64,000 nt of DNA from a virus, in the IMG/VR virus record IMGVR_UViG_3300028299_000003, positions 1 to 64,000 of that record; one strand, written 5' to 3'. Under the pieces are notes generated by a model, which made no database searches, was not told the DNA's origin, and saw only the letters and a program-made list of their open reading frames with translations. Shown here in pieces: positions 1-64,000 of this stretch (position 1 is the first letter of the stretch; the number at the start of each line of letters is the position of its first letter). The position numbers and the translations under genes are program-made.

Positions 1-10
1 TTATTAATAA

Positions 11-37
11 AAAAACCCACAATTTATTGTGGGTTTT
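11..37 (-). terminator. Rho-independent terminator of the left minus-strand operon
   Basis: A 10-bp inverted repeat (AACCCACAAT / ATTGTGGGTT) with a 2-nt spacer is followed on the minus strand by a T-run. It lies just past the last minus-strand gene (53-298), as expected for the 3' end of that operon. Confidence 0.8.
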
Positions 38-52
38 CATTTTTAATTCAAG

Positions 53-298
53 TTATAATGTTTTAACAGTTTCCCCTTCTATTTTTATCTCACCTTCAGT
101 TTTTACTTTATTTACTAAATTTTCAGCTCTTTCTAATGAATCAAACATATACGCTTCTTCTGATAGTTTACCATTTTTTAATGATACTGTTTTAGTAAAT
201 TTTAAATATTCCCAAAAAAACCAATTTCTTTTCCTTTTTATACAGAAAAATTCTTTTTCTAGCCCATTTTTATATTTTACAATTTTATATTTTTTCAT
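53..298 (-). CDS. Small basic hypothetical protein
   Basis: An 81-residue Lys-rich protein with no recognised domain. The N-terminus alternates Lys with aromatic and hydrophobic residues, followed by a helical, charged C-terminal half. It is the last gene before the terminator at 11-37 and lies in the same orientation as bS21 upstream. A plus-strand reading of the same DNA is low-complexity Phe/Ser and is rejected. Function unknown. Confidence 0.6.
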   Translation of the reverse strand: MKKYKIVKYKNGLEKEFFCIKRKRNWFFWEYLKFTKTVSLKNGKLSEEAYMFDSLERAENLVNKVKTEGEIKIEGETVKTL

Positions 299-317
299 TT
301 ATTTTTCATTATTTTTT

Positions 318-542
318 TTATCTTTCTTCATATCCATATTCTTTCAAATATATTCTTGTTGGATATTCATTTATTGATTCACCAGTCCACATTTCTTTAT
401 ATGACCCAACTATACATATTTTTGTACCATCTGTGAATATTATATCTAAATAACCACCATCATCTGATTTGGAATGATTTCTTTGTTTGATAAAATCAAT
501 TGTTTTATCTTTTAAATCATCAAATTTCATTTTCATCATCAA
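318..542 (-). CDS. Small hypothetical protein
   Basis: A 74-residue protein, helical at first and then with a predicted beta segment (DIIFTDGTKICIVGSY). Its start overlaps the 3' end of the bS21 gene by 23 nt, so the two are probably translated from one message. The start could be any of the first three Met codons; Met-Lys-Phe-Asp is equally plausible. No family recognised. Confidence 0.6.
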   Translation of the reverse strand: MMMKMKFDDLKDKTIDFIKQRNHSKSDDGGYLDIIFTDGTKICIVGSYKEMWTGESINEYPTRIYLKEYGYEER

Positions 543-714
543 ATTTTTGTTTGTAGATAGCTTTTTGTATAACTTCTCTTCTTTTTTCTGATGGTTTTTT
601 ATATTCCATTCTTTCTTTTAATTCCCTCATAATTCCACTTTTAGTAACTTTGTTTTTTAAAACTTTAAGTGCCCTATCAATAGATTTTGAGTCTTTTACT
701 GGTACTATAAACAT
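520..714 (-). CDS. rpsU: Ribosomal protein bS21 homologue
   Basis: A 64-residue protein matching the Bacteroidota form of small-subunit protein bS21: start MFIVPVKD, then a DRALKVLKNK helix, a KSGIMRELKER segment and a Lys/Arg-rich tail with KKPSEKRRE and KAIYKQK. The length is typical. In the cell bS21 binds the 30S platform beside the 16S 3' end. Phage copies are known from large phages and are thought to exchange into host ribosomes. A strong SD (AAGGAGG, 721-727) lies 6 nt before the ATG, unlike any other gene here, and falls inside the last codons of the upstream gene. The family is clear from sequence; the role in infection is inferred. Confidence 0.9.
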   Translation of the reverse strand: MFIVPVKDSKSIDRALKVLKNKVTKSGIMRELKERMEYKKPSEKRREVIQKAIYKQKFDDENEI

Positions 715-715
715 A

Positions 716-1456
716 TTATTCCTCCTTGTTTTTAATTTTTATTAATCCTTTTTCTATATCTCTAACTAATGAAGCGTTTTCAAATTTTTGTTTTTTAATA
801 AGATAACATTTTAATTCATATACTTTTTCAATCGCTGTGTCAAATAATTCATTCTCCTTATCCTTCTTTTCAGTATGAAATGGTATTTCCCATTGACCAT
901 CAACACAATATTGATTTAATTTTTCATCATATGTAATATTTTTTCCATCCAATCTTATACTACCAAATTCTTTTCCGTGTAGTGACCCTTTACCAGAACG
1001 AACATAATAGAAATCGGATTCATCTGTCTCACTTATTTTTGACAAAATTTCATTTGTTTTATCATCATAAAATTTTATATCAACCATATACGCTTCTCCA
1101 CCTATTAAAGATGTCATTTTATCAAAGATAGTTGTTTTCAATTGAAATCTCAAATTTTTTATGAATTTATCAAATTTTTCAAATTCAATATTATCTAAAG
1201 TTTTTTTGTCAAAATAATATTTAGGAATAACATTATAAATATTTTCCATAATAATTTGATTACCAGATATCCATTCATTTATTAATTCTTTAGCTTTTTT
1301 ATAGTCCATAATCTTATGTAATTCATCAACATTATGTCTGAACTTTTCATTAATAGGTAAAATAAAATCAAAATATTTATTATCACGTTCTTGAACAACA
1401 ATATTTTTTATTGTGTCAATAATTTTTTGTGGGTTTATTTTTTCCATTGTTTTCAT
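716..1456 (-). CDS. Hypothetical protein with C-terminal UVR-like motif
   Basis: A 246-residue, mostly helical, charged protein. Residues about 210-240 (YELKCYLIKKQKFENASLVR and onwards) fit the UVR motif, a helical hairpin used by UvrB/UvrC and ClpC-type proteins for protein contacts. The rest is unrecognised. The stop codon lies one base from the rpsU start and the rpsU SD lies in its last codons, so translation of the two genes is closely linked. Two starts (MKT, MEK) lie three codons apart. UVR call by motif only. Confidence 0.6.
   Translation of the reverse strand: MKTMEKINPQKIIDTIKNIVVQERDNKYFDFILPINEKFRHNVDELHKIMDYKKAKELINEWISGNQIIMENIYNVIPKYYFDKKTLDNIEFEKFDKFIKNLRFQLKTTIFDKMTSLIGGEAYMVDIKFYDDKTNEILSKISETDESDFYYVRSGKGSLHGKEFGSIRLDGKNITYDEKLNQYCVDGQWEIPFHTEKKDKENELFDTAIEKVYELKCYLIKKQKFENASLVRDIEKGLIKIKNKEE
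721..727 (-). promoter_or_regulatory. Strong Shine-Dalgarno sequence of rpsU
   Basis: AAGGAGG on the minus strand, 6 nt before the rpsU ATG and overlapping the last codons of the upstream gene. No other start inspected in this window has such a match. Host Flavobacterium rpsU mRNA is known to use a strong SD as part of autoregulation by ribosomes lacking bS21. Confidence 0.85.
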
Positions 1457-1462
1457 AATTAT

Positions 1463-2368
1463 TTATTTATTTTTTACATTTATTCCAATATACTCATATT
1501 CTTTACCATATATTTTAAAGTTATTATCATATAAAGATATATTATTTTTATTATTTGTAGAATCAAAAATTACACGACCACCCTTAGAAATAATAAAATC
1601 CTTATTACTATTAACAAATCTTCTCAATAATTCCTTATCAGAAATACTATAGTTCTTTGGTGGTATCACAGTACCTTTTATTTTATTTACCTTAATTAAC
1701 TCTATTTTATCTCTGAATTTTTCATTAACAATTTCATATTCAAATTGATCATTTGTTATACAAACATCAGATATGGTATTCGCTGTTTTTACAAAAAATG
1801 GGATAAAACAATAAGTGTTATAATTTCCAACTATATCCGCGATATAATCATCTACTGTCTTTTGTTCATTTTCCATAATCCTATATAATGTGTGTATCAT
1901 TTTCTTATTTAGTATAAACGCGAATGCCCCGAAATTTTTATAACTTTTATAAACATATGTTTTTACCATCTTTGGTTCAGGACATCCATGAAAATGACAA
2001 CCTAAGTACATTATATCCCAGTTTTTTGGCACAACATTTGAATAATAATCAAATCTTTCTTTAAAATCAGAACAAAATATTATATCATCTTCAAATACAC
2101 ATATTCTATCATAATCATTATCAATTGCGTCTTTTAAAACCGAACGATGACTTCTCAACGCTCCCTGTGCTCCTTGATTTTGTTTACCTAGATCTGGGTG
2201 GTTTATTTTTAATTCCTCTTCTGGGATTGTCATTCCATCAATCGCTGAAAATCTATAAGATTCAATATCAAATCTTTTAAATTCATCCACCATAAGATCC
2301 CATCTATCAGTTCTCCTATCTAAATTTATACAGTAAATTTTATCAACAAAATCGTTTATATTAGTCAT
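1463..2368 (-). CDS. Glycosyltransferase family 25 protein
   Basis: A 301-residue protein. The N-terminus (VDKIYCINLDRRTDRW) is the hallmark of GT25, the LPS beta-galactosyltransferase / procollagen galactosyltransferase family. It is followed by FSAIDGM, a GALRSHRSVLKDAI helix and an acidic metal/nucleotide-sugar motif (CVFEDDI, about residues 88-94). It should transfer a sugar from a nucleotide-sugar donor in the cytoplasm. It overlaps the GT2 gene upstream by 8 nt and forms a three-gene glycosyltransferase operon. Virion decoration or changes to host surface glycans are both possible. Confidence 0.85.
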   Translation of the reverse strand: MTNINDFVDKIYCINLDRRTDRWDLMVDEFKRFDIESYRFSAIDGMTIPEEELKINHPDLGKQNQGAQGALRSHRSVLKDAIDNDYDRICVFEDDIIFCSDFKERFDYYSNVVPKNWDIMYLGCHFHGCPEPKMVKTYVYKSYKNFGAFAFILNKKMIHTLYRIMENEQKTVDDYIADIVGNYNTYCFIPFFVKTANTISDVCITNDQFEYEIVNEKFRDKIELIKVNKIKGTVIPPKNYSISDKELLRRFVNSNKDFIISKGGRVIFDSTNNKNNISLYDNNFKIYGKEYEYIGINVKNK

Positions 2369-3098
2369 TCAAATTAATTAATTTTTTATATTTATCCTTT
2401 TTCCTAATTTCTAATTCTGTCTTATATTGAAGATCTCTTTGACTATTATCAGAAATTGGGTTGTCTAAGTTGTATATATATAAAACTTCAGGGACATACA
2501 AACTATGGTATCCCGACATTTCTAACATAGGAAATTGAAACGCTAAATCCCAGGTTATTTTTAAGTAATCCCCATTATCATCTTTAAGATCATCTTCATT
2601 TATTCTTAAAAATAGTTCCCTTCTAAATGTTCTCAAGTGTGTAGCTAACCATTCTATTTCTCTAAATTTATTTTCTTTTATTTCATTTTGTGTATAACTT
2701 CTAAGATGATTTGGTTTTTTACCATTTGATTCATATGATCCATAAGTTATCCAAACACTTGAATTGTAGATATTGTTAAGATAATTAAGAACATTGTTAT
2801 TTTTTAATTTATCATCACCATCTAATGTAATGCATATTGAATTTTCTTTTGATAATACAACACCATTTCTTATATTATATAGACCATACATTCTTTTTTC
2901 ATTTCTTATTATTTTAAGATTTTTTATATTTTTATAATTATTTAAAACAAATTCATAAGATCCATCTGTTGAAATATCATCTATAAATATAATTTCAAAA
3001 TTATCATAATTTTGATTAATAGCACTTTCAATTGAATCTTTTATCCATTGAATATTATTATATGATGGTATTATTATAGTAAAATGATTATTCATCAC
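2361..3098 (-). CDS. Glycosyltransferase family 2 (GT-A fold)
   Basis: A 245-residue protein with the classic GT2 start (FTIIIPSYNN), the FEIIFIDDISTDGS motif near residue 35 and a DGDD metal-binding motif near residue 94. The acceptor-binding half follows (HLRTFRRELFLR). It overlaps the upstream GT by 11 nt and the downstream GT25 by 8 nt, so the three are probably co-translated. It would use a nucleotide-sugar donor; the acceptor is unknown. Confidence 0.85.
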   Translation of the reverse strand: MMNNHFTIIIPSYNNIQWIKDSIESAINQNYDNFEIIFIDDISTDGSYEFVLNNYKNIKNLKIIRNEKRMYGLYNIRNGVVLSKENSICITLDGDDKLKNNNVLNYLNNIYNSSVWITYGSYESNGKKPNHLRSYTQNEIKENKFREIEWLATHLRTFRRELFLRINEDDLKDDNGDYLKITWDLAFQFPMLEMSGYHSLYVPEVLYIYNLDNPISDNSQRDLQYKTELEIRKKDKYKKLINLND

Positions 3099-4284
3099 TT
3101 AATATTTTTTTGTACATTTCTCTTCTTTTATTATTAACAACATCCATTTCATATCTATCAACAACTTTTTCATATAGTTTTTCACCCATATCTATTATCG
3201 CTGATGGATTTTCATGAAACCATTTCATTTTCTCATACCACATATTTGGTTTTGATTCATCAATCAAAAATCCATCTACACCATCCTCAATATCAATTGT
3301 ATATGGGCCATAATTACTCGCGATTATTGGGCATTTGTATATTCCCGCTTCTATTACTTTTAGTTGACTTTTATAATAGTTAAATAAACTATTATTTTTT
3401 AATGGTGACAACACAACATCCGCTTCGTGGTACATTGTACCATATGTTAATATTGGTTTTGTCCATCTTCTTTGATAAAATTCTTGTCTGAATTCTTCAA
3501 CTATACCATAGTTTTCATCACTAAATGTATTTAGATATTGTCTATGTTGCTCGTTTTTTAACCATTTACCACCATTTGTGAAAATATGTTCAAAGAATGA
3601 CCATTGATTTGATTTTGGATCACTTTTTATTATACCCTTTGGTGTCCTAACTCTTAGGTCAAAACCACATAAATATAATTGACAATCTTCTAAAAAGTCT
3701 TTATCAAACATTTCAAATGATTTTTTCATTAACCTAAGATCAGGCATATGACTTATACCACCACCCCAAAGAAATCTTATTTTATCTGAAGGTATTTTAT
3801 TTTCAACTCTCCACTGATATTCATCCTTGTTCAACGCGTTCTCCATAACAAAAACATTTTTATTTAATTCCTCAATTCTTTTCGCGAAAAGAGGTGTTGT
3901 TGTAGTTACATAATGAGCTGATTTTATCAGCCCTTCCATCATTTGTTGAGCGTTAGATTTTTTCCATCCTGAATAATTCAAATGTGAACTACTTAATATC
4001 CAATAGTCATCTATATCCCATACTATTCTTATATTATATTTATTTACAATTTCTTCAAACGCTTTACCATATTCTGGTTTACTGAAATTAATAACCTTAT
4101 TGTAAAATACAATGTTAAAATTACTCAAATATCTTTCATCTGCTAAGTTTAATGTATGATCGCTCAACATTCTTATTTCTACATCAATATCATCATACAT
4201 CATATGACTATGTGGATTTAGTATGCGATAGTAGCCAATACCATCTACATCGGCTGTTAGAGCTAGAATTTTCGGTTTTATCAT
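3088..4284 (-). CDS. Glycosyltransferase, GT-B fold (GT4-like)
   Basis: A 398-residue protein. The N-terminal Rossmann half has VDGIGYYRILNP and a VWDIDDYW motif near residue 94. The C-terminal half has the GT4-type signature KVIEAGIYKCPIIASNYGPY followed by an acidic DGVDGFLI segment (about residues 308-342), which binds the donor nucleotide. It is first in the three-gene glycosyltransferase operon. A capsid, fibre or host polysaccharide target is possible. Confidence 0.8.
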   Translation of the reverse strand: MIKPKILALTADVDGIGYYRILNPHSHMMYDDIDVEIRMLSDHTLNLADERYLSNFNIVFYNKVINFSKPEYGKAFEEIVNKYNIRIVWDIDDYWILSSSHLNYSGWKKSNAQQMMEGLIKSAHYVTTTTPLFAKRIEELNKNVFVMENALNKDEYQWRVENKIPSDKIRFLWGGGISHMPDLRLMKKSFEMFDKDFLEDCQLYLCGFDLRVRTPKGIIKSDPKSNQWSFFEHIFTNGGKWLKNEQHRQYLNTFSDENYGIVEEFRQEFYQRRWTKPILTYGTMYHEADVVLSPLKNNSLFNYYKSQLKVIEAGIYKCPIIASNYGPYTIDIEDGVDGFLIDESKPNMWYEKMKWFHENPSAIIDMGEKLYEKVVDRYEMDVVNNKRREMYKKILSDE

Positions 4285-4333
4285 TTAACTTAATTATTTT
4301 TTATATTTTAATTGAAAAATTCATAAAAGTTTT

Positions 4334-4346
4334 TTTTAATATATAA
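4334..4346 (+). promoter_or_regulatory. Phage-type TTTTAATATATAA promoter element
   Basis: A T-run running into AATATATAA about 27 nt before the ATG of the gene at 4373. The same element at the same spacing precedes many other genes in the window (see the separate finding). Confidence 0.55.
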
Positions 4347-4372
4347 CAATAGATATAAAAATTAATATATAG

Positions 4373-4729
4373 ATGAAAGATTACTTAAATTTTATGAATG
4401 AAAATATGGAAACTAGTGGTTATAACTTATACATAGAAACAGATGAATCATTGTTTGATGAGAATTGGGATATATCAATAAATATATCAGACATTTGGAA
4501 ACCATATGAGGAACAAGAAATAGATTTGAAAAAATTTGTCCATAGATATAAATTAAGAATAAACGACCATAAGAATGAAATTATAGATATGAAAGGTGCT
4601 GATTCATGGAATGAGTTAGCTGGTATATTAAATGAATTCAATGTTTTTGATAATGAATCATCCCTTCACAAGTTTGATGAGATATATGACTGGGCGGATA
4701 AAAACTCAGTAGAAATGAACTGCCGCTAA
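4373..4729 (+). CDS. Tagged hypothetical protein, 3' end replaced by an IS end
   Basis: A 118-residue acidic protein starting MKDYLNFMNEN, which fits the N-terminal tag shared by many proteins here. No catalytic domain recognised. The last codons (Met-Asn-Cys-Arg-stop, from about 4715) read into the hairpin that forms the right end of the adjacent tnpB element, so the original C-terminus has probably been cut off by the insertion. A short stretch on the other side of the element (6047-6088) may be its former tail. Confidence 0.65.
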   Translation: MKDYLNFMNENMETSGYNLYIETDESLFDENWDISINISDIWKPYEEQEIDLKKFVHRYKLRINDHKNEIIDMKGADSWNELAGILNEFNVFDNESSLHKFDEIYDWADKNSVEMNCR

Positions 4730-4900
4730 ATTAAAGATTTAGCCAACTTCTACGCCACAAGCACAATGTAACCATTCACTTTGAGTGACGCTGGGTTGGT
4801 TCCTCAACCCGAAATTTCTTATATTTATAGCAGCATTGATGTCCCTGTCGTGTATAGAACCACATTTTTTACAGGTCCATTCTCTATCATTTAAAGTTAA
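4716..4900 (-). ncRNA. Candidate omega (guide) RNA of TnpB
   Basis: In known IS605 elements the RNA scaffold overlaps the 3' end of tnpB and ends at the element's right end, with the guide taken from adjacent DNA. Here the expected scaffold would end with the 4725-4743 hairpin and GCAGTTCA, and the guide would be the minus-strand bases just below 4716. The 5' limit is arbitrary. Inferred from position, not from a covariance model. Confidence 0.45.
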
Positions 4901-5944
4901 ATCCTTATTGATTGTTCCACAAACATTACAAGTTTTTGATGAAGGATCAAATCTACCAATCACACTTAAATTTTTACCATACCAATCACATTTGTATTCA
5001 ACCATAGATTTAAATTCAGACCACCCCATATCTAAAATGGCTTTATTCAATTCTGATTTTGCTGATTGACCATTAGGTATATATTTTCCATTTTCGTCTT
5101 GCTTTGGCTTACATCTTTTAACCATACCAGAGACATTTAAATCTTCCATACAGATTGTATCATAATTATCAACCAAGTATCGGGAAATTTTATGTAAATA
5201 ATCCTGTCTTTGATTTCTAATGTGTTCGTGTAAAAGGGCAATAACCATTTTTTGTTTTTTGTAGTGATTGGAATCCTTTGTTTTTCTTGCTAAGGATCGC
5301 TGCTCTATCCTTAGTTCATTCATAGCAGATTTAAAGAAATCGTGGTTCTTGAATTTCATTCCATCTGAAGTTATTACAAAATCTTTTATACCTAAATCTA
5401 AACCAACTGATGTTTTAAACATTATAGGTTTCTTTTCAGGTTTTAATTCGCTAGTATCAACTAGTATAGACACATAATATTTGTTAGTAATTGATCTTGA
5501 TACGGTTATAGTTTTTATTTCACCTTTAAACTCTCTATGTAAATCTATGTCTATATATCGTAATTTGGGTAAAAAAATTTGTTTTTTATTCTCACTAAAA
5601 AATACACCTTGAGGTAATTGAAATGACTGCTTCCCATATCTGTTTTTAAATTTAGGAAAGCCAGCACCATTAAAAAAATTATGATAGGCATTATCTAAAT
5701 TGCGAGTAGCCATCTGTAATGCCTGTGATGGACTTTCTTTTAACCAAGGAGCATCTGTATTTTTTAATTCGGTTATTTGTTTATTTAAATCAAAGCAATT
5801 TATGTTTTTCTTATTGCCAGTATAGTTCATTATTTTTGTTTCTAAACCAAGGTTATAGACAAATCTAACCTGACCAAAAATCTTTGATAGGTATTCTTTT
5901 TGGTCCTGATTGGGATATATTCTATATTTATATGCTTTTAACAT
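4739..5944 (-). CDS. tnpB: TnpB RNA-guided nuclease (IS605 OrfB)
   Basis: A full-length 401-residue TnpB. The N-terminus MLKAYKYRIYPNQDQKEYL is the OrfB HTH region. RuvC motif I is VGLDLGIKDF (Asp near 190), motif II is ICMEDLNVSGM (Glu near 278), the zinc finger is CNVCGT...CKKCG (about 337-357), and motif III is HDRDINAAINI. All catalytic residues appear present, so it may be active. TnpB cuts DNA matched by its omega RNA and favours element retention. The neighbouring genes run on the opposite strand. Confidence 0.93.
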   Translation of the reverse strand: MLKAYKYRIYPNQDQKEYLSKIFGQVRFVYNLGLETKIMNYTGNKKNINCFDLNKQITELKNTDAPWLKESPSQALQMATRNLDNAYHNFFNGAGFPKFKNRYGKQSFQLPQGVFFSENKKQIFLPKLRYIDIDLHREFKGEIKTITVSRSITNKYYVSILVDTSELKPEKKPIMFKTSVGLDLGIKDFVITSDGMKFKNHDFFKSAMNELRIEQRSLARKTKDSNHYKKQKMVIALLHEHIRNQRQDYLHKISRYLVDNYDTICMEDLNVSGMVKRCKPKQDENGKYIPNGQSAKSELNKAILDMGWSEFKSMVEYKCDWYGKNLSVIGRFDPSSKTCNVCGTINKDLTLNDREWTCKKCGSIHDRDINAAINIRNFGLRNQPSVTQSEWLHCACGVEVG

Positions 5945-6026
5945 TACTTTACACTAATTATATTTGTTTCTGTAAAGATATATATAATTAAAAAAATATG
6001 GTTTTTTCCTATTTTTAAAAAGTTTA

Positions 6027-6039
6027 TTTTAATATATAA
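6027..6039 (+). promoter_or_regulatory. Phage-type promoter element
   Basis: TTTTAATATATAA, as at 4334, before the tagged gene at 6098. The spacing (about 58 nt) is longer than usual because a short gene remnant lies between. Confidence 0.45.
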
Positions 6040-6046
6040 TATAAAA

Positions 6047-6088
6047 GATGATGAGATTGATGATTTAATGAATTTATTAGGGAAATAA
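6047..6088 (+). pseudogene. C-terminal gene remnant beside the IS
   Basis: Fourteen codons encode DDEIDDLMNLLGK and a stop. This closely resembles the last residues of the next gene (EVDDLMNLLEL). No start codon or upstream body exists, because the tnpB element lies immediately to the left. It may be the displaced tail of the gene truncated at 4729 or a leftover of a duplication of the 6098 gene. Confidence 0.5.
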
Positions 6089-6097
6089 ATAAAAAAT

Positions 6098-6592
6098 ATG
6101 AAACATTTAAAATTATATGAAGAATTCAATAACCCTAAAATAAAAAAGGGAGAGAGAAAAATTTTAGATTTAATTTGTAAATTATTACAGAGACAATTAG
6201 ATACTGATGATATGAATTACACAATGACTAGAGATTTTATTATGATTGACGCTGAAACCACATTAGTTATAGATAATGAATATTTTTATTTACGGTTATA
6301 TAGACAGAATAAATTTGGTATCACATCCAATATAAAATATAATTTAAATCCCAAAAAACGATTTCTTTCTGAACCATTAGAAGATGAAGAAGAAGATGAA
6401 GATGACCATGACAAGGGAAAGTGGCCTGGTTGCAGTTTATGGGAATATGATGGTGAGATAAAAAGACACTCTCAGAAACTTAATGAATTAATAAATCGTT
6501 TATGGAAGAAGAAAGTGAAGTATGATAAAAATAAAGTGGATAGGGAGAAAGAAAAAGAAGTTGATGATCTGATGAATCTTTTAGAATTATAA
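6098..6592 (+). CDS. Tagged hypothetical protein (MKHLKLYEEFN)
   Basis: A 164-residue, highly charged protein. It starts with MKHLKLYEEFN, one of the clearest copies of the tag shared across this window. The middle has an acidic run around residues 91-100 (PLEDEEEDEDDHDKG) and the tail is EVDDLMNLLEL. No enzyme motif. It is first in a run of plus-strand small genes. A virion-internal role is suggested by the tag only. Confidence 0.7.
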   Translation: MKHLKLYEEFNNPKIKKGERKILDLICKLLQRQLDTDDMNYTMTRDFIMIDAETTLVIDNEYFYLRLYRQNKFGITSNIKYNLNPKKRFLSEPLEDEEEDEDDHDKGKWPGCSLWEYDGEIKRHSQKLNELINRLWKKKVKYDKNKVDREKEKEVDDLMNLLEL

Positions 6593-6608
6593 ATTACTAT
6601 ATAAGTAT

Positions 6609-6968
6609 ATGAAACATATAAAATTATTTGAAGATTTTAACCAAGACAAACTAGATACTGGATATTATTCACCATCTGTTGGTGACACTGTTTATATTAA
6701 TTATAAAATCCCAGGTGGTAGTAATAATTATGAACCAACACCAGTTAAAATAATCGCGATAAAAGGATCTGGAAGAGAAAAAGTTTATATCGCGTCTCAT
6801 AATGTAGAGTTAAGTAAATTCAAATTCGCCCCCGATCAAAGTGTTAAAAGAACAGACATAATAGGACCATATAAAGGTGTAGAAACACCAGCTGGATATG
6901 GGTGGGTCGCGAAAAATCCAAATATAAATACTGGAGTCAATCAAGTTTCAAATGATATGGCTATTTAA
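6609..6968 (+). CDS. Tagged hypothetical protein (MKHIKLFEDFN)
   Basis: A 119-residue protein: the N-terminal tag MKHIKLFEDFN, then a beta-rich segment beginning VGDTVYINYKIPGG, which looks like a small SH3-like barrel. The C-terminus is Gly/Asn-rich. It follows the previous tagged gene by 16 nt. No known family. Confidence 0.7.
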   Translation: MKHIKLFEDFNQDKLDTGYYSPSVGDTVYINYKIPGGSNNYEPTPVKIIAIKGSGREKVYIASHNVELSKFKFAPDQSVKRTDIIGPYKGVETPAGYGWVAKNPNINTGVNQVSNDMAI

Positions 6969-7006
6969 TTTTCAATTTTAATATATACTTTAAAATAAAT
7001 ATAATT

Positions 7007-7327
7007 ATGTTTATTAATGACTTTTCATTATTTTTAAATGAAAAATATGAATCTGGTGTTTTTGATTTTAATGGATTGAGTTTTAAATTAGATACTTTTT
7101 ACGATAATGATGAAACTTATGTTAGAATACTTTATATGGATAAACATTATGAAGATCTATCGGTAATAGTTCCGAAATCAAAAATTTTAGATACAGATGA
7201 ATTTTTCTTAAATCCAAATATAGATAAAGAAATGGTGAATGTACTAATAGATCAGGGGTTTATAGAATGTACAAATAAAAAAACTATGGCGGGTGACAAG
7301 TTGACAAAATCATATATGTTAGTATGA
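7007..7327 (+). CDS. Tagged hypothetical protein (MFINDFSLFLNEK)
   Basis: A 106-residue protein with the tag-like start MFINDFSLFLNEK, followed by a mixed alpha/beta body. A TTTTAATATATA element lies 19-31 nt upstream. Its stop overlaps the start of the next gene, suggesting coupled translation. Function unknown. Confidence 0.65.
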   Translation: MFINDFSLFLNEKYESGVFDFNGLSFKLDTFYDNDETYVRILYMDKHYEDLSVIVPKSKILDTDEFFLNPNIDKEMVNVLIDQGFIECTNKKTMAGDKLTKSYMLV

Positions 7328-7782
7328 GATTTTTAGAGAATTATAATAAGTATAGAAAGGAAAAGGATATAAGTATGATACCAACTTCATGTCACGCTAG
7401 TTTTAATTATGAATTTTTAATATCAAAAGATGAGTTATTAAAAAGTAAAGATGAATTAACAAAATATCTTTCCAATAAAGAAGAGAATGATAAATTAAAT
7501 CCGTTCAAAAGAAAATTAACTATTAATAAGTTAAATATTATGTATCTTATTGAAGATTATTATAATTTTTTTGAAAGCATGTTTCGTGATATGAAAGTTT
7601 ATCGTTATGTTGGAAAAGCCATGACAAAGGATATGATTGAATACTCAAATCAAGTAAAAGCCACAAAGTTTAAATCACTCGCAGATACTTATGGATTTGA
7701 TGGTGGAATAGTCAGATATTGGGTGTTTACAGACGCTGTGGTTTTTCAAACATCAAAAAGAAAAGAATTAAAGATAAGATGA
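7324..7782 (+). CDS. Hypothetical protein
   Basis: A 152-residue protein with Cys-His at residues 23-24 (SCHASFNYEF). It has no tag and no recognised motif. It overlaps its neighbours by 4 nt at both ends (ATGA junctions) and sits between a tagged gene and the putative spanin, so it belongs to the same transcript. Confidence 0.65.
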   Translation: MRFLENYNKYRKEKDISMIPTSCHASFNYEFLISKDELLKSKDELTKYLSNKEENDKLNPFKRKLTINKLNIMYLIEDYYNFFESMFRDMKVYRYVGKAMTKDMIEYSNQVKATKFKSLADTYGFDGGIVRYWVFTDAVVFQTSKRKELKIR

Positions 7783-8654
7783 AAAAGATTTTTACATATT
7801 CATTAGTTTTCATATTGTTATTTTTAGTATCTTGTTGTAGTACAAAGAATCGTCAATATGAAAAATCGGAATCAGTTATTATATCTGATACAGTTATTAT
7901 GATTCAGAAAAGACAAAGAACAGAGGATTCAATTAGATTTGAAGAAATGAAAAGAGAAGAATCATCTAGAGAAGAAAAAGAAAGACAAACACTTTCAAGA
8001 ACAGAGACCGCTGCACCTGTTTTATCAAGCCCACCAAGAGCAACACCAGTTGAGAGTGTACCAGAAAAATCTTTACCATCAACCCCACCAGCTGCTGGTG
8101 AATTAGAGATTATGATGGATAATGGTCTTATGTATGGTGATATAACATATAAAGAAGTTGACACAATGGTTGTTGGTAGAACAGATGTTTTAGAATTGAC
8201 AATATCTTATGATATACCAATTAGTAGAATTGTTGAAGAGGTTCATACATTTATAAGTGAAGGTGAATTGGTCTCAGAACCAATAAGAATCGCCCCAAAA
8301 ATGTTAGTAACATTGATTGATCCAACAAATGGTGTAAATTTTACTATAATACCAATATCACCAGAAGAACAATTAATTGAGGTTAATGATATAACAAAAT
8401 GGAATTGGAATGTTACTCCACTAACAAAAGGTAATAATAAATTAGTATTATCTGTTAATATAGTATTGGAAAATGGAATAAAAAATATCCAAGTATATGA
8501 GGATTATATTTATGTGTATTCAGATGAGTCTATTTTTGAGAGATTCTGGAATTGGTTTATAGATAACTGGGAACCATTTTTATCACTATTCATTATTCCA
8601 TTAGTTATTTGGGGTTATAATAGATTTATAAAAAAGAAGAAGGATGATGATTAA
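7779..8654 (+). CDS. Lipoprotein with C-terminal TM segment, candidate u-spanin
   Basis: A 291-residue protein. The start chosen (MKKIFTYSL) gives a signal peptide with a lipobox (LVSC, Cys at about 18). An earlier in-frame start would bury it. Next come a helical Glu/Arg-rich stretch, a Pro-rich linker (about 85-110) and a beta-sandwich-like domain (about 115-245, with TKWNWNVTPL). A TM helix follows (WEPFLSLFIIPLVIWGY) and then a KKKKDDD tail. An outer-membrane lipid anchor plus an inner-membrane anchor in one chain is the unimolecular spanin layout, used to fuse the membranes at lysis. It is larger than phage T1 gp11. A virion or envelope protein is the alternative. Confidence 0.6.
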   Translation: MKKIFTYSLVFILLFLVSCCSTKNRQYEKSESVIISDTVIMIQKRQRTEDSIRFEEMKREESSREEKERQTLSRTETAAPVLSSPPRATPVESVPEKSLPSTPPAAGELEIMMDNGLMYGDITYKEVDTMVVGRTDVLELTISYDIPISRIVEEVHTFISEGELVSEPIRIAPKMLVTLIDPTNGVNFTIIPISPEEQLIEVNDITKWNWNVTPLTKGNNKLVLSVNIVLENGIKNIQVYEDYIYVYSDESIFERFWNWFIDNWEPFLSLFIIPLVIWGYNRFIKKKKDDD

Positions 8655-9021
8655 GGAGTTTAATGAATTTTTAATGGAGAGTGTTGGGGATGATATAAAA
8701 TCATTTGGTAGAAAGATATATAACACAACAAAGATTAATGCCGCTTATATTATGACTGGATATAAGAAAGAGTTTATGGATTTGGTGAATGATATAAATT
8801 CGTATAGTAAAGGTGAAATAACAAAAAAAGAATTAACTCATCAATTTGTTAGTTTTCTAAAACTTTTAGGAATAACTAGTACAGTTGTAATTCATTCGTT
8901 TTTAACTATCGCGATAATTATAGCGTTTAAACGATGGGGTCTGACAAAATTTCTACCTGATGCGTTCCAAGATGAGGATAAAAAGATAGATGAGAAGATA
9001 GAATCAATATTAAAAAATTAA
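8644..9021 (+). CDS. Tagged membrane protein (MIKEFNEFLMES)
   Basis: A 125-residue protein with two possible starts, at 8644 and 8647; the second gives MIKEFNEFLMES, very close in form to T4 capsid-targeting sequences. A single TM segment lies near residues 78-98 (STVVIHSFLTIAIIIAF), followed by a charged C-terminus. It overlaps the end of the spanin candidate by 11 nt. A holin-like or membrane-docking role is possible but the single TM alone does not prove it. Confidence 0.6.
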   Translation: MMIKEFNEFLMESVGDDIKSFGRKIYNTTKINAAYIMTGYKKEFMDLVNDINSYSKGEITKKELTHQFVSFLKLLGITSTVVIHSFLTIAIIIAFKRWGLTKFLPDAFQDEDKKIDEKIESILKN

Positions 9022-9032
9022 TATATAACTCT

Positions 9033-9626
9033 ATGGATCTTAGTAATAAAAAATATTTCTTTGACCAATACAATGATGTGTGGTATATGATTCCTTATGA
9101 TAAAAGAGGAGAGTGGATTAAATTAAGGGATGAAAATAGTGAAGAAATTTCTAGTTATGATGAATATATTTTAGATATTGATATTGATCAGTATAGTTTT
9201 GAAAATCCAGAACCAATAACTCTCCCAGAAAAAATTGAAGAAAAAATGATAGAAAAAATTAGAAATTTTGATGATTTTTTAAATGAATCAAAATCCATTT
9301 ATGGTGGTACAGAAATTACAGATAAAAATATTCCAAACCTTCAAGAAGAGTGGGAAGAAAACGAAGAAAACAATTCTGGAAAATATTTTATTATAACATT
9401 CGCTGATAATTCGGGTGATGAGATACATTTCTGGCTTATGGATATACATCATTATGAATATGTACATAACACTATTGAACAGGGTGGATGTGAAGAAGAA
9501 GAATTTATGGAATTTGTTGATAACAACGCATTGGATCAAAAAATGGTCCAAACATACACTGAAATTGATTGGTTCGGTAATTATGATATAGAAAAGGTTG
9601 TGTATATACCAGAATTTGGAATGTAA
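9033..9626 (+). CDS. Acidic hypothetical protein with an internal tag
   Basis: A 197-residue protein. Residues 1-65 form one small domain. Around residue 71 the sequence MIEKIRNFDDFLNES repeats the N-terminal tag seen on other proteins, followed by an acidic alpha/beta domain. Either two genes fused or translation also starts at the internal Met (about 9249). No function recognised. Confidence 0.6.
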   Translation: MDLSNKKYFFDQYNDVWYMIPYDKRGEWIKLRDENSEEISSYDEYILDIDIDQYSFENPEPITLPEKIEEKMIEKIRNFDDFLNESKSIYGGTEITDKNIPNLQEEWEENEENNSGKYFIITFADNSGDEIHFWLMDIHHYEYVHNTIEQGGCEEEEFMEFVDNNALDQKMVQTYTEIDWFGNYDIEKVVYIPEFGM

Positions 9627-9639
9627 AAAAATTTGATTT

Positions 9640-9987
9640 ATGAAAATAAAAAGATTTGAAAATATTGATTTTGATGAAAATAATTGGGATTATGAAGAAG
9701 AAGATGATTCATCAAAAAAAGTAAAATTGGATAAAGATAAGATGGTTGATGATATAATGAATATGATATATAATGACCCATCTGGATACGAGGACTTTGT
9801 GTATGGTATAGTTGAGAATACTTTGAGAGATTATGATACAGAAGATTTGAAAGATATATTACAATATGAGGATGATGAAATATGTGATGAATGTGATGGA
9901 GAAGGTTATATAGATGGTAAAAAATGTGAAATATGTAATGGAACTGGAAATGTTGATATATATGAATACAAATATGGAAAAAAATAA
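9640..9987 (+). CDS. Tagged protein with DnaJ-type zinc-binding repeats
   Basis: A 115-residue protein. It starts with MKIKRFENIDFDE (tag). An acidic helical middle is followed near residues 83-104 by CDECDGEGYI and CEICNGTGN, two CxxCxGxG units like the zinc-binding region of DnaJ. One zinc could be bound. A protein-binding adaptor is possible; there is no J domain. Confidence 0.7.
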   Translation: MKIKRFENIDFDENNWDYEEEDDSSKKVKLDKDKMVDDIMNMIYNDPSGYEDFVYGIVENTLRDYDTEDLKDILQYEDDEICDECDGEGYIDGKKCEICNGTGNVDIYEYKYGKK

Positions 9988-9997
9988 TTAAATAAAA

Positions 9998-10666
9998 ATG
10001 CCAACACCAAAAAAGGGTGAAAGAAAAAAACACTTCATTAAAAGATGTATTCCTTATCTTCTTGATGAAGAACCAAGTACCCTAACATCAAAAAAGAAAA
10101 AAGGAAAACAATCGTACGCGATTTGTAATTCAATATACGATAGAAGAAATAAAAAGAATGAGAATATTGATATTTATACTGATGATGTTTTAACAGATGT
10201 GATGGGATTTTTAAATCTTATGGAACCACCAGAGTTTTATGACGCGGTATCGTTGTTGAATAAACATATAAACAATAACCCAGATGATGAACACGCGAAA
10301 GATTTGTTTAAAGAATTAAAAGGATTAGAAACATATTATCAACCAGATTTGGATACTCAAGAAATATCTAGTTTTAGTGATTATTTAACAGAGGATAATT
10401 TTTTAGATGATGAGTTTGAGTGGGAAGATGAAAGAGATACATATGAACAATTTTCAACTTGGTTATATAAACACGATTTTGAATTTTATGAAGGTGAGGA
10501 AGACTTTAAGGAATATTTTTATAAAATATTAAGTGATGATTCCTTAGACTCAAAAGAAAAGTCATTAAAAATTGTAAATTATTTAGAAGAAAAATGGGGG
10601 CTTTATGATGGATGGGAGGAGACTTTTCAAAAATTATTTTCTATAATAGAAAAAAAAATAATCTAA
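9998..10666 (+). CDS. Conserved phage protein with KKGERKKHFIKRC start
   Basis: A 222-residue protein. The first 45 residues (PTPKKGERKKHFIKRCIP, then YAICNSIYD) match a short motif common in phage structural and packaging-region proteins. The rest is acidic and helical, with two segments separated by a Pro-rich turn. The exact role is unknown. It is the last gene before a promoter at 10689. Confidence 0.55.
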   Translation: MPTPKKGERKKHFIKRCIPYLLDEEPSTLTSKKKKGKQSYAICNSIYDRRNKKNENIDIYTDDVLTDVMGFLNLMEPPEFYDAVSLLNKHINNNPDDEHAKDLFKELKGLETYYQPDLDTQEISSFSDYLTEDNFLDDEFEWEDERDTYEQFSTWLYKHDFEFYEGEEDFKEYFYKILSDDSLDSKEKSLKIVNYLEEKWGLYDGWEETFQKLFSIIEKKII

Positions 10667-10688
10667 TGATTCAGAAGAATCTAAAGAA

Positions 10689-10702
10689 TTTTTAATATAT
10701 AA
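10689..10702 (+). promoter_or_regulatory. Phage-type promoter element
   Basis: TTTTTAATATATAA ending 20 nt before the ATG of the nucleotidyltransferase gene at 10722. Confidence 0.55.
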
Positions 10703-10721
10703 ATTAAAATTAAGTTAATAG

Positions 10722-11882
10722 ATGGGTGGTCATGCTTTAGATAAATTAGGTATAAAAACAGAACGAAAATCAACAAAAGAACTTTATATAATATTTGATA
10801 AATTAAATAGATATTTTAGTAAATTTGACACTACTATACCAAGATTTTATAGAAATAAGAAAACACATGGTGATTTAGATATTTTGATTAAAGTTTCTAG
10901 TAATGAAATAATATATAATATTGTTAAAGATAGAATAAATCCCGATGGATTAATAGTTAATGATAATATTATAACATTTGATTATGATAATTGTCAAGTA
11001 GATTTAATTTGTATAAAAGAAGATATCTGGGAATCAGCGAAAATCTATTATTTATATGATCCTTTACCAAATCTTTTTGGCAAGACAGCTCATGGATTTG
11101 GTTTAAGATTTGGAATGGATGGATTATTTTATAAATTTATAGGAAAAGGTGGAACGAATACTCATGTGATTAAATTAACAACAAATCCTAGAAAAATATT
11201 TGAGTTTCTAGGTTTTGATTATGATAGATTTGAAGAAGGGTTTGATAATGTTACTGATATTTATGAATTCATAGTAAATGGAAAATTTTATGATAAAGAA
11301 ATGTTTAAACCAGAGAATTTAATCGCGGTTGATAGAAAAAGAAGTATGAATAGACCATCATATCGTGCTTTTTTAGAATATTCAAAATCAACAACGTCAA
11401 ATTTCACATTTGATAAAAATAAAAATGTTTATATAGATTATATTGATGAAAATTTTCCAGGGTTTAAAGAAAAATTAAATGTTTATATAGAACGGGATAA
11501 TATGATAGATCCTAGAAAAAAATTCAGGGAAGCGATATCAAATCACAAACCAGGAAAATTACTTGGAACAATTATCGGATATTATACAAAATCTAAAGAT
11601 GATTTTAATAAATTTATTATAGAAAGTGATATTGAGGCAATAAAAAAAGATTTTGATAACTTCTATATAGGATTCAATAAAAATGAAAATCTTTTTCTAA
11701 AGAAAATAACTGATTATGAAACATTTAAAATGACAGTTAAAAATTATGATATAACAAATCATAATTCCATATCTAATTATGACAGCAGGCAATCTAAAGA
11801 AATTCCATGGGAAGATGTATTTATTAAACCAAAAAATAGTGATAGATATATAAAACCATATGAGAAAGGAAAATTATTTTAA
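10722..11882 (+). CDS. Nucleotidyltransferase-fold protein (Pol-beta superfamily)
   Basis: A 386-residue protein. Near residues 48-56 it has HGDLDILI and about 45 residues later CQVDLICI, giving the spaced acidic residues of Pol-beta-type nucleotidyltransferases. A GGHA motif at residues 2-5 may belong to the active site. The rest is a helical C-terminal region. Candidates are RNA or tRNA end-modifying enzymes, which would fit the nearby tRNA cluster, but the substrate is not visible. Confidence 0.6.
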   Translation: MGGHALDKLGIKTERKSTKELYIIFDKLNRYFSKFDTTIPRFYRNKKTHGDLDILIKVSSNEIIYNIVKDRINPDGLIVNDNIITFDYDNCQVDLICIKEDIWESAKIYYLYDPLPNLFGKTAHGFGLRFGMDGLFYKFIGKGGTNTHVIKLTTNPRKIFEFLGFDYDRFEEGFDNVTDIYEFIVNGKFYDKEMFKPENLIAVDRKRSMNRPSYRAFLEYSKSTTSNFTFDKNKNVYIDYIDENFPGFKEKLNVYIERDNMIDPRKKFREAISNHKPGKLLGTIIGYYTKSKDDFNKFIIESDIEAIKKDFDNFYIGFNKNENLFLKKITDYETFKMTVKNYDITNHNSISNYDSRQSKEIPWEDVFIKPKNSDRYIKPYEKGKLF

Positions 11883-11930
11883 ACTTTCATTATCTAATTA
11901 TTATATAATTAACATAAAAAATTTTAGAAT

Positions 11931-12104
11931 ATGAAAAACACTATGAAAATATATTATGATGACGATCCATATTCAATTATTAGTAAAGTAAACGATTTAA
12001 TAAGTTCTTGTGGGATAGAGATTATTGAAGGTGATAGTGATGATGGTTGGGTAGAGTATGAAGTCATAATACATGACCAAAAAGGTGAAGAGATTTGTGA
12101 ATGA
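11931..12104 (+). CDS. Small acidic protein
   Basis: A 57-residue ORF starting MKNTMKIYYDDD and ending KGEEICE. It is collinear with the upstream gene, has a clean ATG preceded by A-rich sequence, and its acidic composition matches other small proteins here. It is the last plus-strand gene before the tRNA cluster. No family recognised. Confidence 0.5.
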   Translation: MKNTMKIYYDDDPYSIISKVNDLISSCGIEIIEGDSDDGWVEYEVIIHDQKGEEICE

Positions 12105-12145
12105 AAAATTGTATTTTAATACCTACATTTTGAAACTGGGATTGA

Positions 12146-12307
12146 TTATTCAATTCTTTTTATATTTACCATAGTTGTAATATCATACATTTGTTCACCA
12201 ATTTTCAATTTTTTCACCATGGAATTAAATGTACTAGAAAATTTTGGCAATCCTTCTTTTTCAACTGTTTCTTTTTCACCTTTTTTATTAGTTATTTCGT
12301 ATTTCAT
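12146..12307 (-). CDS. Small basic protein
   Basis: A 53-residue ORF on the minus strand starting MKYEITNKKGEKETVEKEG, with the core SMVKKLKIGEQMYDITTM. The sequence pattern (KGEK, beta-turn, KIGEQ) suggests a small beta-rich domain. It lies just beyond the terminator of the tRNA cluster. Function unknown. Confidence 0.5.
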   Translation of the reverse strand: MKYEITNKKGEKETVEKEGLPKFSSTFNSMVKKLKIGEQMYDITTMVNIKRIE

Positions 12308-12360
12308 AAGATATTTTTATTTTATATATAATATCAAATCGGGTCAATTTTAAAATAAGA

Positions 12361-12400
12361 AAAGGAATGGATTTAATGGTCTAACCAAATCCATTCCTTT
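12361..12400 (-). terminator. Terminator at the end of the tRNA cluster
   Basis: A 14-bp perfect inverted repeat (AAAGGAATGGATTT and its complement) with a 12-nt loop, followed on the minus strand by TTCTTATTTT. It lies next to the last tRNA-like gene (12407-12475). Confidence 0.7.
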
Positions 12401-12406
12401 TCAATG

Positions 12407-12475
12407 TAGCCCTTGTGTGAATCGAACACCACTTATCGGGAACCCCCGAAGTCCTATCCAATAGACGAAAGGGCC
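12407..12475 (-). ncRNA. Aberrant tRNA-like gene A, collapsed anticodon loop
   Basis: The acceptor stem (GGCCCTT / AAGGGCT), D arm (GTCT / GGAC) and T-loop TTCGATT are tRNA-like. The position of the anticodon arm holds TCGGG-GGTT-CCCGA, a 5-bp stem with a 4-nt loop and no U33. The T stem has an extra base. It cannot decode in the normal way as read. Confidence 0.6.
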
Positions 12476-12493
12476 ATAATTCTGAGAATTGAT

Positions 12494-12592
12494 TCGTCAT
12501 TATGGGATTTAAACCCATATTCCCTTTCGGGAATCCCTCTAAAGAGGGATTACTCTGCTTCGCAGGAGTCCTGTCTTTTGGACGAAATGACA
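12494..12592 (-). ncRNA. Aberrant tRNA-like gene B with extra hairpins
   Basis: 99 nt. Acceptor TGTCATT / AATGACG, D arm GTCC / GGAC and a T arm (ATGGG-TTTAAAT-CCCAT) are present. Between them lie three hairpins: CTGC-GAA-GCAG, ATCCCTC-TTTA-GAGGGAT and TTCCC-GAAA-GGGAA. No 7-nt anticodon loop is visible. It is either a degenerate class II tRNA or a tRNA-like RNA. Confidence 0.55.
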
Positions 12593-12637
12593 GAACCTTT
12601 TCTCATTTTTTAAAATCTTAATAAAAGATAAAAATAG

Positions 12638-12726
12638 TAGTCCTAGAGGGATTCGAACCCCCGTTACCAAGAAAACCTTGGCGTCCTTATCCACTTTAAA
12701 GTGGAGTTCCGTTAGACGATAGGACC
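12638..12726 (-). ncRNA. Aberrant Glu-like tRNA C with D-loop hairpin
   Basis: 89 nt. Acceptor GGTCCTA / TAGGACT and T arm are normal and Glu-like. The D loop carries a perfect palindromic hairpin, TCCACTTTAAAGTGGA (12690-12705). The anticodon arm reads CCAAG-GTTTT-CTTGG, with a 5-nt loop. The outer part of 13002-13156 is nearly identical, so the altered form is conserved between copies. Confidence 0.6.
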
Positions 12727-12732
12727 GTTTTG

Positions 12733-12819
12733 TAGCCCCTGTGGGACTCGAACCTCACATTCCTAGGACAATACCTAGGGTCCTGCACATCGGACGATGA
12801 TCCGTTAGACGAAAGGGCC
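12733..12819 (-). ncRNA. Aberrant tRNA-like gene D with D-loop hairpin
   Basis: 87 nt. Acceptor GGCCCTT / AGGGGCT. The D loop is expanded by a CATC-GTCC-GATG hairpin. The anticodon arm is CCTAGG-TATTGT-CCTAGG, with a 6-nt loop and no clear U33; TTG is the only plausible anticodon. The T stem has one bulged base, as in copy A. Confidence 0.55.
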
Positions 12820-12850
12820 ATTTTATTTTCGACTTATTTTTTTCAGTATC

Positions 12851-12859
12851 TCAAAGAAC
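12851..12859 (-). promoter_or_regulatory. boxA-like element GTTCTTTGA
   Basis: GTTCTTTGA on the minus strand between the promoter at 12865 and tRNA-like gene D. The same 9-mer recurs at 17697, 18453, 18816, 19808 and 20180 in the tRNA region and resembles rRNA/tRNA boxA antitermination sites. Confidence 0.5.
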
Positions 12860-12864
12860 AAAAA

Positions 12865-12895
12865 CAAAGGTACATTGTTTTTTTGACAAAACAAA
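12865..12895 (-). promoter_or_regulatory. Host-type (Bacteroidota sigma-A) promoter
   Basis: Minus strand TTTG (892-895), 19-nt spacer, TACCTTTG (865-872), matching TTTG-N19-20-TAnnTTTG. It reads into the boxA-like site and tRNA-like genes D to A. Confidence 0.65.
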
Positions 12896-12919
12896 ATTTT
12901 TCTTTGTTTTTTTTTTATG

Positions 12920-12994
12920 TCACCCGTAGGGGATTCGAACCCCTGATTTCAAGGATGAAAACCTTGCGTCCTAGACCGACTAGACGAACGGGCG
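12920..12994 (-). tRNA. tRNA-Glu(UUC)
   Basis: Acceptor CGCCCGT / ACGGGTG, D arm GTCT / GGAC, anticodon arm CAAGG-TTTTCAT-CCTTG with anticodon TTC, T-loop TTCGAAT. Fully canonical, which makes it a useful control for the aberrant Glu-like copies on either side. Confidence 0.9.
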
Positions 12995-13001
12995 TATTTT
13001 G

Positions 13002-13156
13002 TAGTCCTAGGGGGATTCGAGCCCCCATGACCAAGAAAACCTTGGCGTCCTTATCACACAATCTGGATTTGAACCATAATTCCTCTATTCTATTATATAA
13101 GAGGGTGTTTCCTTTTGTTACACTATTTGTGTGAGTTCCGTTTAGACGATAGGACC
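13002..13156 (-). ncRNA. Glu-like tRNA with a second tRNA-like sequence in its D loop
   Basis: 155 nt. The outer part repeats gene C almost exactly (same acceptor, same CCAAG-GTTTT-CTTGG arm). Where gene C has a 16-nt palindrome, this copy holds about 80 nt (13054-13133). The insert has its own acceptor stem (CACACAA / TTGTGTG), D stem (GTGT / ACAC), an arm CCTCT / AGAGG with a 13-nt loop, and T-loop TTCAAAT. Confidence 0.6.
13054..13133 (-). ncRNA. Inner tRNA-like sequence nested in 13002-13156
   Basis: The 7-bp acceptor stem plus a discriminator A, 4-bp D stem, CCTCT / AGAGG arm and T-loop TTCAAAT are arranged in tRNA order. The central loop is 13 nt rather than 7 and no anticodon can be assigned. 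The T stem has one mismatch. Confidence 0.5.
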
Positions 13157-13222
13157 TGAAATCATATATAAGATGATTTCGTATTTTTAATATTTTCAAA
13201 TTTTCAATGAACGATTACAATA

Positions 13223-13254
13223 CAAAGATAAGAATTATTCTGATACTATACAAA
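13223..13254 (-). promoter_or_regulatory. Host-type promoter of the nested tRNA block
   Basis: Minus strand TTTG (251-254), 20-nt spacer, TATCTTTG (223-230). It fits the Bacteroidota consensus and lies about 67 nt before the 5' end of 13002-13156. Confidence 0.7.
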
Positions 13255-13274
13255 TTTTTCTTGGATAAAATAAA

Positions 13275-14227
13275 AAAAATGGAATGAGACTACTTCCACT
13301 TCTGACTGATACCTTCATTGTATTATCCCTTTGACTCCCATCAGAGGGTTCTCAATTTGTCCACATCCACCAGGGATGTCTATCAGCGACGCTGCCGTTT
13401 TATAGTTGGTGACTCAACTTTTACCATCAATCATATTCAACTTTCCGAATACCCTCTGCTTTCGGGGCAGTTCGTGGCCGCTAGACCACTAGGTGCATCT
13501 TTCAATCAAATTCATCCGTCTTGGGAACTTCAGAACTCTCGGTTCACCCGTAGGTGCTAAGAATTAAGCGACTTTCAGATTGATGTTGAGTGGGCCTTTC
13601 CATTTGATAACAAAATGCAGGAATTGAACCTACGTTTTTTATTTAAGCGATAAATGCCTTACCACTAGGCAAATTTTGTTAGTCCACCAAGAAGTGCCCA
13701 CTCAGCTGTTCTATATCCTTTTGAGATATAAAATTCAACACTTCTCATGCGTTTCGGGCTACCGACCCTACTGTGCGGTTCTTCAAGAATCCTGACCCCT
13801 CGTTCTACCAAGGAATCATTCACCTCTGGAACTATTAGATAGCCATCACGTTGGTCTGCTTTGACAGTCTAATCACTCCTTATCCAATCAGATGTATCAA
13901 TCGGCTGACGAATGGCGTTGGGTGTCACCCCATATTAGAGAAGCTCCTTACCCATTGCCGTGACAATGGGGGCTTACCTCTCGTATTCTTCCCACAGAAC
14001 CATAACCGATTTTCCACCTTAGTTCCACCGAAGTGAAACCCGCCACTGGGATGCGTTAGGATGAAGTTTGCTTGGATGAACTACCCGAAAGTAGCAGGAG
14101 ATTGTGAACATTTACTCCTCTTTTACACCTTACGATGTATTATCCTTTATCCCCCGAAGGGGAAAACTTCCCAAACAAAGTTAATTTTTTTACAATAAAT
14201 ATAAGAACATTTTTTAATTTCAAATTC
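13275..14227 (-). ncRNA. Giant structured RNA (GOLLD/ROOL-like) with embedded tRNA
   Basis: About 950 nt without a credible ORF and visibly richer in G+C than the rest of the window, with many local hairpins. A host-type promoter (14234-14264) lies just upstream and a weak hairpin plus T-run (13271-13298) closes it. A tRNA-like arm (13610-13679) sits on a GAGTGGGC / GCCCACTC stem (13588-13595 with 13696-13703). GOLLD and ROOL are large phage RNAs found beside tRNAs, and GOLLD can contain a tRNA. The class assignment is by length, context and embedded tRNA only. Confidence 0.65.
13610..13679 (-). tRNA. tRNA-like arm inside the giant RNA
   Basis: Acceptor ACAAAAT / ATTTTGT, D arm TGCC / GGCA, T arm GTAGG-TTCAATT-CCTGC. 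The anticodon arm is best read as ATTTA-TCGCT-TAAAT, a 5-nt loop without U33, so the amino acid cannot be assigned and decoding is doubtful. Confidence 0.55.
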
Positions 14228-14233
14228 GTTTTA

Positions 14234-14264
14234 CAAAGATACGAAGATTTTTTATATCGGCAAA
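14234..14264 (-). promoter_or_regulatory. Host-type promoter of the giant RNA
   Basis: Minus strand TTTG (261-264), 19-nt spacer, TATCTTTG (234-241). Transcription would begin near 14227 and run into the structured RNA. Confidence 0.75.
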
Positions 14265-14276
14265 ATTTATTTTTGT

Positions 14277-14485
14277 TTATTTTTCCCCTAGATCAATTTT
14301 ATAGTTATTATCAGGTGGTCCCGTTACAATAGTAACCTTGAACATTCTACCATCAACATTTCTTTTAATCATAAGATAAACCTTTTCTATATCAATATCA
14401 TTTTTTCTACCACCAAAGAAAAACAACTACATCTTTAGTGTAGTTTGATGAATTTAATATGATTTAATAAATCTAATCCGTTCAT
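14277..14485 (-). pseudogene. Small gene split by an IS605-type hairpin
   Basis: The 5' part reads MNGLDLLNHIKF from 14485. The 3' part reads FGGRKNDIDIEKVYLMIK and ends PDNNYKIDLGEK at 14277. Between them, at about 14420-14450, a hairpin unit of roughly 35-40 nt interrupts the frame. The two parts look like one small protein of about 55 residues. Its function is unknown. Confidence 0.5.
14425..14445. repeat. Solo IS605-like terminal hairpin
   Basis: AACTACA-TCTTTAG-TGTAGTT followed by TGATGAATTT and preceded by CCAAAGAAAA. The same arrangement occurs at 59983-60005, and a related hairpin lies at 60323-60346. It looks like an orphan element end with no gene between ends. Confidence 0.6.
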
Positions 14486-14567
14486 TTTTTCAAAATTTTA
14501 GAATTTAATTTCTAACTGATCATTTTCCTCATCTTCATTTATCTCCGAATTATCAAAATCAATTTTG

Positions 14568-14655
14568 TGCTCCAGATAGGATTCGAACCTATAAGCCTCA
14601 TTATGGCGGTGATTCCTGAGACCACTGTGTTTACCTTGGTTTTCACCACTGGAGC
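14568..14655 (-). tRNA. tRNA-Leu(CAG)
   Basis: Class II tRNA: acceptor GCTCCAG / CTGGAGC, anticodon arm GTGGT-CTCAGGA-ATCAC (CAG), a variable arm with GCC / GGC and T-loop TTCGAAT. A short frame remnant (14504-14567) abuts its 3' end. Confidence 0.85.
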
Positions 14656-14662
14656 TAATTTT

Positions 14663-14875
14663 TTATTTCTTTCTTTCCCTTCTTTCTTTCTTTTCAATTT
14701 TTTCAACTTTCTCAACCTTCTCCTTATTTGATTCGGATTGTTTTCTCCATTCCTTCCAATCTTTTTTATTTGAGTAAATCCAATCAAAACCCAAAAGTCT
14801 TTTGATTTCTTTATAATCATCAATAGATTTATCACTTACTCTTTTAAATTCATCGTTTCTTTTTAGTGTTTTCAT
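14663..14875 (-). CDS. Small basic coiled-coil-like protein
   Basis: A 70-residue protein starting MKTLKRNDEFKRVSDKS, with a conserved-looking core (RLLGFDWIYSNKKDWKEW) and a Lys/Glu heptad-like tail. An overlapping frame reading into the tRNA is rejected. It follows the CHAD gene on the same strand. Function unknown. Confidence 0.6.
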   Translation of the reverse strand: MKTLKRNDEFKRVSDKSIDDYKEIKRLLGFDWIYSNKKDWKEWRKQSESNKEKVEKVEKIEKKERRERKK

Positions 14876-14881
14876 ATTTTT

Positions 14882-15304
14882 TTAATGTTTAATTATTTTT
14901 GAAAAATTATAATATATATTATCCTCTAGAAATTTTTTTAATTTCTTATCAATATCTTTTTCTAGTTTATTTCTTTTCTTATCTAGTTTTTTAGATTCAG
15001 ACTTGTTCATAGTCTTTTTTATAATATCCATATCTCTAATTTCACCCGTTTCATCTTGTATTTCTTTTAATTTATTATAAAATTCATAGTATTTATTCTT
15101 TTGAAAAAATACAAAAAATACTTCCATTGAGTATCTTAATCTTCTTACCGATATTCGAATTTCATGTAGTGTATCTTCATTAGGATTTTTTAAATAATCT
15201 TCTATATTATTTTTTATAGTCTTTAATCTAAATTTTAAAGATTTTTTAGAAAATTCATTAGAGTTTTTTTCATTGTCAATTATCCATTTTTTTAATTTAT
15301 TCAT
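14882..15304 (-). CDS. CHAD domain protein
   Basis: A 140-residue protein. LHEIRISVRRLRYSMEVF (about 46-63) and LKEIQDETGEIRDMDII (about 78-94) are the two conserved helices of CHAD domains, with the His and Arg cluster that binds polyphosphate. It is shorter than the usual 200-300 residues. The ATG at 15304 is preferred over a TTG one codon earlier; it overlaps the stop of the upstream ORF (TGATG). A polyphosphate or nucleic-acid binding role is inferred. Confidence 0.75.
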   Translation of the reverse strand: MNKLKKWIIDNEKNSNEFSKKSLKFRLKTIKNNIEDYLKNPNEDTLHEIRISVRRLRYSMEVFFVFFQKNKYYEFYNKLKEIQDETGEIRDMDIIKKTMNKSESKKLDKKRNKLEKDIDKKLKKFLEDNIYYNFSKIIKH

Positions 15305-15459
15305 CAATCCATTAGTTTAATTATATCGTTACTTTTCTTAAAAATCATATGTATCCCAAATATTCTTATTACAAATCCCTTCATATGTTTGAATTTTCTA
15401 AAATAGAAAAACCAAAATCTACTTTTGTAAAATTTTATGTATTTAGTGTGTACTATCAT
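15304..15459 (-). CDS. Small basic aromatic protein
   Basis: A 51-residue ORF starting MIVHTKYIKFYKSRFW, very rich in Phe, Lys and Ile, ending DIIKLMD. Its stop overlaps the CHAD start by one base and its start overlaps the gene upstream by 17 nt, which supports a real coupled gene. A membrane-surface peptide is possible. Confidence 0.45.
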   Translation of the reverse strand: MIVHTKYIKFYKSRFWFFYFRKFKHMKGFVIRIFGIHMIFKKSNDIIKLMD

Positions 15460-15751
15460 ATTTTTCTAAACATTCCATTTTGAACCAAGGCCATTTACCC
15501 CTTAACATTACCATATACCCATCATATAGAATTTTTGTTTTGCGGTGACCATCCATTGTTATTTTATAGGAATGTTCTATTTTTTCAATTTTTCCTGGAT
15601 TATTATTTGTAGCTGTATATTTTGACCATTTTCCACAAGAACTATCCCACCAAGAATATTCTTCATTTATCACAACTCTATCACCAATATCAAAAGGAAG
15701 TTCATCATATTCCTCCCATTCAAAATCATCAAAATTAATATTTTCAATCAT
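15443..15751 (-). CDS. Hypothetical protein with SH3-like region
   Basis: A 102-residue protein. The acidic N-terminus (MIENINFDDFEWEEYDE) is followed by a beta-rich part beginning FDIGDRVVINEEYSWWD and containing an IEKIEHSYKI strand, which resembles a small SH3-like barrel. No catalytic residues. Confidence 0.6.
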   Translation of the reverse strand: MIENINFDDFEWEEYDELPFDIGDRVVINEEYSWWDSSCGKWSKYTATNNNPGKIEKIEHSYKITMDGHRKTKILYDGYMVMLRGKWPWFKMECLEKYDSTH

Positions 15752-15791
15752 TTTTAAATATAATTGATAATTTAATAAATAAGAAATTTTA

Positions 15792-16007
15792 TTACCACCT
15801 TACTACTTTATAATTGTGACCCTTACTATTAACCATCTTACCTTCTGATTCTAGAATTTTAGTTATACTTTTTATAATAGAATTACTTAGTTCAGCGGTT
15901 TCCCAGTAATAATGAAATTCACCTTTTTTCGCGGATTTCAAAATTTCTCTTTTTAATACTTTCAGTATCTCAGCTTCCTGTCTTACTCTTTCTTCTACTA
16001 CAGTCAT
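15792..16007 (-). CDS. Small helical hypothetical protein
   Basis: A 71-residue protein: a helical N-terminal half (VVEERVRQEAEILKVLKREI), then a segment ending in GHNYKVVRW. It may be a small nucleic-acid-binding protein; the motif evidence is weak. Confidence 0.55.
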   Translation of the reverse strand: MTVVEERVRQEAEILKVLKREILKSAKKGEFHYYWETAELSNSIIKSITKILESEGKMVNSKGHNYKVVRW

Positions 16008-16084
16008 GGCTTTTTAATTTTTTATAAATTAATATAATTGGTTCAAAATACAATTTAATAGATTTAACTATTTCCTTTTTCATT

Positions 16085-16393
16085 CTAATTTTCATTTTCT
16101 TTTTTTCCTTTCTTACATATAGGACATACTACAACTTGTTGTAAGGTTATGGAATCTATATCTACAATAATATAACCTTTATTATTACAATTTGCACATC
16201 TAAATTTGTTATATTTACACATAACAATATTCATTTCTTCTTTATAACTAGGAATGTGTCTATTATCACATGCTCTGTCACCAATCATACCAAATCCAAA
16301 ACATTTTTTAACATCATTTTTAGATAGAGTACACACTCTACAAATTCCATTAATTCGTTCTTCTTGGGTATGAGGTTTCATTTCATTCATCAA
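16085..16393 (-). CDS. Zinc-ribbon protein
   Basis: A 102-residue protein with three Cys groups: ICRVC near residue 17, RCANCNNKG near residue 65 and VCPICKKG near residue 89. The last two form a zinc ribbon. It overlaps the start of the endonuclease upstream by 11 nt. Function unknown. Confidence 0.65.
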   Translation of the reverse strand: MMNEMKPHTQEERINGICRVCTLSKNDVKKCFGFGMIGDRACDNRHIPSYKEEMNIVMCKYNKFRCANCNNKGYIIVDIDSITLQQVVVCPICKKGKKENEN

Positions 16394-17156
16394 TATATTT
16401 TTTTAACTTTTCAAATTCATTTTCAACAAATTCATTATTCTCTCTACCCATATCCTTTATTACATATGGAATATATCCACAGTTTTTAATTTCTTTTATT
16501 TTAATTCTATCTCTATTTTTCACTTGTTTAATTGAATGTTTTTCTTTTATTTTTTCATAATGCCATTTTCCATTCCACAATATCGCTATTTTATAATCTT
16601 CTATTATTATATCAGCGTCCCATCCATTAAAAATTGATTCATTAGTTTTAATATTATTAAAATATTCTTTACATAATTCAGAAAAATATATTTCATTTTT
16701 ACTTCTTCTATTCTGATTTAGAACTGAGGCTCTACCACCCTTTATTGCTTTATCTATATTATTTTTATTTGAATATGTTATAGAACACTTGTTAGAACAA
16801 AAAATTCTATTTTCAGTTATTCTATGCTCAAATATTTTATTACAATATTTACAAATTGTACTTATTCTTTTAATATGATTTCTACCAATCAATGACTCAC
16901 TTTTCTTTTTCTTATCATCATCATCCCAATCTCTACTATTGGCACAACTTCTAGAACAATAATATTTTTCTTTTTTAGGAAAAAGTTTTTCTCTTTCCTC
17001 TATTTCAAATTCCTTTTTACAATTATTACAAGTAACTATAAATTTTTTGAATTCACCATACTTTTTATTAACATATCCACCTTGGTGTATATTTTGACAA
17101 GAAGTATTACAATATTTATTTTTTACAGGTTTTCCACAATTTAAACATTTATTCAT
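16383..17156 (-). CDS. Zinc-finger homing endonuclease (PD-(D/E)XK / EDxHD-like)
   Basis: A 257-residue protein. The N-terminal half has several Cys4 fingers (CLNCGK...CNTSC; CNNCKK...CSRSC; CKYCNK...CSNKC). The C-terminal nuclease part has RSKNEIYFSEL, WDADIIIEDYKIAILWNGKW and then HYEK, matching the nuclease core seen in many phage free-standing homing enzymes. It lies at the edge of the tRNA cluster. Target unknown. Confidence 0.7.
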   Translation of the reverse strand: MNKCLNCGKPVKNKYCNTSCQNIHQGGYVNKKYGEFKKFIVTCNNCKKEFEIEEREKLFPKKEKYYCSRSCANSRDWDDDDKKKKSESLIGRNHIKRISTICKYCNKIFEHRITENRIFCSNKCSITYSNKNNIDKAIKGGRASVLNQNRRSKNEIYFSELCKEYFNNIKTNESIFNGWDADIIIEDYKIAILWNGKWHYEKIKEKHSIKQVKNRDRIKIKEIKNCGYIPYVIKDMGRENNEFVENEFEKLKKYIDE

Positions 17157-17226
17157 TTTATAATAGTTTTTATTTCTATATATAAAATTATAAAAACGGA
17201 AAGTTGTATTGAACCTTTTTATATTG

Positions 17227-17295
17227 TGCGGATGTCAGATTCGAACTGATTCTCAAGATTATGAGTCTCGTATGTTAACCATTACACCACACCGC
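17227..17295 (-). tRNA. tRNA-Met(CAU), imperfect acceptor stem
   Basis: Anticodon arm CGAGA-CTCATAA-TCTTG (CAT) and T-loop TTCGAAT are clear. The acceptor pairs GCGG / CCGC with one bulged T on the 3' strand. It could be elongator Met or Ile2; the identity elements do not settle it. Confidence 0.75.
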
Positions 17296-17391
17296 GTGTT
17301 TTTTACATTAGAATTTTATTAATTTCTAATGGTATAAATTTAATTGAAAATTAATTAGTTTCCAAAATTTAATTGTTCTTTTTTACATGTG

Positions 17392-17690
17392 CGGCCCGTG
17401 TAGGATTCGAACCTACGACCAACAGATTACACATTATCCATAATTTTCATTACGGGGTGGACTATATCATCATCTCTACTGAGATGTCGGACGCTATTAA
17501 AGGTTTATTGATTGATTTTCTCACCTTTTAGTCTCTGCACCTTCCCAAATACTCTTATAATCTTCTCTGGGCTTGGATCAGGATTGCCATATTAAAGGTT
17601 TCCCTGAGTTCATCCGATTTTCCATATGTGGTCACCCACATACGCTGCAATCTTTACAGTCTGCTGCTCTACCAGCTGAGCTAACGAGCC
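17392..17690 (-). tRNA. tRNA-Thr(UGU) interrupted by a group I intron
   Basis: The joined exons give acceptor GGCTCGT / ACGGGCC, D arm GCTC / GAGC, anticodon arm GCAGA-CTTGTAA-TCTGT (TGT) and T-loop TTCGAAT. The intron falls after U33. This junction is the one that restores a canonical 7-nt loop. Confidence 0.85.
17432..17657 (-). other. Group I intron in tRNA-Thr
   Basis: 226 nt. Core elements are readable on the minus strand: AATCCTGATCCAAGCC (P/Q, 17570-17585), GGTGCAGAGACTA (R, 17529-17541) and GATATAGTCC (S, 17459-17468). The 5' exon ends in T and the intron ends in G, as required for self-splicing. No ORF lies inside it. Confidence 0.9.
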
Positions 17691-17696
17691 ATTATT

Positions 17697-17705
17697 TCAA
17701 AGAAC
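17697..17705 (-). promoter_or_regulatory. boxA-like element GTTCTTTGA
   Basis: Lies between tRNA-Arg(GCG) and the 5' end of the intron-bearing tRNA-Thr. Confidence 0.45.
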
Positions 17706-17710
17706 AATTG

Positions 17711-17783
17711 TGACCTTGGCGAGAATCGAACTCACATCTAAAATTCCGCAAATTTTTATTCTAATCCGTTGAACTACAAGGCC
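17711..17783 (-). tRNA. tRNA-Arg(GCG)
   Basis: Acceptor GGCCTTG / CAAGGTC, anticodon arm AAAAT-TTGCGGA-ATTTT (GCG), T-loop TTCGATT. Canonical. Confidence 0.85.
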
Positions 17784-17793
17784 CTGTTTATTG

Positions 17794-17866
17794 TATCCAC
17801 TCTAGGACTCGAACCCAGACCTAATTATTCGAAGTAACTAATGCTAATCCGTTACACCAAGTGGAC
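17794..17866 (-). tRNA. tRNA-Arg(UCG)
   Basis: Acceptor GTCCACT / AGTGGAT, anticodon arm AGTTA-CTTCGAA-TAATT (TCG), T-loop TTCGAGT. Canonical with two wobble pairs in the D stem. Confidence 0.85.
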
Positions 17867-17870
17867 ATTG

Positions 17871-17945
17871 CGGTGACGACCAGATTTGAACTGGCGATCT
17901 CCTGAGTGACAGTCAGGAATGTTAGGCCATCTACACCACGTCACC
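17871..17945 (-). tRNA. tRNA-Asp(GUC), first copy
   Basis: Acceptor GGTGACG / CGTCACC with discriminator G, anticodon arm CCTGA-CTGTCAC-TCAGG (GTC). Its 5' end abuts the stop codon of the HNH gene. Confidence 0.9.
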
Positions 17946-18341
17946 TTATTTTAACCATTTTCTTATTGCGTTATCACTTACACCATATTTTCTTCCTGTT
18001 CCTTTATATCCAAGTTCTTCAATATCTTTTAATAGTGTTTCTTTATCAGGTCTTTCTACTTTTCTTTGTTTTAAATCTGCACATTTTTTACATCTTTTTG
18101 ATTGTCTATCTTTTTTGTTGCCACATTTACAATAATAATTTCCATTATAGAATCCATAATTATTTTTTATATTTTTTGCACCATGTGTGTCTAAAGTTAC
18201 ATTACAATTTGGACAAACAATTCTTAAATTTTCTAATCTATTATCATCATTTATACCATTAATATGATCCAATACAAATATTAATTTTTTCCCCATCCAT
18301 TCTTCATCTTGACCACAAATTTCACATTTTTTTTCTTTCAA
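17946..18341 (-). CDS. HNH endonuclease, N-terminally truncated
   Basis: A 131-residue protein. The HNH core is CEIC, then FVLDHINGINDDNRLENLRI and VCPNC. A second zinc pair (CKCGNKK...CKKCADLKQRK) and a C-terminal helix-turn-helix (GTGRKYGVSDNAIRKW) follow. The 242-residue relative at 19043 has an extra N-terminal domain. Here that part (about 18342-18470) is in another frame, and the only start in frame is a TTG. Homing in the tRNA cluster is likely. Confidence 0.7.
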   Translation of the reverse strand: MKEKKCEICGQDEEWMGKKLIFVLDHINGINDDNRLENLRIVCPNCNVTLDTHGAKNIKNNYGFYNGNYYCKCGNKKDRQSKRCKKCADLKQRKVERPDKETLLKDIEELGYKGTGRKYGVSDNAIRKWLK

Positions 18342-18470
18342 TCCTTCATAGAATTCTTAACAATATTAGTAAAATGATTTTCTTCATATCTATTTTGCAT
18401 ATTCTTTTTTATTTGTATATTAAAATCTGAATACCAAAAACTGTCAATTAAATCAAAGAACGTCTTTTTT
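18342..18470 (-). pseudogene. Frameshifted N-terminal part of the HNH gene
   Basis: The minus-strand frame reads DLIDSFWYSDFNIQIKKN and ends NIVKNSMKD-stop directly before the HNH frame resumes as GLKEKKCEIC. The related gene at 19043 reads MDGYKEKKCEIC in one frame. A one-base indel near 18345 explains this. A boxA-like GTTCTTTGA (18453-18461) overlaps it. Confidence 0.5.
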
Positions 18471-18471
18471 G

Positions 18472-18548
18472 TTGGGAAGGTGGGATTTGAACCCACATGT
18501 GACCAGTTACCGTTTCAACACTTTATAAGAGTGAGCGGATACATCCCA
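18472..18548 (-). tRNA. tRNA-Ile(UAU) with rearranged D region
   Basis: 77 nt. Acceptor TGGGATG / CTTCCCA, T arm GTGGG-TTCAAAT-CCCAC, anticodon arm CACT-CTTATAA-AGTG (TAT). Only seven nucleotides separate the acceptor and anticodon arms. A 21-nt variable region (TGAAACGGTAAC...) carries the CGG that can pair with the 5' CCG. Confidence 0.65.
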
Positions 18549-18592
18549 GTTTTTATATTGTTAGTGTGAGTGGATACGATGAATTGAATTTG

Positions 18593-18669
18593 TCGGATTG
18601 GGTGGGGTCGAACCACCATGTAACCAATTAACCTTTCAACTGCTTATCAGGCAGAGGGTTTACAATCCG
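18593..18669 (-). tRNA. tRNA-Ile(GAU) with rearranged D region
   Basis: 77 nt, the same layout as 18472-18548. Acceptor CGGATTG / CAATCCG, anticodon arm CTGC-CTGATAA-GCAG (GAT), T arm GGTGG-TTCGACC-CCACC. The 5' ACC pairs with GGT in the 21-nt variable region, a covarying match to the CCG / CGG pair of the sister gene. Confidence 0.65.
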
Positions 18670-18710
18670 TTTTGTTAGAGAATCACTCTAACCAATTGAG
18701 CTACACACCC
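18670..18710 (-). pseudogene. 5' half of a tRNA
   Basis: GGGTGTG-TA followed by a canonical D arm (GCTC-AATTGGTTA-GAGT), then a hairpin (GTTAGAG-TGATT-CTCTAAC) instead of an anticodon arm. No matching 3' acceptor strand exists. It lies directly upstream of tRNA-Ile(GAU). Confidence 0.5.
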
Positions 18711-18715
18711 GTTTG

Positions 18716-18798
18716 TGACCGAAGTGGGAATCGAACCCACATGAGCTTAGCTCAAAGGTTTTTAAGACCTTCGCGTCTGCCAGTTCCGCCATTCAGCC
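18716..18798 (-). tRNA. tRNA-Leu(UAA)
   Basis: Class II: acceptor GGCTGAA / TTCGGTC, anticodon arm AAGGT-CTTAAAA-ACCTT (TAA), variable arm GAGCTAAGCTC, T-loop TTCGATT. Confidence 0.9.
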
Positions 18799-18815
18799 AA
18801 TTTTATTTCAATACG

Positions 18816-18863
18816 TCAAAGAACCATTTTACAAATTTACAAAATTATTTCCACATTTCCAAC
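18816..18863 (-). promoter_or_regulatory. Promoter-like TAAATTTG plus boxA-like element
   Basis: Minus strand TAAATTTG (18832-18839) with a poor upstream GTTG (18860-18863), then GTTCTTTGA (18816-18824), then tRNA-Leu(UAA). The order promoter, boxA, tRNA repeats that seen at 12.85 kb. Confidence 0.45.
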
Positions 18864-18880
18864 TTTTCAACAAATTTTTG

Positions 18881-18957
18881 CGGTCCCAAAGGGATTCGAA
18901 CCCTTCTGTTATTCCTCCGTGACAGGGAGGTAGCCACACCCAGCAACTCCTGAGACC
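18881..18957 (-). tRNA. tRNA-Asp(GUC), second copy
   Basis: Acceptor GGTCTCA / TGGGACC with discriminator G, anticodon arm CCTCC-CTGTCAC-GGAGG (GTC), T arm AAGGG-TTCGAAT-CCCTT. The D arm (AGTT / GGCT) is unlike the first Asp copy, so it is not a recent duplicate. Confidence 0.8.
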
Positions 18958-18969
18958 AATCAATTTTTG

Positions 18970-19052
18970 TGACCAAGGTGGGACTCGAACCCACAAGTTC
19001 TGTGAACGATAGGTTCTAAACCTATTATGTTTTCCAATTTCATCACTTGGCC
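18970..19052 (-). tRNA. tRNA-Leu(UAG)
   Basis: Class II: acceptor GGCCAAG / CTTGGTC, anticodon arm ATAGG-TTTAGAA-CCTAT (TAG). Its first 10 nt contain the stop codon of the HNH gene at 19043. Confidence 0.9.
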
Positions 19053-19717
19053 TTCTCGTAATTTTTTTTCCATTTTCTTATACTATTATCACTCACTCCG
19101 TATTTTCTTCCTGTTCCTCTATATCCAAATTCTTTTATTTCTTTTAATAATTTATCATAAGATGGTCTTTTTACTTTTCTTTGTTTTAATTTTGAACAAT
19201 CCATACAATATTTACTATTTTCTTGTTTTTTATTTCCACACTCACATTTCTGTTGTGGATTTTTATTTATTTTTGATTTTTGATTTAAACTCTTACAATA
19301 TGTATTTGTTTGAGCGTGACAATTTGGACAAAGTATTTGAATATTATTAAATTCATTATTAAATCTATTGCCATCTATATGATGAATTTCTAATGGTGCA
19401 TCTTTATTATTCCATTCGGTAAGATTACAAATTTCACATTTTTTTTCTTTATATCCATCCATTATTAATTTTTTTCTCAGTGTGTTGCTACTTATTAATG
19501 ACCCGTTAAATAAATATTTAGAAACATGTTTTCTATTATTTGATATTTTTTTACCCTTTAATCCCATATTGCCATTATATTCAATATTCATTTTTTTCAA
19601 ATATCCATTTAATGTTGATTGTCTACATATAAGTTCTTTACAAATGAAAGATTTTGGTTGATTATCATTTATCCATTCTAATATCTCTTCTTTTTTTTCT
19701 AATATATCTTTTCTCAT
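19043..19717 (-). CDS. HNH homing endonuclease
   Basis: A 224-residue protein from the chosen start MRKDILEKKEEI (a longer upstream start is mostly hydrophobic and unlikely). The N-terminal helical DNA-binding part includes an HTH-like SFICKELICRQSTLNGYLKK. The HNH core is CEIC...LEIHHIDGNRFNNEFNNI and LCPNC. A zinc pair (CECGNKK...CMDCSKLKQRK) and a C-terminal GTGRKYGVSDNSIRKW helix-turn-helix follow. Its stop lies inside tRNA-Leu(UAG). It is a paralogue of the truncated HNH gene at 17946. Confidence 0.85.
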   Translation of the reverse strand: MRKDILEKKEEILEWINDNQPKSFICKELICRQSTLNGYLKKMNIEYNGNMGLKGKKISNNRKHVSKYLFNGSLISSNTLRKKLIMDGYKEKKCEICNLTEWNNKDAPLEIHHIDGNRFNNEFNNIQILCPNCHAQTNTYCKSLNQKSKINKNPQQKCECGNKKQENSKYCMDCSKLKQRKVKRPSYDKLLKEIKEFGYRGTGRKYGVSDNSIRKWKKNYEKAK

Positions 19718-19821
19718 CTTTTTTTTTATTTTATATATTAAAAATAAAAAGTCAAAAATGGTAAACACCATAATTATTTTTATAATATGTATATTATTTT
19801 AATTATTTCAAAGAACTTATG

Positions 19822-19898
19822 TACCGATGGCTGGATTCGAACCAGCGACGTGTAGTGATTATGATTCACTTGCGATAGCCAACTCCGCCCACATCGGT
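19822..19898 (-). tRNA. tRNA-Met/Ile2(CAU)
   Basis: Acceptor ACCGATG / CATCGGT, anticodon arm AGTGA-ATCATAA-TCACT (CAT), T-loop TTCGAAT. A paired 1-72 position argues against initiator tRNA. Confidence 0.85.
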
Positions 19899-19905
19899 GT
19901 GTTTG

Positions 19906-19987
19906 TGGTCAAGGTGGGAATCGAACCCACAAGTTTTGAAACAATAGGTTTTGAGTCTATCGCGTTTACCAATTTCGCCACTTGACC
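19906..19987 (-). tRNA. tRNA-Leu(CAA)
   Basis: Class II: acceptor GGTCAAG / CTTGACC, anticodon loop CTCAAAA (CAA) on an ATAGA / CCTAT stem with one mismatch, T-loop TTCGATT. Confidence 0.85.
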
Positions 19988-19990
19988 GTG

Positions 19991-20072
19991 TGACTGAGGA
20001 GGGAATCGAACCCACAAGGATTTCTCCAATAGTTCCTTAAACTATCGCGTCTGCCTGTTTCGCCACTCAGCC
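19991..20072 (-). tRNA. tRNA-Leu(AAG)
   Basis: Class II: acceptor GGCTGAG / CTCAGTC, anticodon arm ATAGT-TTAAGGA-ACTAT, anticodon AAG. A34 in a bacterial-type Leu tRNA is unusual. One T-stem mismatch. Confidence 0.8.
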
Positions 20073-20081
20073 GAATTTTTG

Positions 20082-20163
20082 TGAGAGGGGTAGGATTCGA
20101 ACCTACAAGTCCCGAAGGAAACGGGGTTACAGCCCGCCGAGCCACCAGCTGCTCAACCCTCCC
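20082..20163 (-). tRNA. tRNA-Tyr(GUA)
   Basis: Class II: acceptor GGGAGGG / CCCTCTC, anticodon arm GCGGG-CTGTAAC-CCCGT (GTA), variable arm with TCC / GGGA, T arm GTAGG-TTCGAAT-CCTAC. Confidence 0.9.
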
Positions 20164-20179
20164 AATTTATTCCAAGATG

Positions 20180-20188
20180 TCAAAGAAC
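20180..20188 (-). promoter_or_regulatory. boxA-like element upstream of tRNA-Tyr
   Basis: GTTCTTTGACATCTTGG on the minus strand, 17 nt before tRNA-Tyr. The extended form is also found at about 60066 on the plus strand (GTTCTTTGATGTCTTGG). Confidence 0.5.
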
Positions 20189-20203
20189 TTTACAAAAACA
20201 AAA

Positions 20204-20226
20204 AACCCAATCTTTTGGATTGGGTT
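20204..20226 (-). terminator. Rho-independent terminator
   Basis: AACCCAATC / GATTGGGTT stem with a 5-nt loop, followed on the minus strand by a T-rich tail (TTTTGTTTTTG). It ends the transcript from 20759 and separates it from the tRNA block. A 29-codon ORF (20250-20339) just before it is too short to call. Confidence 0.75.
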
Positions 20227-20416
20227 CGGATTACTTCAAGTTATAAAAACTCATCGTAGCAATACAAACCCATCATCCATATCTAGATATAAATCTATAT
20301 TATAGAGATTAATAATGTTCATATTTGAATTTCGTGTCATTGAATTTTTTTTATTTTGTTTTTGTAATGTATATATAGTATTTAAAAAAGTTTATTTTTT
20401 TCCATTTTTAATAATA

Positions 20417-20448
20417 CAAAGATACGGAGATTTTTTTAATATACCAAA
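20417..20448 (-). promoter_or_regulatory. Host-type promoter
   Basis: Minus strand TTTG (445-448), 20-nt spacer, TATCTTTG (417-424). It overlaps the 3' end of the 20436 gene and would transcribe the region before the tRNA cluster. Confidence 0.65.
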
Positions 20449-20759
20449 TCTTTTTTGATGATTTTATCAATTTCTTCTTTATTTTCATCATAATTTTCTT
20501 GTTTCAAGGTATGAACTACATCCCCTTCTTTTAGATTATCCAATTCATCACCAGTTGGATTTATGATAGCTATTTGTAATCCATCATTATGAATAATAAC
20601 TCTTTTGAATGGGTGTAATTGAGCTAACTCTCCCTTTAAATCCACAACTATTCCATGGTCCTTTGGTATCATTATTCCCAACGCGGTCGCGAATAATAGA
20701 GCACCCACCAACCAATCTCTACTATTATCTGGATTAGTTTCATTATTTGTATATTCCAT
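20436..20759 (-). CDS. Small membrane protein
   Basis: A 107-residue protein. The N-terminus (MEYTNNETNPDNSRDW) precedes one TM segment (LVGALLFATALGIMI, about 17-31). A beta-rich C-terminal domain (VVDLKGELAQLHPF, VIIHNDGLQIAII, LKEGDVV) follows. Function unknown. Confidence 0.65.
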   Translation of the reverse strand: MEYTNNETNPDNSRDWLVGALLFATALGIMIPKDHGIVVDLKGELAQLHPFKRVIIHNDGLQIAIINPTGDELDNLKEGDVVHTLKQENYDENKEEIDKIIKKDLVY

Positions 20760-20828
20760 AATATCTATTATTTTTCAAATATATAAAAAAATTTTGATAA
20801 AGTTTAATTAAGAATGTTTTTCATATTT

Positions 20829-21224
20829 TTATTGAAGATTATCAGATAAATAATCTTTTAATTTATTAAACTCTAGTCTTCCAGAATTTAAAGATAAAAC
20901 ATCCCAACTATCTTGTTTTATCGGAATTAATCTAGAAAAACCTTCTTCATCAACTATACCAAGATCAAATCCTTTTATTAATTGTTCTAATTTATCGGTA
21001 CTTTTACCATCCACATATATCCAGGGATACGGTAATCCATATTCTTTATGACCCCAACATGATTGAGTAGTTATAATTCCATTATAATTTAAAAGGACCA
21101 CCAATTCCCTTATTCCACTATCTATTTTTTTCCCCAACCCATCAGTAATATTTCTAGAATTATATTCCATTCTTTTATATTTTTCATCATCAAAATCTAT
21201 ATCGGAAAATTTTTTTATTTTCAT
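20829..21224 (-). CDS. Tagged hypothetical protein with TTQSCWGH motif
   Basis: A 131-residue protein starting MKIKKFSDIDFDD (tag). The middle has the phrase GIITTQSCWGHKEYGLPYPW (about 49-68), a motif seen in small phage proteins of unknown function, followed by a DKLEQLIKGFDLGIVDEEG alpha/beta segment. No role assigned. Confidence 0.65.
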   Translation of the reverse strand: MKIKKFSDIDFDDEKYKRMEYNSRNITDGLGKKIDSGIRELVVLLNYNGIITTQSCWGHKEYGLPYPWIYVDGKSTDKLEQLIKGFDLGIVDEEGFSRLIPIKQDSWDVLSLNSGRLEFNKLKDYLSDNLQ

Positions 21225-21233
21225 TATTTCATA

Positions 21234-21556
21234 TTATTTTGTTACACCTTCGTTAGTTTTCATTTCCCATATACTTTCACCATCATCATCATACATTGGA
21301 ATGAACATTAAATGATCCCACCAGGGTCTTTTTTTTCTTTTTTTGGGTTTTGATTTTGGTTCATCCTCTTCTTCCAAAGTATTATCAAAATCAAAAGAAA
21401 CCTCATCATCAGAATCATCCTCTTCTTCTATAACATCCTGATCCATCTCCGAAAAATATCATCAAAGTCATCTTTATCAAAAGTCTTAAATCTCCTAGGT
21501 TCAGGTGGTGGTTGTGGATATGGTACTGTATAACCTTCAAATTTTTTTATTTTCAT
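21234..21556 (-). CDS. Tagged acidic protein with apparent frameshift
   Basis: The first frame starts at 21556 (MKIKKFEGYTVPYPQPPPEP) and stops after 42 codons. The second frame, open from about 21446, reads MDQDVIEEEDDSDDEVSF and continues to WDHLMFIPMYDDDGES. The junction is a T-run (ATTTTTCGG); one extra T would join them as DDIFSEMDQDV. This is a frameshift mutation, a sequencing error or a programmed shift. The product is otherwise acidic, with a basic patch (KPKKRKKRPWW). Confidence 0.6.
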
Positions 21557-21557
21557 A

Positions 21558-21980
21558 TTAATAAGTTATAAATTTATTTAAGAATGTTATAACACCATTT
21601 TTTACAGTAACAATATCAACCCAATTATATTTTCTTTTATCTTTTATTTCTAAGTCCAAATTCAGTGGTGTTGATGATTTTATAACAATATATTCACTAC
21701 TATCTAATGTTCTATGTATTGAAAATGTTTTATCACTCTCTTTTATTTCAACTGATATAAATTTCCATAAAGATGAAGATATTTGAGGATATAATTCACC
21801 CATCACTTCTTTATTTATTTGAGTGACTTCCATTATTTTAACCTCTGTTTCTTTCTGTTTTACTTTAACTAATTCCTCATTTTCCTTATTTTCAATCCAG
21901 GTTTTAATCTTGGAAAAATTCTCAGTTAAATAAAGTTGAAAATATTTACTTTTTATAATATCTGGTATAGAATTTATCAT
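21558..21980 (-). CDS. Hypothetical protein
   Basis: A 140-residue protein. A helical first part (PDIIKSKYFQLYLTENF) precedes a beta-rich second half (FSIHRTLDSSEYIVIKSS). It is preceded on the minus strand by a TTTTAATATATA element (21998-22011). It ends two bases before the tagged gene. No known family. Confidence 0.6.
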   Translation of the reverse strand: MINSIPDIIKSKYFQLYLTENFSKIKTWIENKENEELVKVKQKETEVKIMEVTQINKEVMGELYPQISSSLWKFISVEIKESDKTFSIHRTLDSSEYIVIKSSTPLNLDLEIKDKRKYNWVDIVTVKNGVITFLNKFITY

Positions 21981-22033
21981 TAAGGATTTTTTATTTTATT
22001 GTATATATTAAAATAAAAAATCCTTCTTTTTAG

Positions 22034-22285
22034 TTACATGTAAATACTATTAATTATTTTATATAATTTTTCATCCCTAAATTCTAATATTTTTAAATGT
22101 ATCGCACGCCTTATTAAGTAAACAAACATAAATGGTTTAGCACCTAAAAAAATTGTTAATTTTATTTTCTTTTTTTTATCTATATTATAAAAAGAATACA
22201 TAACATTATCCATAGATAAATAAGTCCATTTCAACTTACCATCTAGTGTATAATCAACAATTCTGTCTAATATCAAATCATCCAT
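22034..22285 (-). CDS. Small paralogue of the GKLKW family
   Basis: An 83-residue protein starting MDDLILDRIVDYTLDGKLKW. The same N-terminal pattern (I...I..YT..GKL.W) opens the 31133 gene, and a related one opens the 31474 gene, so the phage carries a small family of these domains. The beta-rich core suggests a binding module. Confidence 0.6.
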   Translation of the reverse strand: MDDLILDRIVDYTLDGKLKWTYLSMDNVMYSFYNIDKKKKIKLTIFLGAKPFMFVYLIRRAIHLKILEFRDEKLYKIINSIYM

Positions 22286-22545
22286 TAATAAATCAAATCA
22301 GTGAGCCTATAATCTTCTATTTCACCACGTTCGTTTTCACATTTAGCTCTTCGTTTACCATTTTTATCGGTATAAATTTCACGAATTGTTACTCTGTAGA
22401 AAGTCGTCTCATTATCTGTAAATATTCTACATCTACTTCCAATTTTTAATTCATTAACCAATCTTCTAATAGTGATTTTATCACTTATTACTAAAATTGA
22501 AATTATAATTAAAAGACAAATTAAAATTACTAAAAATATTATCAT
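22285..22545 (-). CDS. Membrane-anchored small protein
   Basis: An 86-residue protein. An N-terminal TM helix (residues 1-20, IIFLVILICLLIIISILVI) is followed by a basic linker and an SH3-like domain (LKIGSRCRIFTDN ... RAKCENERGEIEDYRL). It is adjacent to the GKLKW paralogue and overlaps the LAGLIDADG gene by 4 nt. Confidence 0.6.
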   Translation of the reverse strand: MIIFLVILICLLIIISILVISDKITIRRLVNELKIGSRCRIFTDNETTFYRVTIREIYTDKNGKRRAKCENERGEIEDYRLTDLIY

Positions 22546-23465
22546 AATTTACGGTTTTTAATTTCTTTATCCATTTCTTTTTTTACTTTATATACTAAAG
22601 AGTGGCTAAACCCAGTAGTTTTTATTATATCCTTAACATTTTTATCATTTATAAATAATTTATGAATTATTGAATATTTATCTGATTTCATAATTCTATT
22701 ATCTATTATTCTATCCCATTTTCTATTCATTATTGGAAGATTGAGAGATTTTGCTTTATTTTTTATTTTTTCTAATGTTTTAAATTTAAATATTCTAATC
22801 GTAGAACAACCACCTGTTGATAATTTAAAACATTTTTCTTCATCTGTCAAAATTTTATAGAATTCTTCTAATATTTTTTTCCAATTTTTATCACACTTAA
22901 TTTCTATAGATTTACCATTTTTACATATAGACCCATCTCCATCAATGAAACCTATAATTAAACTAAATATTTGATCTTTTCCTAGATTTGGAATTGTTGG
23001 AATATTTTTTGTTTTATTGGTTTTCCAATTAAATATTTCTTTTAATTCTATTACTGTTTGTTTATCACATAATGTATATCTAACAGAATTTAATTTATCA
23101 ACATAAGATGGTTTTAAATTTATACCCAAGTGCTTTTCTATTTTATTAAAATGTTCTTCATCTTTTTTACTTATATTTACTTGAAAATAACAATTCTTAG
23201 ATAGATGACCATCAGCAAGTAAAAAACCAATCCAATAACAAGTAATATTATCATTTAAATTTAATAGTTTTATTAAATTTCTTTTACTCTCATAAAATTC
23301 TCTTTTTATTCCAAAAAGATGTGCCATTTTTTGTATATAATTCCAAGATAAATTTAAATCGTTTTTTATATCTTTATTGCTTTTTTTAGAATAATTTTCT
23401 AACAAATACTCTTTTAAATATTCATTTCTTTCTGTGTTTAAATTTCTTATTTTATAATTAGTCAT
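22542..23465 (-). CDS. LAGLIDADG homing endonuclease
   Basis: A 307-residue protein. It carries two LAGLIDADG-type motifs, YWIGFLLADGHL (about 77-88) and FSLIIGFIDGDGSI (about 167-180), so a monomeric two-domain enzyme is expected. The N-terminus has a helix-turn-helix-like KSNKDIKNDLNLSWNYIQ. A TTTTAATATATAA element precedes it on the minus strand. Free-standing, next to smpB. Confidence 0.85.
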   Translation of the reverse strand: MTNYKIRNLNTERNEYLKEYLLENYSKKSNKDIKNDLNLSWNYIQKMAHLFGIKREFYESKRNLIKLLNLNDNITCYWIGFLLADGHLSKNCYFQVNISKKDEEHFNKIEKHLGINLKPSYVDKLNSVRYTLCDKQTVIELKEIFNWKTNKTKNIPTIPNLGKDQIFSLIIGFIDGDGSICKNGKSIEIKCDKNWKKILEEFYKILTDEEKCFKLSTGGCSTIRIFKFKTLEKIKNKAKSLNLPIMNRKWDRIIDNRIMKSDKYSIIHKLFINDKNVKDIIKTTGFSHSLVYKVKKEMDKEIKNRKL

Positions 23466-23485
23466 AATACATAATTTCTTTTACC

Positions 23486-23923
23486 TTATATATTAAAATT
23501 ATAATCATCTTTTATTCTTCTTTTTTCCTCTTCATAAATAATTGAATTTTTTTTATCATATTCTCTTTTTCCACGAGACAACGCGATTTCTAGTTTACAC
23601 TTTCCTTTTTCGTTTATAAATATCATAGTTGGAACAATAGTTAATCCCTTTTCATTTATCTGAGATTCAAAATGTTCTAATTGTTTTTTAGTTAATAATA
23701 ATTTTTTATCTCTCTTTGGATCATGTTCAGAACCTTTACCATATTCACTAATATGAAGGTTTTTTACAAACATCTCACCATCTTTAAAAAAACAGTAAGT
23801 GTCAGTAAATCCAACATTATTCAAACTGATTGATTTTATTTCAGAACCTTTCAGTACAATTCCACAAATTTCCTTTTCTAGAAATTCAAAATTGAAGTGT
23901 GCTTTTTTGTTTTTTATTTTCAT
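23486..23923 (-). CDS. smpB: SmpB (SsrA-binding protein)
   Basis: A 145-residue protein, the usual SmpB length. Landmarks in order: NKKAHFNFEFLE, GIVLKGSEIKSI, HISEYGKGSEHDPKRDKKLL, KGLTIVPTMIF, CKLEIALSRGKREYDKK. SmpB delivers tmRNA to stalled ribosomes, and a phage copy would act on host ribosomes. The typical tmRNA ends were not seen in this window. It overlaps the upstream gene by 4 nt. Confidence 0.92.
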   Translation of the reverse strand: MKIKNKKAHFNFEFLEKEICGIVLKGSEIKSISLNNVGFTDTYCFFKDGEMFVKNLHISEYGKGSEHDPKRDKKLLLTKKQLEHFESQINEKGLTIVPTMIFINEKGKCKLEIALSRGKREYDKKNSIIYEEEKRRIKDDYNFNI

Positions 23924-24216
23924 CTGTATCTAAGTTTCATTGTTGGTAATAGTGGTCCTACGAAAGAATCATAATCATATTTTCTAAATCTATCTGGTGC
24001 TAATCTGTCCTTGTTGACACATACCACTTTAACATATTTTTTTATATAAGTATCTATCACATTCATTTCATCCGCGTTCATATTGAATTTCTCATCAACT
24101 TCATTTCTAATTCTTTCAACTATATCACTTGGTCTTGTTGATGGTATAATTCTTCTAAGACCCTTTATCGGATATTCAAATATTATATACTCTTTTATTT
24201 TTTCTATTTTTCTCAT
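23920..24216 (-). CDS. Hypothetical protein, paralogue of the upstream gene
   Basis: A 98-residue protein. KIKEYIIFEYPIKGLRRII at the N-terminus parallels EIKEYIISSYPQWKIRTLF in the gene at 24218, followed in both by a DIVERI / QLIDDI helix. Likely a tandem duplicate that has diverged. No function recognised. Confidence 0.6.
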   Translation of the reverse strand: MRKIEKIKEYIIFEYPIKGLRRIIPSTRPSDIVERIRNEVDEKFNMNADEMNVIDTYIKKYVKVVCVNKDRLAPDRFRKYDYDSFVGPLLPTMKLRYR

Positions 24217-24217
24217 A

Positions 24218-24598
24218 TTAGTTTTTATTATACCATTTCATATCAAAAATTTTATTATTTGTTTTAATAGATAATTTGGAATCAAATGATGGAATACATT
24301 TTGATAAATATTTCATTATAAATACTTTAATTTTTTCATACTCATTACTATTTTTTTTAACATCAAAACGATCAACTTCTTTTAACATCGTCATCAATAT
24401 TTTCTTTTCAATATCCAAATCAAAATATTTTTCATAATCCTCAATTTTTTGTTCAATATTATCATAACCAATATCATCTATCAATTGATTTACACCATGT
24501 TTAAATAACGTTCTTATCTTCCATTGTGGATATGAAGAAATTATATATTCTTTTATTTCATTAACATTCATTTGGAACATTTTTATAAAAATAATCAT
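24218..24598 (-). CDS. Hypothetical protein, first gene of the minus-strand block
   Basis: A 126-residue helical protein, paralogous to 23920-24216. The start may be at MFQMNVNEIKEY (codon 7 region), because the first residues (MIIFIK) look non-conserved. It diverges from the tail-fibre gene at 24670. Confidence 0.55.
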   Translation of the reverse strand: MIIFIKMFQMNVNEIKEYIISSYPQWKIRTLFKHGVNQLIDDIGYDNIEQKIEDYEKYFDLDIEKKILMTMLKEVDRFDVKKNSNEYEKIKVFIMKYLSKCIPSFDSKLSIKTNNKIFDMKWYNKN

Positions 24599-24636
24599 TT
24601 TTTTTTAAAATAAAAAATATTTCAAGGGTGTATCAA

Positions 24637-24650
24637 TTTTTATATATAGG
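24637..24650 (+). promoter_or_regulatory. Phage-type promoter element
   Basis: TTTTTATATATAGG ending 19 nt before the ATG of the tail-fibre gene. Confidence 0.55.
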
Positions 24651-24669
24651 ATAAAATAAACCCACGGAA

Positions 24670-26253
24670 ATGAGCATTTTAAAACTAAATACATATAATT
24701 TCAATGAATTAGATTGGCCAAGAGATGGTAGGTTTCTACTTGGTTTTAGTGGAACAACAATAGCTGATACAGAATTAGCTTATATGGACCCAAATGGTAA
24801 GGTAACTATAGTAAGAGGTGCTGGTGGTGGATCAAGTACTTCAGGTACATCAGGAACTTCAGGAACTTCAGGTACAGATGGAACCTCAGGAACCTCAGGC
24901 ACAGATGGAACATCAGGCACTTCAGGCACAGATGGAACATCAGGAACAGATGGTGCTGATGGGAGTGGTAGTTCAGGAACTTCAGGCACAGATGGTACTG
25001 ATGGTAGTGGTAGTTCAGGAACTTCAGGCACAGATGGAGTTGATGGAAATGGTAGTTCAGGAACAGATGGAACATCAGGCACTTCAGGCACAGATGGCAC
25101 TTCAGGTAGATGGGGAACTTTAATTTTAAATGGTGACGGTTATGGAACAACAGATTGGATAAATCCAACTAATGGACTTGCTGATCAATGGTCAATTGGT
25201 GGTGGATGGATTAGATCTATATGGAATAATGTTAGTGGATTTACAGATAATGCTCAGTTTTTTACACCAGATGGTGATTGGAGTGGAAATGGTATTGAAG
25301 AGGCGTCTTATATATTAGAGACTGGTCAACAATATACATTTTCTATGAAATATAGTAGTAACAGAGAAATACACGTTTTTGATAGTAATATAGTTAATAG
25401 CTATTTTAAATTCCCATCAAATGATGGACCAGCGGTATTTGTCTCTGGATTAACAACCGCGTTAGCGGATGATTATTTGTCTTTTGGATGGTCTGGTGAT
25501 ACAAGTATTCAGTTTGGTGATTGGTGGGTGATAGATGAGGTTAATTTGTATATTGGTGATATAGGATTACCTAGTGATGGTAGTTCAGGAACATCTGGTA
25601 CTGATGGTGTTGGTGGAGCTGATGGGTGGGTATATTATGGTATAGGATACACTGGATCAACATCTGGATTTACATTAACACACACAACCGATACAACAAC
25701 AATGAAAATCGGTAGACCAATAAGATACTTTATACCAAATGAAATGACATATTATGGTATTATTGTTTCAAGAGTTGATGGTGGAACCTATGATAATTTT
25801 GGGATTGAGGGAGCCCCCCTACCAACTGGTACATCTATGAATGTTTATTATGGTCCGATGAGTTATGTTGACAATAAATATTTTCTAATAAATGGTGATT
25901 ACGCGGATTCTGATGATACTACGTTATTAACCAATGATTTATTGATGCCTAATGGATATTACTGGAATCAAGGAACCGCGTATTTGGTTAGACAACGATG
26001 TGTCGCGTCTAGTATAGGTAGTGGTTCAGCTCCGAGTATATCACCAACTATACGTGGAAATGAGGTATTACAGACAAAGGATGACATATCGGTTAGTTTA
26101 GTAACATCTGGTGTTGATATAAATCCATCAAATTATAAATTAACAGATCAAGATAATATTGATTTTTCAATTAGAACAGCTGGTGTATCTGGAACCCCAA
26201 GAGACTTGGCATTATATATAACAACAATCTTGGGTGATAATCATACTTTATAA
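24670..26253 (+). CDS. Tail fibre protein with collagen-like repeats
   Basis: A 527-residue protein. The N-terminal 55 residues (MSILKLNTYNFNELDWP ... FLLGF) look like an attachment domain. Residues about 53-148 are Gly-X-Y triplets of GTS, GTD and GSS type, which would form a collagen-like trimer. A beta-rich domain follows (about 150-300, with WSIGGGWIRS and GDWWVIDEVNLYIGD), then a second short collagen-like stretch and a C-terminal domain. It is the likely host-contact fibre, first in the tail operon. Confidence 0.8.
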   Translation: MSILKLNTYNFNELDWPRDGRFLLGFSGTTIADTELAYMDPNGKVTIVRGAGGGSSTSGTSGTSGTSGTDGTSGTSGTDGTSGTSGTDGTSGTDGADGSGSSGTSGTDGTDGSGSSGTSGTDGVDGNGSSGTDGTSGTSGTDGTSGRWGTLILNGDGYGTTDWINPTNGLADQWSIGGGWIRSIWNNVSGFTDNAQFFTPDGDWSGNGIEEASYILETGQQYTFSMKYSSNREIHVFDSNIVNSYFKFPSNDGPAVFVSGLTTALADDYLSFGWSGDTSIQFGDWWVIDEVNLYIGDIGLPSDGSSGTSGTDGVGGADGWVYYGIGYTGSTSGFTLTHTTDTTTMKIGRPIRYFIPNEMTYYGIIVSRVDGGTYDNFGIEGAPLPTGTSMNVYYGPMSYVDNKYFLINGDYADSDDTTLLTNDLLMPNGYYWNQGTAYLVRQRCVASSIGSGSAPSISPTIRGNEVLQTKDDISVSLVTSGVDINPSNYKLTDQDNIDFSIRTAGVSGTPRDLALYITTILGDNHTL

Positions 26254-26268
26254 AAAATAAATTAAATA

Positions 26269-27039
26269 ATGTCATTAAGAAACGGTTTTGGTAATGATTC
26301 TCATACAGTTCTTTTAACAAGTGCGAGTGAACAAAAATTAAGTGAATCACCTTATATTATTGATTCCTCATATAGTTATCCAGGTGGTGGTCATCACTGT
26401 TATGTTAGTGGTATAACAACAGGTGATGGTAGTATACATGGAGTTTTTGAAAGACGTGATGGAGTAAATAGAACATGGATTACAACTGGAACAACAGCGG
26501 AAGAAAACTGGGTATATCTTGATTGTAGAGATAATCTAGATGATTTTAGTTTCGGTGATGGTGATTTCTGTATAGATTTTTGGATAAAATTAACAGCGGT
26601 TCCAGTTGCTTCACCAACTATTATATATGGTTCAAATGGAGTATTTATAAATGATAATAATTTTTATGCTTTTGGGTACACTAATGAACAAGGTGGGTTT
26701 CAATCTGGTTTCACATTTATGGTAAGAGAATCTGGGAGTTATAATTTGATATTGACACACTCAACAGGTATGACAAATAATAATTGGTATCATATCGCGT
26801 TGTCTCGTCACAATGGATATATTAGAATGTTTTGGAATGGTGATTATGTAACTGGGACTACATATAATAATACGATGCCTAATTTTAATCATTCATATTT
26901 TATAGGTGTTATGAATGCTTTATGGGATGATCCAGGACTTGTTAAATCCAAATTAAGTGCGTATTATGATGAATTTAGAATATCAAAAGGGCACCCTAGA
27001 TGGACTAGTAGTTTTACTCTACCAAATAGAGAATATTAA
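26269..27039 (+). CDS. LamG/concanavalin-like structural protein
   Basis: A 256-residue protein. The jelly-roll signature is clear: FCIDFWIKL, WYHIALSRHNGYIRMFWNG, and YYDEFRISKGHPRW followed by TSSFTLP, typical of LamG-like domains in phage appendages. It probably binds carbohydrate on the host surface. It lies between the fibre and the large baseplate-type protein. Confidence 0.8.
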   Translation: MSLRNGFGNDSHTVLLTSASEQKLSESPYIIDSSYSYPGGGHHCYVSGITTGDGSIHGVFERRDGVNRTWITTGTTAEENWVYLDCRDNLDDFSFGDGDFCIDFWIKLTAVPVASPTIIYGSNGVFINDNNFYAFGYTNEQGGFQSGFTFMVRESGSYNLILTHSTGMTNNNWYHIALSRHNGYIRMFWNGDYVTGTTYNNTMPNFNHSYFIGVMNALWDDPGLVKSKLSAYYDEFRISKGHPRWTSSFTLPNREY

Positions 27040-27053
27040 AAATAAAATAGATA

Positions 27054-30000
27054 ATGGATAAATCAGAAAAATTGTTGTTTTTTAATAAAGAGGGATATTT
27101 ATATAATTTTCAATATGATAATATAGATCAAAAATGGGAAGGAAAGATTTTATTTGATGAAAATAGTGATGAATTATTTAAAACTCAAGGATTATACATT
27201 TTTGAATCAGTTGATCCAATAAATTTCACTGGAATTTTTGATATGGAACCGTCTCAATTATTCAATTGGAGTGGAATGACATTTGTTTCAGATAGAGCTA
27301 AAAATGAGATAATAACAAACATAGAAAAGGTAAATAATTCATCTAGTTTTTATTCAAAATGGATATATGGTCACGACTTTGAAATAAAATTCAGACCTGG
27401 TACTGTTGTATCATTTAGTGGTGAAACATTCACAGGAACAGGATGGTCAGATTTTACAAATAGTGCACAAACATATTTTTCTATATTATCAACAAAGAAA
27501 GACGCTGTTTTGATTTCAACAATAACTAATAATCAGAGTTTTACAGGATTTCAATTCCAAACTGGTGCTACATTAACTAGTCATAATATAATAAAAGTTC
27601 CAGATTATGGAAATGAATATTTGGTAGATTTAAATAACTTGAATTATTATGAAGGTAAAAAACTAAATATTGTTGATTCATATTATAATGATGGTATTTA
27701 TACATATAGAGATTATAATATATTAAAAGATAAGGTATATGATTTTGATTTATCAACACAAACGGGTGGGACATTAAGGTTAGAATTGACATTATATACA
27801 GAAAGACCTAGATTGTATACTGGGCCTGTTGAAATTATAATAACGGACAATTCATTAAATGGAACTAGTATTATTTTTGAAAATGATATAAATAATGATA
27901 TTCAATTTTTTAATACTGGTCAAACAATGATATTTGAAACATATGATGGTGGTGGAATTTTACCAACCAATCCAATATTTACAATATCTGGATATAGAGA
28001 TAAAGACTTATTGGTCGACCATGATATTTACTTTAGAACTGTCGCTGGTAGAAATTATATATTAATAGATGGTATAGATTTAACTGGAGTTACGAATATT
28101 GATCAATTATATTTAGAAGCTAATCCAGTGATATCTGGTGTTACTTTTCATAGTGGGAGGACATTTGATGTCATATGTGTTGAAAATGACGCGAAATTGA
28201 TTGTAAATTCAAGTGGACCTAGTGGATCAAAAATTGAGGTTGAACAATATGTTATCACAGAAGGACCAACTAGATACAATATTTATAAAAAATATAAGAG
28301 ATCACAGATTCAAACTCTTTACGCTCAACAAACCACGTATTTATCATTAACTGGTTATACTGGAATGACTAATTGTTTTACAACAACAAATGTTGTAAGT
28401 TTATCACAGACTATAATAAATTCTGGTGGTACAGATAATTATTATGAAAATACAATAGACTCGTTTAACATAAAATATGGTAGTTATTTGGAATCACTTG
28501 GTGTTGAAATGTATCTTTATACATATTCTGGTACTAATTATCTTATGGTTGATGGATTATATGAATATAACTATAAACCTTATTTTGCGGTTAATGTATA
28601 TTTAAATGGTACACCCTTATCAATTGGTAATAATTTTACTTTTACAACTGGATTTACACATTCTGATGTTTATTATTTTGAAGTTGATGAAAATTTAACA
28701 AGAGAAAAAATAAGTTTGTATGATACAAATAGGTTATCAAAAAACTTTACTTGCGTTATCGCGTTTGATTTAAGTAATGATTTATTGGATTATGGATTCA
28801 CTATTAATCTGAACACGACTGATTATTTTATAAATTATTCATCATCTAGCGGGACAACATCATGTACACATGAGACGATAAATGATTTTATTGAAAAATA
28901 TGATGATATTTTCTCAAAGATTGGTTTTGATTTAAGTAGTGGATACACATCAAGTGGATATACATTGGATATACTTGGTAGATATCCTAATATGGATATT
29001 ATAAATTTGGATGTTGATGTAAATTTATTTTCAACATATACAAAACACACTACACACAATAAAGGAATTGTAATATCTAGTAATGTATTAAGATCTGTTT
29101 ACCTAGATTTATACGATCTTGAACTCGCGACTGGGATGATTATGTCTGTCAGTAATAGTCAATATGCGATGAATAATCGTGATTATAATATAATAGCTGT
29201 TTTAAATGATATGATTCAACTATCATATCAAGGACCATTCTTCTATGATTATGCTGCAAAATTAGATATATCAACAAGAGATTTTATAAGAAAACCAAGA
29301 AGTTATTACGATAGAATTGTGGATTATAAATTTTCTTGGGCTGAACAACCATTTGGTGAGATTACAAAAGATATATTCTTTTATGATTTTAGTGGTAATC
29401 AGTTAGTATCATATAATAATATCACTAGTTTAACATATACTGGTGTAGAACCATTATATAGTGAGACTAATGATAAGAAAGTATTTTTAAATAGATACGC
29501 GAATAAATTTGAATCTGAAGTTACCAACCCAACAAATCAACAAACAGTTTTTGATTCTATAATACACAGGTTAGAAATGTTAAATGATAGTTCATCTTAT
29601 GATTATACCCCATCACCACTAGAAGTATTTTTTGGATTTAATTCATCAGATGAAGGGGTTTCTGTAAATGAAATGAAATTGGAGAAAGTAGAATATGTTA
29701 CAATAACAGGAACAACTCATAATAGTGGTGTTACAACATATGATAGTCATTTCATAGTATCTGGTGATACAATACAATATATAACTACTGATTATTTGTT
29801 TGATTTCAATAGTTATGGATTAGAAACAGATCAATTGATATCATTAGATTTTATTGAAAATAATACAACAACAGGTCAAACTATTTTTAATAATTATAAA
29901 AATTATAGAATAAAAGATTTAACCCAAACGAAGATATTTATTGATACAGATTATTCGGATAGATTAAATTATTTTAATACTAGATATAACCTCACATATA

Positions 30001-31127
30001 GTGGAAAAACATATGATTATGTAATAAATGTTGAACCTAAAGAATTATTAAGATGTACATTATATGGACAAACAGAAATAGAAGATGAAAGATTTGATAT
30101 AATGTTGAGAAATCTTGGTATAGATATTTATAAAGAAGCTGAATTCATATTTAAAGATTCTGATATACAAGAACAATCTGTGGATTACATTAGATTAAAT
30201 AGAAAAAGAAAAGAGATGTTATCAATATATCCACAAATATTTGATTATGTTGGATCATATAAAGCGTTGATACACGCGATAGATTATTTTGGATATAATG
30301 ATTTAGAATTATATGAATATTATAGAAATTTAAAAGAAGATTCTCCTCTATATGGAAAATTACACAAAATAATAATACCAGATATTTTTGATAATACTGT
30401 TGATGGGTGGAATTCTGTAGATTTCATAAGTAAGAAGTATGATAAGAGATATTATAAAAAGACAAATTTATTCAATTTAACTTACAGAATAACAGACATA
30501 TATGGTAATTATACTTTACAATATTCATTGGAAGAAGTACAAACAAAATTGATGGCGTTAGTTAGTTGGTTAAGGAGAAATGTTATTCCATTATCATCAA
30601 ACATAAGGGATATAACTGGTGTCGCGGACGCGTTTCATGAACTAACATACCGTTATGATTCTTCTAATTATGTCAAAAAATATGTTTTAGATCAAGAGGT
30701 GGTTGGTGTTAATTTCAATTATACCACAACTATGATAGATAATTATAATTATTTATTTTCTATAAATTTCTATGTTTTATCTGGTCAGACTGCTCCTGAA
30801 TTTTTCTCTGGTAGAATAAAAACATATAGTATAGATTTAGAAACAAATGAGTTATTACCTCAACAAAATTTTGAAATATTTAAAACTAATTATGAACCAT
30901 ATTCATTTAATATAAATTTTGATGTTGATCCATTTATATCAATAGAAATAACAACATTTAATGGGTATGGTGTTGGGTATATGAATTCAAAAATGTTCAA
31001 ATTTAATGAAGGAAAAAACTTCCATTTAGTTAATAGTAATTTTAATACCACTAACTTTTCGTATTTAAATACAAGTGATGGTTACTATATAATAGATGAT
31101 GGTCGTTATTATGTAATAAAATATTAA
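27054..31127 (+). CDS. Large tail/baseplate structural protein
   Basis: A 1357-residue protein, mainly beta-rich repeats with many Tyr, Thr and Asn. The part near residues 1040-1110 (LNRKRKEMLSIYPQIFDYVG, KALIHAIDYFGYNDLELYEY) is characteristic of a large T4-like jumbo-phage baseplate protein, and LVSWLRRNVIPLSSNIRDIT follows. Coding usage and spacing match its neighbours. Precise baseplate position unknown. Confidence 0.75.
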   Translation: MDKSEKLLFFNKEGYLYNFQYDNIDQKWEGKILFDENSDELFKTQGLYIFESVDPINFTGIFDMEPSQLFNWSGMTFVSDRAKNEIITNIEKVNNSSSFYSKWIYGHDFEIKFRPGTVVSFSGETFTGTGWSDFTNSAQTYFSILSTKKDAVLISTITNNQSFTGFQFQTGATLTSHNIIKVPDYGNEYLVDLNNLNYYEGKKLNIVDSYYNDGIYTYRDYNILKDKVYDFDLSTQTGGTLRLELTLYTERPRLYTGPVEIIITDNSLNGTSIIFENDINNDIQFFNTGQTMIFETYDGGGILPTNPIFTISGYRDKDLLVDHDIYFRTVAGRNYILIDGIDLTGVTNIDQLYLEANPVISGVTFHSGRTFDVICVENDAKLIVNSSGPSGSKIEVEQYVITEGPTRYNIYKKYKRSQIQTLYAQQTTYLSLTGYTGMTNCFTTTNVVSLSQTIINSGGTDNYYENTIDSFNIKYGSYLESLGVEMYLYTYSGTNYLMVDGLYEYNYKPYFAVNVYLNGTPLSIGNNFTFTTGFTHSDVYYFEVDENLTREKISLYDTNRLSKNFTCVIAFDLSNDLLDYGFTINLNTTDYFINYSSSSGTTSCTHETINDFIEKYDDIFSKIGFDLSSGYTSSGYTLDILGRYPNMDIINLDVDVNLFSTYTKHTTHNKGIVISSNVLRSVYLDLYDLELATGMIMSVSNSQYAMNNRDYNIIAVLNDMIQLSYQGPFFYDYAAKLDISTRDFIRKPRSYYDRIVDYKFSWAEQPFGEITKDIFFYDFSGNQLVSYNNITSLTYTGVEPLYSETNDKKVFLNRYANKFESEVTNPTNQQTVFDSIIHRLEMLNDSSSYDYTPSPLEVFFGFNSSDEGVSVNEMKLEKVEYVTITGTTHNSGVTTYDSHFIVSGDTIQYITTDYLFDFNSYGLETDQLISLDFIENNTTTGQTIFNNYKNYRIKDLTQTKIFIDTDYSDRLNYFNTRYNLTYSGKTYDYVINVEPKELLRCTLYGQTEIEDERFDIMLRNLGIDIYKEAEFIFKDSDIQEQSVDYIRLNRKRKEMLSIYPQIFDYVGSYKALIHAIDYFGYNDLELYEYYRNLKEDSPLYGKLHKIIIPDIFDNTVDGWNSVDFISKKYDKRYYKKTNLFNLTYRITDIYGNYTLQYSLEEVQTKLMALVSWLRRNVIPLSSNIRDITGVADAFHELTYRYDSSNYVKKYVLDQEVVGVNFNYTTTMIDNYNYLFSINFYVLSGQTAPEFFSGRIKTYSIDLETNELLPQQNFEIFKTNYEPYSFNINFDVDPFISIEITTFNGYGVGYMNSKMFKFNEGKNFHLVNSNFNTTNFSYLNTSDGYYIIDDGRYYVIKY

Positions 31128-31132
31128 GAAAA

Positions 31133-31477
31133 ATGGAAAAAACAGAACAAGATATTCTATTAGAAGGGATAATAAAATATACCGAAAGCGGTAAATTAGT
31201 TTGGAAGGTCCTTCATCAAGGAGAATTTACAACAGATTATTCTTCTCATATAAAAATAACAAATTTAAAGTTTGTAAATTTAACTTTTTTTAATAACTTT
31301 AAAGATAAAACTATGTCAGTTATTAATGTGACAATATCAAAAGAATCTAATACTGTGATAGTTAAAGATAAGTCATCATTTAATAAAAAATATGCAACAA
31401 TATCAGTTGATAGTAACGCTAGATTATTTTTATTTGATGAATTATATAGAGAAATCAAGAAGAAATTAGAAAAATGA
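31133..31477 (+). CDS. GKLKW-family small protein
   Basis: A 114-residue protein starting MEKTEQDILLEGIIKYTESG followed by KLVWKVL. It is related to 22034 and to the next gene. A beta-rich centre is followed by a helical C-terminus (LFLFDELYREIKKKLEK). It overlaps the following gene by 4 nt. Function unknown. Confidence 0.65.
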   Translation: MEKTEQDILLEGIIKYTESGKLVWKVLHQGEFTTDYSSHIKITNLKFVNLTFFNNFKDKTMSVINVTISKESNTVIVKDKSSFNKKYATISVDSNARLFLFDELYREIKKKLEK

Positions 31478-32364
31478 ACCTATCATCAGTATCCAGTATA
31501 ATAGTTCTGACCAAGAATAAAAATATGGTATGGACTTATCATAAACAAGAGAATGATAAATCGGTCTATAGATCAACATATATTCTTGGTACAACAACAT
31601 GTAAGTATGAGTATAGAATGGATAAATCAACTCTTATAGTAAGAGAGTTGAAATGGGGTAGATTAATAGCGGAAATAACAGTTACTGGAAACCAAAAAAA
31701 TGGTGATAGATTTGATGAATTATCATCAGCTATTATAGAATCCGTTATATATAATCAAGCGAAGAAAAGTAATGCAGAGAAACCCCGTGAATCATTTTTT
31801 CAAAGATTAGTAGATCCAAATAAGATATATTCCTCAGATGATAGAAAGAGAATTGAGGATATGATAGATAAACTAATAGAAGATACAGATGATGGTTCTA
31901 TGAAATGGGAAAAGACATCAACAAAATATAAAAACGCTGAGTTTTTTTATTCAGAAATTAGATTAAGTAAAATAAAAAAATTGGAATTTGAATTAGTTTC
32001 TACGAAAGAACCATCAGAAGATTCAAGTGAAAATTGTCTTTTAGTATATCTTAGACGATATAAACACATTCGTGATAGAATTTTCAGTATACCTCTTAAA
32101 GATTTTATTTATATTATAAAATTAATAAAATTAGTTAGATATAAATTAGGTGAAACGGATATAGATCCATATAAAGAAAGAAGAAGAAGTTTAATGGAAT
32201 ATTTAGAACATTTTGAGGGAACACTAATGGGTGGCATGAAAGACTATACCAAAGATAGAATAATAGATAGACTGTTTGTTATGAGAAAGAAAATAAAAGA
32301 CGCTAACACCAAAAAAGAATTTGATGAATTAGAAACCGAAATCGCGTATTTTTCACATATGTAA
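31474..32364 (+). CDS. Two-domain GKLKW-family protein
   Basis: A 296-residue protein. Domain 1 (1-95) has SSIIVLTKNKNMVWTYHK; domain 2 (about 120-225) has IDKLIEDTDDGSMKWEKTS, so the family domain occurs twice. A helical tail follows (LFVMRKKIKDANTKKEFDEL). Tandem with 31133, so a heteromeric complex is possible. No function recognised. Confidence 0.65.
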   Translation: MNLSSVSSIIVLTKNKNMVWTYHKQENDKSVYRSTYILGTTTCKYEYRMDKSTLIVRELKWGRLIAEITVTGNQKNGDRFDELSSAIIESVIYNQAKKSNAEKPRESFFQRLVDPNKIYSSDDRKRIEDMIDKLIEDTDDGSMKWEKTSTKYKNAEFFYSEIRLSKIKKLEFELVSTKEPSEDSSENCLLVYLRRYKHIRDRIFSIPLKDFIYIIKLIKLVRYKLGETDIDPYKERRRSLMEYLEHFEGTLMGGMKDYTKDRIIDRLFVMRKKIKDANTKKEFDELETEIAYFSHM

Positions 32365-32412
32365 ATTATTTTAAAACAATCAAATTTTTAACTTATATAA
32401 CCTAAAAAAACA

Positions 32413-33033
32413 TTGTTTGAAGGTAGTACTATATTAATGGTTGTTTCACACCCAGATGATGAAATAATATTTGGATGGCCCATCCTACAAAATAAAAATA
32501 TTAATAAGAAGATACTTTTAATATCATCAGATATTTATAATGAAAAAGAATTTTTAAATAAAAATAGACTAATCCCAATAATTAAAATATGTGAAGAAAC
32601 AAATACTGAATTATTTTCTTTAAATTATGATAATAGTTTTTATAGGTTAGAAGGATGGCCTAAAACCCTATATAAACAACTAAATTATTTGATATCAAAA
32701 AAAATTAAAACAATAAAACATGACTATATTTTTACACACAATCCATATGGAGAATATGGTCATCCAGATCATAGATTTTGTTTTGAATCGGTTTTGTTAT
32801 ATTCCGAAAAACCAATAATATACACAGATATTTGGTCAGAAAATCCAGATAATTGGATTGGTGAAAGTATGTCTGATAAATATAAAAAATTATATTTTAA
32901 TGATTCATTAAGAATTGGTGAATATAATATTGATAGAGAATTTTACAAATATTGTATGCAACAATATGTTATTAACGGAACATGGACTTGGGGTTATGGT
33001 CCAATTGAAAAATGTAATTTATATATGATATGA
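32413..33033 (+). CDS. PIG-L/LmbE-family deacetylase
   Basis: A 206-residue protein. ILMVVSHPDDEIIFGW near the N-terminus is the zinc-binding HPDDE motif. The second histidine motif is EYGHPDHRFCFESV (about residues 115-128). These enzymes remove acetyl groups from GlcNAc-type sugars. The TTG at 32413 is chosen because the only nearby ATG (32437) would cut the first beta strand. It overlaps the next gene by 4 nt and is paired with a glycosyltransferase, so the two probably build or edit one glycan. Confidence 0.85.
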   Translation: MFEGSTILMVVSHPDDEIIFGWPILQNKNINKKILLISSDIYNEKEFLNKNRLIPIIKICEETNTELFSLNYDNSFYRLEGWPKTLYKQLNYLISKKIKTIKHDYIFTHNPYGEYGHPDHRFCFESVLLYSEKPIIYTDIWSENPDNWIGESMSDKYKKLYFNDSLRIGEYNIDREFYKYCMQQYVINGTWTWGYGPIEKCNLYMI

Positions 33034-34265
33034 AGATAATTCATTTAAGCCCAGGATTGATAGAAATACCACCAAAGGGTTGGGGGGCGATAGAAGAAGT
33101 TATATGGAATTATAAGTTAGAATTAGAGAAATTCGGACATACAGTAGAAATACATAATTATTTTGAATTTCTAAAACTGGTTGATAATGGGTATGAGTAT
33201 GATATTTTACACATTCATGTCTCTGATCAATGTCATGAACTTATTGAAAGAGGATTAAAATATTTTTTCAATATTCACGATATACATTTATATACAAATT
33301 GGAAGATTAGTAAACAATATTTAGATTGTTTGAGAGCGGTCAAACATTCTATATTATCATTTTCACCATCTATGTTTTTAATTGAAAGAATGGACCAGGT
33401 TAAAAATAAGATAATTTATGTACCACATGGAGTGAATAAAGATACATATAAATCAAATTTAAATAAAGATAATTCAGAAATTAAATTGTTATGTATCGCT
33501 AAGAATGGAACAGCGGTATGGAAAGGATATGATAATAAAGGATTTATACACTCGGTGGAAATAGCTAAAAAATTAAATCTACCATTAACTATAGTTGGTG
33601 ACAACACAGAATTTTTTAGTAAAAATGATTATGATTTTTCTTACGTTAATATTATTCAAAGAAATGTTTTTAAAGATGAACTTATAAATGAATTTTATGG
33701 AAAACACCATATACTATTACATATGTCAAAATTAGAAAGTGGTCAACCATGTTTAGTAATATTGGAGGCGTTATCATGTGAATTACCAGTTGTTTCAATG
33801 AGTATAGATAATTATGAAATTCCTGGTGTTGAATTTGTAAAAAATATTGATGATGGGGTAAAATCTGTTATTAAAATTATTGAAAATTATGATAAATATA
33901 AGGAAATGACAATTTTATCATCAGATAAGTACAGATGGAGAAATTCTGTTGGAATAATAAATATGCATTACAGTGAATCAATGAAAAAACATAATATAAT
34001 AAAATTCGTACCAGCTGATGATAGAGGAATACCAGAAAGTGTTTTTAATATTTATGTTCAGAATGATTTGTTAAAAGTAAAACTTCTTGAGTCTGATAAA
34101 TTTGAATATGATGTTTTATTTAAAGATTCTAATCAAAATGAACTTTATAGAAAATCACTAGTAAATAATACTTGGTGTGGCGTTTTTTTAAATAAAAATC
34201 ATTATTTTATATCAATAAAAAGAAAAGATTGGGTAGTTGATTATGTTGTAGAATATAAAATATGA
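33030..34265 (+). CDS. Glycosyltransferase, GT4-like
   Basis: A 411-residue GT-B protein. The N-terminus is MKIIHLSPGLIEIPPKGWGA with a Gly-rich GAIEEV loop. The C-terminal donor-binding part is HHILLHMSKLESGQPCLVIL, continuing EALSCELPVVSM (about 228-257). An additional C-terminal beta domain (about 330-411) is unusual for GT4. It acts with the deacetylase just upstream. Acceptor unknown. Confidence 0.8.
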   Translation: MKIIHLSPGLIEIPPKGWGAIEEVIWNYKLELEKFGHTVEIHNYFEFLKLVDNGYEYDILHIHVSDQCHELIERGLKYFFNIHDIHLYTNWKISKQYLDCLRAVKHSILSFSPSMFLIERMDQVKNKIIYVPHGVNKDTYKSNLNKDNSEIKLLCIAKNGTAVWKGYDNKGFIHSVEIAKKLNLPLTIVGDNTEFFSKNDYDFSYVNIIQRNVFKDELINEFYGKHHILLHMSKLESGQPCLVILEALSCELPVVSMSIDNYEIPGVEFVKNIDDGVKSVIKIIENYDKYKEMTILSSDKYRWRNSVGIINMHYSESMKKHNIIKFVPADDRGIPESVFNIYVQNDLLKVKLLESDKFEYDVLFKDSNQNELYRKSLVNNTWCGVFLNKNHYFISIKRKDWVVDYVVEYKI

Positions 34266-34283
34266 TTTTTTTTTATTAGAAAG

Positions 34284-34300
34284 TTTTTTTATATTTATAA
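34284..34300 (+). promoter_or_regulatory. Phage-type promoter element
   Basis: TTTTTTTATATTTATAA ending 12 nt before the ATG at 34313. A slightly different core (TATATTTATAA). Confidence 0.4.
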
Positions 34301-34312
34301 AAATAGATAGTT

Positions 34313-35005
34313 ATGGAAAGATATTATATAATAAGTAGTTTACACAGAATGAATTTTCTGAAAAAATATGGATTTAGACCATTTAAATTGGATTTAAACG
34401 AAAAGAATAATATATTCTTTATTGTAGATAAATTAGATGGTCAAAAAGATTCGTTGTTTATATTATCAGAAGGTGTTAGATCATATTTCACATTTTTTTC
34501 ATTAAATTATCTGAAAAATTCAGTATCAATTTTAATTGATCCCGTATTTTTCACTAAGAATGGTGGGTTAATAACACCACCATATGATATTTTATCCGCT
34601 GAGAAAAATACAAATAGAATGATTTTACTTAGTTCTAAAAAACCAATGACAGAAAAAACTGTTCCGTTACTCGAATTATGGGGTGAGAATTATAAAATAA
34701 TTGATACAGATAAAATAACAGATGAACAATTGGAGGCTGAGTTGGATAAATATTTATATGATTATAAAATAAAACCAAAAGAAGAAGTCAATGTTGAAAT
34801 AGATGAGAAAAAAAGGGATGAAGAGATTAAAGAATTTTTATCTGGATACAAAAAAACTAAAGATGATATTAGTTCGATATTAGGTGATAATCTACCAGAA
34901 TTTATTTTAGATAAAACTAAAGGAGATAATTATAAAAAGATTAGTTTTAAATATGCTGATTACAAAGTAAAGAAAAAAAATGATGATGGATTATTTTCTA
35001 TTTAA
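34313..35005 (+). CDS. Hypothetical protein
   Basis: A 230-residue protein. The N-terminal alpha/beta part (FIVDKLDGQKDSLFILSEGV, SVSILIDPVFFTKNGG) is followed by a charged helical C-terminal half. No catalytic pattern recognised. It ends 15 nt inside a convergent minus-strand gene. Confidence 0.6.
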   Translation: MERYYIISSLHRMNFLKKYGFRPFKLDLNEKNNIFFIVDKLDGQKDSLFILSEGVRSYFTFFSLNYLKNSVSILIDPVFFTKNGGLITPPYDILSAEKNTNRMILLSSKKPMTEKTVPLLELWGENYKIIDTDKITDEQLEAELDKYLYDYKIKPKEEVNVEIDEKKRDEEIKEFLSGYKKTKDDISSILGDNLPEFILDKTKGDNYKKISFKYADYKVKKKNDDGLFSI

Positions 35006-35248
35006 AAATCTTTCTATATTCTGACTAAGAACTGATTTTCCGTATATATCTTGTCTTTCATTATAACACCTAAATCCAATAGATTCGTTATAATATTTTA
35101 GAATTATATCATCTTTTAGTTTTAATCCAGATGATGATAATATATGATATAGGTATATTTCATCCATTTCTGTTATTCTTTTAATTGTATTATTAACAGT
35201 AGGATCTAAATTTTTTTCAACTAATTTATTTAATTTATCTTTTATCAT
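34991..35248 (-). CDS. Small hypothetical protein
   Basis: An 85-residue protein from MIKDKLNKLVEKN, whose start overlaps the stop of the upstream gene (ATGA). The C-terminus reads CYNERQDIYGKSVLSQNIER. A longer start at 35287 exists but overlaps the upstream gene more. Function unknown. Confidence 0.55.
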   Translation of the reverse strand: MIKDKLNKLVEKNLDPTVNNTIKRITEMDEIYLYHILSSSGLKLKDDIILKYYNESIGFRCYNERQDIYGKSVLSQNIERFLNRK

Positions 35249-35538
35249 TCCATTGATTTGAATATTATAGCACTTTGTTCTAACCACCCAAATTCTCTTT
35301 TAATTTCTTCTGGTGATCGTGATGTACTTATGTTGAATTTATAGTGATCATTATCAATTTTATCAAAACTATTTAGTTTTATACCATTTTGTTCTAACCA
35401 TCCAAACTCATTATTGAAAGCGTCTGATATAGTTTTCTGACCAGATATCTCTAGTACTTGATTATCATCCACATAACATATAACAGTATATGTGTTATCT
35501 GTGTTTTCTTTTATATAATTTGAATATTGTTTCAACAT
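35245..35538 (-). CDS. Small protein with internal repeat and tag-like start
   Basis: A 97-residue protein starting MLKQYSNYIKEN (weak tag). Two repeats, NNEFGWLEQNGIKLNSF (about 44-60) and KREFGWLEQSAIIFKSM (about 80-96), show internal duplication of about 36 residues. First gene of a two-gene minus-strand unit. Confidence 0.6.
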   Translation of the reverse strand: MLKQYSNYIKENTDNTYTVICYVDDNQVLEISGQKTISDAFNNEFGWLEQNGIKLNSFDKIDNDHYKFNISTSRSPEEIKREFGWLEQSAIIFKSME

Positions 35539-35626
35539 GAGAATTATTTTTTTTATTATATATAAAATATTTATATTTAGATTATATATTAAATATATAC
35601 ATTAGAAAAATAATTAAGTTTATTTA

Positions 35627-36217
35627 ATGAAGAGACTAGATATTGTCGGATTACCAAGTGGCCAAATTATAACCATTACGGATGACCAATTAAAAGAGTT
35701 GATAAAAAATATGGTGGTTTGGAAAATAACGCGATATCTAACAACCTCGTTAGATGATGGTGTATATTGTTTTAATGATGATGATGTGGAATTTATCACA
35801 AGAAAATTATCTATGATGTTATATGATCAAGCATTTAAAAAAGATTCATATGAGTCAGGAACATTTATGCGATATTTACAAAAAATATATCCAGACTCAT
35901 CTAGTTGGAATAATATAATAACATTAACTTGTTCATCTCAGGATTTGAATAATTTAGAAGGAATAGAAAATCTTAAAAATTTAGAAGTGTTACATTGTGA
36001 TCATAATAATATAGAAGAGTTAAATATAGGTGGTCTAAGTAAATTAAGAATTCTTTATTGTAATGGTAATAAATTAACTATGATTAAAGATATTTCTAGA
36101 TTAAAAAATCTAACTATTTTATGGTACGAAGATAATGATTTCAATGAACATTATTTGAAATTTTTAGATAGATATTGTAAGATTAGAAAAATAAGAACTA
36201 TACACAGAAAAAAGTAG
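35627..36217 (+). CDS. Leucine-rich repeat protein
   Basis: A 196-residue protein. The N-terminal 100 residues are alpha-helical. From about residue 105 there are LRR units (ITLTCSSQDLNNLEGIENL, LEVLHCDHNNIEELNIGGL, LRILYCNGNKLTMIKDISRL). LRRs usually bind proteins. It ends with TAG, showing that TAG is a stop in this phage. The target is unknown. Confidence 0.75.
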   Translation: MKRLDIVGLPSGQIITITDDQLKELIKNMVVWKITRYLTTSLDDGVYCFNDDDVEFITRKLSMMLYDQAFKKDSYESGTFMRYLQKIYPDSSSWNNIITLTCSSQDLNNLEGIENLKNLEVLHCDHNNIEELNIGGLSKLRILYCNGNKLTMIKDISRLKNLTILWYEDNDFNEHYLKFLDRYCKIRKIRTIHRKK

Positions 36218-36243
36218 ACCCCTAATTATCTTATAGAACCTAT

Positions 36244-36257
36244 TTTTTTATATATAG
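36244..36257 (+). promoter_or_regulatory. Phage-type promoter element
   Basis: TTTTTTATATATAG ending 11 nt before the ATG at 36269. Confidence 0.5.
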
Positions 36258-36268
36258 AATAAAAATAG

Positions 36269-36982
36269 ATGATGAATCTTATCGGGCTTGATATTTCTGT
36301 TAATAGTACTGGATTATCAATATTTAAAGATGATAAATTAGAATTATATAATTTCACTACTATAAAAGATAGTTATATATGGGTTAAAAAGACCATAGAA
36401 TATATCAATTTTGAATTTATCAATTATACTTATTCTGATAATGATGATTACAGTGAAAAAGAAATAATAAAACTTGTAGAATTCAATAAAATTTCTGATA
36501 TTATTTTTGATAAAATTTGTGAGAATATTAATAAAGATGAAAAAACATACATATGTATTGAGGGATATAATTTTGGGTTTAAACAGAACACTAATAGTAT
36601 AACAGATATCGTATGTATCTCTACTATTTTAAAATCTAAGTTATTAAATATTCCAAATTTAGAACAGATGTTAATTCTTTCACCAAAATCAATTAAATCA
36701 TATGTTGCTGAAATGGTATATGGTACAACACAGACTATAAACAAAAGAGGGACAAAAAAAATCATTAATAAGAGTCCAGATGGTGTTAGTGGCGGAAATT
36801 TCTCTAAACACGACATGTTAAAAGCTATAATTGATTCGGATTATGATGATATTTTGACGAATATTGTAAAAAAAAATAAAGATGAAATATTAAAAATGAA
36901 GAACATTCCAAAACCGTTTGATGATATTTGTGATAGTTATTGGATAGTTAAAGTTCTTAGTAATATATTAAAATCTTCATAA
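36269..36982 (+). CDS. RuvC-like Holliday junction resolvase
   Basis: A 237-residue RNase H-fold protein. Motif I is NLIGLDISVNSTGLSIF (Asp near 8), motif II is KTYICIEGYNFGFKQN (Glu near 98), then a LSPKSIKSYVAEM region, and motif III is KPFDDICDSYWIVKVL (Asp near 221-225). This is the RuvC family layout, longer than E. coli RuvC. It should cut branched DNA during phage recombination or packaging. Its 3' end overlaps a convergent homing endonuclease gene by 46 nt. Confidence 0.8.
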   Translation: MMNLIGLDISVNSTGLSIFKDDKLELYNFTTIKDSYIWVKKTIEYINFEFINYTYSDNDDYSEKEIIKLVEFNKISDIIFDKICENINKDEKTYICIEGYNFGFKQNTNSITDIVCISTILKSKLLNIPNLEQMLILSPKSIKSYVAEMVYGTTQTINKRGTKKIINKSPDGVSGGNFSKHDMLKAIIDSDYDDILTNIVKKNKDEILKMKNIPKPFDDICDSYWIVKVLSNILKSS

Positions 36983-37989
36983 TTTTTATTTATAATAAAA
37001 ATAAAATTATATCCTTGTTCTATACATGACTTTTGTTTTATCAAGTTCTTTTCAATATCTTTTTTGTAGATATAATCCGATTTTATTTCTATAATTAGAT
37101 TAAATGGTTTATAAAAAAAATCAGAAAAGTAAATTTTTTCTTTGTTTTCAAATTTATATCGAATTGTTTTTCCCTTTTCAATGTTCAAATTCTGATATTT
37201 TTCTAAAAAATCTAATTCATAAGTTCCTTGATAAGTTAAGTTTTTAAATTTTTTTCGTAAAAATAATGATTTTTGTTTTTTTAAATTTATAATTTCATCC
37301 TGAGAAACATTATTAACCCCATATTTTATTAAACAAGTTTCTACACTTTTACATCTATTATTATAATTCTCATTTCCATATTTTTTGAATTTTGTATTTT
37401 TACCCTTTTTTCTAATATTTTTATTTTGTAATGGGTTTTCAACCCCATAATTTTTTAATGTTGTTTTGATTTTTTTATTTTTTATTTGTTCTGATTGAGA
37501 TGGGTTCTTAACATTCCAATTTTTTAATGTTGTCTGTGTTTTTTTGTATTTGATTTTATCATTTTTCGAAACATTATCAACCCCATAATTTTTTCTAATC
37601 GTTTCTTTTGATTTTTCTTTAATTATTTTACTACATAATGGTGATTTCCCACCATATTTTTCCATCATTGTTTTAGATTGTTTTGATTTTATATCTGGAT
37701 GTTGACTACTAACACACCCAAACCTCTCATTGAAAGTATTCATAAGTTTTCCAACTGAACATTTATGGCTACATGCATATAAAACAGTTCCCATTTTTGT
37801 GTTTTTAGTATATTTACAATATTTTAATTCTTTTTCATTACCACAAATATCACATTTAACTCTTATTATATAATTACTATTCGGCCTTAAATCTTCTATT
37901 TTAACATCAATTAAATTTTTATATTTATCATATCCCTTATTGATATAATAAGGTTTATTTTTAATCTTTATAGTTTTATTTATTATCAT
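36937..37989 (-). CDS. Homing endonuclease with KYGV-type repeats
   Basis: A 350-residue protein. The N-terminal zinc-binding domain (VKCDICGNEKELKYCKY ... ACSHKCS) is shared with the enzyme at 39141. About seven repeats of the form KNYGVENPLQ lie in the middle and probably bind DNA. The C-terminus has ELDFLEKY, YFSDFFYKPFNLIIEIKSDY and a QGYNFIFI strand, a PD-(D/E)XK-like nuclease. It overlaps the resolvase gene tail to tail. Confidence 0.75.
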   Translation of the reverse strand: MIINKTIKIKNKPYYINKGYDKYKNLIDVKIEDLRPNSNYIIRVKCDICGNEKELKYCKYTKNTKMGTVLYACSHKCSVGKLMNTFNERFGCVSSQHPDIKSKQSKTMMEKYGGKSPLCSKIIKEKSKETIRKNYGVDNVSKNDKIKYKKTQTTLKNWNVKNPSQSEQIKNKKIKTTLKNYGVENPLQNKNIRKKGKNTKFKKYGNENYNNRCKSVETCLIKYGVNNVSQDEIINLKKQKSLFLRKKFKNLTYQGTYELDFLEKYQNLNIEKGKTIRYKFENKEKIYFSDFFYKPFNLIIEIKSDYIYKKDIEKNLIKQKSCIEQGYNFIFIINKNYEDFNILLRTLTIQ

Positions 37990-38146
37990 ATAATAATATC
38001 ATTTTTATTATTCCATTCTTTTTAAAATTTTTATGTATCAAGTGTTCAACATATCTTGATTTATTTTCAAAATTATTTTCTAGAAAATCAATTATATAAG
38101 GACTTAAACTAAATACTATTTTCTTTTTTGTTATTTCTTTTTTCAT
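37976..38146 (-). CDS. Small ribbon-helix-helix-like protein
   Basis: A 56-residue ORF starting MKKEITKKKIVFSLSPYIID. The phrase SLSPYIIDFLENN and then NKSRYVEHLI fits an RHH (Arc/CopG) fold: a beta strand, a helix and a second helix. Its end overlaps the homing endonuclease start by 14 nt. It diverges from a second RHH protein at 38246. Confidence 0.55.
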   Translation of the reverse strand: MKKEITKKKIVFSLSPYIIDFLENNFENKSRYVEHLIHKNFKKNGIIKMILLYDNK

Positions 38147-38245
38147 TTTGTTTGTATTTTACTTGTATATATAAAATTAAAAATATCATATTTTTCCAAT
38201 TATTAAACAAAATACCTCATTATTAATATATAAAGATAAAACATA

Positions 38246-38416
38246 ATGGCTAGACCAAAGATAAAAAACAAAAAAAGAAACATATCACTTTCAATAAATA
38301 TTGAATTGGATGAAATTTTTGAAGATTTTGTTAAAGATAAAAAAATAACAAAATCTCAATATGTTGAATATTTAATTGAAAAGGAAATGGATAAAGAAAC
38401 GAAAAAAGAATTTTAA
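38246..38416 (+). CDS. Small ribbon-helix-helix-like protein
   Basis: A 56-residue ORF, MARPKIKNKKRNISLSINIE followed by LDEIFEDFVKDKKITKSQYV. This fits the RHH pattern of CopG-like repressors. It has the same architecture as the divergent 37976-38146 gene; the two are probably paralogues facing away from one control region. Confidence 0.65.
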   Translation: MARPKIKNKKRNISLSINIELDEIFEDFVKDKKITKSQYVEYLIEKEMDKETKKEF

Positions 38417-38422
38417 TATATA
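38411..38422 (+). promoter_or_regulatory. Phage-type promoter element
   Basis: TTTTAATATATA, overlapping the stop of the RHH gene and ending 18 nt before the tagged gene at 38441. Confidence 0.5.
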
Positions 38423-38440
38423 AAGAAAAAAAGTTTTACT

Positions 38441-38890
38441 ATGAAACATTTAAGAGAATATCGCCATTTTAAAATTGACCCATCAAGGAATAATATTAAA
38501 GACCCAAATGAACCATTTTTCATTGAACCAAAGTATGATTATAAGCAAAAAAGGTTATTAGGAATAGAAAACAAAAAAGAATTAATAGAAATAGATATTC
38601 CAACAATAAATAATCTAATACAGAATATAGCAGTTGAATCTGCTGCAGGAACATACCAACTTAGTGAAAATCTTCTTACTGTTCTCAATAAAATAAGAAA
38701 ATATGTTGAAAGTTATTATGAGGATGATCGTTCTGATATAAGTGAAAGTTATTTAGTATTTGAAGAATTATCAGACGATGATTTGAGAAAATTAACAAAA
38801 CTTGGATTTGGTGTTTATATATATGATGATTCAAATGAATATAGTGAATATTTTGGTGATAAACACAGAATATCCTGGGAATGGAAATAA
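38441..38890 (+). CDS. Tagged hypothetical protein (MKHLREYRHFK)
   Basis: A 149-residue protein. The tag MKHLREYRHFK is followed by DPNEPFFIEPKYDYKQKR and an acidic C-terminal half. No catalytic motif. Confidence 0.65.
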   Translation: MKHLREYRHFKIDPSRNNIKDPNEPFFIEPKYDYKQKRLLGIENKKELIEIDIPTINNLIQNIAVESAAGTYQLSENLLTVLNKIRKYVESYYEDDRSDISESYLVFEELSDDDLRKLTKLGFGVYIYDDSNEYSEYFGDKHRISWEWK

Positions 38891-38904
38891 AAAATAAATA
38901 GAAA

Positions 38905-39123
38905 ATGATTAAACTGTTTGAAAATTTTGAAAATGATTCAAGAAAAATATGGAATTCTATGAGTAAAGGAGAAAGAATAGATTTTATAATAACATATTTT
39001 CCGAGGATAAAAGAAGAAGATTATGAAGTAATATCAAATCAAGGATTTGGAACATTAGATTATTATTTAATGTTTGATAAAAGTGTAATATCAAAAAGAT
39101 TAAAAGAATATAAAAAGGATTAA
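38905..39123 (+). CDS. Tagged small protein (MIKLFENFEND)
   Basis: A 72-residue protein. Tag MIKLFENFEND, then a charged alpha-rich body. It lies between the previous tagged gene and a homing endonuclease. Confidence 0.6.
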   Translation: MIKLFENFENDSRKIWNSMSKGERIDFIITYFPRIKEEDYEVISNQGFGTLDYYLMFDKSVISKRLKEYKKD

Positions 39124-39140
39124 AAAGTTAGGTTAAAGAA

Positions 39141-40583
39141 ATGATAATACAAGATTTAATTGAAATAACTGTTAATAGTACATCATTGAAATATTACAAG
39201 GATATTGGATATGATGCCGAGTTAAATAAAAAAACTATAGTTAGAACAGATGATTTATCAAAATCTTCTTGTTATGAGGTTATGGTAAAGTGTGATTATT
39301 GTGGAAATGAAAAAATGTTAAAATATTGTAAATATATTAAAAATATAAAACATCATAATATATATTGTTGTAGTAATAAATGTGCTTATCAATTGAAAAA
39401 TAAAAAAACTAATGTAGAGAAGTATGGAGTTGATAGTTTTTCTAAAACAGATGACTATAAGTTGAAATTTAAAAAAATGAGTTTAAAAAATTATGGATTT
39501 GATAACCCATCAAAGAATTTTAATATAAGAAAGAAGATATCTGAGAATAAATTTGATTTTTGGAAAAATAAATTAAAAGAAGAATACAATGTTATATCTA
39601 TAAATAATCATAATTATGAAATGAAATGTGATTGTGGTAAAGATCATAATTTTTTTATTGATAGAGATGTTTTACATAATAGAAAACAATTGAAAACTAT
39701 TTTGTGTACAATTTGCCATCCTATTAAATCATATTTTAATTCTGGAATGGAGATTAATGTTAGGAATTATATTTGTGATAATTATTATAATGAAATATTA
39801 TTTAATAGCCGATTATTAGGAAAAGAGTTAGATATTTATGTTCCTAAATTAAAACTTGCGTTTGAATTTAATGGAGTTTACTGGCACAATGAAATGAATA
39901 AACCAAATAATTACCATCAGGAAAAAACTGAACTGTGTGAAAAAAATAATATTCAATTAATACATATTTATGAAGATGACTGGTTGTATAAAAATGATAT
40001 TGTTAAATCAATGATATTAAGCAAATTAGGGAAGACAGAAAATAAAATAGAATCAAATAAATGTGAAATTCGTGAAATAACCGATAATAAATTAGTTAGA
40101 GAATTTTTAGAAAAAAATCATATTCAAGGATTTATTGGTTCAAGTGTGAAAATTGGTCATTTTCATAAAAATGAGTTATTAAGTCTAATGACTTTTGGAA
40201 AAAGACGAAAAAAGAATACGGAAGATGAGTATGAGTTATTGAGATTTTGTAATCGGTTGAATACTAATGTGATAGATTCTAGGGATAAATTGTTTAAATA
40301 TTTTGTGAAAAATTATTCACCAAAAATGATAATAACATATTCGGATAGATCATGGGATACAGGGGATCTATACAGAAAATTAGGATTTGAATTTATAGGA
40401 AAGACACAACCAAATTATTACTATGTTATAGATAGAATAAAACATCATAGATTTAATTATAGAAAAGATAAATTAATAAAAGAAGGTTTTGATAAAAATA
40501 AATCAGAACACGAGATTATGTTGGGTAGAGGAATTTATAGAATATATGATAGTGGGAATTTAAAATTTGAATATATAGATTAA
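39141..40583 (+). CDS. Large homing endonuclease (EDxHD/Vsr-like)
   Basis: A 480-residue protein. The N-terminal zinc domain (VKCDYCGNEKMLKYCKY ... CCSNKC) matches the 36937 enzyme, and there are two KYGV-type repeats. Nuclease part about 232-285: LDIYVPKLKLAFEFNGVYWH, then EKNNIQLIHIYEDDW. A C-terminal domain (LLSLMTFGKRRKKN ... IITYSDRSWDTGDLYRKLGF) is common in large phage homing enzymes. Its stop overlaps the next start (TAATG). Confidence 0.8.
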   Translation: MIIQDLIEITVNSTSLKYYKDIGYDAELNKKTIVRTDDLSKSSCYEVMVKCDYCGNEKMLKYCKYIKNIKHHNIYCCSNKCAYQLKNKKTNVEKYGVDSFSKTDDYKLKFKKMSLKNYGFDNPSKNFNIRKKISENKFDFWKNKLKEEYNVISINNHNYEMKCDCGKDHNFFIDRDVLHNRKQLKTILCTICHPIKSYFNSGMEINVRNYICDNYYNEILFNSRLLGKELDIYVPKLKLAFEFNGVYWHNEMNKPNNYHQEKTELCEKNNIQLIHIYEDDWLYKNDIVKSMILSKLGKTENKIESNKCEIREITDNKLVREFLEKNHIQGFIGSSVKIGHFHKNELLSLMTFGKRRKKNTEDEYELLRFCNRLNTNVIDSRDKLFKYFVKNYSPKMIITYSDRSWDTGDLYRKLGFEFIGKTQPNYYYVIDRIKHHRFNYRKDKLIKEGFDKNKSEHEIMLGRGIYRIYDSGNLKFEYID

Positions 40584-41557
40584 TGAATAGTGATGAAAGA
40601 AAATATTATAAGTGGTTATTAAAAAATCATCCACTAGATTTGGATGGAACTTTATATGAACATAAAAAATTCAAGGAAGATAAACATATCCCAAAAAATA
40701 AAAGGAGATATAATAGTAAGGGCAACACACTTAATGAAGCTGTAGAACAAACTAGTGATTTAGTTAATGGTTTTCCTGTGAATAAAAAAATAAAGTTTGA
40801 CCAAGGATTAATGGTAAAAGCGATCCAGAATGGGTTAGTAATTCTAATTAGTTACGCTGGTGATAAAGATAATTGGAAAGGTGGGAGAGAAAGAGTTATA
40901 TATCCAATGGTTTTAGGTATAAATAAAAACACTGGTAATATGTTGGTTCGTGGGTGGCATTTATCTGGTTGGTCTGTTTCCAAAAAGAGAGATGTTAAAA
41001 AAGAATGGAGATTATTTAAGATAGAAAATATAAAATCCATGATGTTTACTGGAGACTTTTATCGTCTTCCACCAAAGGGATATAAAATGAACGACCGTGT
41101 GATGACAGAAAGAATTATTAAAGCGGCAGATTTTAATGAAATTCGTATGAATCAAGAAAAATTAGTAAAAGCGGGACAAATTCAAACTGTTGAAAAAGAG
41201 ACAGTTGGTGGAGATAAACCAGGTGTTGTCGCTAAAGTAGATGTTCATAGAACAGATACAGTACTTAATCTTTCCAATCCATACGAAAATGAGAATGTTA
41301 CACCATACAAAATGGCTAATAAAATAGGAGATTTGAAATTAACATTCTTAAAAAGTATAAATAAACAAGAATATGTAGCGATTATCGGAGCGTTAGGAAC
41401 ATTGAATAGAACTGTGAAACTTTTTGAAGATAAAGAATTCATAGGTAACTATAAAGTTATGAAAAATTCAAAAGGTAGAGAAATAAACAATATTAGAAAT
41501 ATTCAGGGAGCTACCGAATTCCAACTATATACATTTAATAAGGTAATAGAGAAATAA
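40583..41557 (+). CDS. Protein with WYL-like domain
   Basis: A 324-residue protein. Residues about 75-155 (LVILISYAGD, GGRERVIYPMVLGINKN, MLVRGWHLSGWS, WRLFKIENIKSM) resemble the WYL fold, which often senses ligands in regulators. The N-terminus carries a basic stretch. No HTH was seen, so a transcription-factor role is unproven. Confidence 0.5.
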   Translation: MNSDERKYYKWLLKNHPLDLDGTLYEHKKFKEDKHIPKNKRRYNSKGNTLNEAVEQTSDLVNGFPVNKKIKFDQGLMVKAIQNGLVILISYAGDKDNWKGGRERVIYPMVLGINKNTGNMLVRGWHLSGWSVSKKRDVKKEWRLFKIENIKSMMFTGDFYRLPPKGYKMNDRVMTERIIKAADFNEIRMNQEKLVKAGQIQTVEKETVGGDKPGVVAKVDVHRTDTVLNLSNPYENENVTPYKMANKIGDLKLTFLKSINKQEYVAIIGALGTLNRTVKLFEDKEFIGNYKVMKNSKGREINNIRNIQGATEFQLYTFNKVIEK

Positions 41558-41575
41558 AAAATAATTTCATTAAAA

Positions 41576-42025
41576 GTGTTTTTCAAAATTAATCAAAAAC
41601 CAAAAAATATAAAATTAAGTAAACTATGTCTTTCTGGTAGATTTTCAGAATGTATTAATAATTTAAATACGGTAATTTCTAATGAATTATTAGACTTATC
41701 AGAAGATAAAGAAATATGTTATGTTGATATATCTGATAAAACTGGATTTGTTAAAATTCTTCCGACATCAAAATATTTTCTAGTATTAGAAAAATATATG
41801 AAATGGAAAAAATTAGATGAATCATGGTTAGAAAGTATGAAATATGATTTTAAGAGTTTTGATTATGATGAGGATTTTAATAAAATAGAACCAAATTTTC
41901 AACATATGAGAGTTGGTAGATTCATAAATAAAGTTTTTGGTGATAGTGTTTTAGAATATGATGTTGAAACATTTGTTTTGAGGTATAAGATGTATCAAAC
42001 TAAAACTTCATCCGTTTTTTCATAA
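41576..42025 (+). CDS. Hypothetical protein, GTG start
   Basis: A 149-residue protein. GTG at 41576 is the only in-frame start that keeps the first strand. The C-terminal MRVGRFINKVFGDSVLEYDV resembles IKIGRFIDRYLGRRRDIEHM in the tagged gene at 47052, pointing to a shared domain. It is convergent with the minus-strand gene at 42035. Confidence 0.55.
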   Translation: MFFKINQKPKNIKLSKLCLSGRFSECINNLNTVISNELLDLSEDKEICYVDISDKTGFVKILPTSKYFLVLEKYMKWKKLDESWLESMKYDFKSFDYDEDFNKIEPNFQHMRVGRFINKVFGDSVLEYDVETFVLRYKMYQTKTSSVFS

Positions 42026-42034
42026 TGACTATAA

Positions 42035-42217
42035 TTATTTGTGTCTAATTATGTTGTCATTGTCATCAAAATCTGGAAAATCATTAGAAGTTAAGTCCAT
42101 CCATGTTTTCTTTTTCTTTTTTGGTTTGTATTTTGGTTTAATTTCATTATCAATTTCTTCCCATCCTTCATCATCGAATGTATCAATAAATTCTTCAAAT
42201 AATTTTATGTGTTTCAT
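42035..42217 (-). CDS. Tagged small protein (MKHIKLFEEFID)
   Basis: A 60-residue protein. Starts MKHIKLFEEFIDTFDDEGWE, very similar to the 47052 gene (MKHLKLFEELIDPFADEQWE), with a KPKYKPKKKKK basic patch and an acidic end. Convergent with 41576. Confidence 0.65.
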   Translation of the reverse strand: MKHIKLFEEFIDTFDDEGWEEIDNEIKPKYKPKKKKKTWMDLTSNDFPDFDDNDNIIRHK

Positions 42218-42235
42218 AGTTAAATTTTATTTTTA

Positions 42236-42979
42236 TCAGACTTTTTCAAACCAATAGTTAAAGAAATAATAATCATTTCCAGTTATTGAATAATATTTTT
42301 CTTTATATTTTAATTTAATATATGGATTACCATCTTTATTTACTTCAGATTTTATTAATTCAACGATAGCGTTCATTTTTATTTTTTCAACTTCACCCAT
42401 CTCATTTTTAACTTCAACTTCTTTTAATGTTTTATATAACCCTTCATCAACATCAAACCAATCACAAAGAATTTTATAGAAGTAATTACTTAATTTTAAT
42501 TTATATTCCTCATCCATATATGTGAATCTTTGATCTCCCCATAATTCTGTTTGTAATTTAGGTTTGTCAATCCAATTAAAGTTTTTAAATACACCAAAGA
42601 ATTCCTCATCTTCTAGATTAAATGAGATAAAAATATCTAATTTTAGAAAATTATTTCTGAACATTCTAAGTATTTTGAAATCAGAGAAATTATCAAGATC
42701 TTCTAAGAATTTATCATTCTTATATTGTTTCATCATATCACGATCCGATCCCGCCATCGCGTGTTTAGAAATCTGGCCCATTCTCGCGATTGCACCACCA
42801 AGACGAGCGTAATAATCAACATATGGACCATCAGAATTACCATAGACCGATAAACCCGCATCGCTTGCAAATCCATAGCCAGGGCCTAGTGGGTTTTGTG
42901 AATCAATACCCATTTGATATTGATTGAATTCAGAATATTCAAGAATTAATTTTATTCCACTATATTTTAAATTTTTCAC
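42236..42979 (-). CDS. Probable virion-associated protein
   Basis: A 247-residue protein. After a hydrophobic start it has ILEYSEFNQYQMGIDSQNPL and GPGYGFASDAGLSVYGN, then SPYVDYYARL-like residues and a mixed alpha/beta body. This N-terminal Gly/Pro region resembles conserved proteins of large T4-like phages. It overlaps the neighbouring endonuclease gene by 20 nt. Confidence 0.6.
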   Translation of the reverse strand: MKNLKYSGIKLILEYSEFNQYQMGIDSQNPLGPGYGFASDAGLSVYGNSDGPYVDYYARLGGAIARMGQISKHAMAGSDRDMMKQYKNDKFLEDLDNFSDFKILRMFRNNFLKLDIFISFNLEDEEFFGVFKNFNWIDKPKLQTELWGDQRFTYMDEEYKLKLSNYFYKILCDWFDVDEGLYKTLKEVEVKNEMGEVEKIKMNAIVELIKSEVNKDGNPYIKLKYKEKYYSITGNDYYFFNYWFEKV

Positions 42980-44039
42980 TTAGATAATTTGTTAATTTTT
43001 CTTTAATATCTTCGTTATATTTTATTCTTAATAAATTAATATTATTTTTCTTACAATATATATTCTTTATTTTATCTCGTTTTTTTCTTAACTTTAATTT
43101 ATCTTCGTTCTTCTCGTGTATGAATTTCATAAAATGTTGTTCACCATCATATTCTATACATAGATTGTATTTAGGTAAATAAAAATCAAATTTTAATAAT
43201 GATTGGTATTTACAATCTTTAAATGTCTTTTGATTAGAATATTTTATATTCATATCATTTAATATAAATGATAATTGCCTTTCTCCTTTAGATTCACAAC
43301 ATTTTGGACACCCAGCACCCTTTGCATGAATTTTTGGCATTTGATTAAATATACCATGAGTTGGACACATAATCTTTATTTTTTTTCTATTATTTTTATA
43401 ATTAATCATAGAATAATCATATTTATCACCATGTATTTCTTTTGCATTTTTAAGAAAATTATTTTTGTAACTATCTTTAAGACATTCTGGGCATCCTAAT
43501 TCTTTGTTTAAATGATTAAGTGGTAATTGTTCAAATACACTATGAATCGGACATACAATTTTAACTTTTGTTCTATTATTCTTGTATTCAACTAATGAAT
43601 AATCATATTTATCATTATGAATATTTTTAGATTTTGATATGAAAGATTTATTAGATTTTTCATAGAAACTACATTCTGGACATCCTTGTTTTTTTATTAT
43701 ATGATTATATGGTGCCTGTTCAAAAATACCATGTTTTAGACAAATTATTTTTACTTTTGTTTTGTTGTTTTTATAATCAACTAATGAATAATCATATTTA
43801 TCATTATGAATATTTTTAGATTTTTTCGCAAATGTGTTATTGGTGTATTTTTTGTTATTAGTACATGAAGAACAACCAAATCCTTTTAAATGATTAAGTG
43901 GTAATTGTTCAAATACACTATGAATCGGACATACAATTTTAACTTTTGTTCTATTATTCTTGTATTCAACTAATGAATAATCATATTTGTTATTATGTAT
44001 TTTGTAAGCTTTATTAATGAATTCCAATTTGAATGACAT
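42960..44039 (-). CDS. Homing endonuclease with zinc-ribbon repeats
   Basis: A 359-residue protein from MSFKLEFINKAYK (longer starts run through the promoter). It has four to five repeats of about 50 residues (IHNDKYDYSLVEYKNNRTKV then CPIHSVFEQLPLNHL and a Cys pair). The C-terminal nuclease has GERQLSFIL, LKFDFYLPKYNLCIEYDGEQ and a final Cys-rich basic helix. The same repeats occur in the broken gene at 60271. Nucleotide repeats may recombine. Confidence 0.8.
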   Translation of the reverse strand: MSFKLEFINKAYKIHNNKYDYSLVEYKNNRTKVKIVCPIHSVFEQLPLNHLKGFGCSSCTNNKKYTNNTFAKKSKNIHNDKYDYSLVDYKNNKTKVKIICLKHGIFEQAPYNHIIKKQGCPECSFYEKSNKSFISKSKNIHNDKYDYSLVEYKNNRTKVKIVCPIHSVFEQLPLNHLNKELGCPECLKDSYKNNFLKNAKEIHGDKYDYSMINYKNNRKKIKIMCPTHGIFNQMPKIHAKGAGCPKCCESKGERQLSFILNDMNIKYSNQKTFKDCKYQSLLKFDFYLPKYNLCIEYDGEQHFMKFIHEKNEDKLKLRKKRDKIKNIYCKKNNINLLRIKYNEDIKEKLTNYLSEKFKI

Positions 44040-44040
44040 A

Positions 44041-44060
44041 TTTTTTATATATATAAAAAA
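44041..44060. promoter_or_regulatory. Palindromic bidirectional promoter element
   Basis: TTTTTTATATATATAAAAAA, a perfect palindrome in the 34-nt gap between divergent starts at 44039 (minus) and 44074 (plus). It can present the phage-type element to both strands. The same 20 bases recur at 44861-44880 before the 44894 gene. Confidence 0.6.
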
Positions 44061-44073
44061 ATAAAAATCAATT

Positions 44074-44538
44074 ATGGCTAGATTAAAAAAAACAGAGTTA
44101 ATAGATGAACTTAATAAACTAGGTATTTCGTTCACCGATGGTATGACTTATAATGACCTACAGAAGTTGTATTCAAAATCTATGGAAGCTAAAGAAGTGT
44201 ATGATACAATGATAAGTGATGTTGATGAAGTTATAGAACAACATATTAAAAAGGAAGAACCTATCATTGAACTAGTTATAAAGGAAGTATATACATATAT
44301 ACCAAAGGAGAATGAAAAATTAGTTATGGATAAACCATCACAACCATTAATAAAAACAGATAAAGGTATTTATGAATCTTTTATAAATAATAGATTACCA
44401 TTTGTTATAAAATATAAAAATAATACCGTATTTGATAGTTCAAGTTATCCAATAACTCAATTGAAAGCGTACGATACATTCTATGAAGTATATGGTTTGA
44501 GATATTCTTATCAAGGATCAAGTATTATAAAAAAATAA
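44074..44538 (+). CDS. SAP/HeH-like domain protein
   Basis: A 154-residue protein. The first 33 residues (KKTELIDELNKLGISFTDGM and TYNDLQKLYSK) form a helix-extension-helix motif of the HeH/SAP type, often involved in DNA or RNA binding. The rest is beta-rich. It is followed by a bidirectional terminator. Confidence 0.6.
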   Translation: MARLKKTELIDELNKLGISFTDGMTYNDLQKLYSKSMEAKEVYDTMISDVDEVIEQHIKKEEPIIELVIKEVYTYIPKENEKLVMDKPSQPLIKTDKGIYESFINNRLPFVIKYKNNTVFDSSSYPITQLKAYDTFYEVYGLRYSYQGSSIIKK

Positions 44539-44541
44539 TAA

Positions 44542-44566
44542 AAAAGTCCTGAATTTCAGGACTTTT
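44542..44566. terminator. Bidirectional terminator
   Basis: AAAAGTCCTGAA / TTCAGGACTTTT hairpin with flanking A- and T-runs, between convergent genes ending at 44538 and 44572. Confidence 0.8.
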
Positions 44567-44571
44567 CTTTT

Positions 44572-44799
44572 TTAGTTCATAGACACATTTTTAAATAAAT
44601 CCTTTTTAGCTTCAACTTCAACAATTTCATTCAATAGAGTTTTAACAGTTTTGAAAATGAAATCATTTTTGGATAATTTGTTTTCCAAAATCAAATGAGC
44701 GTCTTCGGGTTTCATAAGACCAATTAGTTGGTCGTCAAATCCTTTAGATTTCAAATCAACTTTCATTTTCTTTGTGATGAATAATGGAATACCTTTCAT
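44572..44799 (-). CDS. Small hypothetical protein
   Basis: A 75-residue protein from MKGIPLFITKKMKVDLKSKG; a start six codons earlier (44817) is possible. A TATCTTTG box (44815-44822, minus strand) overlaps that earlier start, which favours the later one. Helical; function unknown. Confidence 0.6.
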   Translation of the reverse strand: MKGIPLFITKKMKVDLKSKGFDDQLIGLMKPEDAHLILENKLSKNDFIFKTVKTLLNEIVEVEAKKDLFKNVSMN

Positions 44800-44814
44800 T
44801 TTTTTATTGTAGTA

Positions 44815-44822
44815 CAAAGATA
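44815..44822 (-). promoter_or_regulatory. Host-type minus-7 box TATCTTTG
   Basis: TATCTTTG before the small minus-strand gene. No good TTTG at minus-33, so this is a partial match. Confidence 0.4.
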
Positions 44823-44860
44823 CGAAAATTTTTCGTATTATAAAAATATTTCACTTTCTT

Positions 44861-44880
44861 TTTTTTATATATATAAAAAA
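44861..44880 (+). promoter_or_regulatory. Phage-type promoter element
   Basis: TTTTTTATATATATAAAAAA ending 13 nt before the ATG of the 716-residue gene at 44894. Identical to 44041-44060. Confidence 0.55.
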
Positions 44881-44893
44881 ATAATATTCTCAC

Positions 44894-47044
44894 ATGAGCA
44901 AAGTTGTTAGGTTTAGTGAATTCAAAAAATTAAACGAACTATCAAACTATAATCAATACGGAAATACTACTGGTTTTGCGAATTCGTTGACTGGGAGAGG
45001 AATTATGAGTTTGGTAAAATGGTTTAGAAAAGGTGTTAATCTTTTTAGACTAGAATATTTTAGAAGAAGATTAGAAAACGAGATAGTCGCTGGTATCTTG
45101 AGGGATTATTCTAACGCGTTAGAAGATTTTGAAGGACAAGAAGAAAAAGGACAAGAAGAACCAAAATCACAAGAAGAAAAGAAAATTATTGTTGATTATC
45201 AGTGTCCTAAACTATTCCAAGAGATGGACAGACCATTGTGGGATGAATATTATGAACATATGAAAATTATTGGTATGGGTAAAAATTATGGAGTTGAAGT
45301 TCCAAGTGATGATATATTGATGAAATTACCAGTTGAATGTGAGAATTTAATAAAATTACAAAATAAATATACATCTGAATTAGATGACGGCCGAGTACAA
45401 CTTAGAACTATGAGACAAACATACGATAGTAAATCCTCTGGTGGAGTTAGTGGTGAAGAAGAATTAAAAAAAGCTAAAAATAGTTTAGATTTATGGGAAT
45501 GTATAGTTGGTATAGCAAATAATATGTTAAAAACAATTGAACGACTTATTGTTATAAAAAAATGCACTGATGAAGGTAATATGAAAGAATTACCACCACA
45601 TAATATTAAGCAAATAACAGCTGGTAGTAATATAGTTAAATATGATTATAAAGGAAAAGAAATTATGGTCATAAAAACTAAGGATGGACAGTTAGTGACT
45701 GTTGATGAAAAAGGACAAATAGTAAAGTTTAATAAAGATAATGTTCCCGAGGTTATAAATCCAGATATCGTTACCTCACAAGAGAGTATAATCGGGTTAT
45801 TTTCTATTTATATGAATGATCCTAGTAAGATTGAAAATAATACAAAAATTGTTGTTAATTTAGTAAATAAATTGGATTTAACCGATTCTGGAATTGGTGA
45901 AATTATAACAAATTTATATAAAATATCAAAAAGTTCTGGTGTATTAGAAAAATATCCAGAATTTGGTAAGTTCTTAAAAGACAAATTACTAAAAATCAGA
46001 GGTGCACAAACAGTAAATGTAAATGATTCATTCAGAGTATCATACGATGATTTTCTAAATGAAATGGGTATGACATCAACAAAACCAACCACTGGTGTTC
46101 TAGATAAATTATCTGGATATAGAAAAATATTTGGTGAAAAAGATTTGAATTGGGATTTACTAGGTTCAAAGGATATGGATGATGTTGTCAATTATTATAT
46201 GGATAAAACAAAAGGTAAAGAAAGAAGAGAAAGTGCGACAAATATGGTAAATCTAAACGCGATTGCCGCGATAGCGAACTCAGTAGAAGGTATAATATAT
46301 AACATAGAACCAAATCCATCAACTAAATTAACACCAGGTACTGGTGGTGGAATAACTGGAAATGAAACCGCGTTAGCGAGAAAATGGAGAAAAATGGTAA
46401 ACAACACACTCGCGAGATTTAAATATTTTGTAAATACAGATAAGGTTGATCCACTTAGAATGGATGTTAAAGCTGGTGGTAAAGAAGTTAAAAAATATGC
46501 AGATAAAATGTCAGGTGAGGTTGATGATACTATAAATATTGTTAAATGTATTGAAAATAATAAGGGAAGACTGATTAAAAATGTCAAAGTTTCAGATAAT
46601 AATAATGATTTAAAAAATTATTTGATGTATGTTTTTTGTCATGAAGGTAAGACCTTAATTATGAGATTGGTCTCACATAATGATGGTAAACCAATATTTA
46701 AAATAATGAATGAAATAATGGATACTGAAGATCCTAAAAAAGTAGTTAAAGGAGAATTAGACGATAAAGGAAATTATAAAGCTTTTTATTGTTATTTTCC
46801 TCGTTTAATAACAGCTAGTAACACAGATAAGAAAAAATTAACAAAGATAAAGTTATATGTTGGTGGTGATAATCCTAGATTTTTGAAGGATATGGATATG
46901 CACTATTACACATATATTTTTCTTAAGGTTGACATTGATGAAACTGAAATGTTTAAAAAATCATTAGATTTCAAAACAGTTAATGTAAATGGAAAAGATG
47001 TATTATCAGATGAAATAATTAAATTAATAACTCCAAAAAAATAA
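44894..47044 (+). CDS. Tagged large structural-type protein
   Basis: A 716-residue protein starting MSKVVRFSEFKKLNELSNYN, a tag-like sequence. Residues 30-60 hold a SLVKWFRKGVNLFRLEYFRR helix, followed by a charged QEEKGQEEPKSQEEKK linker. The long body is alpha/beta, with NAIAAIANSVEGIIYNIEPN near 455. Probably a virion-internal or structural protein; no enzyme motif. Confidence 0.6.
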   Translation: MSKVVRFSEFKKLNELSNYNQYGNTTGFANSLTGRGIMSLVKWFRKGVNLFRLEYFRRRLENEIVAGILRDYSNALEDFEGQEEKGQEEPKSQEEKKIIVDYQCPKLFQEMDRPLWDEYYEHMKIIGMGKNYGVEVPSDDILMKLPVECENLIKLQNKYTSELDDGRVQLRTMRQTYDSKSSGGVSGEEELKKAKNSLDLWECIVGIANNMLKTIERLIVIKKCTDEGNMKELPPHNIKQITAGSNIVKYDYKGKEIMVIKTKDGQLVTVDEKGQIVKFNKDNVPEVINPDIVTSQESIIGLFSIYMNDPSKIENNTKIVVNLVNKLDLTDSGIGEIITNLYKISKSSGVLEKYPEFGKFLKDKLLKIRGAQTVNVNDSFRVSYDDFLNEMGMTSTKPTTGVLDKLSGYRKIFGEKDLNWDLLGSKDMDDVVNYYMDKTKGKERRESATNMVNLNAIAAIANSVEGIIYNIEPNPSTKLTPGTGGGITGNETALARKWRKMVNNTLARFKYFVNTDKVDPLRMDVKAGGKEVKKYADKMSGEVDDTINIVKCIENNKGRLIKNVKVSDNNNDLKNYLMYVFCHEGKTLIMRLVSHNDGKPIFKIMNEIMDTEDPKKVVKGELDDKGNYKAFYCYFPRLITASNTDKKKLTKIKLYVGGDNPRFLKDMDMHYYTYIFLKVDIDETEMFKKSLDFKTVNVNGKDVLSDEIIKLITPKK

Positions 47045-47051
47045 GAAAATT

Positions 47052-47396
47052 ATGAAACATTTAAAATTATTTGAAGAACTTATAGATCCATTTGCTGATG
47101 AACAATGGGAAGAAGAAGAATATGGACAAGAAATGATAGATATATTTAAGAATTTTCTTGAGAATGATGATTCTGAAATATCAAAAGAATTATTAAATAA
47201 TGGTGCTTATGAAGATTTAGATCCTAATAGGCCAATAAAAATTGGTCGATTTATTGATAGATATTTAGGTAGGCGCAGAGACATAGAACATATGGAATCC
47301 GTGTTAACATTTTTTAATAGATTTAAACAATATATAATTAAGAACAAGGTTAAATCTTCTAATTTTCCACATATTGATTATCATAGAATTCCATAA
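47052..47396 (+). CDS. Tagged protein (MKHLKLFEELID)
   Basis: A 114-residue protein. Tag MKHLKLFEELIDPFADEQWE, acidic middle, and a PIKIGRFIDRYLGRRRDIEH segment shared with 41576-42025. Paralogue of 42035 in the first 25 residues. Confidence 0.65.
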   Translation: MKHLKLFEELIDPFADEQWEEEEYGQEMIDIFKNFLENDDSEISKELLNNGAYEDLDPNRPIKIGRFIDRYLGRRRDIEHMESVLTFFNRFKQYIIKNKVKSSNFPHIDYHRIP

Positions 47397-47433
47397 ATAG
47401 ATTTTCGGATTTTTAATAAAAAATAAAATAATT

Positions 47434-47637
47434 ATGAAAAAAATATTAAAATTTAACGACTTTATCATAGAACAAAATGACCCATCTTCTAAAGAAGAAG
47501 AGGAAATAAAACAATTAGATGATGATATTAACAAAACCAAACTGGAATTGAAGAAGAAGGAATTGGAAATATTAAGAAATAGACAGAAGAATCAGTCTGA
47601 AGTAGAGAAACAAGATAAAGCACAACAAAACAAATAA
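47434..47637 (+). CDS. Tagged coiled-coil protein (MKKILKFNDFIIEQN)
   Basis: A 67-residue protein. Tag MKKILKFNDFIIEQN, then a strongly charged helix (QLDDDINKTKLELKKKELEI), a likely coiled coil. Between two tagged genes. Confidence 0.65.
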   Translation: MKKILKFNDFIIEQNDPSSKEEEEIKQLDDDINKTKLELKKKELEILRNRQKNQSEVEKQDKAQQNK

Positions 47638-47644
47638 TTAATTT

Positions 47645-48445
47645 GTGAAATACATACAGAGATTTAATGAAAGTATAAAAATAGGTGCAAAAGAATACAA
47701 AAAGCAATTAACAGAGGAAGATTTTCTTTATTTATTCAATAAAAATTGTAATAACTTTAATATAAACGATAGAGCACTTATAAGAGGTGATAAGAAATTA
47801 TTCGGTGATTTTTATTATTTAAATGGTAAAAATAGAAGTGTTGATTATAAGTGGATGATGAATTGTCCAATTCATTTAGAATTTATGAGAAGTAAACTCT
47901 GGGAAAATTTGCCACAAAAGGATAAATCAACAGATTTTGGATTAGATGGAAACACACAAATTTCTAGTGGGTTTTATGGTACTGTTTATAGAGTGATACC
48001 ATATGATAACGCTACATTTGTTATGAGTGATAAATTAGTTGGTAACTATAACACCATATTAAACAAAGACTTATCAGTACAATTTTTATCTAATGTTAAT
48101 AATGTTCTAAAAGAATTCAATGACTATTTCAATGAAGTTACTTATGATATGAAAAAATTAGTTAGTAACTTAAATAAATTATTCAAAGATAAAAACAATG
48201 TTACTGAGTTTGTTAAAAATAAAACAAACAATTCTGATATAATATTAAAAATTTATGATATAATACATAAAAAGAATATTGATTTTAAAGAATATATGGA
48301 AAACGCGTATAGTCCAAAATCATACACAGTATTAAATTATAAAGAGGTTTTGAATAGTACACTCCCATTTGGATGGACAGATAAACCAGTTTTACTTATA
48401 AAGAGTTACCTATCAAATGATTTTTTTAGAGAGAACCTTTCTTAA
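47645..48445 (+). CDS. Tagged hypothetical protein, GTG start
   Basis: A 266-residue protein; GTG at 47645 gives (M)KYIQRFNESIKIGAKEYKKQ, which keeps the tag in place. The body is mixed, with NGKNRSVDYKWMMNCPIHLE and GFYGTVYRVIPYDNATFVMS. No domain recognised. Confidence 0.6.
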   Translation: MKYIQRFNESIKIGAKEYKKQLTEEDFLYLFNKNCNNFNINDRALIRGDKKLFGDFYYLNGKNRSVDYKWMMNCPIHLEFMRSKLWENLPQKDKSTDFGLDGNTQISSGFYGTVYRVIPYDNATFVMSDKLVGNYNTILNKDLSVQFLSNVNNVLKEFNDYFNEVTYDMKKLVSNLNKLFKDKNNVTEFVKNKTNNSDIILKIYDIIHKKNIDFKEYMENAYSPKSYTVLNYKEVLNSTLPFGWTDKPVLLIKSYLSNDFFRENLS

Positions 48446-48454
48446 TATATAAAA
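48441..48454 (+). promoter_or_regulatory. Phage-type promoter element
   Basis: CTTAATATATAAAA ending 19 nt before the ATG of the 1029-residue gene. Confidence 0.45.
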
Positions 48455-48473
48455 TAAAATATATTGATTCTTA

Positions 48474-51400
48474 ATGGCTACGATAGACCAAAAATTTGTA
48501 GAAAAACTAGAACTATTCACCAATTCATTAGAACAAATAACAGAACTTCTTAAAGAACAAACTAAGAAGGATAATACTGATGTTGTTAATAAACTTCTAA
48601 AGAATATGGACGAAGATAGAATGTCTGTTGTTATAGAAGAATTAAAAGCGGTTAGAACCGATCTTAAAGAAATAAAAACAGATACAAAATCAATCAAATC
48701 ATCAATAGATGAATTAAAGAAAGAAAAAGAAAGAAATAATTTATTCAATAGAATACAAGATCCAGAGAATAAAGATAAAATTGTTGATGGTATAAAAGTT
48801 ATTGGTTTAATCGCTGGTGGTGTTCTCGCGATTGGATTAGCGTTTAAAATAGTTGGTGAAGTAGATTATTTATCAGTACTATCATTAAGTGCTGGTATGG
48901 TTGCGACTGGATATGCGTTTACAATGATTTCAAAAAATCTGAAAGAACAGAAATTATCTTTAAAAGATATTTTTTTGACCGCGTCTGTTCTTCCTATAAT
49001 GGCTGCTGGGTTGGTGATATCTAGTGCTATATTTAGTAGAGGATTATTCACTTTAACCAAAGAACAAGGATTTACATTAGTTGTTATATCAGCGACGATG
49101 GGGATGGCGATGTATCTAATGACTAAAGCTATTACAGATACAAAGAAAGTATCAGAAGGAAAAATAGAAACTAATTTATCTAGTTATATGATGTTACCAG
49201 TTATTTTACCATTGATAGCGAGTGGAATTTTAATATCTGGATGGATTCTAAGTGCTGTACCAACAATAGCACCATCAAAATTATTATCTATTGGTGTAAT
49301 AACATTAATCGCTGGTGTGTCATTGTGGTTAATGACAAAAGCGTTATCAAAAACAAAAAAAGAAGGTGATGGAAAAGATTTAAAATCTAATTTTCAAAAT
49401 TATTTGGCGTTACCTGTTATTTTACCATTAATAGCTAGTGGATTGGTAGCAGCTAGTATAATATATCTTATGATGAAAACTATGAGTAAAGATGAAGCTA
49501 TAGATCTATTATTGACTAGTGCTGCTATAGGTGCTTCAATGTTAGTAATGATACCGACGATATACTTGTTGAGTAAAACTGGATTAAAACCAGGGGATAC
49601 AGCTAAAATGACACTAATCTTACCACTTATAGCTGGTGGAATAGCTGTGTCATCATGGATATTATCAGAAGGAATATATGATGAAAGTAAAGTACCTTCA
49701 TATAAATGGTCATTAATGACTGGATTATCATTCATCGTATTTGGTGGATCAATGTTCTTATTAGGAAAATTTTTAAAGCAACAAGAGATTATAATAGGTG
49801 GATTAGCGGTACTAGGTGTAGCGTTTGTGATGATGGTAGCGTCAAAAATAATAAATGATGGATCATATAAATCTTTTCCATCATATGATTGGTCGTTAGG
49901 AGTTGGATTATCGTTCCTTGTATTTGGTGGTAGTATGGCGGCGTTGGGTTGGTTATCTATGATTGGTGGTGGTTTAGGGATGGTCGCGTTACTCGCTGGT
50001 GGATTAGCGACAATCGGTATGAGTTATGTTATGGTTGAAGTGGATAGAGTAATAAGTGGTGGTTCTTATAAGAAGTTCCCATCATATGATTGGTCAAAAG
50101 GTGTTGGATTATCATTTCTTGTATTTGGTGGTAGTATGGCGGCGTTAGGTGGGTTAATAATAACTGGAATTGGTGCGGTCGCACTTCTAGCTGGCGCCGC
50201 TGCGGTTTGGGGGTTAGGTGAATTAATGGTTGAAGTTGATGATATATTGAGTGGTGGTAAGTGGAAAAAAGATTCTTACCCATCAGAAGAGTGGGCTAAA
50301 GGAGTTGGAACATCATTGGTTCTTTTCGCGGAAGCGGCGGGATCGTCTAGTATATGGGATAAAGTAACAGATTGGATATTTGGATCAAACAAAGATACGA
50401 TGGTTGGGTTAGCTACTGAAATGATAAAGGTCGCGGAAACATTAGGAAGTAGTACAATATGGGATAAGAATCTTAAACATCCATCTGAAAAATGGGCTAA
50501 GGGAGTTGGAATATCAATGATGTATTTCGCTCAGATTTTTGAAATACTTGATAAAGTTGATATAGACTCTGATGAATTTGGAGAAGAATCTGTTAATTTA
50601 ATAAAAGGTATAGAACAAGTCGCTGTTTATTTAAACGATAGTAAGATAAAATGGGATAACATCAGTACAATGCAAAAATTACCAGTCTGGGGAGATAATG
50701 TATCAAAAGGTATTTCATCATTTGTTAAGGTTCTTGACGAAATTGATGAAGCGAGTTATGGAAAGAATGATATAAATATATTTGAATTAACGTTAGATTC
50801 AATTGTTAGTGCTTCCACTAAATTGAAAGGTGTATCAATTGGATCTATAAATGTTAGTGATGTATCAAAAGGTATATCAGAGTTCATCAAGTTACTAGAT
50901 GAACTTGATGAAGCGAGTTATGGTAGAAATGATATAAATATATTTGAATTAACGTTAGATTCAATCGCTAGTGCTTCTAAAAAATTGAAAGGAGTAAAAT
51001 TTGATTCAATAGAAGGATTTACAAAGAGTATTAAAGATTTATTTGAATTCACTAGTAATCAGAGTTTAACAAAAGGAATTAGTATAGATGAAATAATATC
51101 AAATTTTTCAAAACTCGGAGATATTAATACTTCTGGAATAGATAATTTATCATATTCATTGAAGAGTGTTAAAGATGTTTTAGATAATATTGACACTGTT
51201 GGATTACAGAAATTAACAAGTTTTACAAATGATATGTTAGTATTATCATTAATTGATGAATCTAAGTTAGAAAACTTTATAGAAACTATTGATGATAAGA
51301 AATCAGAATTAATAGAAATATTATCTTTAGGTAGAATGGGTGAAAATGTAGGTGGAAATTTTGAAACAACAGTTGTATCTAGACAAATAATTCAAAAAGA

Positions 51401-51563
51401 TACAGAAGAAAAGAAACAAGAAGAAGAAAGATTTAGATCCTTAATGAGTAGATTAGAAATTATGACAAGCATATTCCAAAGTATGTTAGAAGTTAAACGG
51501 ATGGATAATCCAGAAGGCCTTAATTTTACAGAATCAACAAGAAGTAATTTCAACTTCGTCTAA
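48474..51563 (+). CDS. Large hydrophobic repeat protein, tape-measure candidate
   Basis: A 1029-residue protein. Residues 1-95 are coiled-coil-like. Residues about 100-600 hold more than ten hydrophobic segments, including three related repeats (SYKWSLMTGLSFIVFGGSM, SYDWSLGVGLSFLVFGGSM, SYDWSKGVGLSFLVFGGSM). Two later repeats of about 58 residues contain EASYG.NDINIFELTLDSI. The C-terminus is helical. The size and hydrophobic repeats fit a tape measure or membrane-active tail protein; other structural roles remain possible. Confidence 0.6.
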   Translation: MATIDQKFVEKLELFTNSLEQITELLKEQTKKDNTDVVNKLLKNMDEDRMSVVIEELKAVRTDLKEIKTDTKSIKSSIDELKKEKERNNLFNRIQDPENKDKIVDGIKVIGLIAGGVLAIGLAFKIVGEVDYLSVLSLSAGMVATGYAFTMISKNLKEQKLSLKDIFLTASVLPIMAAGLVISSAIFSRGLFTLTKEQGFTLVVISATMGMAMYLMTKAITDTKKVSEGKIETNLSSYMMLPVILPLIASGILISGWILSAVPTIAPSKLLSIGVITLIAGVSLWLMTKALSKTKKEGDGKDLKSNFQNYLALPVILPLIASGLVAASIIYLMMKTMSKDEAIDLLLTSAAIGASMLVMIPTIYLLSKTGLKPGDTAKMTLILPLIAGGIAVSSWILSEGIYDESKVPSYKWSLMTGLSFIVFGGSMFLLGKFLKQQEIIIGGLAVLGVAFVMMVASKIINDGSYKSFPSYDWSLGVGLSFLVFGGSMAALGWLSMIGGGLGMVALLAGGLATIGMSYVMVEVDRVISGGSYKKFPSYDWSKGVGLSFLVFGGSMAALGGLIITGIGAVALLAGAAAVWGLGELMVEVDDILSGGKWKKDSYPSEEWAKGVGTSLVLFAEAAGSSSIWDKVTDWIFGSNKDTMVGLATEMIKVAETLGSSTIWDKNLKHPSEKWAKGVGISMMYFAQIFEILDKVDIDSDEFGEESVNLIKGIEQVAVYLNDSKIKWDNISTMQKLPVWGDNVSKGISSFVKVLDEIDEASYGKNDINIFELTLDSIVSASTKLKGVSIGSINVSDVSKGISEFIKLLDELDEASYGRNDINIFELTLDSIASASKKLKGVKFDSIEGFTKSIKDLFEFTSNQSLTKGISIDEIISNFSKLGDINTSGIDNLSYSLKSVKDVLDNIDTVGLQKLTSFTNDMLVLSLIDESKLENFIETIDDKKSELIEILSLGRMGENVGGNFETTVVSRQIIQKDTEEKKQEEERFRSLMSRLEIMTSIFQSMLEVKRMDNPEGLNFTESTRSNFNFV

Positions 51564-51613
51564 AAAAAATTAAACATTTACATTTTTCTTTATATAATTT
51601 AAAAAAGCTAATT

Positions 51614-52105
51614 ATGATTAGTGGTATTATAAATTTCGTTAAGTATAGAAGACTAATAGAAAAAAATAAAGAAGAATTATCAAGAGAGTTTGGTGTAAAA
51701 ATTGATAATTTATATCGTCTAGGAACAATAGTAAGTATTTCTTCTCAAAAATTAGAGTTAATGAGAAACTATAAAAATTCTGAATTAGATATTCATAAAG
51801 AATTAGATGTAGAAGTTAGACGAATAATATCTAAGATGGATCGTTATTTTATGCAGAAAAATTTAATAGAATACATTGGATTATATGATGTTCAACGAGT
51901 TGGAGAAAATTTAGTAACACTTGTTATGTCGTATAGATTATTGGGTATTGTTAAATTCGCTAAACGAATAAGAATAGTACAAGTAATATCAATACTTAGT
52001 TTATTTTGTGGGTTTTTTGGATTGATGTATATGATACCAGGTGCTTCAATATTCTTACTGATGGTAATACTTAATTCTATACTATTTAAAAAACTTTTTA
52101 TATAA
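51614..52105 (+). CDS. Membrane protein with two C-terminal TM helices
   Basis: A 163-residue protein. A helical soluble part (1-120) is followed by two TM segments (VVQVISILSLFCGFFGLMYM-like, about 123-143, and ASIFLLMVILNSILF, about 147-161). Lysis or membrane-remodelling roles are possible. No family recognised. Confidence 0.6.
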   Translation: MISGIINFVKYRRLIEKNKEELSREFGVKIDNLYRLGTIVSISSQKLELMRNYKNSELDIHKELDVEVRRIISKMDRYFMQKNLIEYIGLYDVQRVGENLVTLVMSYRLLGIVKFAKRIRIVQVISILSLFCGFFGLMYMIPGASIFLLMVILNSILFKKLFI

Positions 52106-52135
52106 ATAAGATATAAACAAAAAATAATAAAAATT

Positions 52136-52564
52136 ATGGCGAAAGAAGACTTTAAAAAATTATCGGATGATATTAAAGATCATTTTCTAAGTATAGAAAA
52201 GGAATTTAATCTTCCAATGGATATAACATTTCATTATCTATCAAATACAAAACAAAAACAATTAATAAAATTTGTTAAGATTCCAGATCAATACTCATGT
52301 GAAATATCACTGAATTCAGATATATTGGTGATTTTTAATGAAGAATACTTTGATAATTTTGATGAAAAATCAAAAAAGATATTGATTGAAAAAGAATTAG
52401 ATAGAATTGAATTTAACTTTGAAAAAGGTACAATAAGATTAATAAATCCAAAGATAAATGTAAATAGTGGGTTTGTAGCGAAACATACCTGGGAATCTGT
52501 TGATAATGCGATTAAATTAGAAGAAGAATTTGAAAAACAAAGAAAAGAAAAAAATAAAGAATAA
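52136..52564 (+). CDS. Hypothetical phage protein
   Basis: A 142-residue protein. The central part (CEISLNSDILVIFNEEYFDN) and the C-terminal INVNSGFVAKHTWESVDNAI resemble small conserved phage proteins of unknown function. No HExxH metal motif was seen. Acidic C-terminus. Confidence 0.55.
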   Translation: MAKEDFKKLSDDIKDHFLSIEKEFNLPMDITFHYLSNTKQKQLIKFVKIPDQYSCEISLNSDILVIFNEEYFDNFDEKSKKILIEKELDRIEFNFEKGTIRLINPKINVNSGFVAKHTWESVDNAIKLEEEFEKQRKEKNKE

Positions 52565-52566
52565 TT

Positions 52567-52719
52567 ATGACATTTTCAGAATATATTATACAACAAAGAA
52601 GTTTGAATTTTTATTTTATATCTATTTATGATATGAATAGACTTGGTTGTAATATGACTATTGAAGAATGGTTTTCGGATCTTTATTATGATTATAATAT
52701 TCTTTTTCCACGAAATTAA
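52567..52719 (+). CDS. Small hypothetical protein
   Basis: A 50-residue ORF starting MTFSEYIIQQRSLNFYFISI and ending NILFPRN. It fits tightly after the previous stop with an ATG in A-rich context. A 16-codon ORF at 52738-52788 follows but is too short to judge. Confidence 0.45.
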   Translation: MTFSEYIIQQRSLNFYFISIYDMNRLGCNMTIEEWFSDLYYDYNILFPRN

Positions 52720-52806
52720 AAAATTAATAAGATAATTATGACAGATTTAGAAATCTTTAACAATTTCAAATATCTTTTAGAATGTTAATAAAAAAAAATA
52801 AAAATT

Positions 52807-53670
52807 ATGGAAATAAATAAAGAAGATTTACAAGATTTTGTCATTAGTGACGAACAAACAAATCTAGAAGATAATTTTGGTGACCTACAAGTAACAACTA
52901 TCGGTGTAGTTGATCAATTTGATTTTACTAGTGAAGATGAGTTTAATGTGGAAGAATCATTTGAATATGTTAAACACACAAAAAAACCATCAGAGACTAA
53001 GGAACTAGCTAAAAACCGAGAAGCAGATAATATAATCAAAGAAACAGCGTCTAAATATATTGATCAATCATATGTTGAAGCTATGAATAAAGAGTACGAT
53101 AATTTAAGAGCGTTGTTAAAAAGATATGATGTCAATAGTGAATTAGTTAAGAATATGGTAGAAGAAGATAAGGATAAGATTTATGGTATCGCGGAATATT
53201 TGTTTAATAATTTTCAATCAAGATTAAACGATATGAGTTTTTCTTTTGATTTGACTCGTGGTGAGTGGAAATTTTTATTCAATTCATTATTTCACAAAAT
53301 TGAGTATGATCAAAATGAGGTATTTCAGGTAAACGAATTGAGAGAAAAATATCTTGATAATGTTATAGAGACAGTAAAATCATTAGATAAATCAATGGAA
53401 GATATTCCAACAGTTGTTGGTGTTGATTATCTAATTATTTTATATCACATAATTTCTAAGTATAAAGTTAAAGGAATCAGTTCCGAGTATTACGCGTATA
53501 TTGGATTGTTAAAAAAAATCGCGGAAAGAATAAAACTTTATAACGCGTACAATGTTTGGATTCAAAGACTCAGTTCAGACTTTCAACTATGGGGTGGTGG
53601 TTTGAGTGTGGATGAAGAAATTCTTAATGGCAGTGGTATGTCAGAAGTTCAGGAAACTCAAGAAGATTAA
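52807..53670 (+). CDS. Hypothetical protein, probably structural or scaffold-like
   Basis: A 287-residue, mostly helical protein with an acidic N-terminus (ISDEQTNLEDNFGDLQ) and a FNSLFHKIEYDQNEVFQV core. No catalytic residues. It lies directly before the dUTPase gene. Confidence 0.55.
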   Translation: MEINKEDLQDFVISDEQTNLEDNFGDLQVTTIGVVDQFDFTSEDEFNVEESFEYVKHTKKPSETKELAKNREADNIIKETASKYIDQSYVEAMNKEYDNLRALLKRYDVNSELVKNMVEEDKDKIYGIAEYLFNNFQSRLNDMSFSFDLTRGEWKFLFNSLFHKIEYDQNEVFQVNELREKYLDNVIETVKSLDKSMEDIPTVVGVDYLIILYHIISKYKVKGISSEYYAYIGLLKKIAERIKLYNAYNVWIQRLSSDFQLWGGGLSVDEEILNGSGMSEVQETQED

Positions 53671-53722
53671 AATAATCTTGGATTTTATCCACAAAAGCAA
53701 TTTATGAAAATAAAATTAGATT

Positions 53723-54157
53723 ATGAAGATTAAAGTAGTAAATAAATCAAATAATGAAATACCAAAATACGCTGAACCTTTTTCAGCTGGTGTGGATTTA
53801 AGAGCAAATATAGATAGACCGATGATATTAGAACAATCGGAATTTTTTACAATTCCAACTGGAATTTATATTGAATTACCTAAAGGTACTTTTGGTATGG
53901 TGACACCTAGAAGTGGATTGGCTTCTAAATTTGGTATTTCAATTGTTAATTCACCTGGTATTATAGATAGTTCATATCGCGGAGAATTAAAGATTATATT
54001 AATTAATCATGGAAAAGAACCATTTATGATAAATAATGGTGATAGAATCGCACAATTAATATTGATGAATTATCAAAAGATTAATTTTGAAATAGTCGAT
54101 AAACTTTCTGAAACTGAACGTGGTATCGGTGGTTTTAATTCAACAGGTGTTAAATAA
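53723..54157 (+). CDS. dut: dUTPase
   Basis: A 144-residue protein with all five motifs: AGVDLRAN, PRSGLASKFGI, GIIDSSYRGELKI, NGDRIAQLIL and the C-terminal Gly-rich RGIGGFNSTG. It hydrolyses dUTP to dUMP and pyrophosphate as a trimer, protecting phage DNA from uracil and feeding dTMP synthesis. The length is standard. The upstream gene is of unknown function. Confidence 0.95.
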   Translation: MKIKVVNKSNNEIPKYAEPFSAGVDLRANIDRPMILEQSEFFTIPTGIYIELPKGTFGMVTPRSGLASKFGISIVNSPGIIDSSYRGELKIILINHGKEPFMINNGDRIAQLILMNYQKINFEIVDKLSETERGIGGFNSTGVK

Positions 54158-54182
54158 TTGTAAAAAATAAATTTTTAAAAAT

Positions 54183-54413
54183 ATGACTAGATTGGAATTT
54201 TTATATAAAGAATTGGGTTCATTAGTAGATGATATATCAGAATTAGCTGGAACCGAATTTGAAGAGGTAGAAGAAGCGTTGGATTGGTTGAAAGAAGATG
54301 GAACAGATGATTCACTAGACTTTCTAGATAAACTAGAATCTGTAATAGATGAAATAGATGAAATAGAAAGTGAATCAGATGTTGATGAATTTTTTGATGA
54401 TGAAGATTATTAA
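54183..54413 (+). CDS. Small acidic protein
   Basis: A 76-residue, very acidic protein starting MTRLEFLYKELGSLVDDISE and ending ESDVDEFFDDEDY. DNA-mimic or adaptor roles are conceivable; nothing specific is visible. Last gene before a terminator. Confidence 0.6.
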   Translation: MTRLEFLYKELGSLVDDISELAGTEFEEVEEALDWLKEDGTDDSLDFLDKLESVIDEIDEIESESDVDEFFDDEDY

Positions 54414-54430
54414 AAAATAATTAGAAACAA

Positions 54431-54456
54431 AAAAATCGGAGTAATTTCCGATTTTT
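54431..54456. terminator. Bidirectional terminator
   Basis: AAAAATCGGA / TCCGATTTTT hairpin with flanking A- and T-runs between convergent genes ending at 54413 and 54458. Confidence 0.8.
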
Positions 54457-54457
54457 T

Positions 54458-54784
54458 TTATAAAAAATATCTGTAAACTTTTTCAGTATGTTTACAAGTA
54501 TTATCCTTTCTGAATTTTAGACATTCACAACTTAGTATATAATCTTCGTGTAATGTTAATTTTGTCGTATTTTCTTTATCTTTTATTAAAAATGTTTTTT
54601 TATCTCTGTTTATAGACATCTGATTTGTTCTAATCCAAACACTCATTAATTTACCTAACGTTATACTTTCATCTAATAATTGATACATTATGTAATCAAT
54701 AACAACAAATCTATTACCACCATTGGTTCTTGTTATTACTGGTTTTGAGTGAATTATATTTGGTATTTTTGTTAATATATCCAT
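54458..54784 (-). CDS. SWIM-type zinc finger protein
   Basis: A 108-residue protein. The C-terminal CECLKFRKDNTCKH matches the SWIM pattern CxC(n)CxH. The beta-rich N-terminal half may be a binding module. SWIM fingers bind DNA or protein. It overlaps the SLOG-like gene upstream by one base. Confidence 0.7.
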   Translation of the reverse strand: MDILTKIPNIIHSKPVITRTNGGNRFVVIDYIMYQLLDESITLGKLMSVWIRTNQMSINRDKKTFLIKDKENTTKLTLHEDYILSCECLKFRKDNTCKHTEKVYRYFL

Positions 54785-55365
54785 TATTCAAAAGTATTTG
54801 TATATACTTTAGTTATAAAATTTATTCCATTACTGTTTAATTCCCTAGTTCCTATACCAGCGAAATTTGGTGTTAGTTTTGGAATATATGATATTTCTTT
54901 AAACCCATCATCTTCATATTTGAATAACATATCTTTATCTTGGTCAAAAACAAAAATAGGATTTTCTGTGAATGTTTTAGCCAGTTCTACAGAATACCCC
55001 GTACCACCATCAACGACTTCTATTTTGGATTTATTCTCATACCTATTGCCCTTTTCACCTGGTTTTATAATATTACCAATCGCGAAAATAGATTCAGAAT
55101 TTTTAACCTGAAACCAATTTCTAGAAAGAAGTTTACGAACATACCTAGAAGACCCAAATAATTGCCTACTCATATTATTAGAAACTACTAATACTTTCTC
55201 CCATCCTTCCATTAGTTCATCATCAGATAGAATCTTTCTACTTGGAGATAAACATCTATGATCATCAAATGAATAAGCGATAGTGTCAACACCATATTGT
55301 TTTCCTGTGGTTTCCCACGCGATATCCGATCCGCGAGCTCCACCACTATGATTTATATATTTCAT
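54784..55365 (-). CDS. SLOG/DprA-like nucleotide-binding protein
   Basis: A 193-residue protein from MKYINHSGGARGSDI (a longer start at 55392 is less likely because it would overlap the upstream gene more). The SGGARGSDIAWETTGKQYGV motif near the N-terminus is typical of SLOG-type Rossmann proteins related to DprA and LOG. VVDGGTGYSVELAKTF forms a second Gly-rich loop. It could bind nucleotides or nucleotide-derived signals. Confidence 0.65.
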   Translation of the reverse strand: MKYINHSGGARGSDIAWETTGKQYGVDTIAYSFDDHRCLSPSRKILSDDELMEGWEKVLVVSNNMSRQLFGSSRYVRKLLSRNWFQVKNSESIFAIGNIIKPGEKGNRYENKSKIEVVDGGTGYSVELAKTFTENPIFVFDQDKDMLFKYEDDGFKEISYIPKLTPNFAGIGTRELNSNGINFITKVYTNTFE

Positions 55366-55546
55366 AATTATTTTTTTTTTCAAAATTATCAATTTGTTCT
55401 TGAAGTATTTTTTTCTGTAGTTTTTCCATTTCTTTTAATGTATTATACAGATTTTCAAAATCAAAAGTATAACAATCATCTAAAAATTTTATCTGGTATT
55501 TAATGTCCTCAGATAAAAGTTCGTATCTTTCAAATATTTCTTCCAT
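55346..55546 (-). CDS. Small helical protein
   Basis: A 66-residue coiled-coil-like protein (MEEIFERYELLSEDIKYQIK, NTLKEMEKLQKKILQEQIDN). It overlaps the SLOG-like gene by 20 nt. Function unknown. Confidence 0.55.
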   Translation of the reverse strand: MEEIFERYELLSEDIKYQIKFLDDCYTFDFENLYNTLKEMEKLQKKILQEQIDNFEKKNNYEIYKS

Positions 55547-55578
55547 TTTTTTTGTAAATATAAGTTATAAAATTTCAA

Positions 55579-56121
55579 TTAACAACTTTTCTTAAGAAGT
55601 TTTTTCAATTTTTTAGAAAAATCCCTTGATTTCTTTTTCAAATCCTTTTCATCACTATTATTATCTATAATGATATCATATTCATAATTTTCAACATTCA
55701 TATCAGAATCGTTATTTGGAATAAACTCAACTTCTTTTTTTACGAGTAATGTTAGACATAAATTTCCATAAAATTTCTTTAGTTTATCTATTTCTTGTGG
55801 TTCTCGTATATGAACAAAGTAAACATTAATTCTAGTGTCTTTATTATTTTTTACACAATAATCAGTATCTACTTTTATTTTATCTATAATATCATTAAAT
55901 GGCCCATCATTATATTCACTCCAAATCCTTTTCAAGTCGGATAGAAACTTTCTAGACCTCTCTTCTTTTTTTCCATCCCATCCAAAACACAATTCCGCGA
56001 CACTTTTTACCTTATCAACTGATGATAAGTTTTTTACTCTAAAATCAGAAACTTCTTTTACATAACTTACAAATTTGTCTTTTCCAACTTGGGAAGTTCC
56101 ATTAACTATTACAATTATCAT
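55579..56121 (-). CDS. P-loop (deoxy)nucleotide kinase-like protein
   Basis: A 180-residue protein. IVIVNGTSQVGKDKFVSYVK is a Walker A-type loop like that of dNMP kinases (T4 gp1 type). A VYFVHIREPQEI segment (about 100-111) fits the LID/base region. With the dUTPase nearby, a nucleotide-supply role is plausible; substrate specificity is not visible. Confidence 0.7.
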   Translation of the reverse strand: MIIVIVNGTSQVGKDKFVSYVKEVSDFRVKNLSSVDKVKSVAELCFGWDGKKEERSRKFLSDLKRIWSEYNDGPFNDIIDKIKVDTDYCVKNNKDTRINVYFVHIREPQEIDKLKKFYGNLCLTLLVKKEVEFIPNNDSDMNVENYEYDIIIDNNSDEKDLKKKSRDFSKKLKKLLKKSC

Positions 56122-56285
56122 TTATCATAAATTATTTTTTCAACAGGTACAGAATATTCGTACCATAGTTTATCGTTAGTTACACCTATTTTAGCGTTAC
56201 AATCCTCACATTTTATAAATGTTTTATTTCTCTTAAGATTCTGTTTGTTACAAACAGGGCATTTTTTAATATCATCTAATTCCAT
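56118..56285 (-). CDS. Small zinc-ribbon protein
   Basis: A 55-residue ORF starting MELDDIKKCPVCNKQN, with a second Cys pair in KCEDCNAKIG. Four Cys suit one zinc. Its stop overlaps the kinase start (ATGA). Confidence 0.65.
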   Translation of the reverse strand: MELDDIKKCPVCNKQNLKRNKTFIKCEDCNAKIGVTNDKLWYEYSVPVEKIIYDK

Positions 56286-56303
56286 TATATTATATTATTT
56301 TTT

Positions 56304-56561
56304 TCACCAATCTTCATCTTCATCTTCATCAAATTCTCCTTCAATAATGAATTTACCATTTTTTAATTTTTCAGTTACTTTAACATCAAGTTCTCTTTCA
56401 ACACATTCAATGAAATCTTCTTCTTCATAATTGACGATACCATTATATCCGTTGATATACATATCAACAATGAAATCTATATCAAACATATCCTCAATAG
56501 AATCAGAATTCAAATATTTTTCTTCAATCATTTCAATGATTTCTTCTTTTGTTTTTTTCAT
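56304..56561 (-). CDS. Small acidic protein
   Basis: An 85-residue protein starting MKKTKEEIIEMIEEKYLNSD and ending EGEFDEDEDEDW. Directly downstream of IF3. No family recognised. Confidence 0.6.
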   Translation of the reverse strand: MKKTKEEIIEMIEEKYLNSDSIEDMFDIDFIVDMYINGYNGIVNYEEEDFIECVERELDVKVTEKLKNGKFIIEGEFDEDEDEDW

Positions 56562-56566
56562 CTTTT

Positions 56567-57091
56567 TTATTTTTTATGTGGATTTATAATTACCCATAAT
56601 CTTTTATTTTCTAATTTTGGTAATTGTTCAATTTTACCAAGTTCAGTTAATTCTTTGACAAATTTAAGTAATAACACTTGTCCTTGATCAACAAATTTAA
56701 TTTCCCTACCACTAAACATAACATATGCTTTCACCTTATCTCCATCCCCTAAGAATTTCTTAGCGTGATTGAGTTTGAAATTAAAGTCATGGTCACCAGT
56801 GTTATAAGTAAATCTAACCTCTTTGGTTTTCATAACAGATTTTCTTTGATTTTTTTCCATTTCTTTTTCTTTCTGTTTCTTTTCATAAAGAAATTTTCCA
56901 AAGTCAGTAACTTTACATACTGGTGGATTTGATGTTGAAACTATTTCAACTAAATCTAAATTTTTATCAGCAGCGATTTGTAACGCTTCCGAAATGTTAA
57001 CTACTCTACTTTCAATGCCATCACCAACAATTCTAACTTTTGGTGATCTGATTTTTTCATTTACTTTGATGTAGCTGTCTTTTTTATTCAT
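56567..57091 (-). CDS. infC: Translation initiation factor IF-3
   Basis: A full-length, 174-residue IF3. The N-terminal domain has NEKIRSPKVRIVGDG, LQIAADKNLDLVEI and PPVCKVTDFGKFLYEKKQK. The C-terminal domain has TKEVRFTYNTGDHDFNFKL, HAKKFLGDGDKVKAYVMFSG and RLWVIINPHKK. IF3 binds the 30S platform, checks the start codon and stops early 50S joining. Phage IF3 is rare and would alter host initiation. The start is a normal ATG rather than the rare start typical of host infC. Upstream is A-rich without an SD. Confidence 0.94.
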   Translation of the reverse strand: MNKKDSYIKVNEKIRSPKVRIVGDGIESRVVNISEALQIAADKNLDLVEIVSTSNPPVCKVTDFGKFLYEKKQKEKEMEKNQRKSVMKTKEVRFTYNTGDHDFNFKLNHAKKFLGDGDKVKAYVMFSGREIKFVDQGQVLLLKFVKELTELGKIEQLPKLENKRLWVIINPHKK

Positions 57092-57123
57092 ACTGTTTTT
57101 ATATTTTATTTTTTGTTAAATGT

Positions 57124-57807
57124 TTATATTAATGTTAATAATTTTGGATTTGTTAGTATTACACTACCAATTCCAATATTTTTACATCCTATATCTTCTA
57201 ATCTTTTTATGTCATCCAATTCAACCCATGATGAACCAGATACATTGAATTCATTGTGTTTTTTAATAAATTCCCAATTATATCTTTGAGCTAATTTTCC
57301 AGATACCCCACCACCAAACATATTTACAGAATTAAGATGAATTTCTTTTATTCTATTCATATCATAAATGTTTGGATTCTGATTGTAACTCAATTTCAAA
57401 TATAAATAATGTTTTGTTTTTGGTATAATTTTATTTCGTGGATTTTTTACATTTGGACACGAAAAATTTAATTCTATACCTTTTATATCAAAACCATCAA
57501 TCAAATTACACATTTCTTGGATTTCTTCGTCAGTACCATGTATTGATACTATCATATCCTTAGTATTTTCTACCTTTGGATAATAATTATCAATCCAATA
57601 TACAATACCTGGATTTCTTAACATAATCTTATTCCATACTGATTTTCCTAATGGTATGACAGCGAATGAAATACCACGCTTAGGATTTAATGTTATAGTT
57701 TTAGTAACAAACGGATATTTGGGGAATTTATATTTTAAGAAATTATGCCAAAACCAACCATTTCCATCATATCCCATCGCTCCACTTTGATAAAAGAAAT
57801 CACTCAT
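57124..57807 (-). CDS. Dihydroorotate dehydrogenase-like (TIM-barrel) protein
   Basis: A 227-residue protein. GIELNFSCPNVKN (about 128-140) is the strongly conserved NxSCPN motif of DHODHs. It starts with SGAMGYDGNGWFWHNFLKYK and has VTKTITLNPKRG, typical of the FMN-binding barrel. The length is shorter than the usual 300-330 residues, so catalytic parts may be missing. The family call is firm; activity is uncertain. Confidence 0.75.
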   Translation of the reverse strand: MSDFFYQSGAMGYDGNGWFWHNFLKYKFPKYPFVTKTITLNPKRGISFAVIPLGKSVWNKIMLRNPGIVYWIDNYYPKVENTKDMIVSIHGTDEEIQEMCNLIDGFDIKGIELNFSCPNVKNPRNKIIPKTKHYLYLKLSYNQNPNIYDMNRIKEIHLNSVNMFGGGVSGKLAQRYNWEFIKKHNEFNVSGSSWVELDDIKRLEDIGCKNIGIGSVILTNPKLLTLI

Positions 57808-58180
57808 CTTCTATTTCAGGATTATGTTTTATAAAATTCTCTAGATATGTTATCATATTCTTCAATCCAACATAGTTCGCGGTATGAAATTTCATTTTTG
57901 GTAATTTTAATCCATTCTCTAATGTATAATTACAGACCCATTTCAACGCGTCATACCCTGTTTTTTCTTTGAATTCAACTTTAACATCATCGTCATACAC
58001 AGTGTAATGTTCAAACGATAGGTCATGATCAAAACTTATAAGTCTAGGCATACCATTATCAGTAATATATTTTACAAATTCATCATAAGATTTGACAATT
58101 ACCCATTTCAAATCTTTATGATTTTTCAAGTAATATGAAACATCGTGTGGTACTCTAATATCGTCAAGAAATAAGTTCAT
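57800..58180 (-). CDS. Cyclic-phosphate processing receiver-domain protein
   Basis: A 126-residue protein. NLFLDDIRVP, SYDEFVKYI, ISFDHDLSFEHY and KTGYDALKWVCNY match the phage family of cyclic-phosphate processing receiver domains linked to RNA end repair. The gene overlaps the DHODH-like gene by 8 nt. It could act on cleaved RNA ends such as those in broken tRNAs. Confidence 0.75.
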   Translation of the reverse strand: MNLFLDDIRVPHDVSYYLKNHKDLKWVIVKSYDEFVKYITDNGMPRLISFDHDLSFEHYTVYDDDVKVEFKEKTGYDALKWVCNYTLENGLKLPKMKFHTANYVGLKNMITYLENFIKHNPEIEDE

Positions 58181-58219
58181 ATTGCAAATATACGAAGAAA
58201 AATTGTATTAAAAAAAATT

Positions 58220-58441
58220 TTAGTCAAATTCTTCAAAAACATCTTCTCTTATTTTCTCTTTTAAAACTTTTTTTTGTTCGTCAGATATATCATATTCTTC
58301 TCGTAATGATTCTAGATATATTTCAAACATAGAAATGATTTCTTTCTTTACATCTTCCATCAACTTTGATTTAAAAAAAACAATTCTTTTTTTGTTTTTT
58401 TTTAAGCTTTTAAGAATATTAGGATAATAATTTATGACCAT
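58220..58441 (-). CDS. Small helical protein
   Basis: A 73-residue protein with Lys-rich and Glu-rich helices (MVINYYPNILKSLKKNKKRI; VLKEKIREDVFEEFD). Upstream AATTATTATATATATGG offers a phage-type promoter on the minus strand. Function unknown. Confidence 0.55.
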   Translation of the reverse strand: MVINYYPNILKSLKKNKKRIVFFKSKLMEDVKKEIISMFEIYLESLREEYDISDEQKKVLKEKIREDVFEEFD

Positions 58442-58469
58442 ATATATAATAATTTAAAAATGATTTTTT

Positions 58470-59579
58470 TTAAAATTCTTTTTTATCATAACTAATATAA
58501 TAATTATCAATATTAAAATATTTATCATAAATATCATAAATTTGTTCTATTTTTATATCACCTATGATTGGTTCTATCAACCATTTTTTTGGTGTAACAT
58601 ACTTGTTTATATTACTATATCTATTTATATCTGATTTCCTATACATAATATCAAAAGATTGTTTAACAATATCAAATCTATCTTGTGTTATAAATTTCTC
58701 TTTGTTATCTAAAACATATTTAACTTTTTCATAAAATTCATCAATTTTATTATCTTTTGTTTCTGATGAAATATTTACAATAGATGAATTATCCGTTATA
58801 TGATCTAAGTAACAATTTATATAGTAGACTAATCCATTTTTTTCCCTAACCTCCTGATACAGTGGAGATTTTAAACCATTACTAAGTAACGCGGTTGTAA
58901 AATTAACTAGTGGATAATTATCTAATATAACAGGACTTAAATATATTATTGAAGTTTTGGATTTAAAAATATTCGTTTTCTGATATTCAAATTTATTATT
59001 TTTTAAATAATTGGTATTGTAATTATTATCAAAGTTATTAAATTTTATAGAATTATTTCTATATTTATTATATCTAGACACATTTATTATCATTGTTGGA
59101 TTTGTGTAGTATTTATTCCTATATTCTATACAATCTTCTAATGTTATATTTTCAATATCATTTACATCTCCTATTGGATTATAATTATCAAATAGTTTTC
59201 TATATAGATTTAAAAAATGTGCACTACTCTGTTTATTGAATGTATCGGAGTATTCCTCTAATATAATTTTTTTCTCATTTTCAAAATCTTCTTGTGTGAT
59301 TTTAAAATCCAAGATTCTTTCTAGGTATCTATCTTTAAATTTATGTAAATATTCAAATAATCCAGTTATATAAAAAACTATTTTAGTATCAGATGTATAC
59401 GCGTTCCAACTTATACCATTTTTTTCAAATTCATCTAGTAAATCATCAAAATTTTTACATATTAAATGTTCTATAATATGTGATATACCTCTGTTTCCTT
59501 TTTTTTCGTTTTTTATAGTGCCATTGAATACAACATGAAATCCTGACAAATCGGTTAAGCTTTCAATATTTAAAATCAT
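58470..59579 (-). CDS. M16-family zinc metallopeptidase
   Basis: A 369-residue protein. The inverted zinc motif is HIIEH (about 34-38) with a distal Glu in ENEKKIILEEYSDTF (about 101-115), as in pitrilysin/insulinase peptidases. The C-terminal half (LVNFTTALLSNGLKSPLYQE, LVYYINCYLDH) fits the second M16 domain. Uncommon in phages. It might process phage or host proteins. Its start is 57 nt from the neighbouring small gene. Confidence 0.85.
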   Translation of the reverse strand: MILNIESLTDLSGFHVVFNGTIKNEKKGNRGISHIIEHLICKNFDDLLDEFEKNGISWNAYTSDTKIVFYITGLFEYLHKFKDRYLERILDFKITQEDFENEKKIILEEYSDTFNKQSSAHFLNLYRKLFDNYNPIGDVNDIENITLEDCIEYRNKYYTNPTMIINVSRYNKYRNNSIKFNNFDNNYNTNYLKNNKFEYQKTNIFKSKTSIIYLSPVILDNYPLVNFTTALLSNGLKSPLYQEVREKNGLVYYINCYLDHITDNSSIVNISSETKDNKIDEFYEKVKYVLDNKEKFITQDRFDIVKQSFDIMYRKSDINRYSNINKYVTPKKWLIEPIIGDIKIEQIYDIYDKYFNIDNYYISYDKKEF

Positions 59580-59635
59580 CTAGTAGTAATTGTGTTTGTT
59601 TTTCTATTTATATATAAAAAAATGATATAGAATTT

Positions 59636-59809
59636 TTAATTATTATCTATATATTTGATATTCCTTGGGTGTATAAATCTTACTCGATTATTATTTTCTG
59701 ATTCAATACATAAATAGTAGTCTTCGGATACCTTATTGTCTTTATTGAAGATGTTGACCTTATCTATTATGGTTAGTTTTTGCCCAGTTTCTGTTGTTAT
59801 TTTTTTCAT
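59636..59809 (-). CDS. Small hypothetical protein
   Basis: A 57-residue ORF, MKKITTETGQKLTIIDKVNI, then SEDYYLCIESENNNRVRF and IHPRNIKYIDNN. The start overlaps the stop of the broken endonuclease tail upstream (ATGA), so it once belonged to the same operon. Beta-rich; function unknown. Confidence 0.5.
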   Translation of the reverse strand: MKKITTETGQKLTIIDKVNIFNKDNKVSEDYYLCIESENNNRVRFIHPRNIKYIDNN

Positions 59810-59975
59810 TTTAATATATCTATTATTTTTTCGTCTATATTTTCATTGTACTTTACAACATTATATGATATATTATTGTTTTTACAAAACTCTTTTTTTA
59901 TTTTATCATTTTTTGTTAATTTTTTGAATGAGTGTGTTCCACCAAAATGTTCAATTATTTTATAATGATATTCCA
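59806..59975 (-). pseudogene. C-terminal piece of the IS-split homing endonuclease
   Basis: Reads (L)EYHYKIIEHFGGTHSF and continues KKLTKNDKIKKEFCKNNN to DIIDILK. This matches the end of nucleases such as 42960 (GEQHF ... RDKIKNIYCKKNNI). The frame has no start and begins directly at the mini-IS. Confidence 0.65.
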
Positions 59976-59982
59976 AAGAAAA

Positions 59983-60353
59983 CCACTAAATCTTTAGTTT
60001 AGTGGATGAATTTGGAAAAAATAGGCCTTTTTAATTTAATATATACATTTAACTAGAAATAGTTTGTTCTTTGATGTCTTGGTTCAATTGGTTCTACAAT
60101 AAAATCTTGAATTGTAGGTAAAATCAATAAAGTATATAAAGATCAATCAACGAGTTGATCCATAGGAGCCTAAGTGTTAAATGTCACCTGTGCCAACCGA
60201 ATTAAATTTAAAATAATATCGTACGGGACATACGATTCGAACGTGGAGCAAAAATAAGACCTGAATTCATTTAGGCATAAGCTATGAAGCGTTTAAAGAG
60301 ACGGATCAATTTGATCCAGAAACCACTACATCTTTTAGTGTAGTGGTAGTTCA
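59983..60353 (+). mobile_element. Non-autonomous mini-IS605 element
   Basis: About 370-380 nt between a left hairpin CCACTAAA-TCTTTAG-TTTAGTGG (59983-60005) and a right hairpin CCACTACA-TCTTTTAG-TGTAGTGG (60323-60346), followed by TAGTTCA. The right end matches that of the tnpB element (GCAGTTCA). No ORF inside. The interior (60006-60322) holds a boxA-like GTTCTTTGATG and several hairpins and may be a guide-RNA-like scaffold. It interrupts a homing endonuclease gene. Confidence 0.65.
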
Positions 60354-60355
60354 TA

Positions 60356-60948
60356 AATTCATAAATGTTAATTCTTCTGTTATTAGAATCACATTGTTTA
60401 CATCCACTACCAACTAGATGATTACTAGGCAATTGATAAAATATACCATGTGTGGGGCATATTATTTCTACTTTTGTTCTATTGTTTTTATAATCAACTA
60501 ATGAATAATCGTATTTATTATTGTGTATAATTAATGATCTCTCTATAAATTTATTATTATTTAATTTTTTATTTTCACACTTTGGACAATTTTGTCCTCC
60601 GATATGATTACTATGTAGTTGTTCAAATACACCATGTATAGGACAAATAATTTTTATTTTTGTTTTTGAGTTTTTATATTCAACTAATGAGTAATCATAC
60701 TTATTTTTGTGTATTATTTTACATTCATTAATGAAGCTTTTAGTATCAAATTTGAATCTTTTTTCTATTGAACATTTTGGACAATTTTGTCCACCTATAT
60801 GAGCGTGATATAATTGTTCAAAAATACCATGTGTTGGACAAATAATTTTTATTTTTTTATCAAATTTTTTATATTCAACTAGTGAATAAACATACCTATC
60901 ACCATAAACTTCTTTACATTTTTTAATTATTGTTTCATTACTGTTCAT
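60356..60948 (-). pseudogene. N-terminal piece of the IS-split homing endonuclease
   Basis: About 198 residues of the original protein, with four zinc-ribbon repeats (NKYDYSLVEYKNSKTKIKII, CPIHGVFEQL and similar), as in the 42960 enzyme. The open frame runs on to 60271, but its last 27 residues (from about 60351) are encoded by the mini-IS end, so the product lacks its nuclease. The original tail lies at 59806-59975. Confidence 0.75.
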
Positions 60949-60949
60949 A

Positions 60950-63900
60950 TTAGTATATATTTAATGTACTTATACCATTTTTATCTTTACTTACATTGAT
61001 TAAATAATCATATTTTATTTGGTGAATATGTTCTATTAATAATATTTTATCAATATGGTTTTTTAATTCATATAAAAATTCAGTAAATTCTTCCACAGAA
61101 TTATCAACCAATTTGGTCATAATCTCGTCAAATAATATGAAATTTGGTTTTGATGTATTATTTATTTTTCTCAACGCGATTTTCAACGCACATGAATTAA
61201 ATGTTCTTTCTTTACCAGACCCTTCAACCGCGTTATATTCCTGTTCATCATTTTTTGATTTCATTTTTAGATTAAGTTCGTTATCAAAAAGTAAATTAAA
61301 ATCAACATTTGATAAAAGATTATTTAACTCATTGTTTATTATATGAATTGATTTTTTCAATAAATATGTTGGTAATCCATCTCTATGCATTGATTTCATA
61401 TAAGTATTATTGATAAATTCACTTTTTTCTTGGTTTTTGAATTTCTCTATTTTTTCCTCATAATCATCTATAACTTTCTTTCTAAGAACTATATTGTTGT
61501 TTAACTCTATTTTAAGATTATTAAATTCCTTTATATTATTTGATATATTCAAAATATTTTTATTAAGATTATTAATTTCTTCATTTATTTTCTTATTGTC
61601 ATCAATAAATTGTTTATTCTCTAGATATTTATTCAATTTTTCTTTTTTCTTATCGTTTTCTGTCTTATTTTCTTTTATCTTTATTCTTATATCCTTTATT
61701 CTAGATTCAATTGATAATTTTTTATCATAATTATTTTTATCACTTTCTAATTTATTTACAGTATCTTTTATAGAATCTATCTTTGGTTTTACTTCCGATA
61801 TTTTGTTTTTAATTGATGTAATCTTATCATCTTTCTCTTTTATTTTTAATTCTATAAGATTCTTTTCTTTTTCAATGTTATTAATAAATGAAATAAATTC
61901 TTCATTTTCATCAATATTTTCCACATTTAGAATATCTATTTTCTCTCTTATACCCTTTATTTTATTTATTTTATCTTTTCCAATACTTGAAATTTTTTCT
62001 AATTCTTCTTTATTTTTCAAAATTTCTTTTTCAAAATGTTCACTACTATGATCATCTAATTGTCTAAGACAGGTTGGACATATTTTTGTTTCAGTATTAG
62101 AATTTTTTAATTTATCTATATTATCCTTTATTTTAGTTCCATCCTTTTTTAAATTAGTTATATCATTTTCCAAAAATCTAATATCTGTTTCATAAGATTT
62201 TATTTTATCTAAAATATTTTTCTCAAAATCAGTTCTTTTATATTTTACTTTGTTATCAATATCTTTTATATCATATTCCAAATCTGATTTACCCCTATCT
62301 AATCTACTTAATTCTAGATCAGCGTTAGAAAGTCCATCTTTATATTTCTCATATAATTCTCTTTGTTTCTGTAATTCAGTATTGTCAAAATCTTTTGGTA
62401 GCTGATCTACCTTATTCTCTAAATCTTTTATTGATTGGTAATCATACTGAATGTTATTATCACATAATTCAATATCTGTTTTTAAATCATCATAATCCAA
62501 TCTAATGATTTCATCATCTATCTTGTTTAATTTACTAATAAATATCTCCTTTTCTTTCTGTAATGAATCTGATTCTTTTTCTTTATCATCAACATTTTTT
62601 GATATTTCTTTTATTTTTTCTTTATCAATTTTTATCTTATCCAATAATTCATCAATTTCTTTTGATACTTTATCTACATTTATATTTATCTTTTCTAGAT
62701 TTAACGATTTTTTATATTCCTTAAACTCATTTAGTTTTTTATCAAATACATCATAACCCGCGTCACGAATTATATTATCAATAAAAACACTTCTATCAAT
62801 TGATAGTAATTCATTAATATTATCTGCGTTAGTTAAAGTTAACCGAATAAAATCCTGAAAATTTCCAATGATTGAATCCAATTCTTGTTGAGTTTTGATA
62901 TTAGTTTCACCAACTAATTTATTTTTTTCAATCATTTCTGTTCCTTTATAATAATCTAATTTTGTTGAACAAGAAGTTATTTCACCTTGTTTATTTAGTT
63001 TTCTTTCTGTTTTTCTATAAATAAGATATTTTTCACCATCAATATTTATTGTAATTCCTCCATCACAATGATTTAATTTTCTTTTATTATTTATATAACG
63101 ATTATCACCAAACTTTTCTCTCTTTTCGGTTGTCATAGTTGTGCCATATAATATGTATGTTATCACGTCTAGGATTGTTGTTTTTCCTTGCTGATTAATT
63201 CCGTGTATTTGTATTATGCCATGAATATCAGTAAAATCAATAACTATATTATTATCATATGATTTGAAATTATTAAACCATATTTTCTCAATACTCCACT
63301 TCGTATTATTAGATTTTTTTATCTCTAATCTATTATTTATGATATTATCTATTGAAATAATTTCATTTATCGTTTCATCGGTTATCTCATTCCTAAGTAA
63401 GAACTCCCTTAGAATATTTTGTTGAACAATTGGGTCATTTATATCAATTGTTTCTGAAATTAACTTTGTATCAGATACATCGGTATATAGTGGTCTACTT
63501 TCAATTTGTATTAATTCACTTCCTAAATTTTCCTTTATTAAAAATCTTATTTTCTTTTCATTCTCAGTATTCATATTAACACTGAAATCTTCCCACTTTA
63601 TCTTTACTTTTATTTTATCACTTTTTTCAAAATTAAAATTGAGTTTTATATTATCATAATCAACATTTTGATTTATTGGTATATTAATAAACTTATAATC
63701 GTTATCTATATCAATGGGTTCTAAAAACCCTTTATTAAAATCTAATATATTAAATCCATGGCCATTAACTTTTTCCCCAAATGACTGCTGGATGAGTGAA
63801 CTACTAAATCCTTTTGTTTTATTTTTATAATATTGTCTTATATGAATATCTGAAAATAATGAATAATCACCTTTGAATTCCGATATATCTCTATACTTTC

Positions 63901-64000
63901 CTTTCATTATTATACCATTTGGTAAATAACAACCAAATATTGGGTCATGAAATAAATCAATATATATTTTACTTTTGTCTCTTTTTGTCTTGATATCTTT
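60950..64000 (-). CDS. Fused SbcD/Mre11-like and SbcC/Rad50-like protein (partial)
   Basis: At least 1016 residues. The frame has no stop up to the window end. The N-terminal part has FHDPIFGCYLPNG, YSLFSDIHIRQYYKNK and SLIQQSFGEKVNGHGF, the C-terminal end of an Mre11/SbcD phosphoesterase. From about residue 250 comes a Rad50/SbcC ATPase: Walker A (HGINQQGKTTILDV), long coiled coils, a zinc hook (CPTC, near residue 640), the signature region (EGSGKERTFNSCALKIAL) and Walker B (NFILFDEIMTKL). T4 has these as separate genes 47 and 46. It processes DNA ends. Confidence 0.85.
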   Translation of the reverse strand, partial: KDIKTKRDKSKIYIDLFHDPIFGCYLPNGIIMKGKYRDISEFKGDYSLFSDIHIRQYYKNKTKGFSSSLIQQSFGEKVNGHGFNILDFNKGFLEPIDIDNDYKFINIPINQNVDYDNIKLNFNFEKSDKIKVKIKWEDFSVNMNTENEKKIRFLIKENLGSELIQIESRPLYTDVSDTKLISETIDINDPIVQQNILREFLLRNEITDETINEIISIDNIINNRLEIKKSNNTKWSIEKIWFNNFKSYDNNIVIDFTDIHGIIQIHGINQQGKTTILDVITYILYGTTMTTEKREKFGDNRYINNKRKLNHCDGGITINIDGEKYLIYRKTERKLNKQGEITSCSTKLDYYKGTEMIEKNKLVGETNIKTQQELDSIIGNFQDFIRLTLTNADNINELLSIDRSVFIDNIIRDAGYDVFDKKLNEFKEYKKSLNLEKININVDKVSKEIDELLDKIKIDKEKIKEISKNVDDKEKESDSLQKEKEIFISKLNKIDDEIIRLDYDDLKTDIELCDNNIQYDYQSIKDLENKVDQLPKDFDNTELQKQRELYEKYKDGLSNADLELSRLDRGKSDLEYDIKDIDNKVKYKRTDFEKNILDKIKSYETDIRFLENDITNLKKDGTKIKDNIDKLKNSNTETKICPTCLRQLDDHSSEHFEKEILKNKEELEKISSIGKDKINKIKGIREKIDILNVENIDENEEFISFINNIEKEKNLIELKIKEKDDKITSIKNKISEVKPKIDSIKDTVNKLESDKNNYDKKLSIESRIKDIRIKIKENKTENDKKKEKLNKYLENKQFIDDNKKINEEINNLNKNILNISNNIKEFNNLKIELNNNIVLRKKVIDDYEEKIEKFKNQEKSEFINNTYMKSMHRDGLPTYLLKKSIHIINNELNNLLSNVDFNLLFDNELNLKMKSKNDEQEYNAVEGSGKERTFNSCALKIALRKINNTSKPNFILFDEIMTKLVDNSVEEFTEFLYELKNHIDKILLIEHIHQIKYDYLINVSKDKNGISTLNIY

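Follow-up and report, generated by a model that had tools for sequence, protein, structure and literature searches.

The element at 13,275–14,227 of the window (the whole 64,000-nt stretch of viral DNA analyzed here) is a GOLLD RNA with a tRNA in its linker, encoded on the minus strand in a Bacteroidota virus. It represents a new member of the family, not something new in kind. The form of the promoter and the relatives of the RNA point to Bacteroidota as the probable host group. We hold with considerable confidence that this gene of a large Bacteroidota virus makes up its own minus-strand unit of about 950 nt, that its product would form a cage, as homology predicts, with the linker tRNA in the lumen, and that it would be transcribed in the manner of a stable RNA.

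An earlier note on this DNA had described about 950 nt without a credible ORF, richer in G+C than the window, and had read them as a GOLLD- or ROOL-like RNA or possibly a new class. The description is confirmed. Inside 13,275–14,227, there is no ORF of at least 60 aa on the minus strand; on the plus strand, the only ORFs are short ones that overlap (80, 61 and 65 aa). The element has a G+C content of 41%, versus about 25% in its surroundings. Its minus strand folds with −286 kcal/mol (z = −3.8 relative to shuffles; z = −2.5 for the plus strand). An Infernal search with the Rfam GOLLD and ROOL models and a covariation analysis, both proposed in the note, were carried out. The GOLLD model (RF02032) matches the minus strand along its full length, from the first position to the last, at 147.4 bits (E 5e-41), and strong covariation is seen across GOLLDs. 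The ROOL model has no match, even at E ≤ 10. According to the note, its proposal would fall if neither a model match nor covariation were seen, or if a coding frame were found; the GOLLD identity stands, because the match is full-length, covariation is strong and no credible reading frame exists. The same searches rule out that the element is a ROOL or belongs to an altogether new class, a possibility of negligible probability, even though size and location beside tRNA genes would suit ROOL equally well.

The score lies 2.6 bits under the RF02032 gathering cut-off of 150 bits, which is a curation threshold and not a biological feature; for this reason, a default Rfam scan leaves the window copy unannotated. 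Among the GOLLDs collected, the nearest has only 57% sequence identity to the window copy, as compared over the 3′ domain. The genomic context is that of other GOLLDs, which are found in phages or prophages near tRNA genes: the DNA comes from an IMG/VR virus record, and ARAGORN identifies 13 tRNA genes in the 64-kb window, every one of them within 12.9–20.2 kb. Coordinates of the features are collected in Table 1.

Table 1. Features of the GOLLD locus, boxA-like motifs of the window, and chromosomal loci (designated by L numbers).
Feature	Position or locus	Strand	Basis or context
Bacteroidota-type promoter: −33 TTTG (14261–14264), 19 nt, −7 TATCTTTG (14234–14241)	14234–14264	−	
boxA-like leader motif, degenerate: GTTCTTATA vs GTTCTTTGA (7/9 letters)	14200–14208	−	position matches exact motif in related leaders
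GOLLD 5′ domain (variable domain of the family), borders approximate	13747–14190	−	fold; motifs common to other GOLLD 5′ domains
GNRA-capped hairpin ACATC-GTAA-GGTGT, then A-AAAG, in 5′ domain	14125–14138	−	same hairpin, with other stems, in relatives
GOLLD 3′ domain, RF02032 positions 1–416	13281–13746	−	cmscan 147.4 bits, E 5e-41; gathering score 150
Linker-closing helix, 5′ strand GAGUGGG	13697–13703	−	7/7 pairs in 51/57 representatives
Embedded tRNA-Lys(CTT) in linker	13608–13680	−	ARAGORN; Rfam RF00005, 55.8 bits
Linker-closing helix, 3′ strand CCCACUC	13588–13594	−	same covariation test as 5′ strand
Terminal GOLLD hairpin GGAA-GUAGUCUCA-UUCC, also terminator stem	13281–13297	−	cmscan alignment
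U8 run of intrinsic terminator	13272–13279	−	sequence
Exact boxA-like GTTCTTTGA	12851–12859, 17697–17705, 18453–18461, 18816–18824, 19808–19816, 20180–20188	−	coding strand of tRNA region
One-mismatch boxA-like copy	13204–13212	−	after own promoter, 13223–13254
Sub-cut-off chromosomal Bacteroidota GOLLDs, 110–146 bits	L296, L309, L314, L318, L343, L346, L347		tRNA arrays
Flavobacteriaceae chromosomal linkers with permuted tRNA-like domain	L296, L301, L305, L306, L314–L316, L319, L325–L327, L330, L331, L344, L346		

The promoter and terminator attributed to the element in the earlier note are both present. The promoter is exactly as claimed, TTTG and TATCTTTG separated by 19 nt, which would place the start of transcription near 14,227. 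By count, this pattern is found seven times in the window versus 4.9 expected, which is not significant; four of the seven matches are located at the start of minus-strand units for tRNA or GOLLD (20,448, 14,264, 13,254 and 12,895). A −7 box (TANNTTTG) lies no more than 75 nt upstream of the position of the boxA motif (see below) in 24 of 37 GOLLD loci, 36 with an exact motif plus the window copy, where 1.5 are expected. At the other end, the final GOLLD hairpin is followed by eight U. A run of at least four U follows the terminal hairpin in 31 of 57 GOLLD representatives (sequences of <85% identity), versus a background of 10.6%. The GOLLD fold thus includes the terminator. In our model, the unit would run from the TTTG/TATCTTTG promoter near 14,240 to the terminal hairpin and U8 near 13,272.

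Relatives were collected using DNA patterns from the GOLLD 3′ end. One pattern identified 32 viral contigs, all of which match RF02032, and a looser one identified at least 118, with matches in 78 of the 80 examined; for both patterns together, 110 of 112 other viral records match the model. GOLLD is also present in 4 of 25 viral records, including a 372-kb contig, that share the neighboring protein encoded at 16,383–17,156. A protein-based search with a 386-aa neighbor (10,722–11,882) yielded no relatives. The leader resembles regions of Prevotella Lak phages in blastn (E 0.3–4), which we take as chance, since these regions contain no tRNA and no Rfam family. Two further proteins of the window can be mentioned here. 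The 1029-aa product of 48,474–51,563 (plus strand) has as its only relatives in the phage collection proteins of 635–735 kb metagenomic huge phages (27–29% identity), and 4,739–5,944 (minus strand) encodes a TnpB-like OrfB_IS605 protein (Pfam PF01385, PF07282).

GOLLD-like RNAs are found in bacterial chromosomes as well. A genome scan with the stricter DNA pattern returned nothing; the looser scan returned 57 stretches, several of them due to chance, and the analysis was therefore limited to stretches that have the GOLLD hairpin or match the model. These lie in tRNA arrays of Winogradskyella, Psychroserpens, Dokdonia, Saprospiraceae and others. Nine chromosomal loci were scored, of which seven are full-length at 110–146 bits, below the cut-off, one exceeds it, and one is cut by a contig end. 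Because the scores fall under 150 bits, standard annotation misses this chromosomal clade of Bacteroidota.

In the earlier note, the tRNA-like arm was placed on a stem formed by GAGTGGGC and GCCCACTC. This stem is real and covaries across GOLLDs, but it is not a special mount for the tRNA: it is the general GOLLD helix that closes the linker, whether a tRNA is present or absent. One strand is made up of seven bases from the bulge in Rfam's first hairpin and the other of seven bases just after the linker, both of which are drawn unpaired in the nested Rfam structure. A perfect 7-bp helix is seen in 51 of the 57 representatives, which are diverse and contribute 48 distinct 7-mers. Pairing of each strand with its own partner averages 6.84; when strands from different sequences are combined, the average is 4.96. 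The observed total exceeds that of every one of 2000 shuffles. Conserved pairing hence closes the variable linker that the representatives have in their 3′ domain. In the window, the helix is perfect over 7 bp, with 9 bp possible. Since the stem closes the linker in GOLLDs generally, the tRNA hangs in that helix-closed loop.

The inserted arm proves to be a tRNA-Lys(CTT) with a complete cloverleaf, all four arms (acceptor, D, anticodon and T) being present. It occupies the AU-rich linker position of the Rfam consensus (cmscan alignment) and has an 8-bp acceptor stem (AACAAAAU/AUUUUGUU), the T-loop UUCAAUU and no encoded CCA. Its anticodon loop, CGCUUAA, has G at position 33, where a functional elongator would have U; U33 is near-universal in tRNAs. 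The G33 and the lack of an encoded CCA speak against ordinary decoding, and the embedded tRNA may have no decoding role. The idea that such an arm would extend the family overstates its novelty, as tRNAs in GOLLD linkers have been described (PMC12286853), and so has a pseudo-tRNA in a mycobacterial GOLLD (PMC6582537). Among 100 distinct viral GOLLD 3′ domains, window included, ARAGORN calls a linker tRNA in eight, with anticodons for Lys, Glu, Ile, Arg, Leu and His.

It is also conceivable that the GOLLD RNA serves mainly as a precursor, from which RNase P and RNase Z excise an ordinary tRNA-Lys, the remainder falling apart or working as two pieces. The tRNA gene would then occupy a loop that tolerates insertions, and the tRNA would not be cargo. 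In line with this, the acceptor stem is intact, ARAGORN finds no other tRNA-Lys in the window, and the isotype in the slot varies from phage to phage. On the other hand, G33 and the lack of an encoded CCA would be unexpected in a tRNA that decodes. Several linker tRNAs of other GOLLDs are damaged in the acceptor stem or missing the anticodon arm, and most GOLLDs contain no recognizable linker tRNA. On balance, we find a precursor role doubtful, though not far-fetched, and favor the reading of the tRNA as cargo of the RNA.

On the minus strand at 13,002–13,157 lies a tRNA with an insert in the D-loop region; this insert forms a cloverleaf of its own, closed by 8 bp, for which ARAGORN makes no call. 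The tRNA at 12,638–12,726 has a simple hairpin in the corresponding place. A Group I intron (Rfam, 96 bits) interrupts a tRNA gene at 17,438–17,666 (minus strand), apparently in the anticodon loop. The stretch at 18,470–18,700 (minus strand) is odd in that it has several tRNA-like pieces, two T-arm-like motifs among them, but yields no call of a full tRNA. Two related genes for putative HNH-type endonucleases, recognized by eye, lie among the tRNAs at 18,000–18,340 and 19,080–19,700 (minus strand).

In 15 of 33 chromosomal GOLLDs, the linker contains a circularly permuted tRNA-like domain, with the T arm ahead of the D arm. The T arm is followed by the 3′ strand of the acceptor stem, a short loop in which CC or CCA is often found, the 5′ strand of the acceptor stem, the D arm and the anticodon arm. 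The acceptor strands covary, forming 5.47 of 7 pairs with their own partner versus 3.20 across loci, a value reached in none of 10,000 permutations. When a script rotates the order, ARAGORN calls a tRNA in 10 of the 15 domains, versus 1 of 15 unrotated. No permuted tRNA is present in the 100 viral GOLLDs. Several of the permuted domains have no anticodon arm, and "tRNA-like" is therefore the better name. We know of no other permuted tRNA-like domain in bacteria outside tmRNA, and the Flavobacteriaceae domains, as read from their sequences, are possibly the first. A review of permuted tRNAs gives tRNA cases in algae and archaea and, for bacteria, tmRNA only (PMC3978253). Neither these linker domains nor chromosomal Bacteroidota GOLLDs below the Rfam cut-off appear to have been reported.

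Upstream of the 3′ domain, the window copy has a 5′ domain of about 440 nt. Its layout is similar to that of other GOLLDs, and it shares with them a GNRA-capped hairpin followed by AAAG, the one element for which we have statistics: with differing stem sequences, this hairpin is found in 23 of 55 GOLLD representatives, versus 0.48 expected. By eye, the closest layouts are those of L260 and of the Aureispira locus L343. The domain is otherwise divergent, in line with the literature on GOLLD, and the same cage geometry can therefore not be assumed.

Between the promoter and the 5′ domain, 34 of 55 viral GOLLD representatives carry an exact G(T/C)TCTTT(A/G)A, versus 0.46 expected from shuffles, and the opposite strand of these 55 leaders carries none. 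In the window, GTTCTTTGA occurs exactly seven times, six times on the minus strand inside the tRNA region, and several copies directly precede a tRNA. In the rRNA operon of Dokdonia pacifica, GTTCATTGACATATTG occurs 160 nt ahead of 16S and a second time between the 16S and 23S genes. A related host of the GOLLD group thus has the motif in a transcribed rRNA leader, the window copy agreeing with it in 7 of 9 letters. Chromosomal GOLLD leaders of Flavobacteriaceae have the GTTCATTGA variant, as does the rRNA of D. pacifica, and most saprospiracean ones have GTTCTTTGA (23 of 32 overall); thus, the GOLLD leader tends to follow the motif of its group. In rRNA operons, boxA recruits NusB/NusE, with roles in antitermination and rRNA folding (PMC4807359). 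We suggest that a putative boxA of the rRNA type leads many GOLLD units, both viral and in Bacteroidota chromosomes. A literature search of incomplete coverage found no paper linking boxA with GOLLD, and the association is apparently unreported.

The conserved leader motif GTTCTTTGA might instead be some other element, for example, a site of processing or part of an extended promoter. Such a reading gains from the putative nature of the boxA assignment and from those GOLLDs in which the motif is missing. Against it, the motif lies downstream of the −7 box, and is hence transcribed; D. pacifica has the same motif at both places in its rRNA operon; and GOLLD leaders share the variant of their group, flavobacterial or saprospiracean. 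We therefore regard a function other than boxA as unlikely. Yet another reading is that the window contains a decaying copy, a homologous gene that has lost the working cage. The score slightly under the cut-off, the degenerate boxA and the G33 of the tRNA could all be taken as signs of decay. These must be set against a perfect linker helix, an intact promoter and terminator, and pairing kept in most helices of the 3′ domain (cmscan alignment), which make decay very improbable.

Few natural assemblies made of RNA alone are as large as GOLLD cages, which, to our knowledge, have no known function. In the model that we favor, a working GOLLD gene, the 5′ and 3′ domains would be joined in a symmetric, RNA-only cage, as in homologous RNAs. 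The variable, helix-closed linker would face the lumen and carry the tRNA-Lys(CTT), for a total of up to 14 tethered tRNAs per cage. The gene is probably transcribed like a stable RNA by way of an rRNA-type boxA leader; the motif is degenerate in the window copy, whereas most of the GOLLD leaders examined, and the adjoining tRNA units, have it intact. Our best guess for the role is that the cage sequesters tRNA or translation components during infection. Assembly, lumenal location and expression during lysis are all extrapolated from published work on other members: a 14-mer cage of another GOLLD (env-38) has been seen by cryo-EM, and linkers facing the lumen, linker tRNAs and induction on lysis have been described (PMC12286853).

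More generally, GOLLD cages may be made like rRNA, with boxA-led units recruiting the Nus complex, which would make transcription processive and assist folding of the RNA as it is transcribed. The tRNA-like domain would be tethered as cargo and, in Flavobacteriaceae chromosomes, would be circularly permuted (the first such case in bacteria outside tmRNA) and anchored via its variable-loop side rather than its acceptor end. We see this broader proposal as evenly poised between right and wrong. The window locus adds a GOLLD with a linker tRNA that default annotation misses, and the rRNA-type leader predicts Nus-dependent synthesis. Other testable handles are the conserved helix closing the cargo loop and the recurrent tRNA cargo of various isotypes. 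The chromosomal versions occur in culturable Flavobacteriaceae, where function is open to study by deletion, free of phage.

Finally, the element can be compared with known systems. Like ROOL, which also forms a cage, it is a giant phage or prophage RNA near tRNAs, although sequence and structure differ and ROOL has no match in the window. It resembles the mycobacterial GOLLD, which contains a pseudo-tRNA (PMC6582537), in its tRNA-array context and in having a tRNA or pseudo-tRNA inside the RNA; that GOLLD is integrated in Actinobacteria, whereas the one described here is in a Bacteroidota virus. Compared to RF02032 and env-38 (PMC12286853), it differs in its score below the Rfam cut-off, divergent 5′ domain, Bacteroidota promoter and G33 in tRNA-Lys. 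Shared with them are the whole 3′ domain, a linker in the same place, the terminal hairpin with its GUAnUCUCA loop, the tRNA-rich phage region and, as in some members, the linker tRNA. With respect to rRNA operons, the motif precedes GOLLD and phage tRNA units instead of rRNA, and is degenerate in the GOLLD copy of the window; nevertheless, GOLLD units share with rRNA operons that have a boxA leader (PMC4807359) the same short motif, placed in the transcribed leader ahead of an RNA that is long and untranslated.
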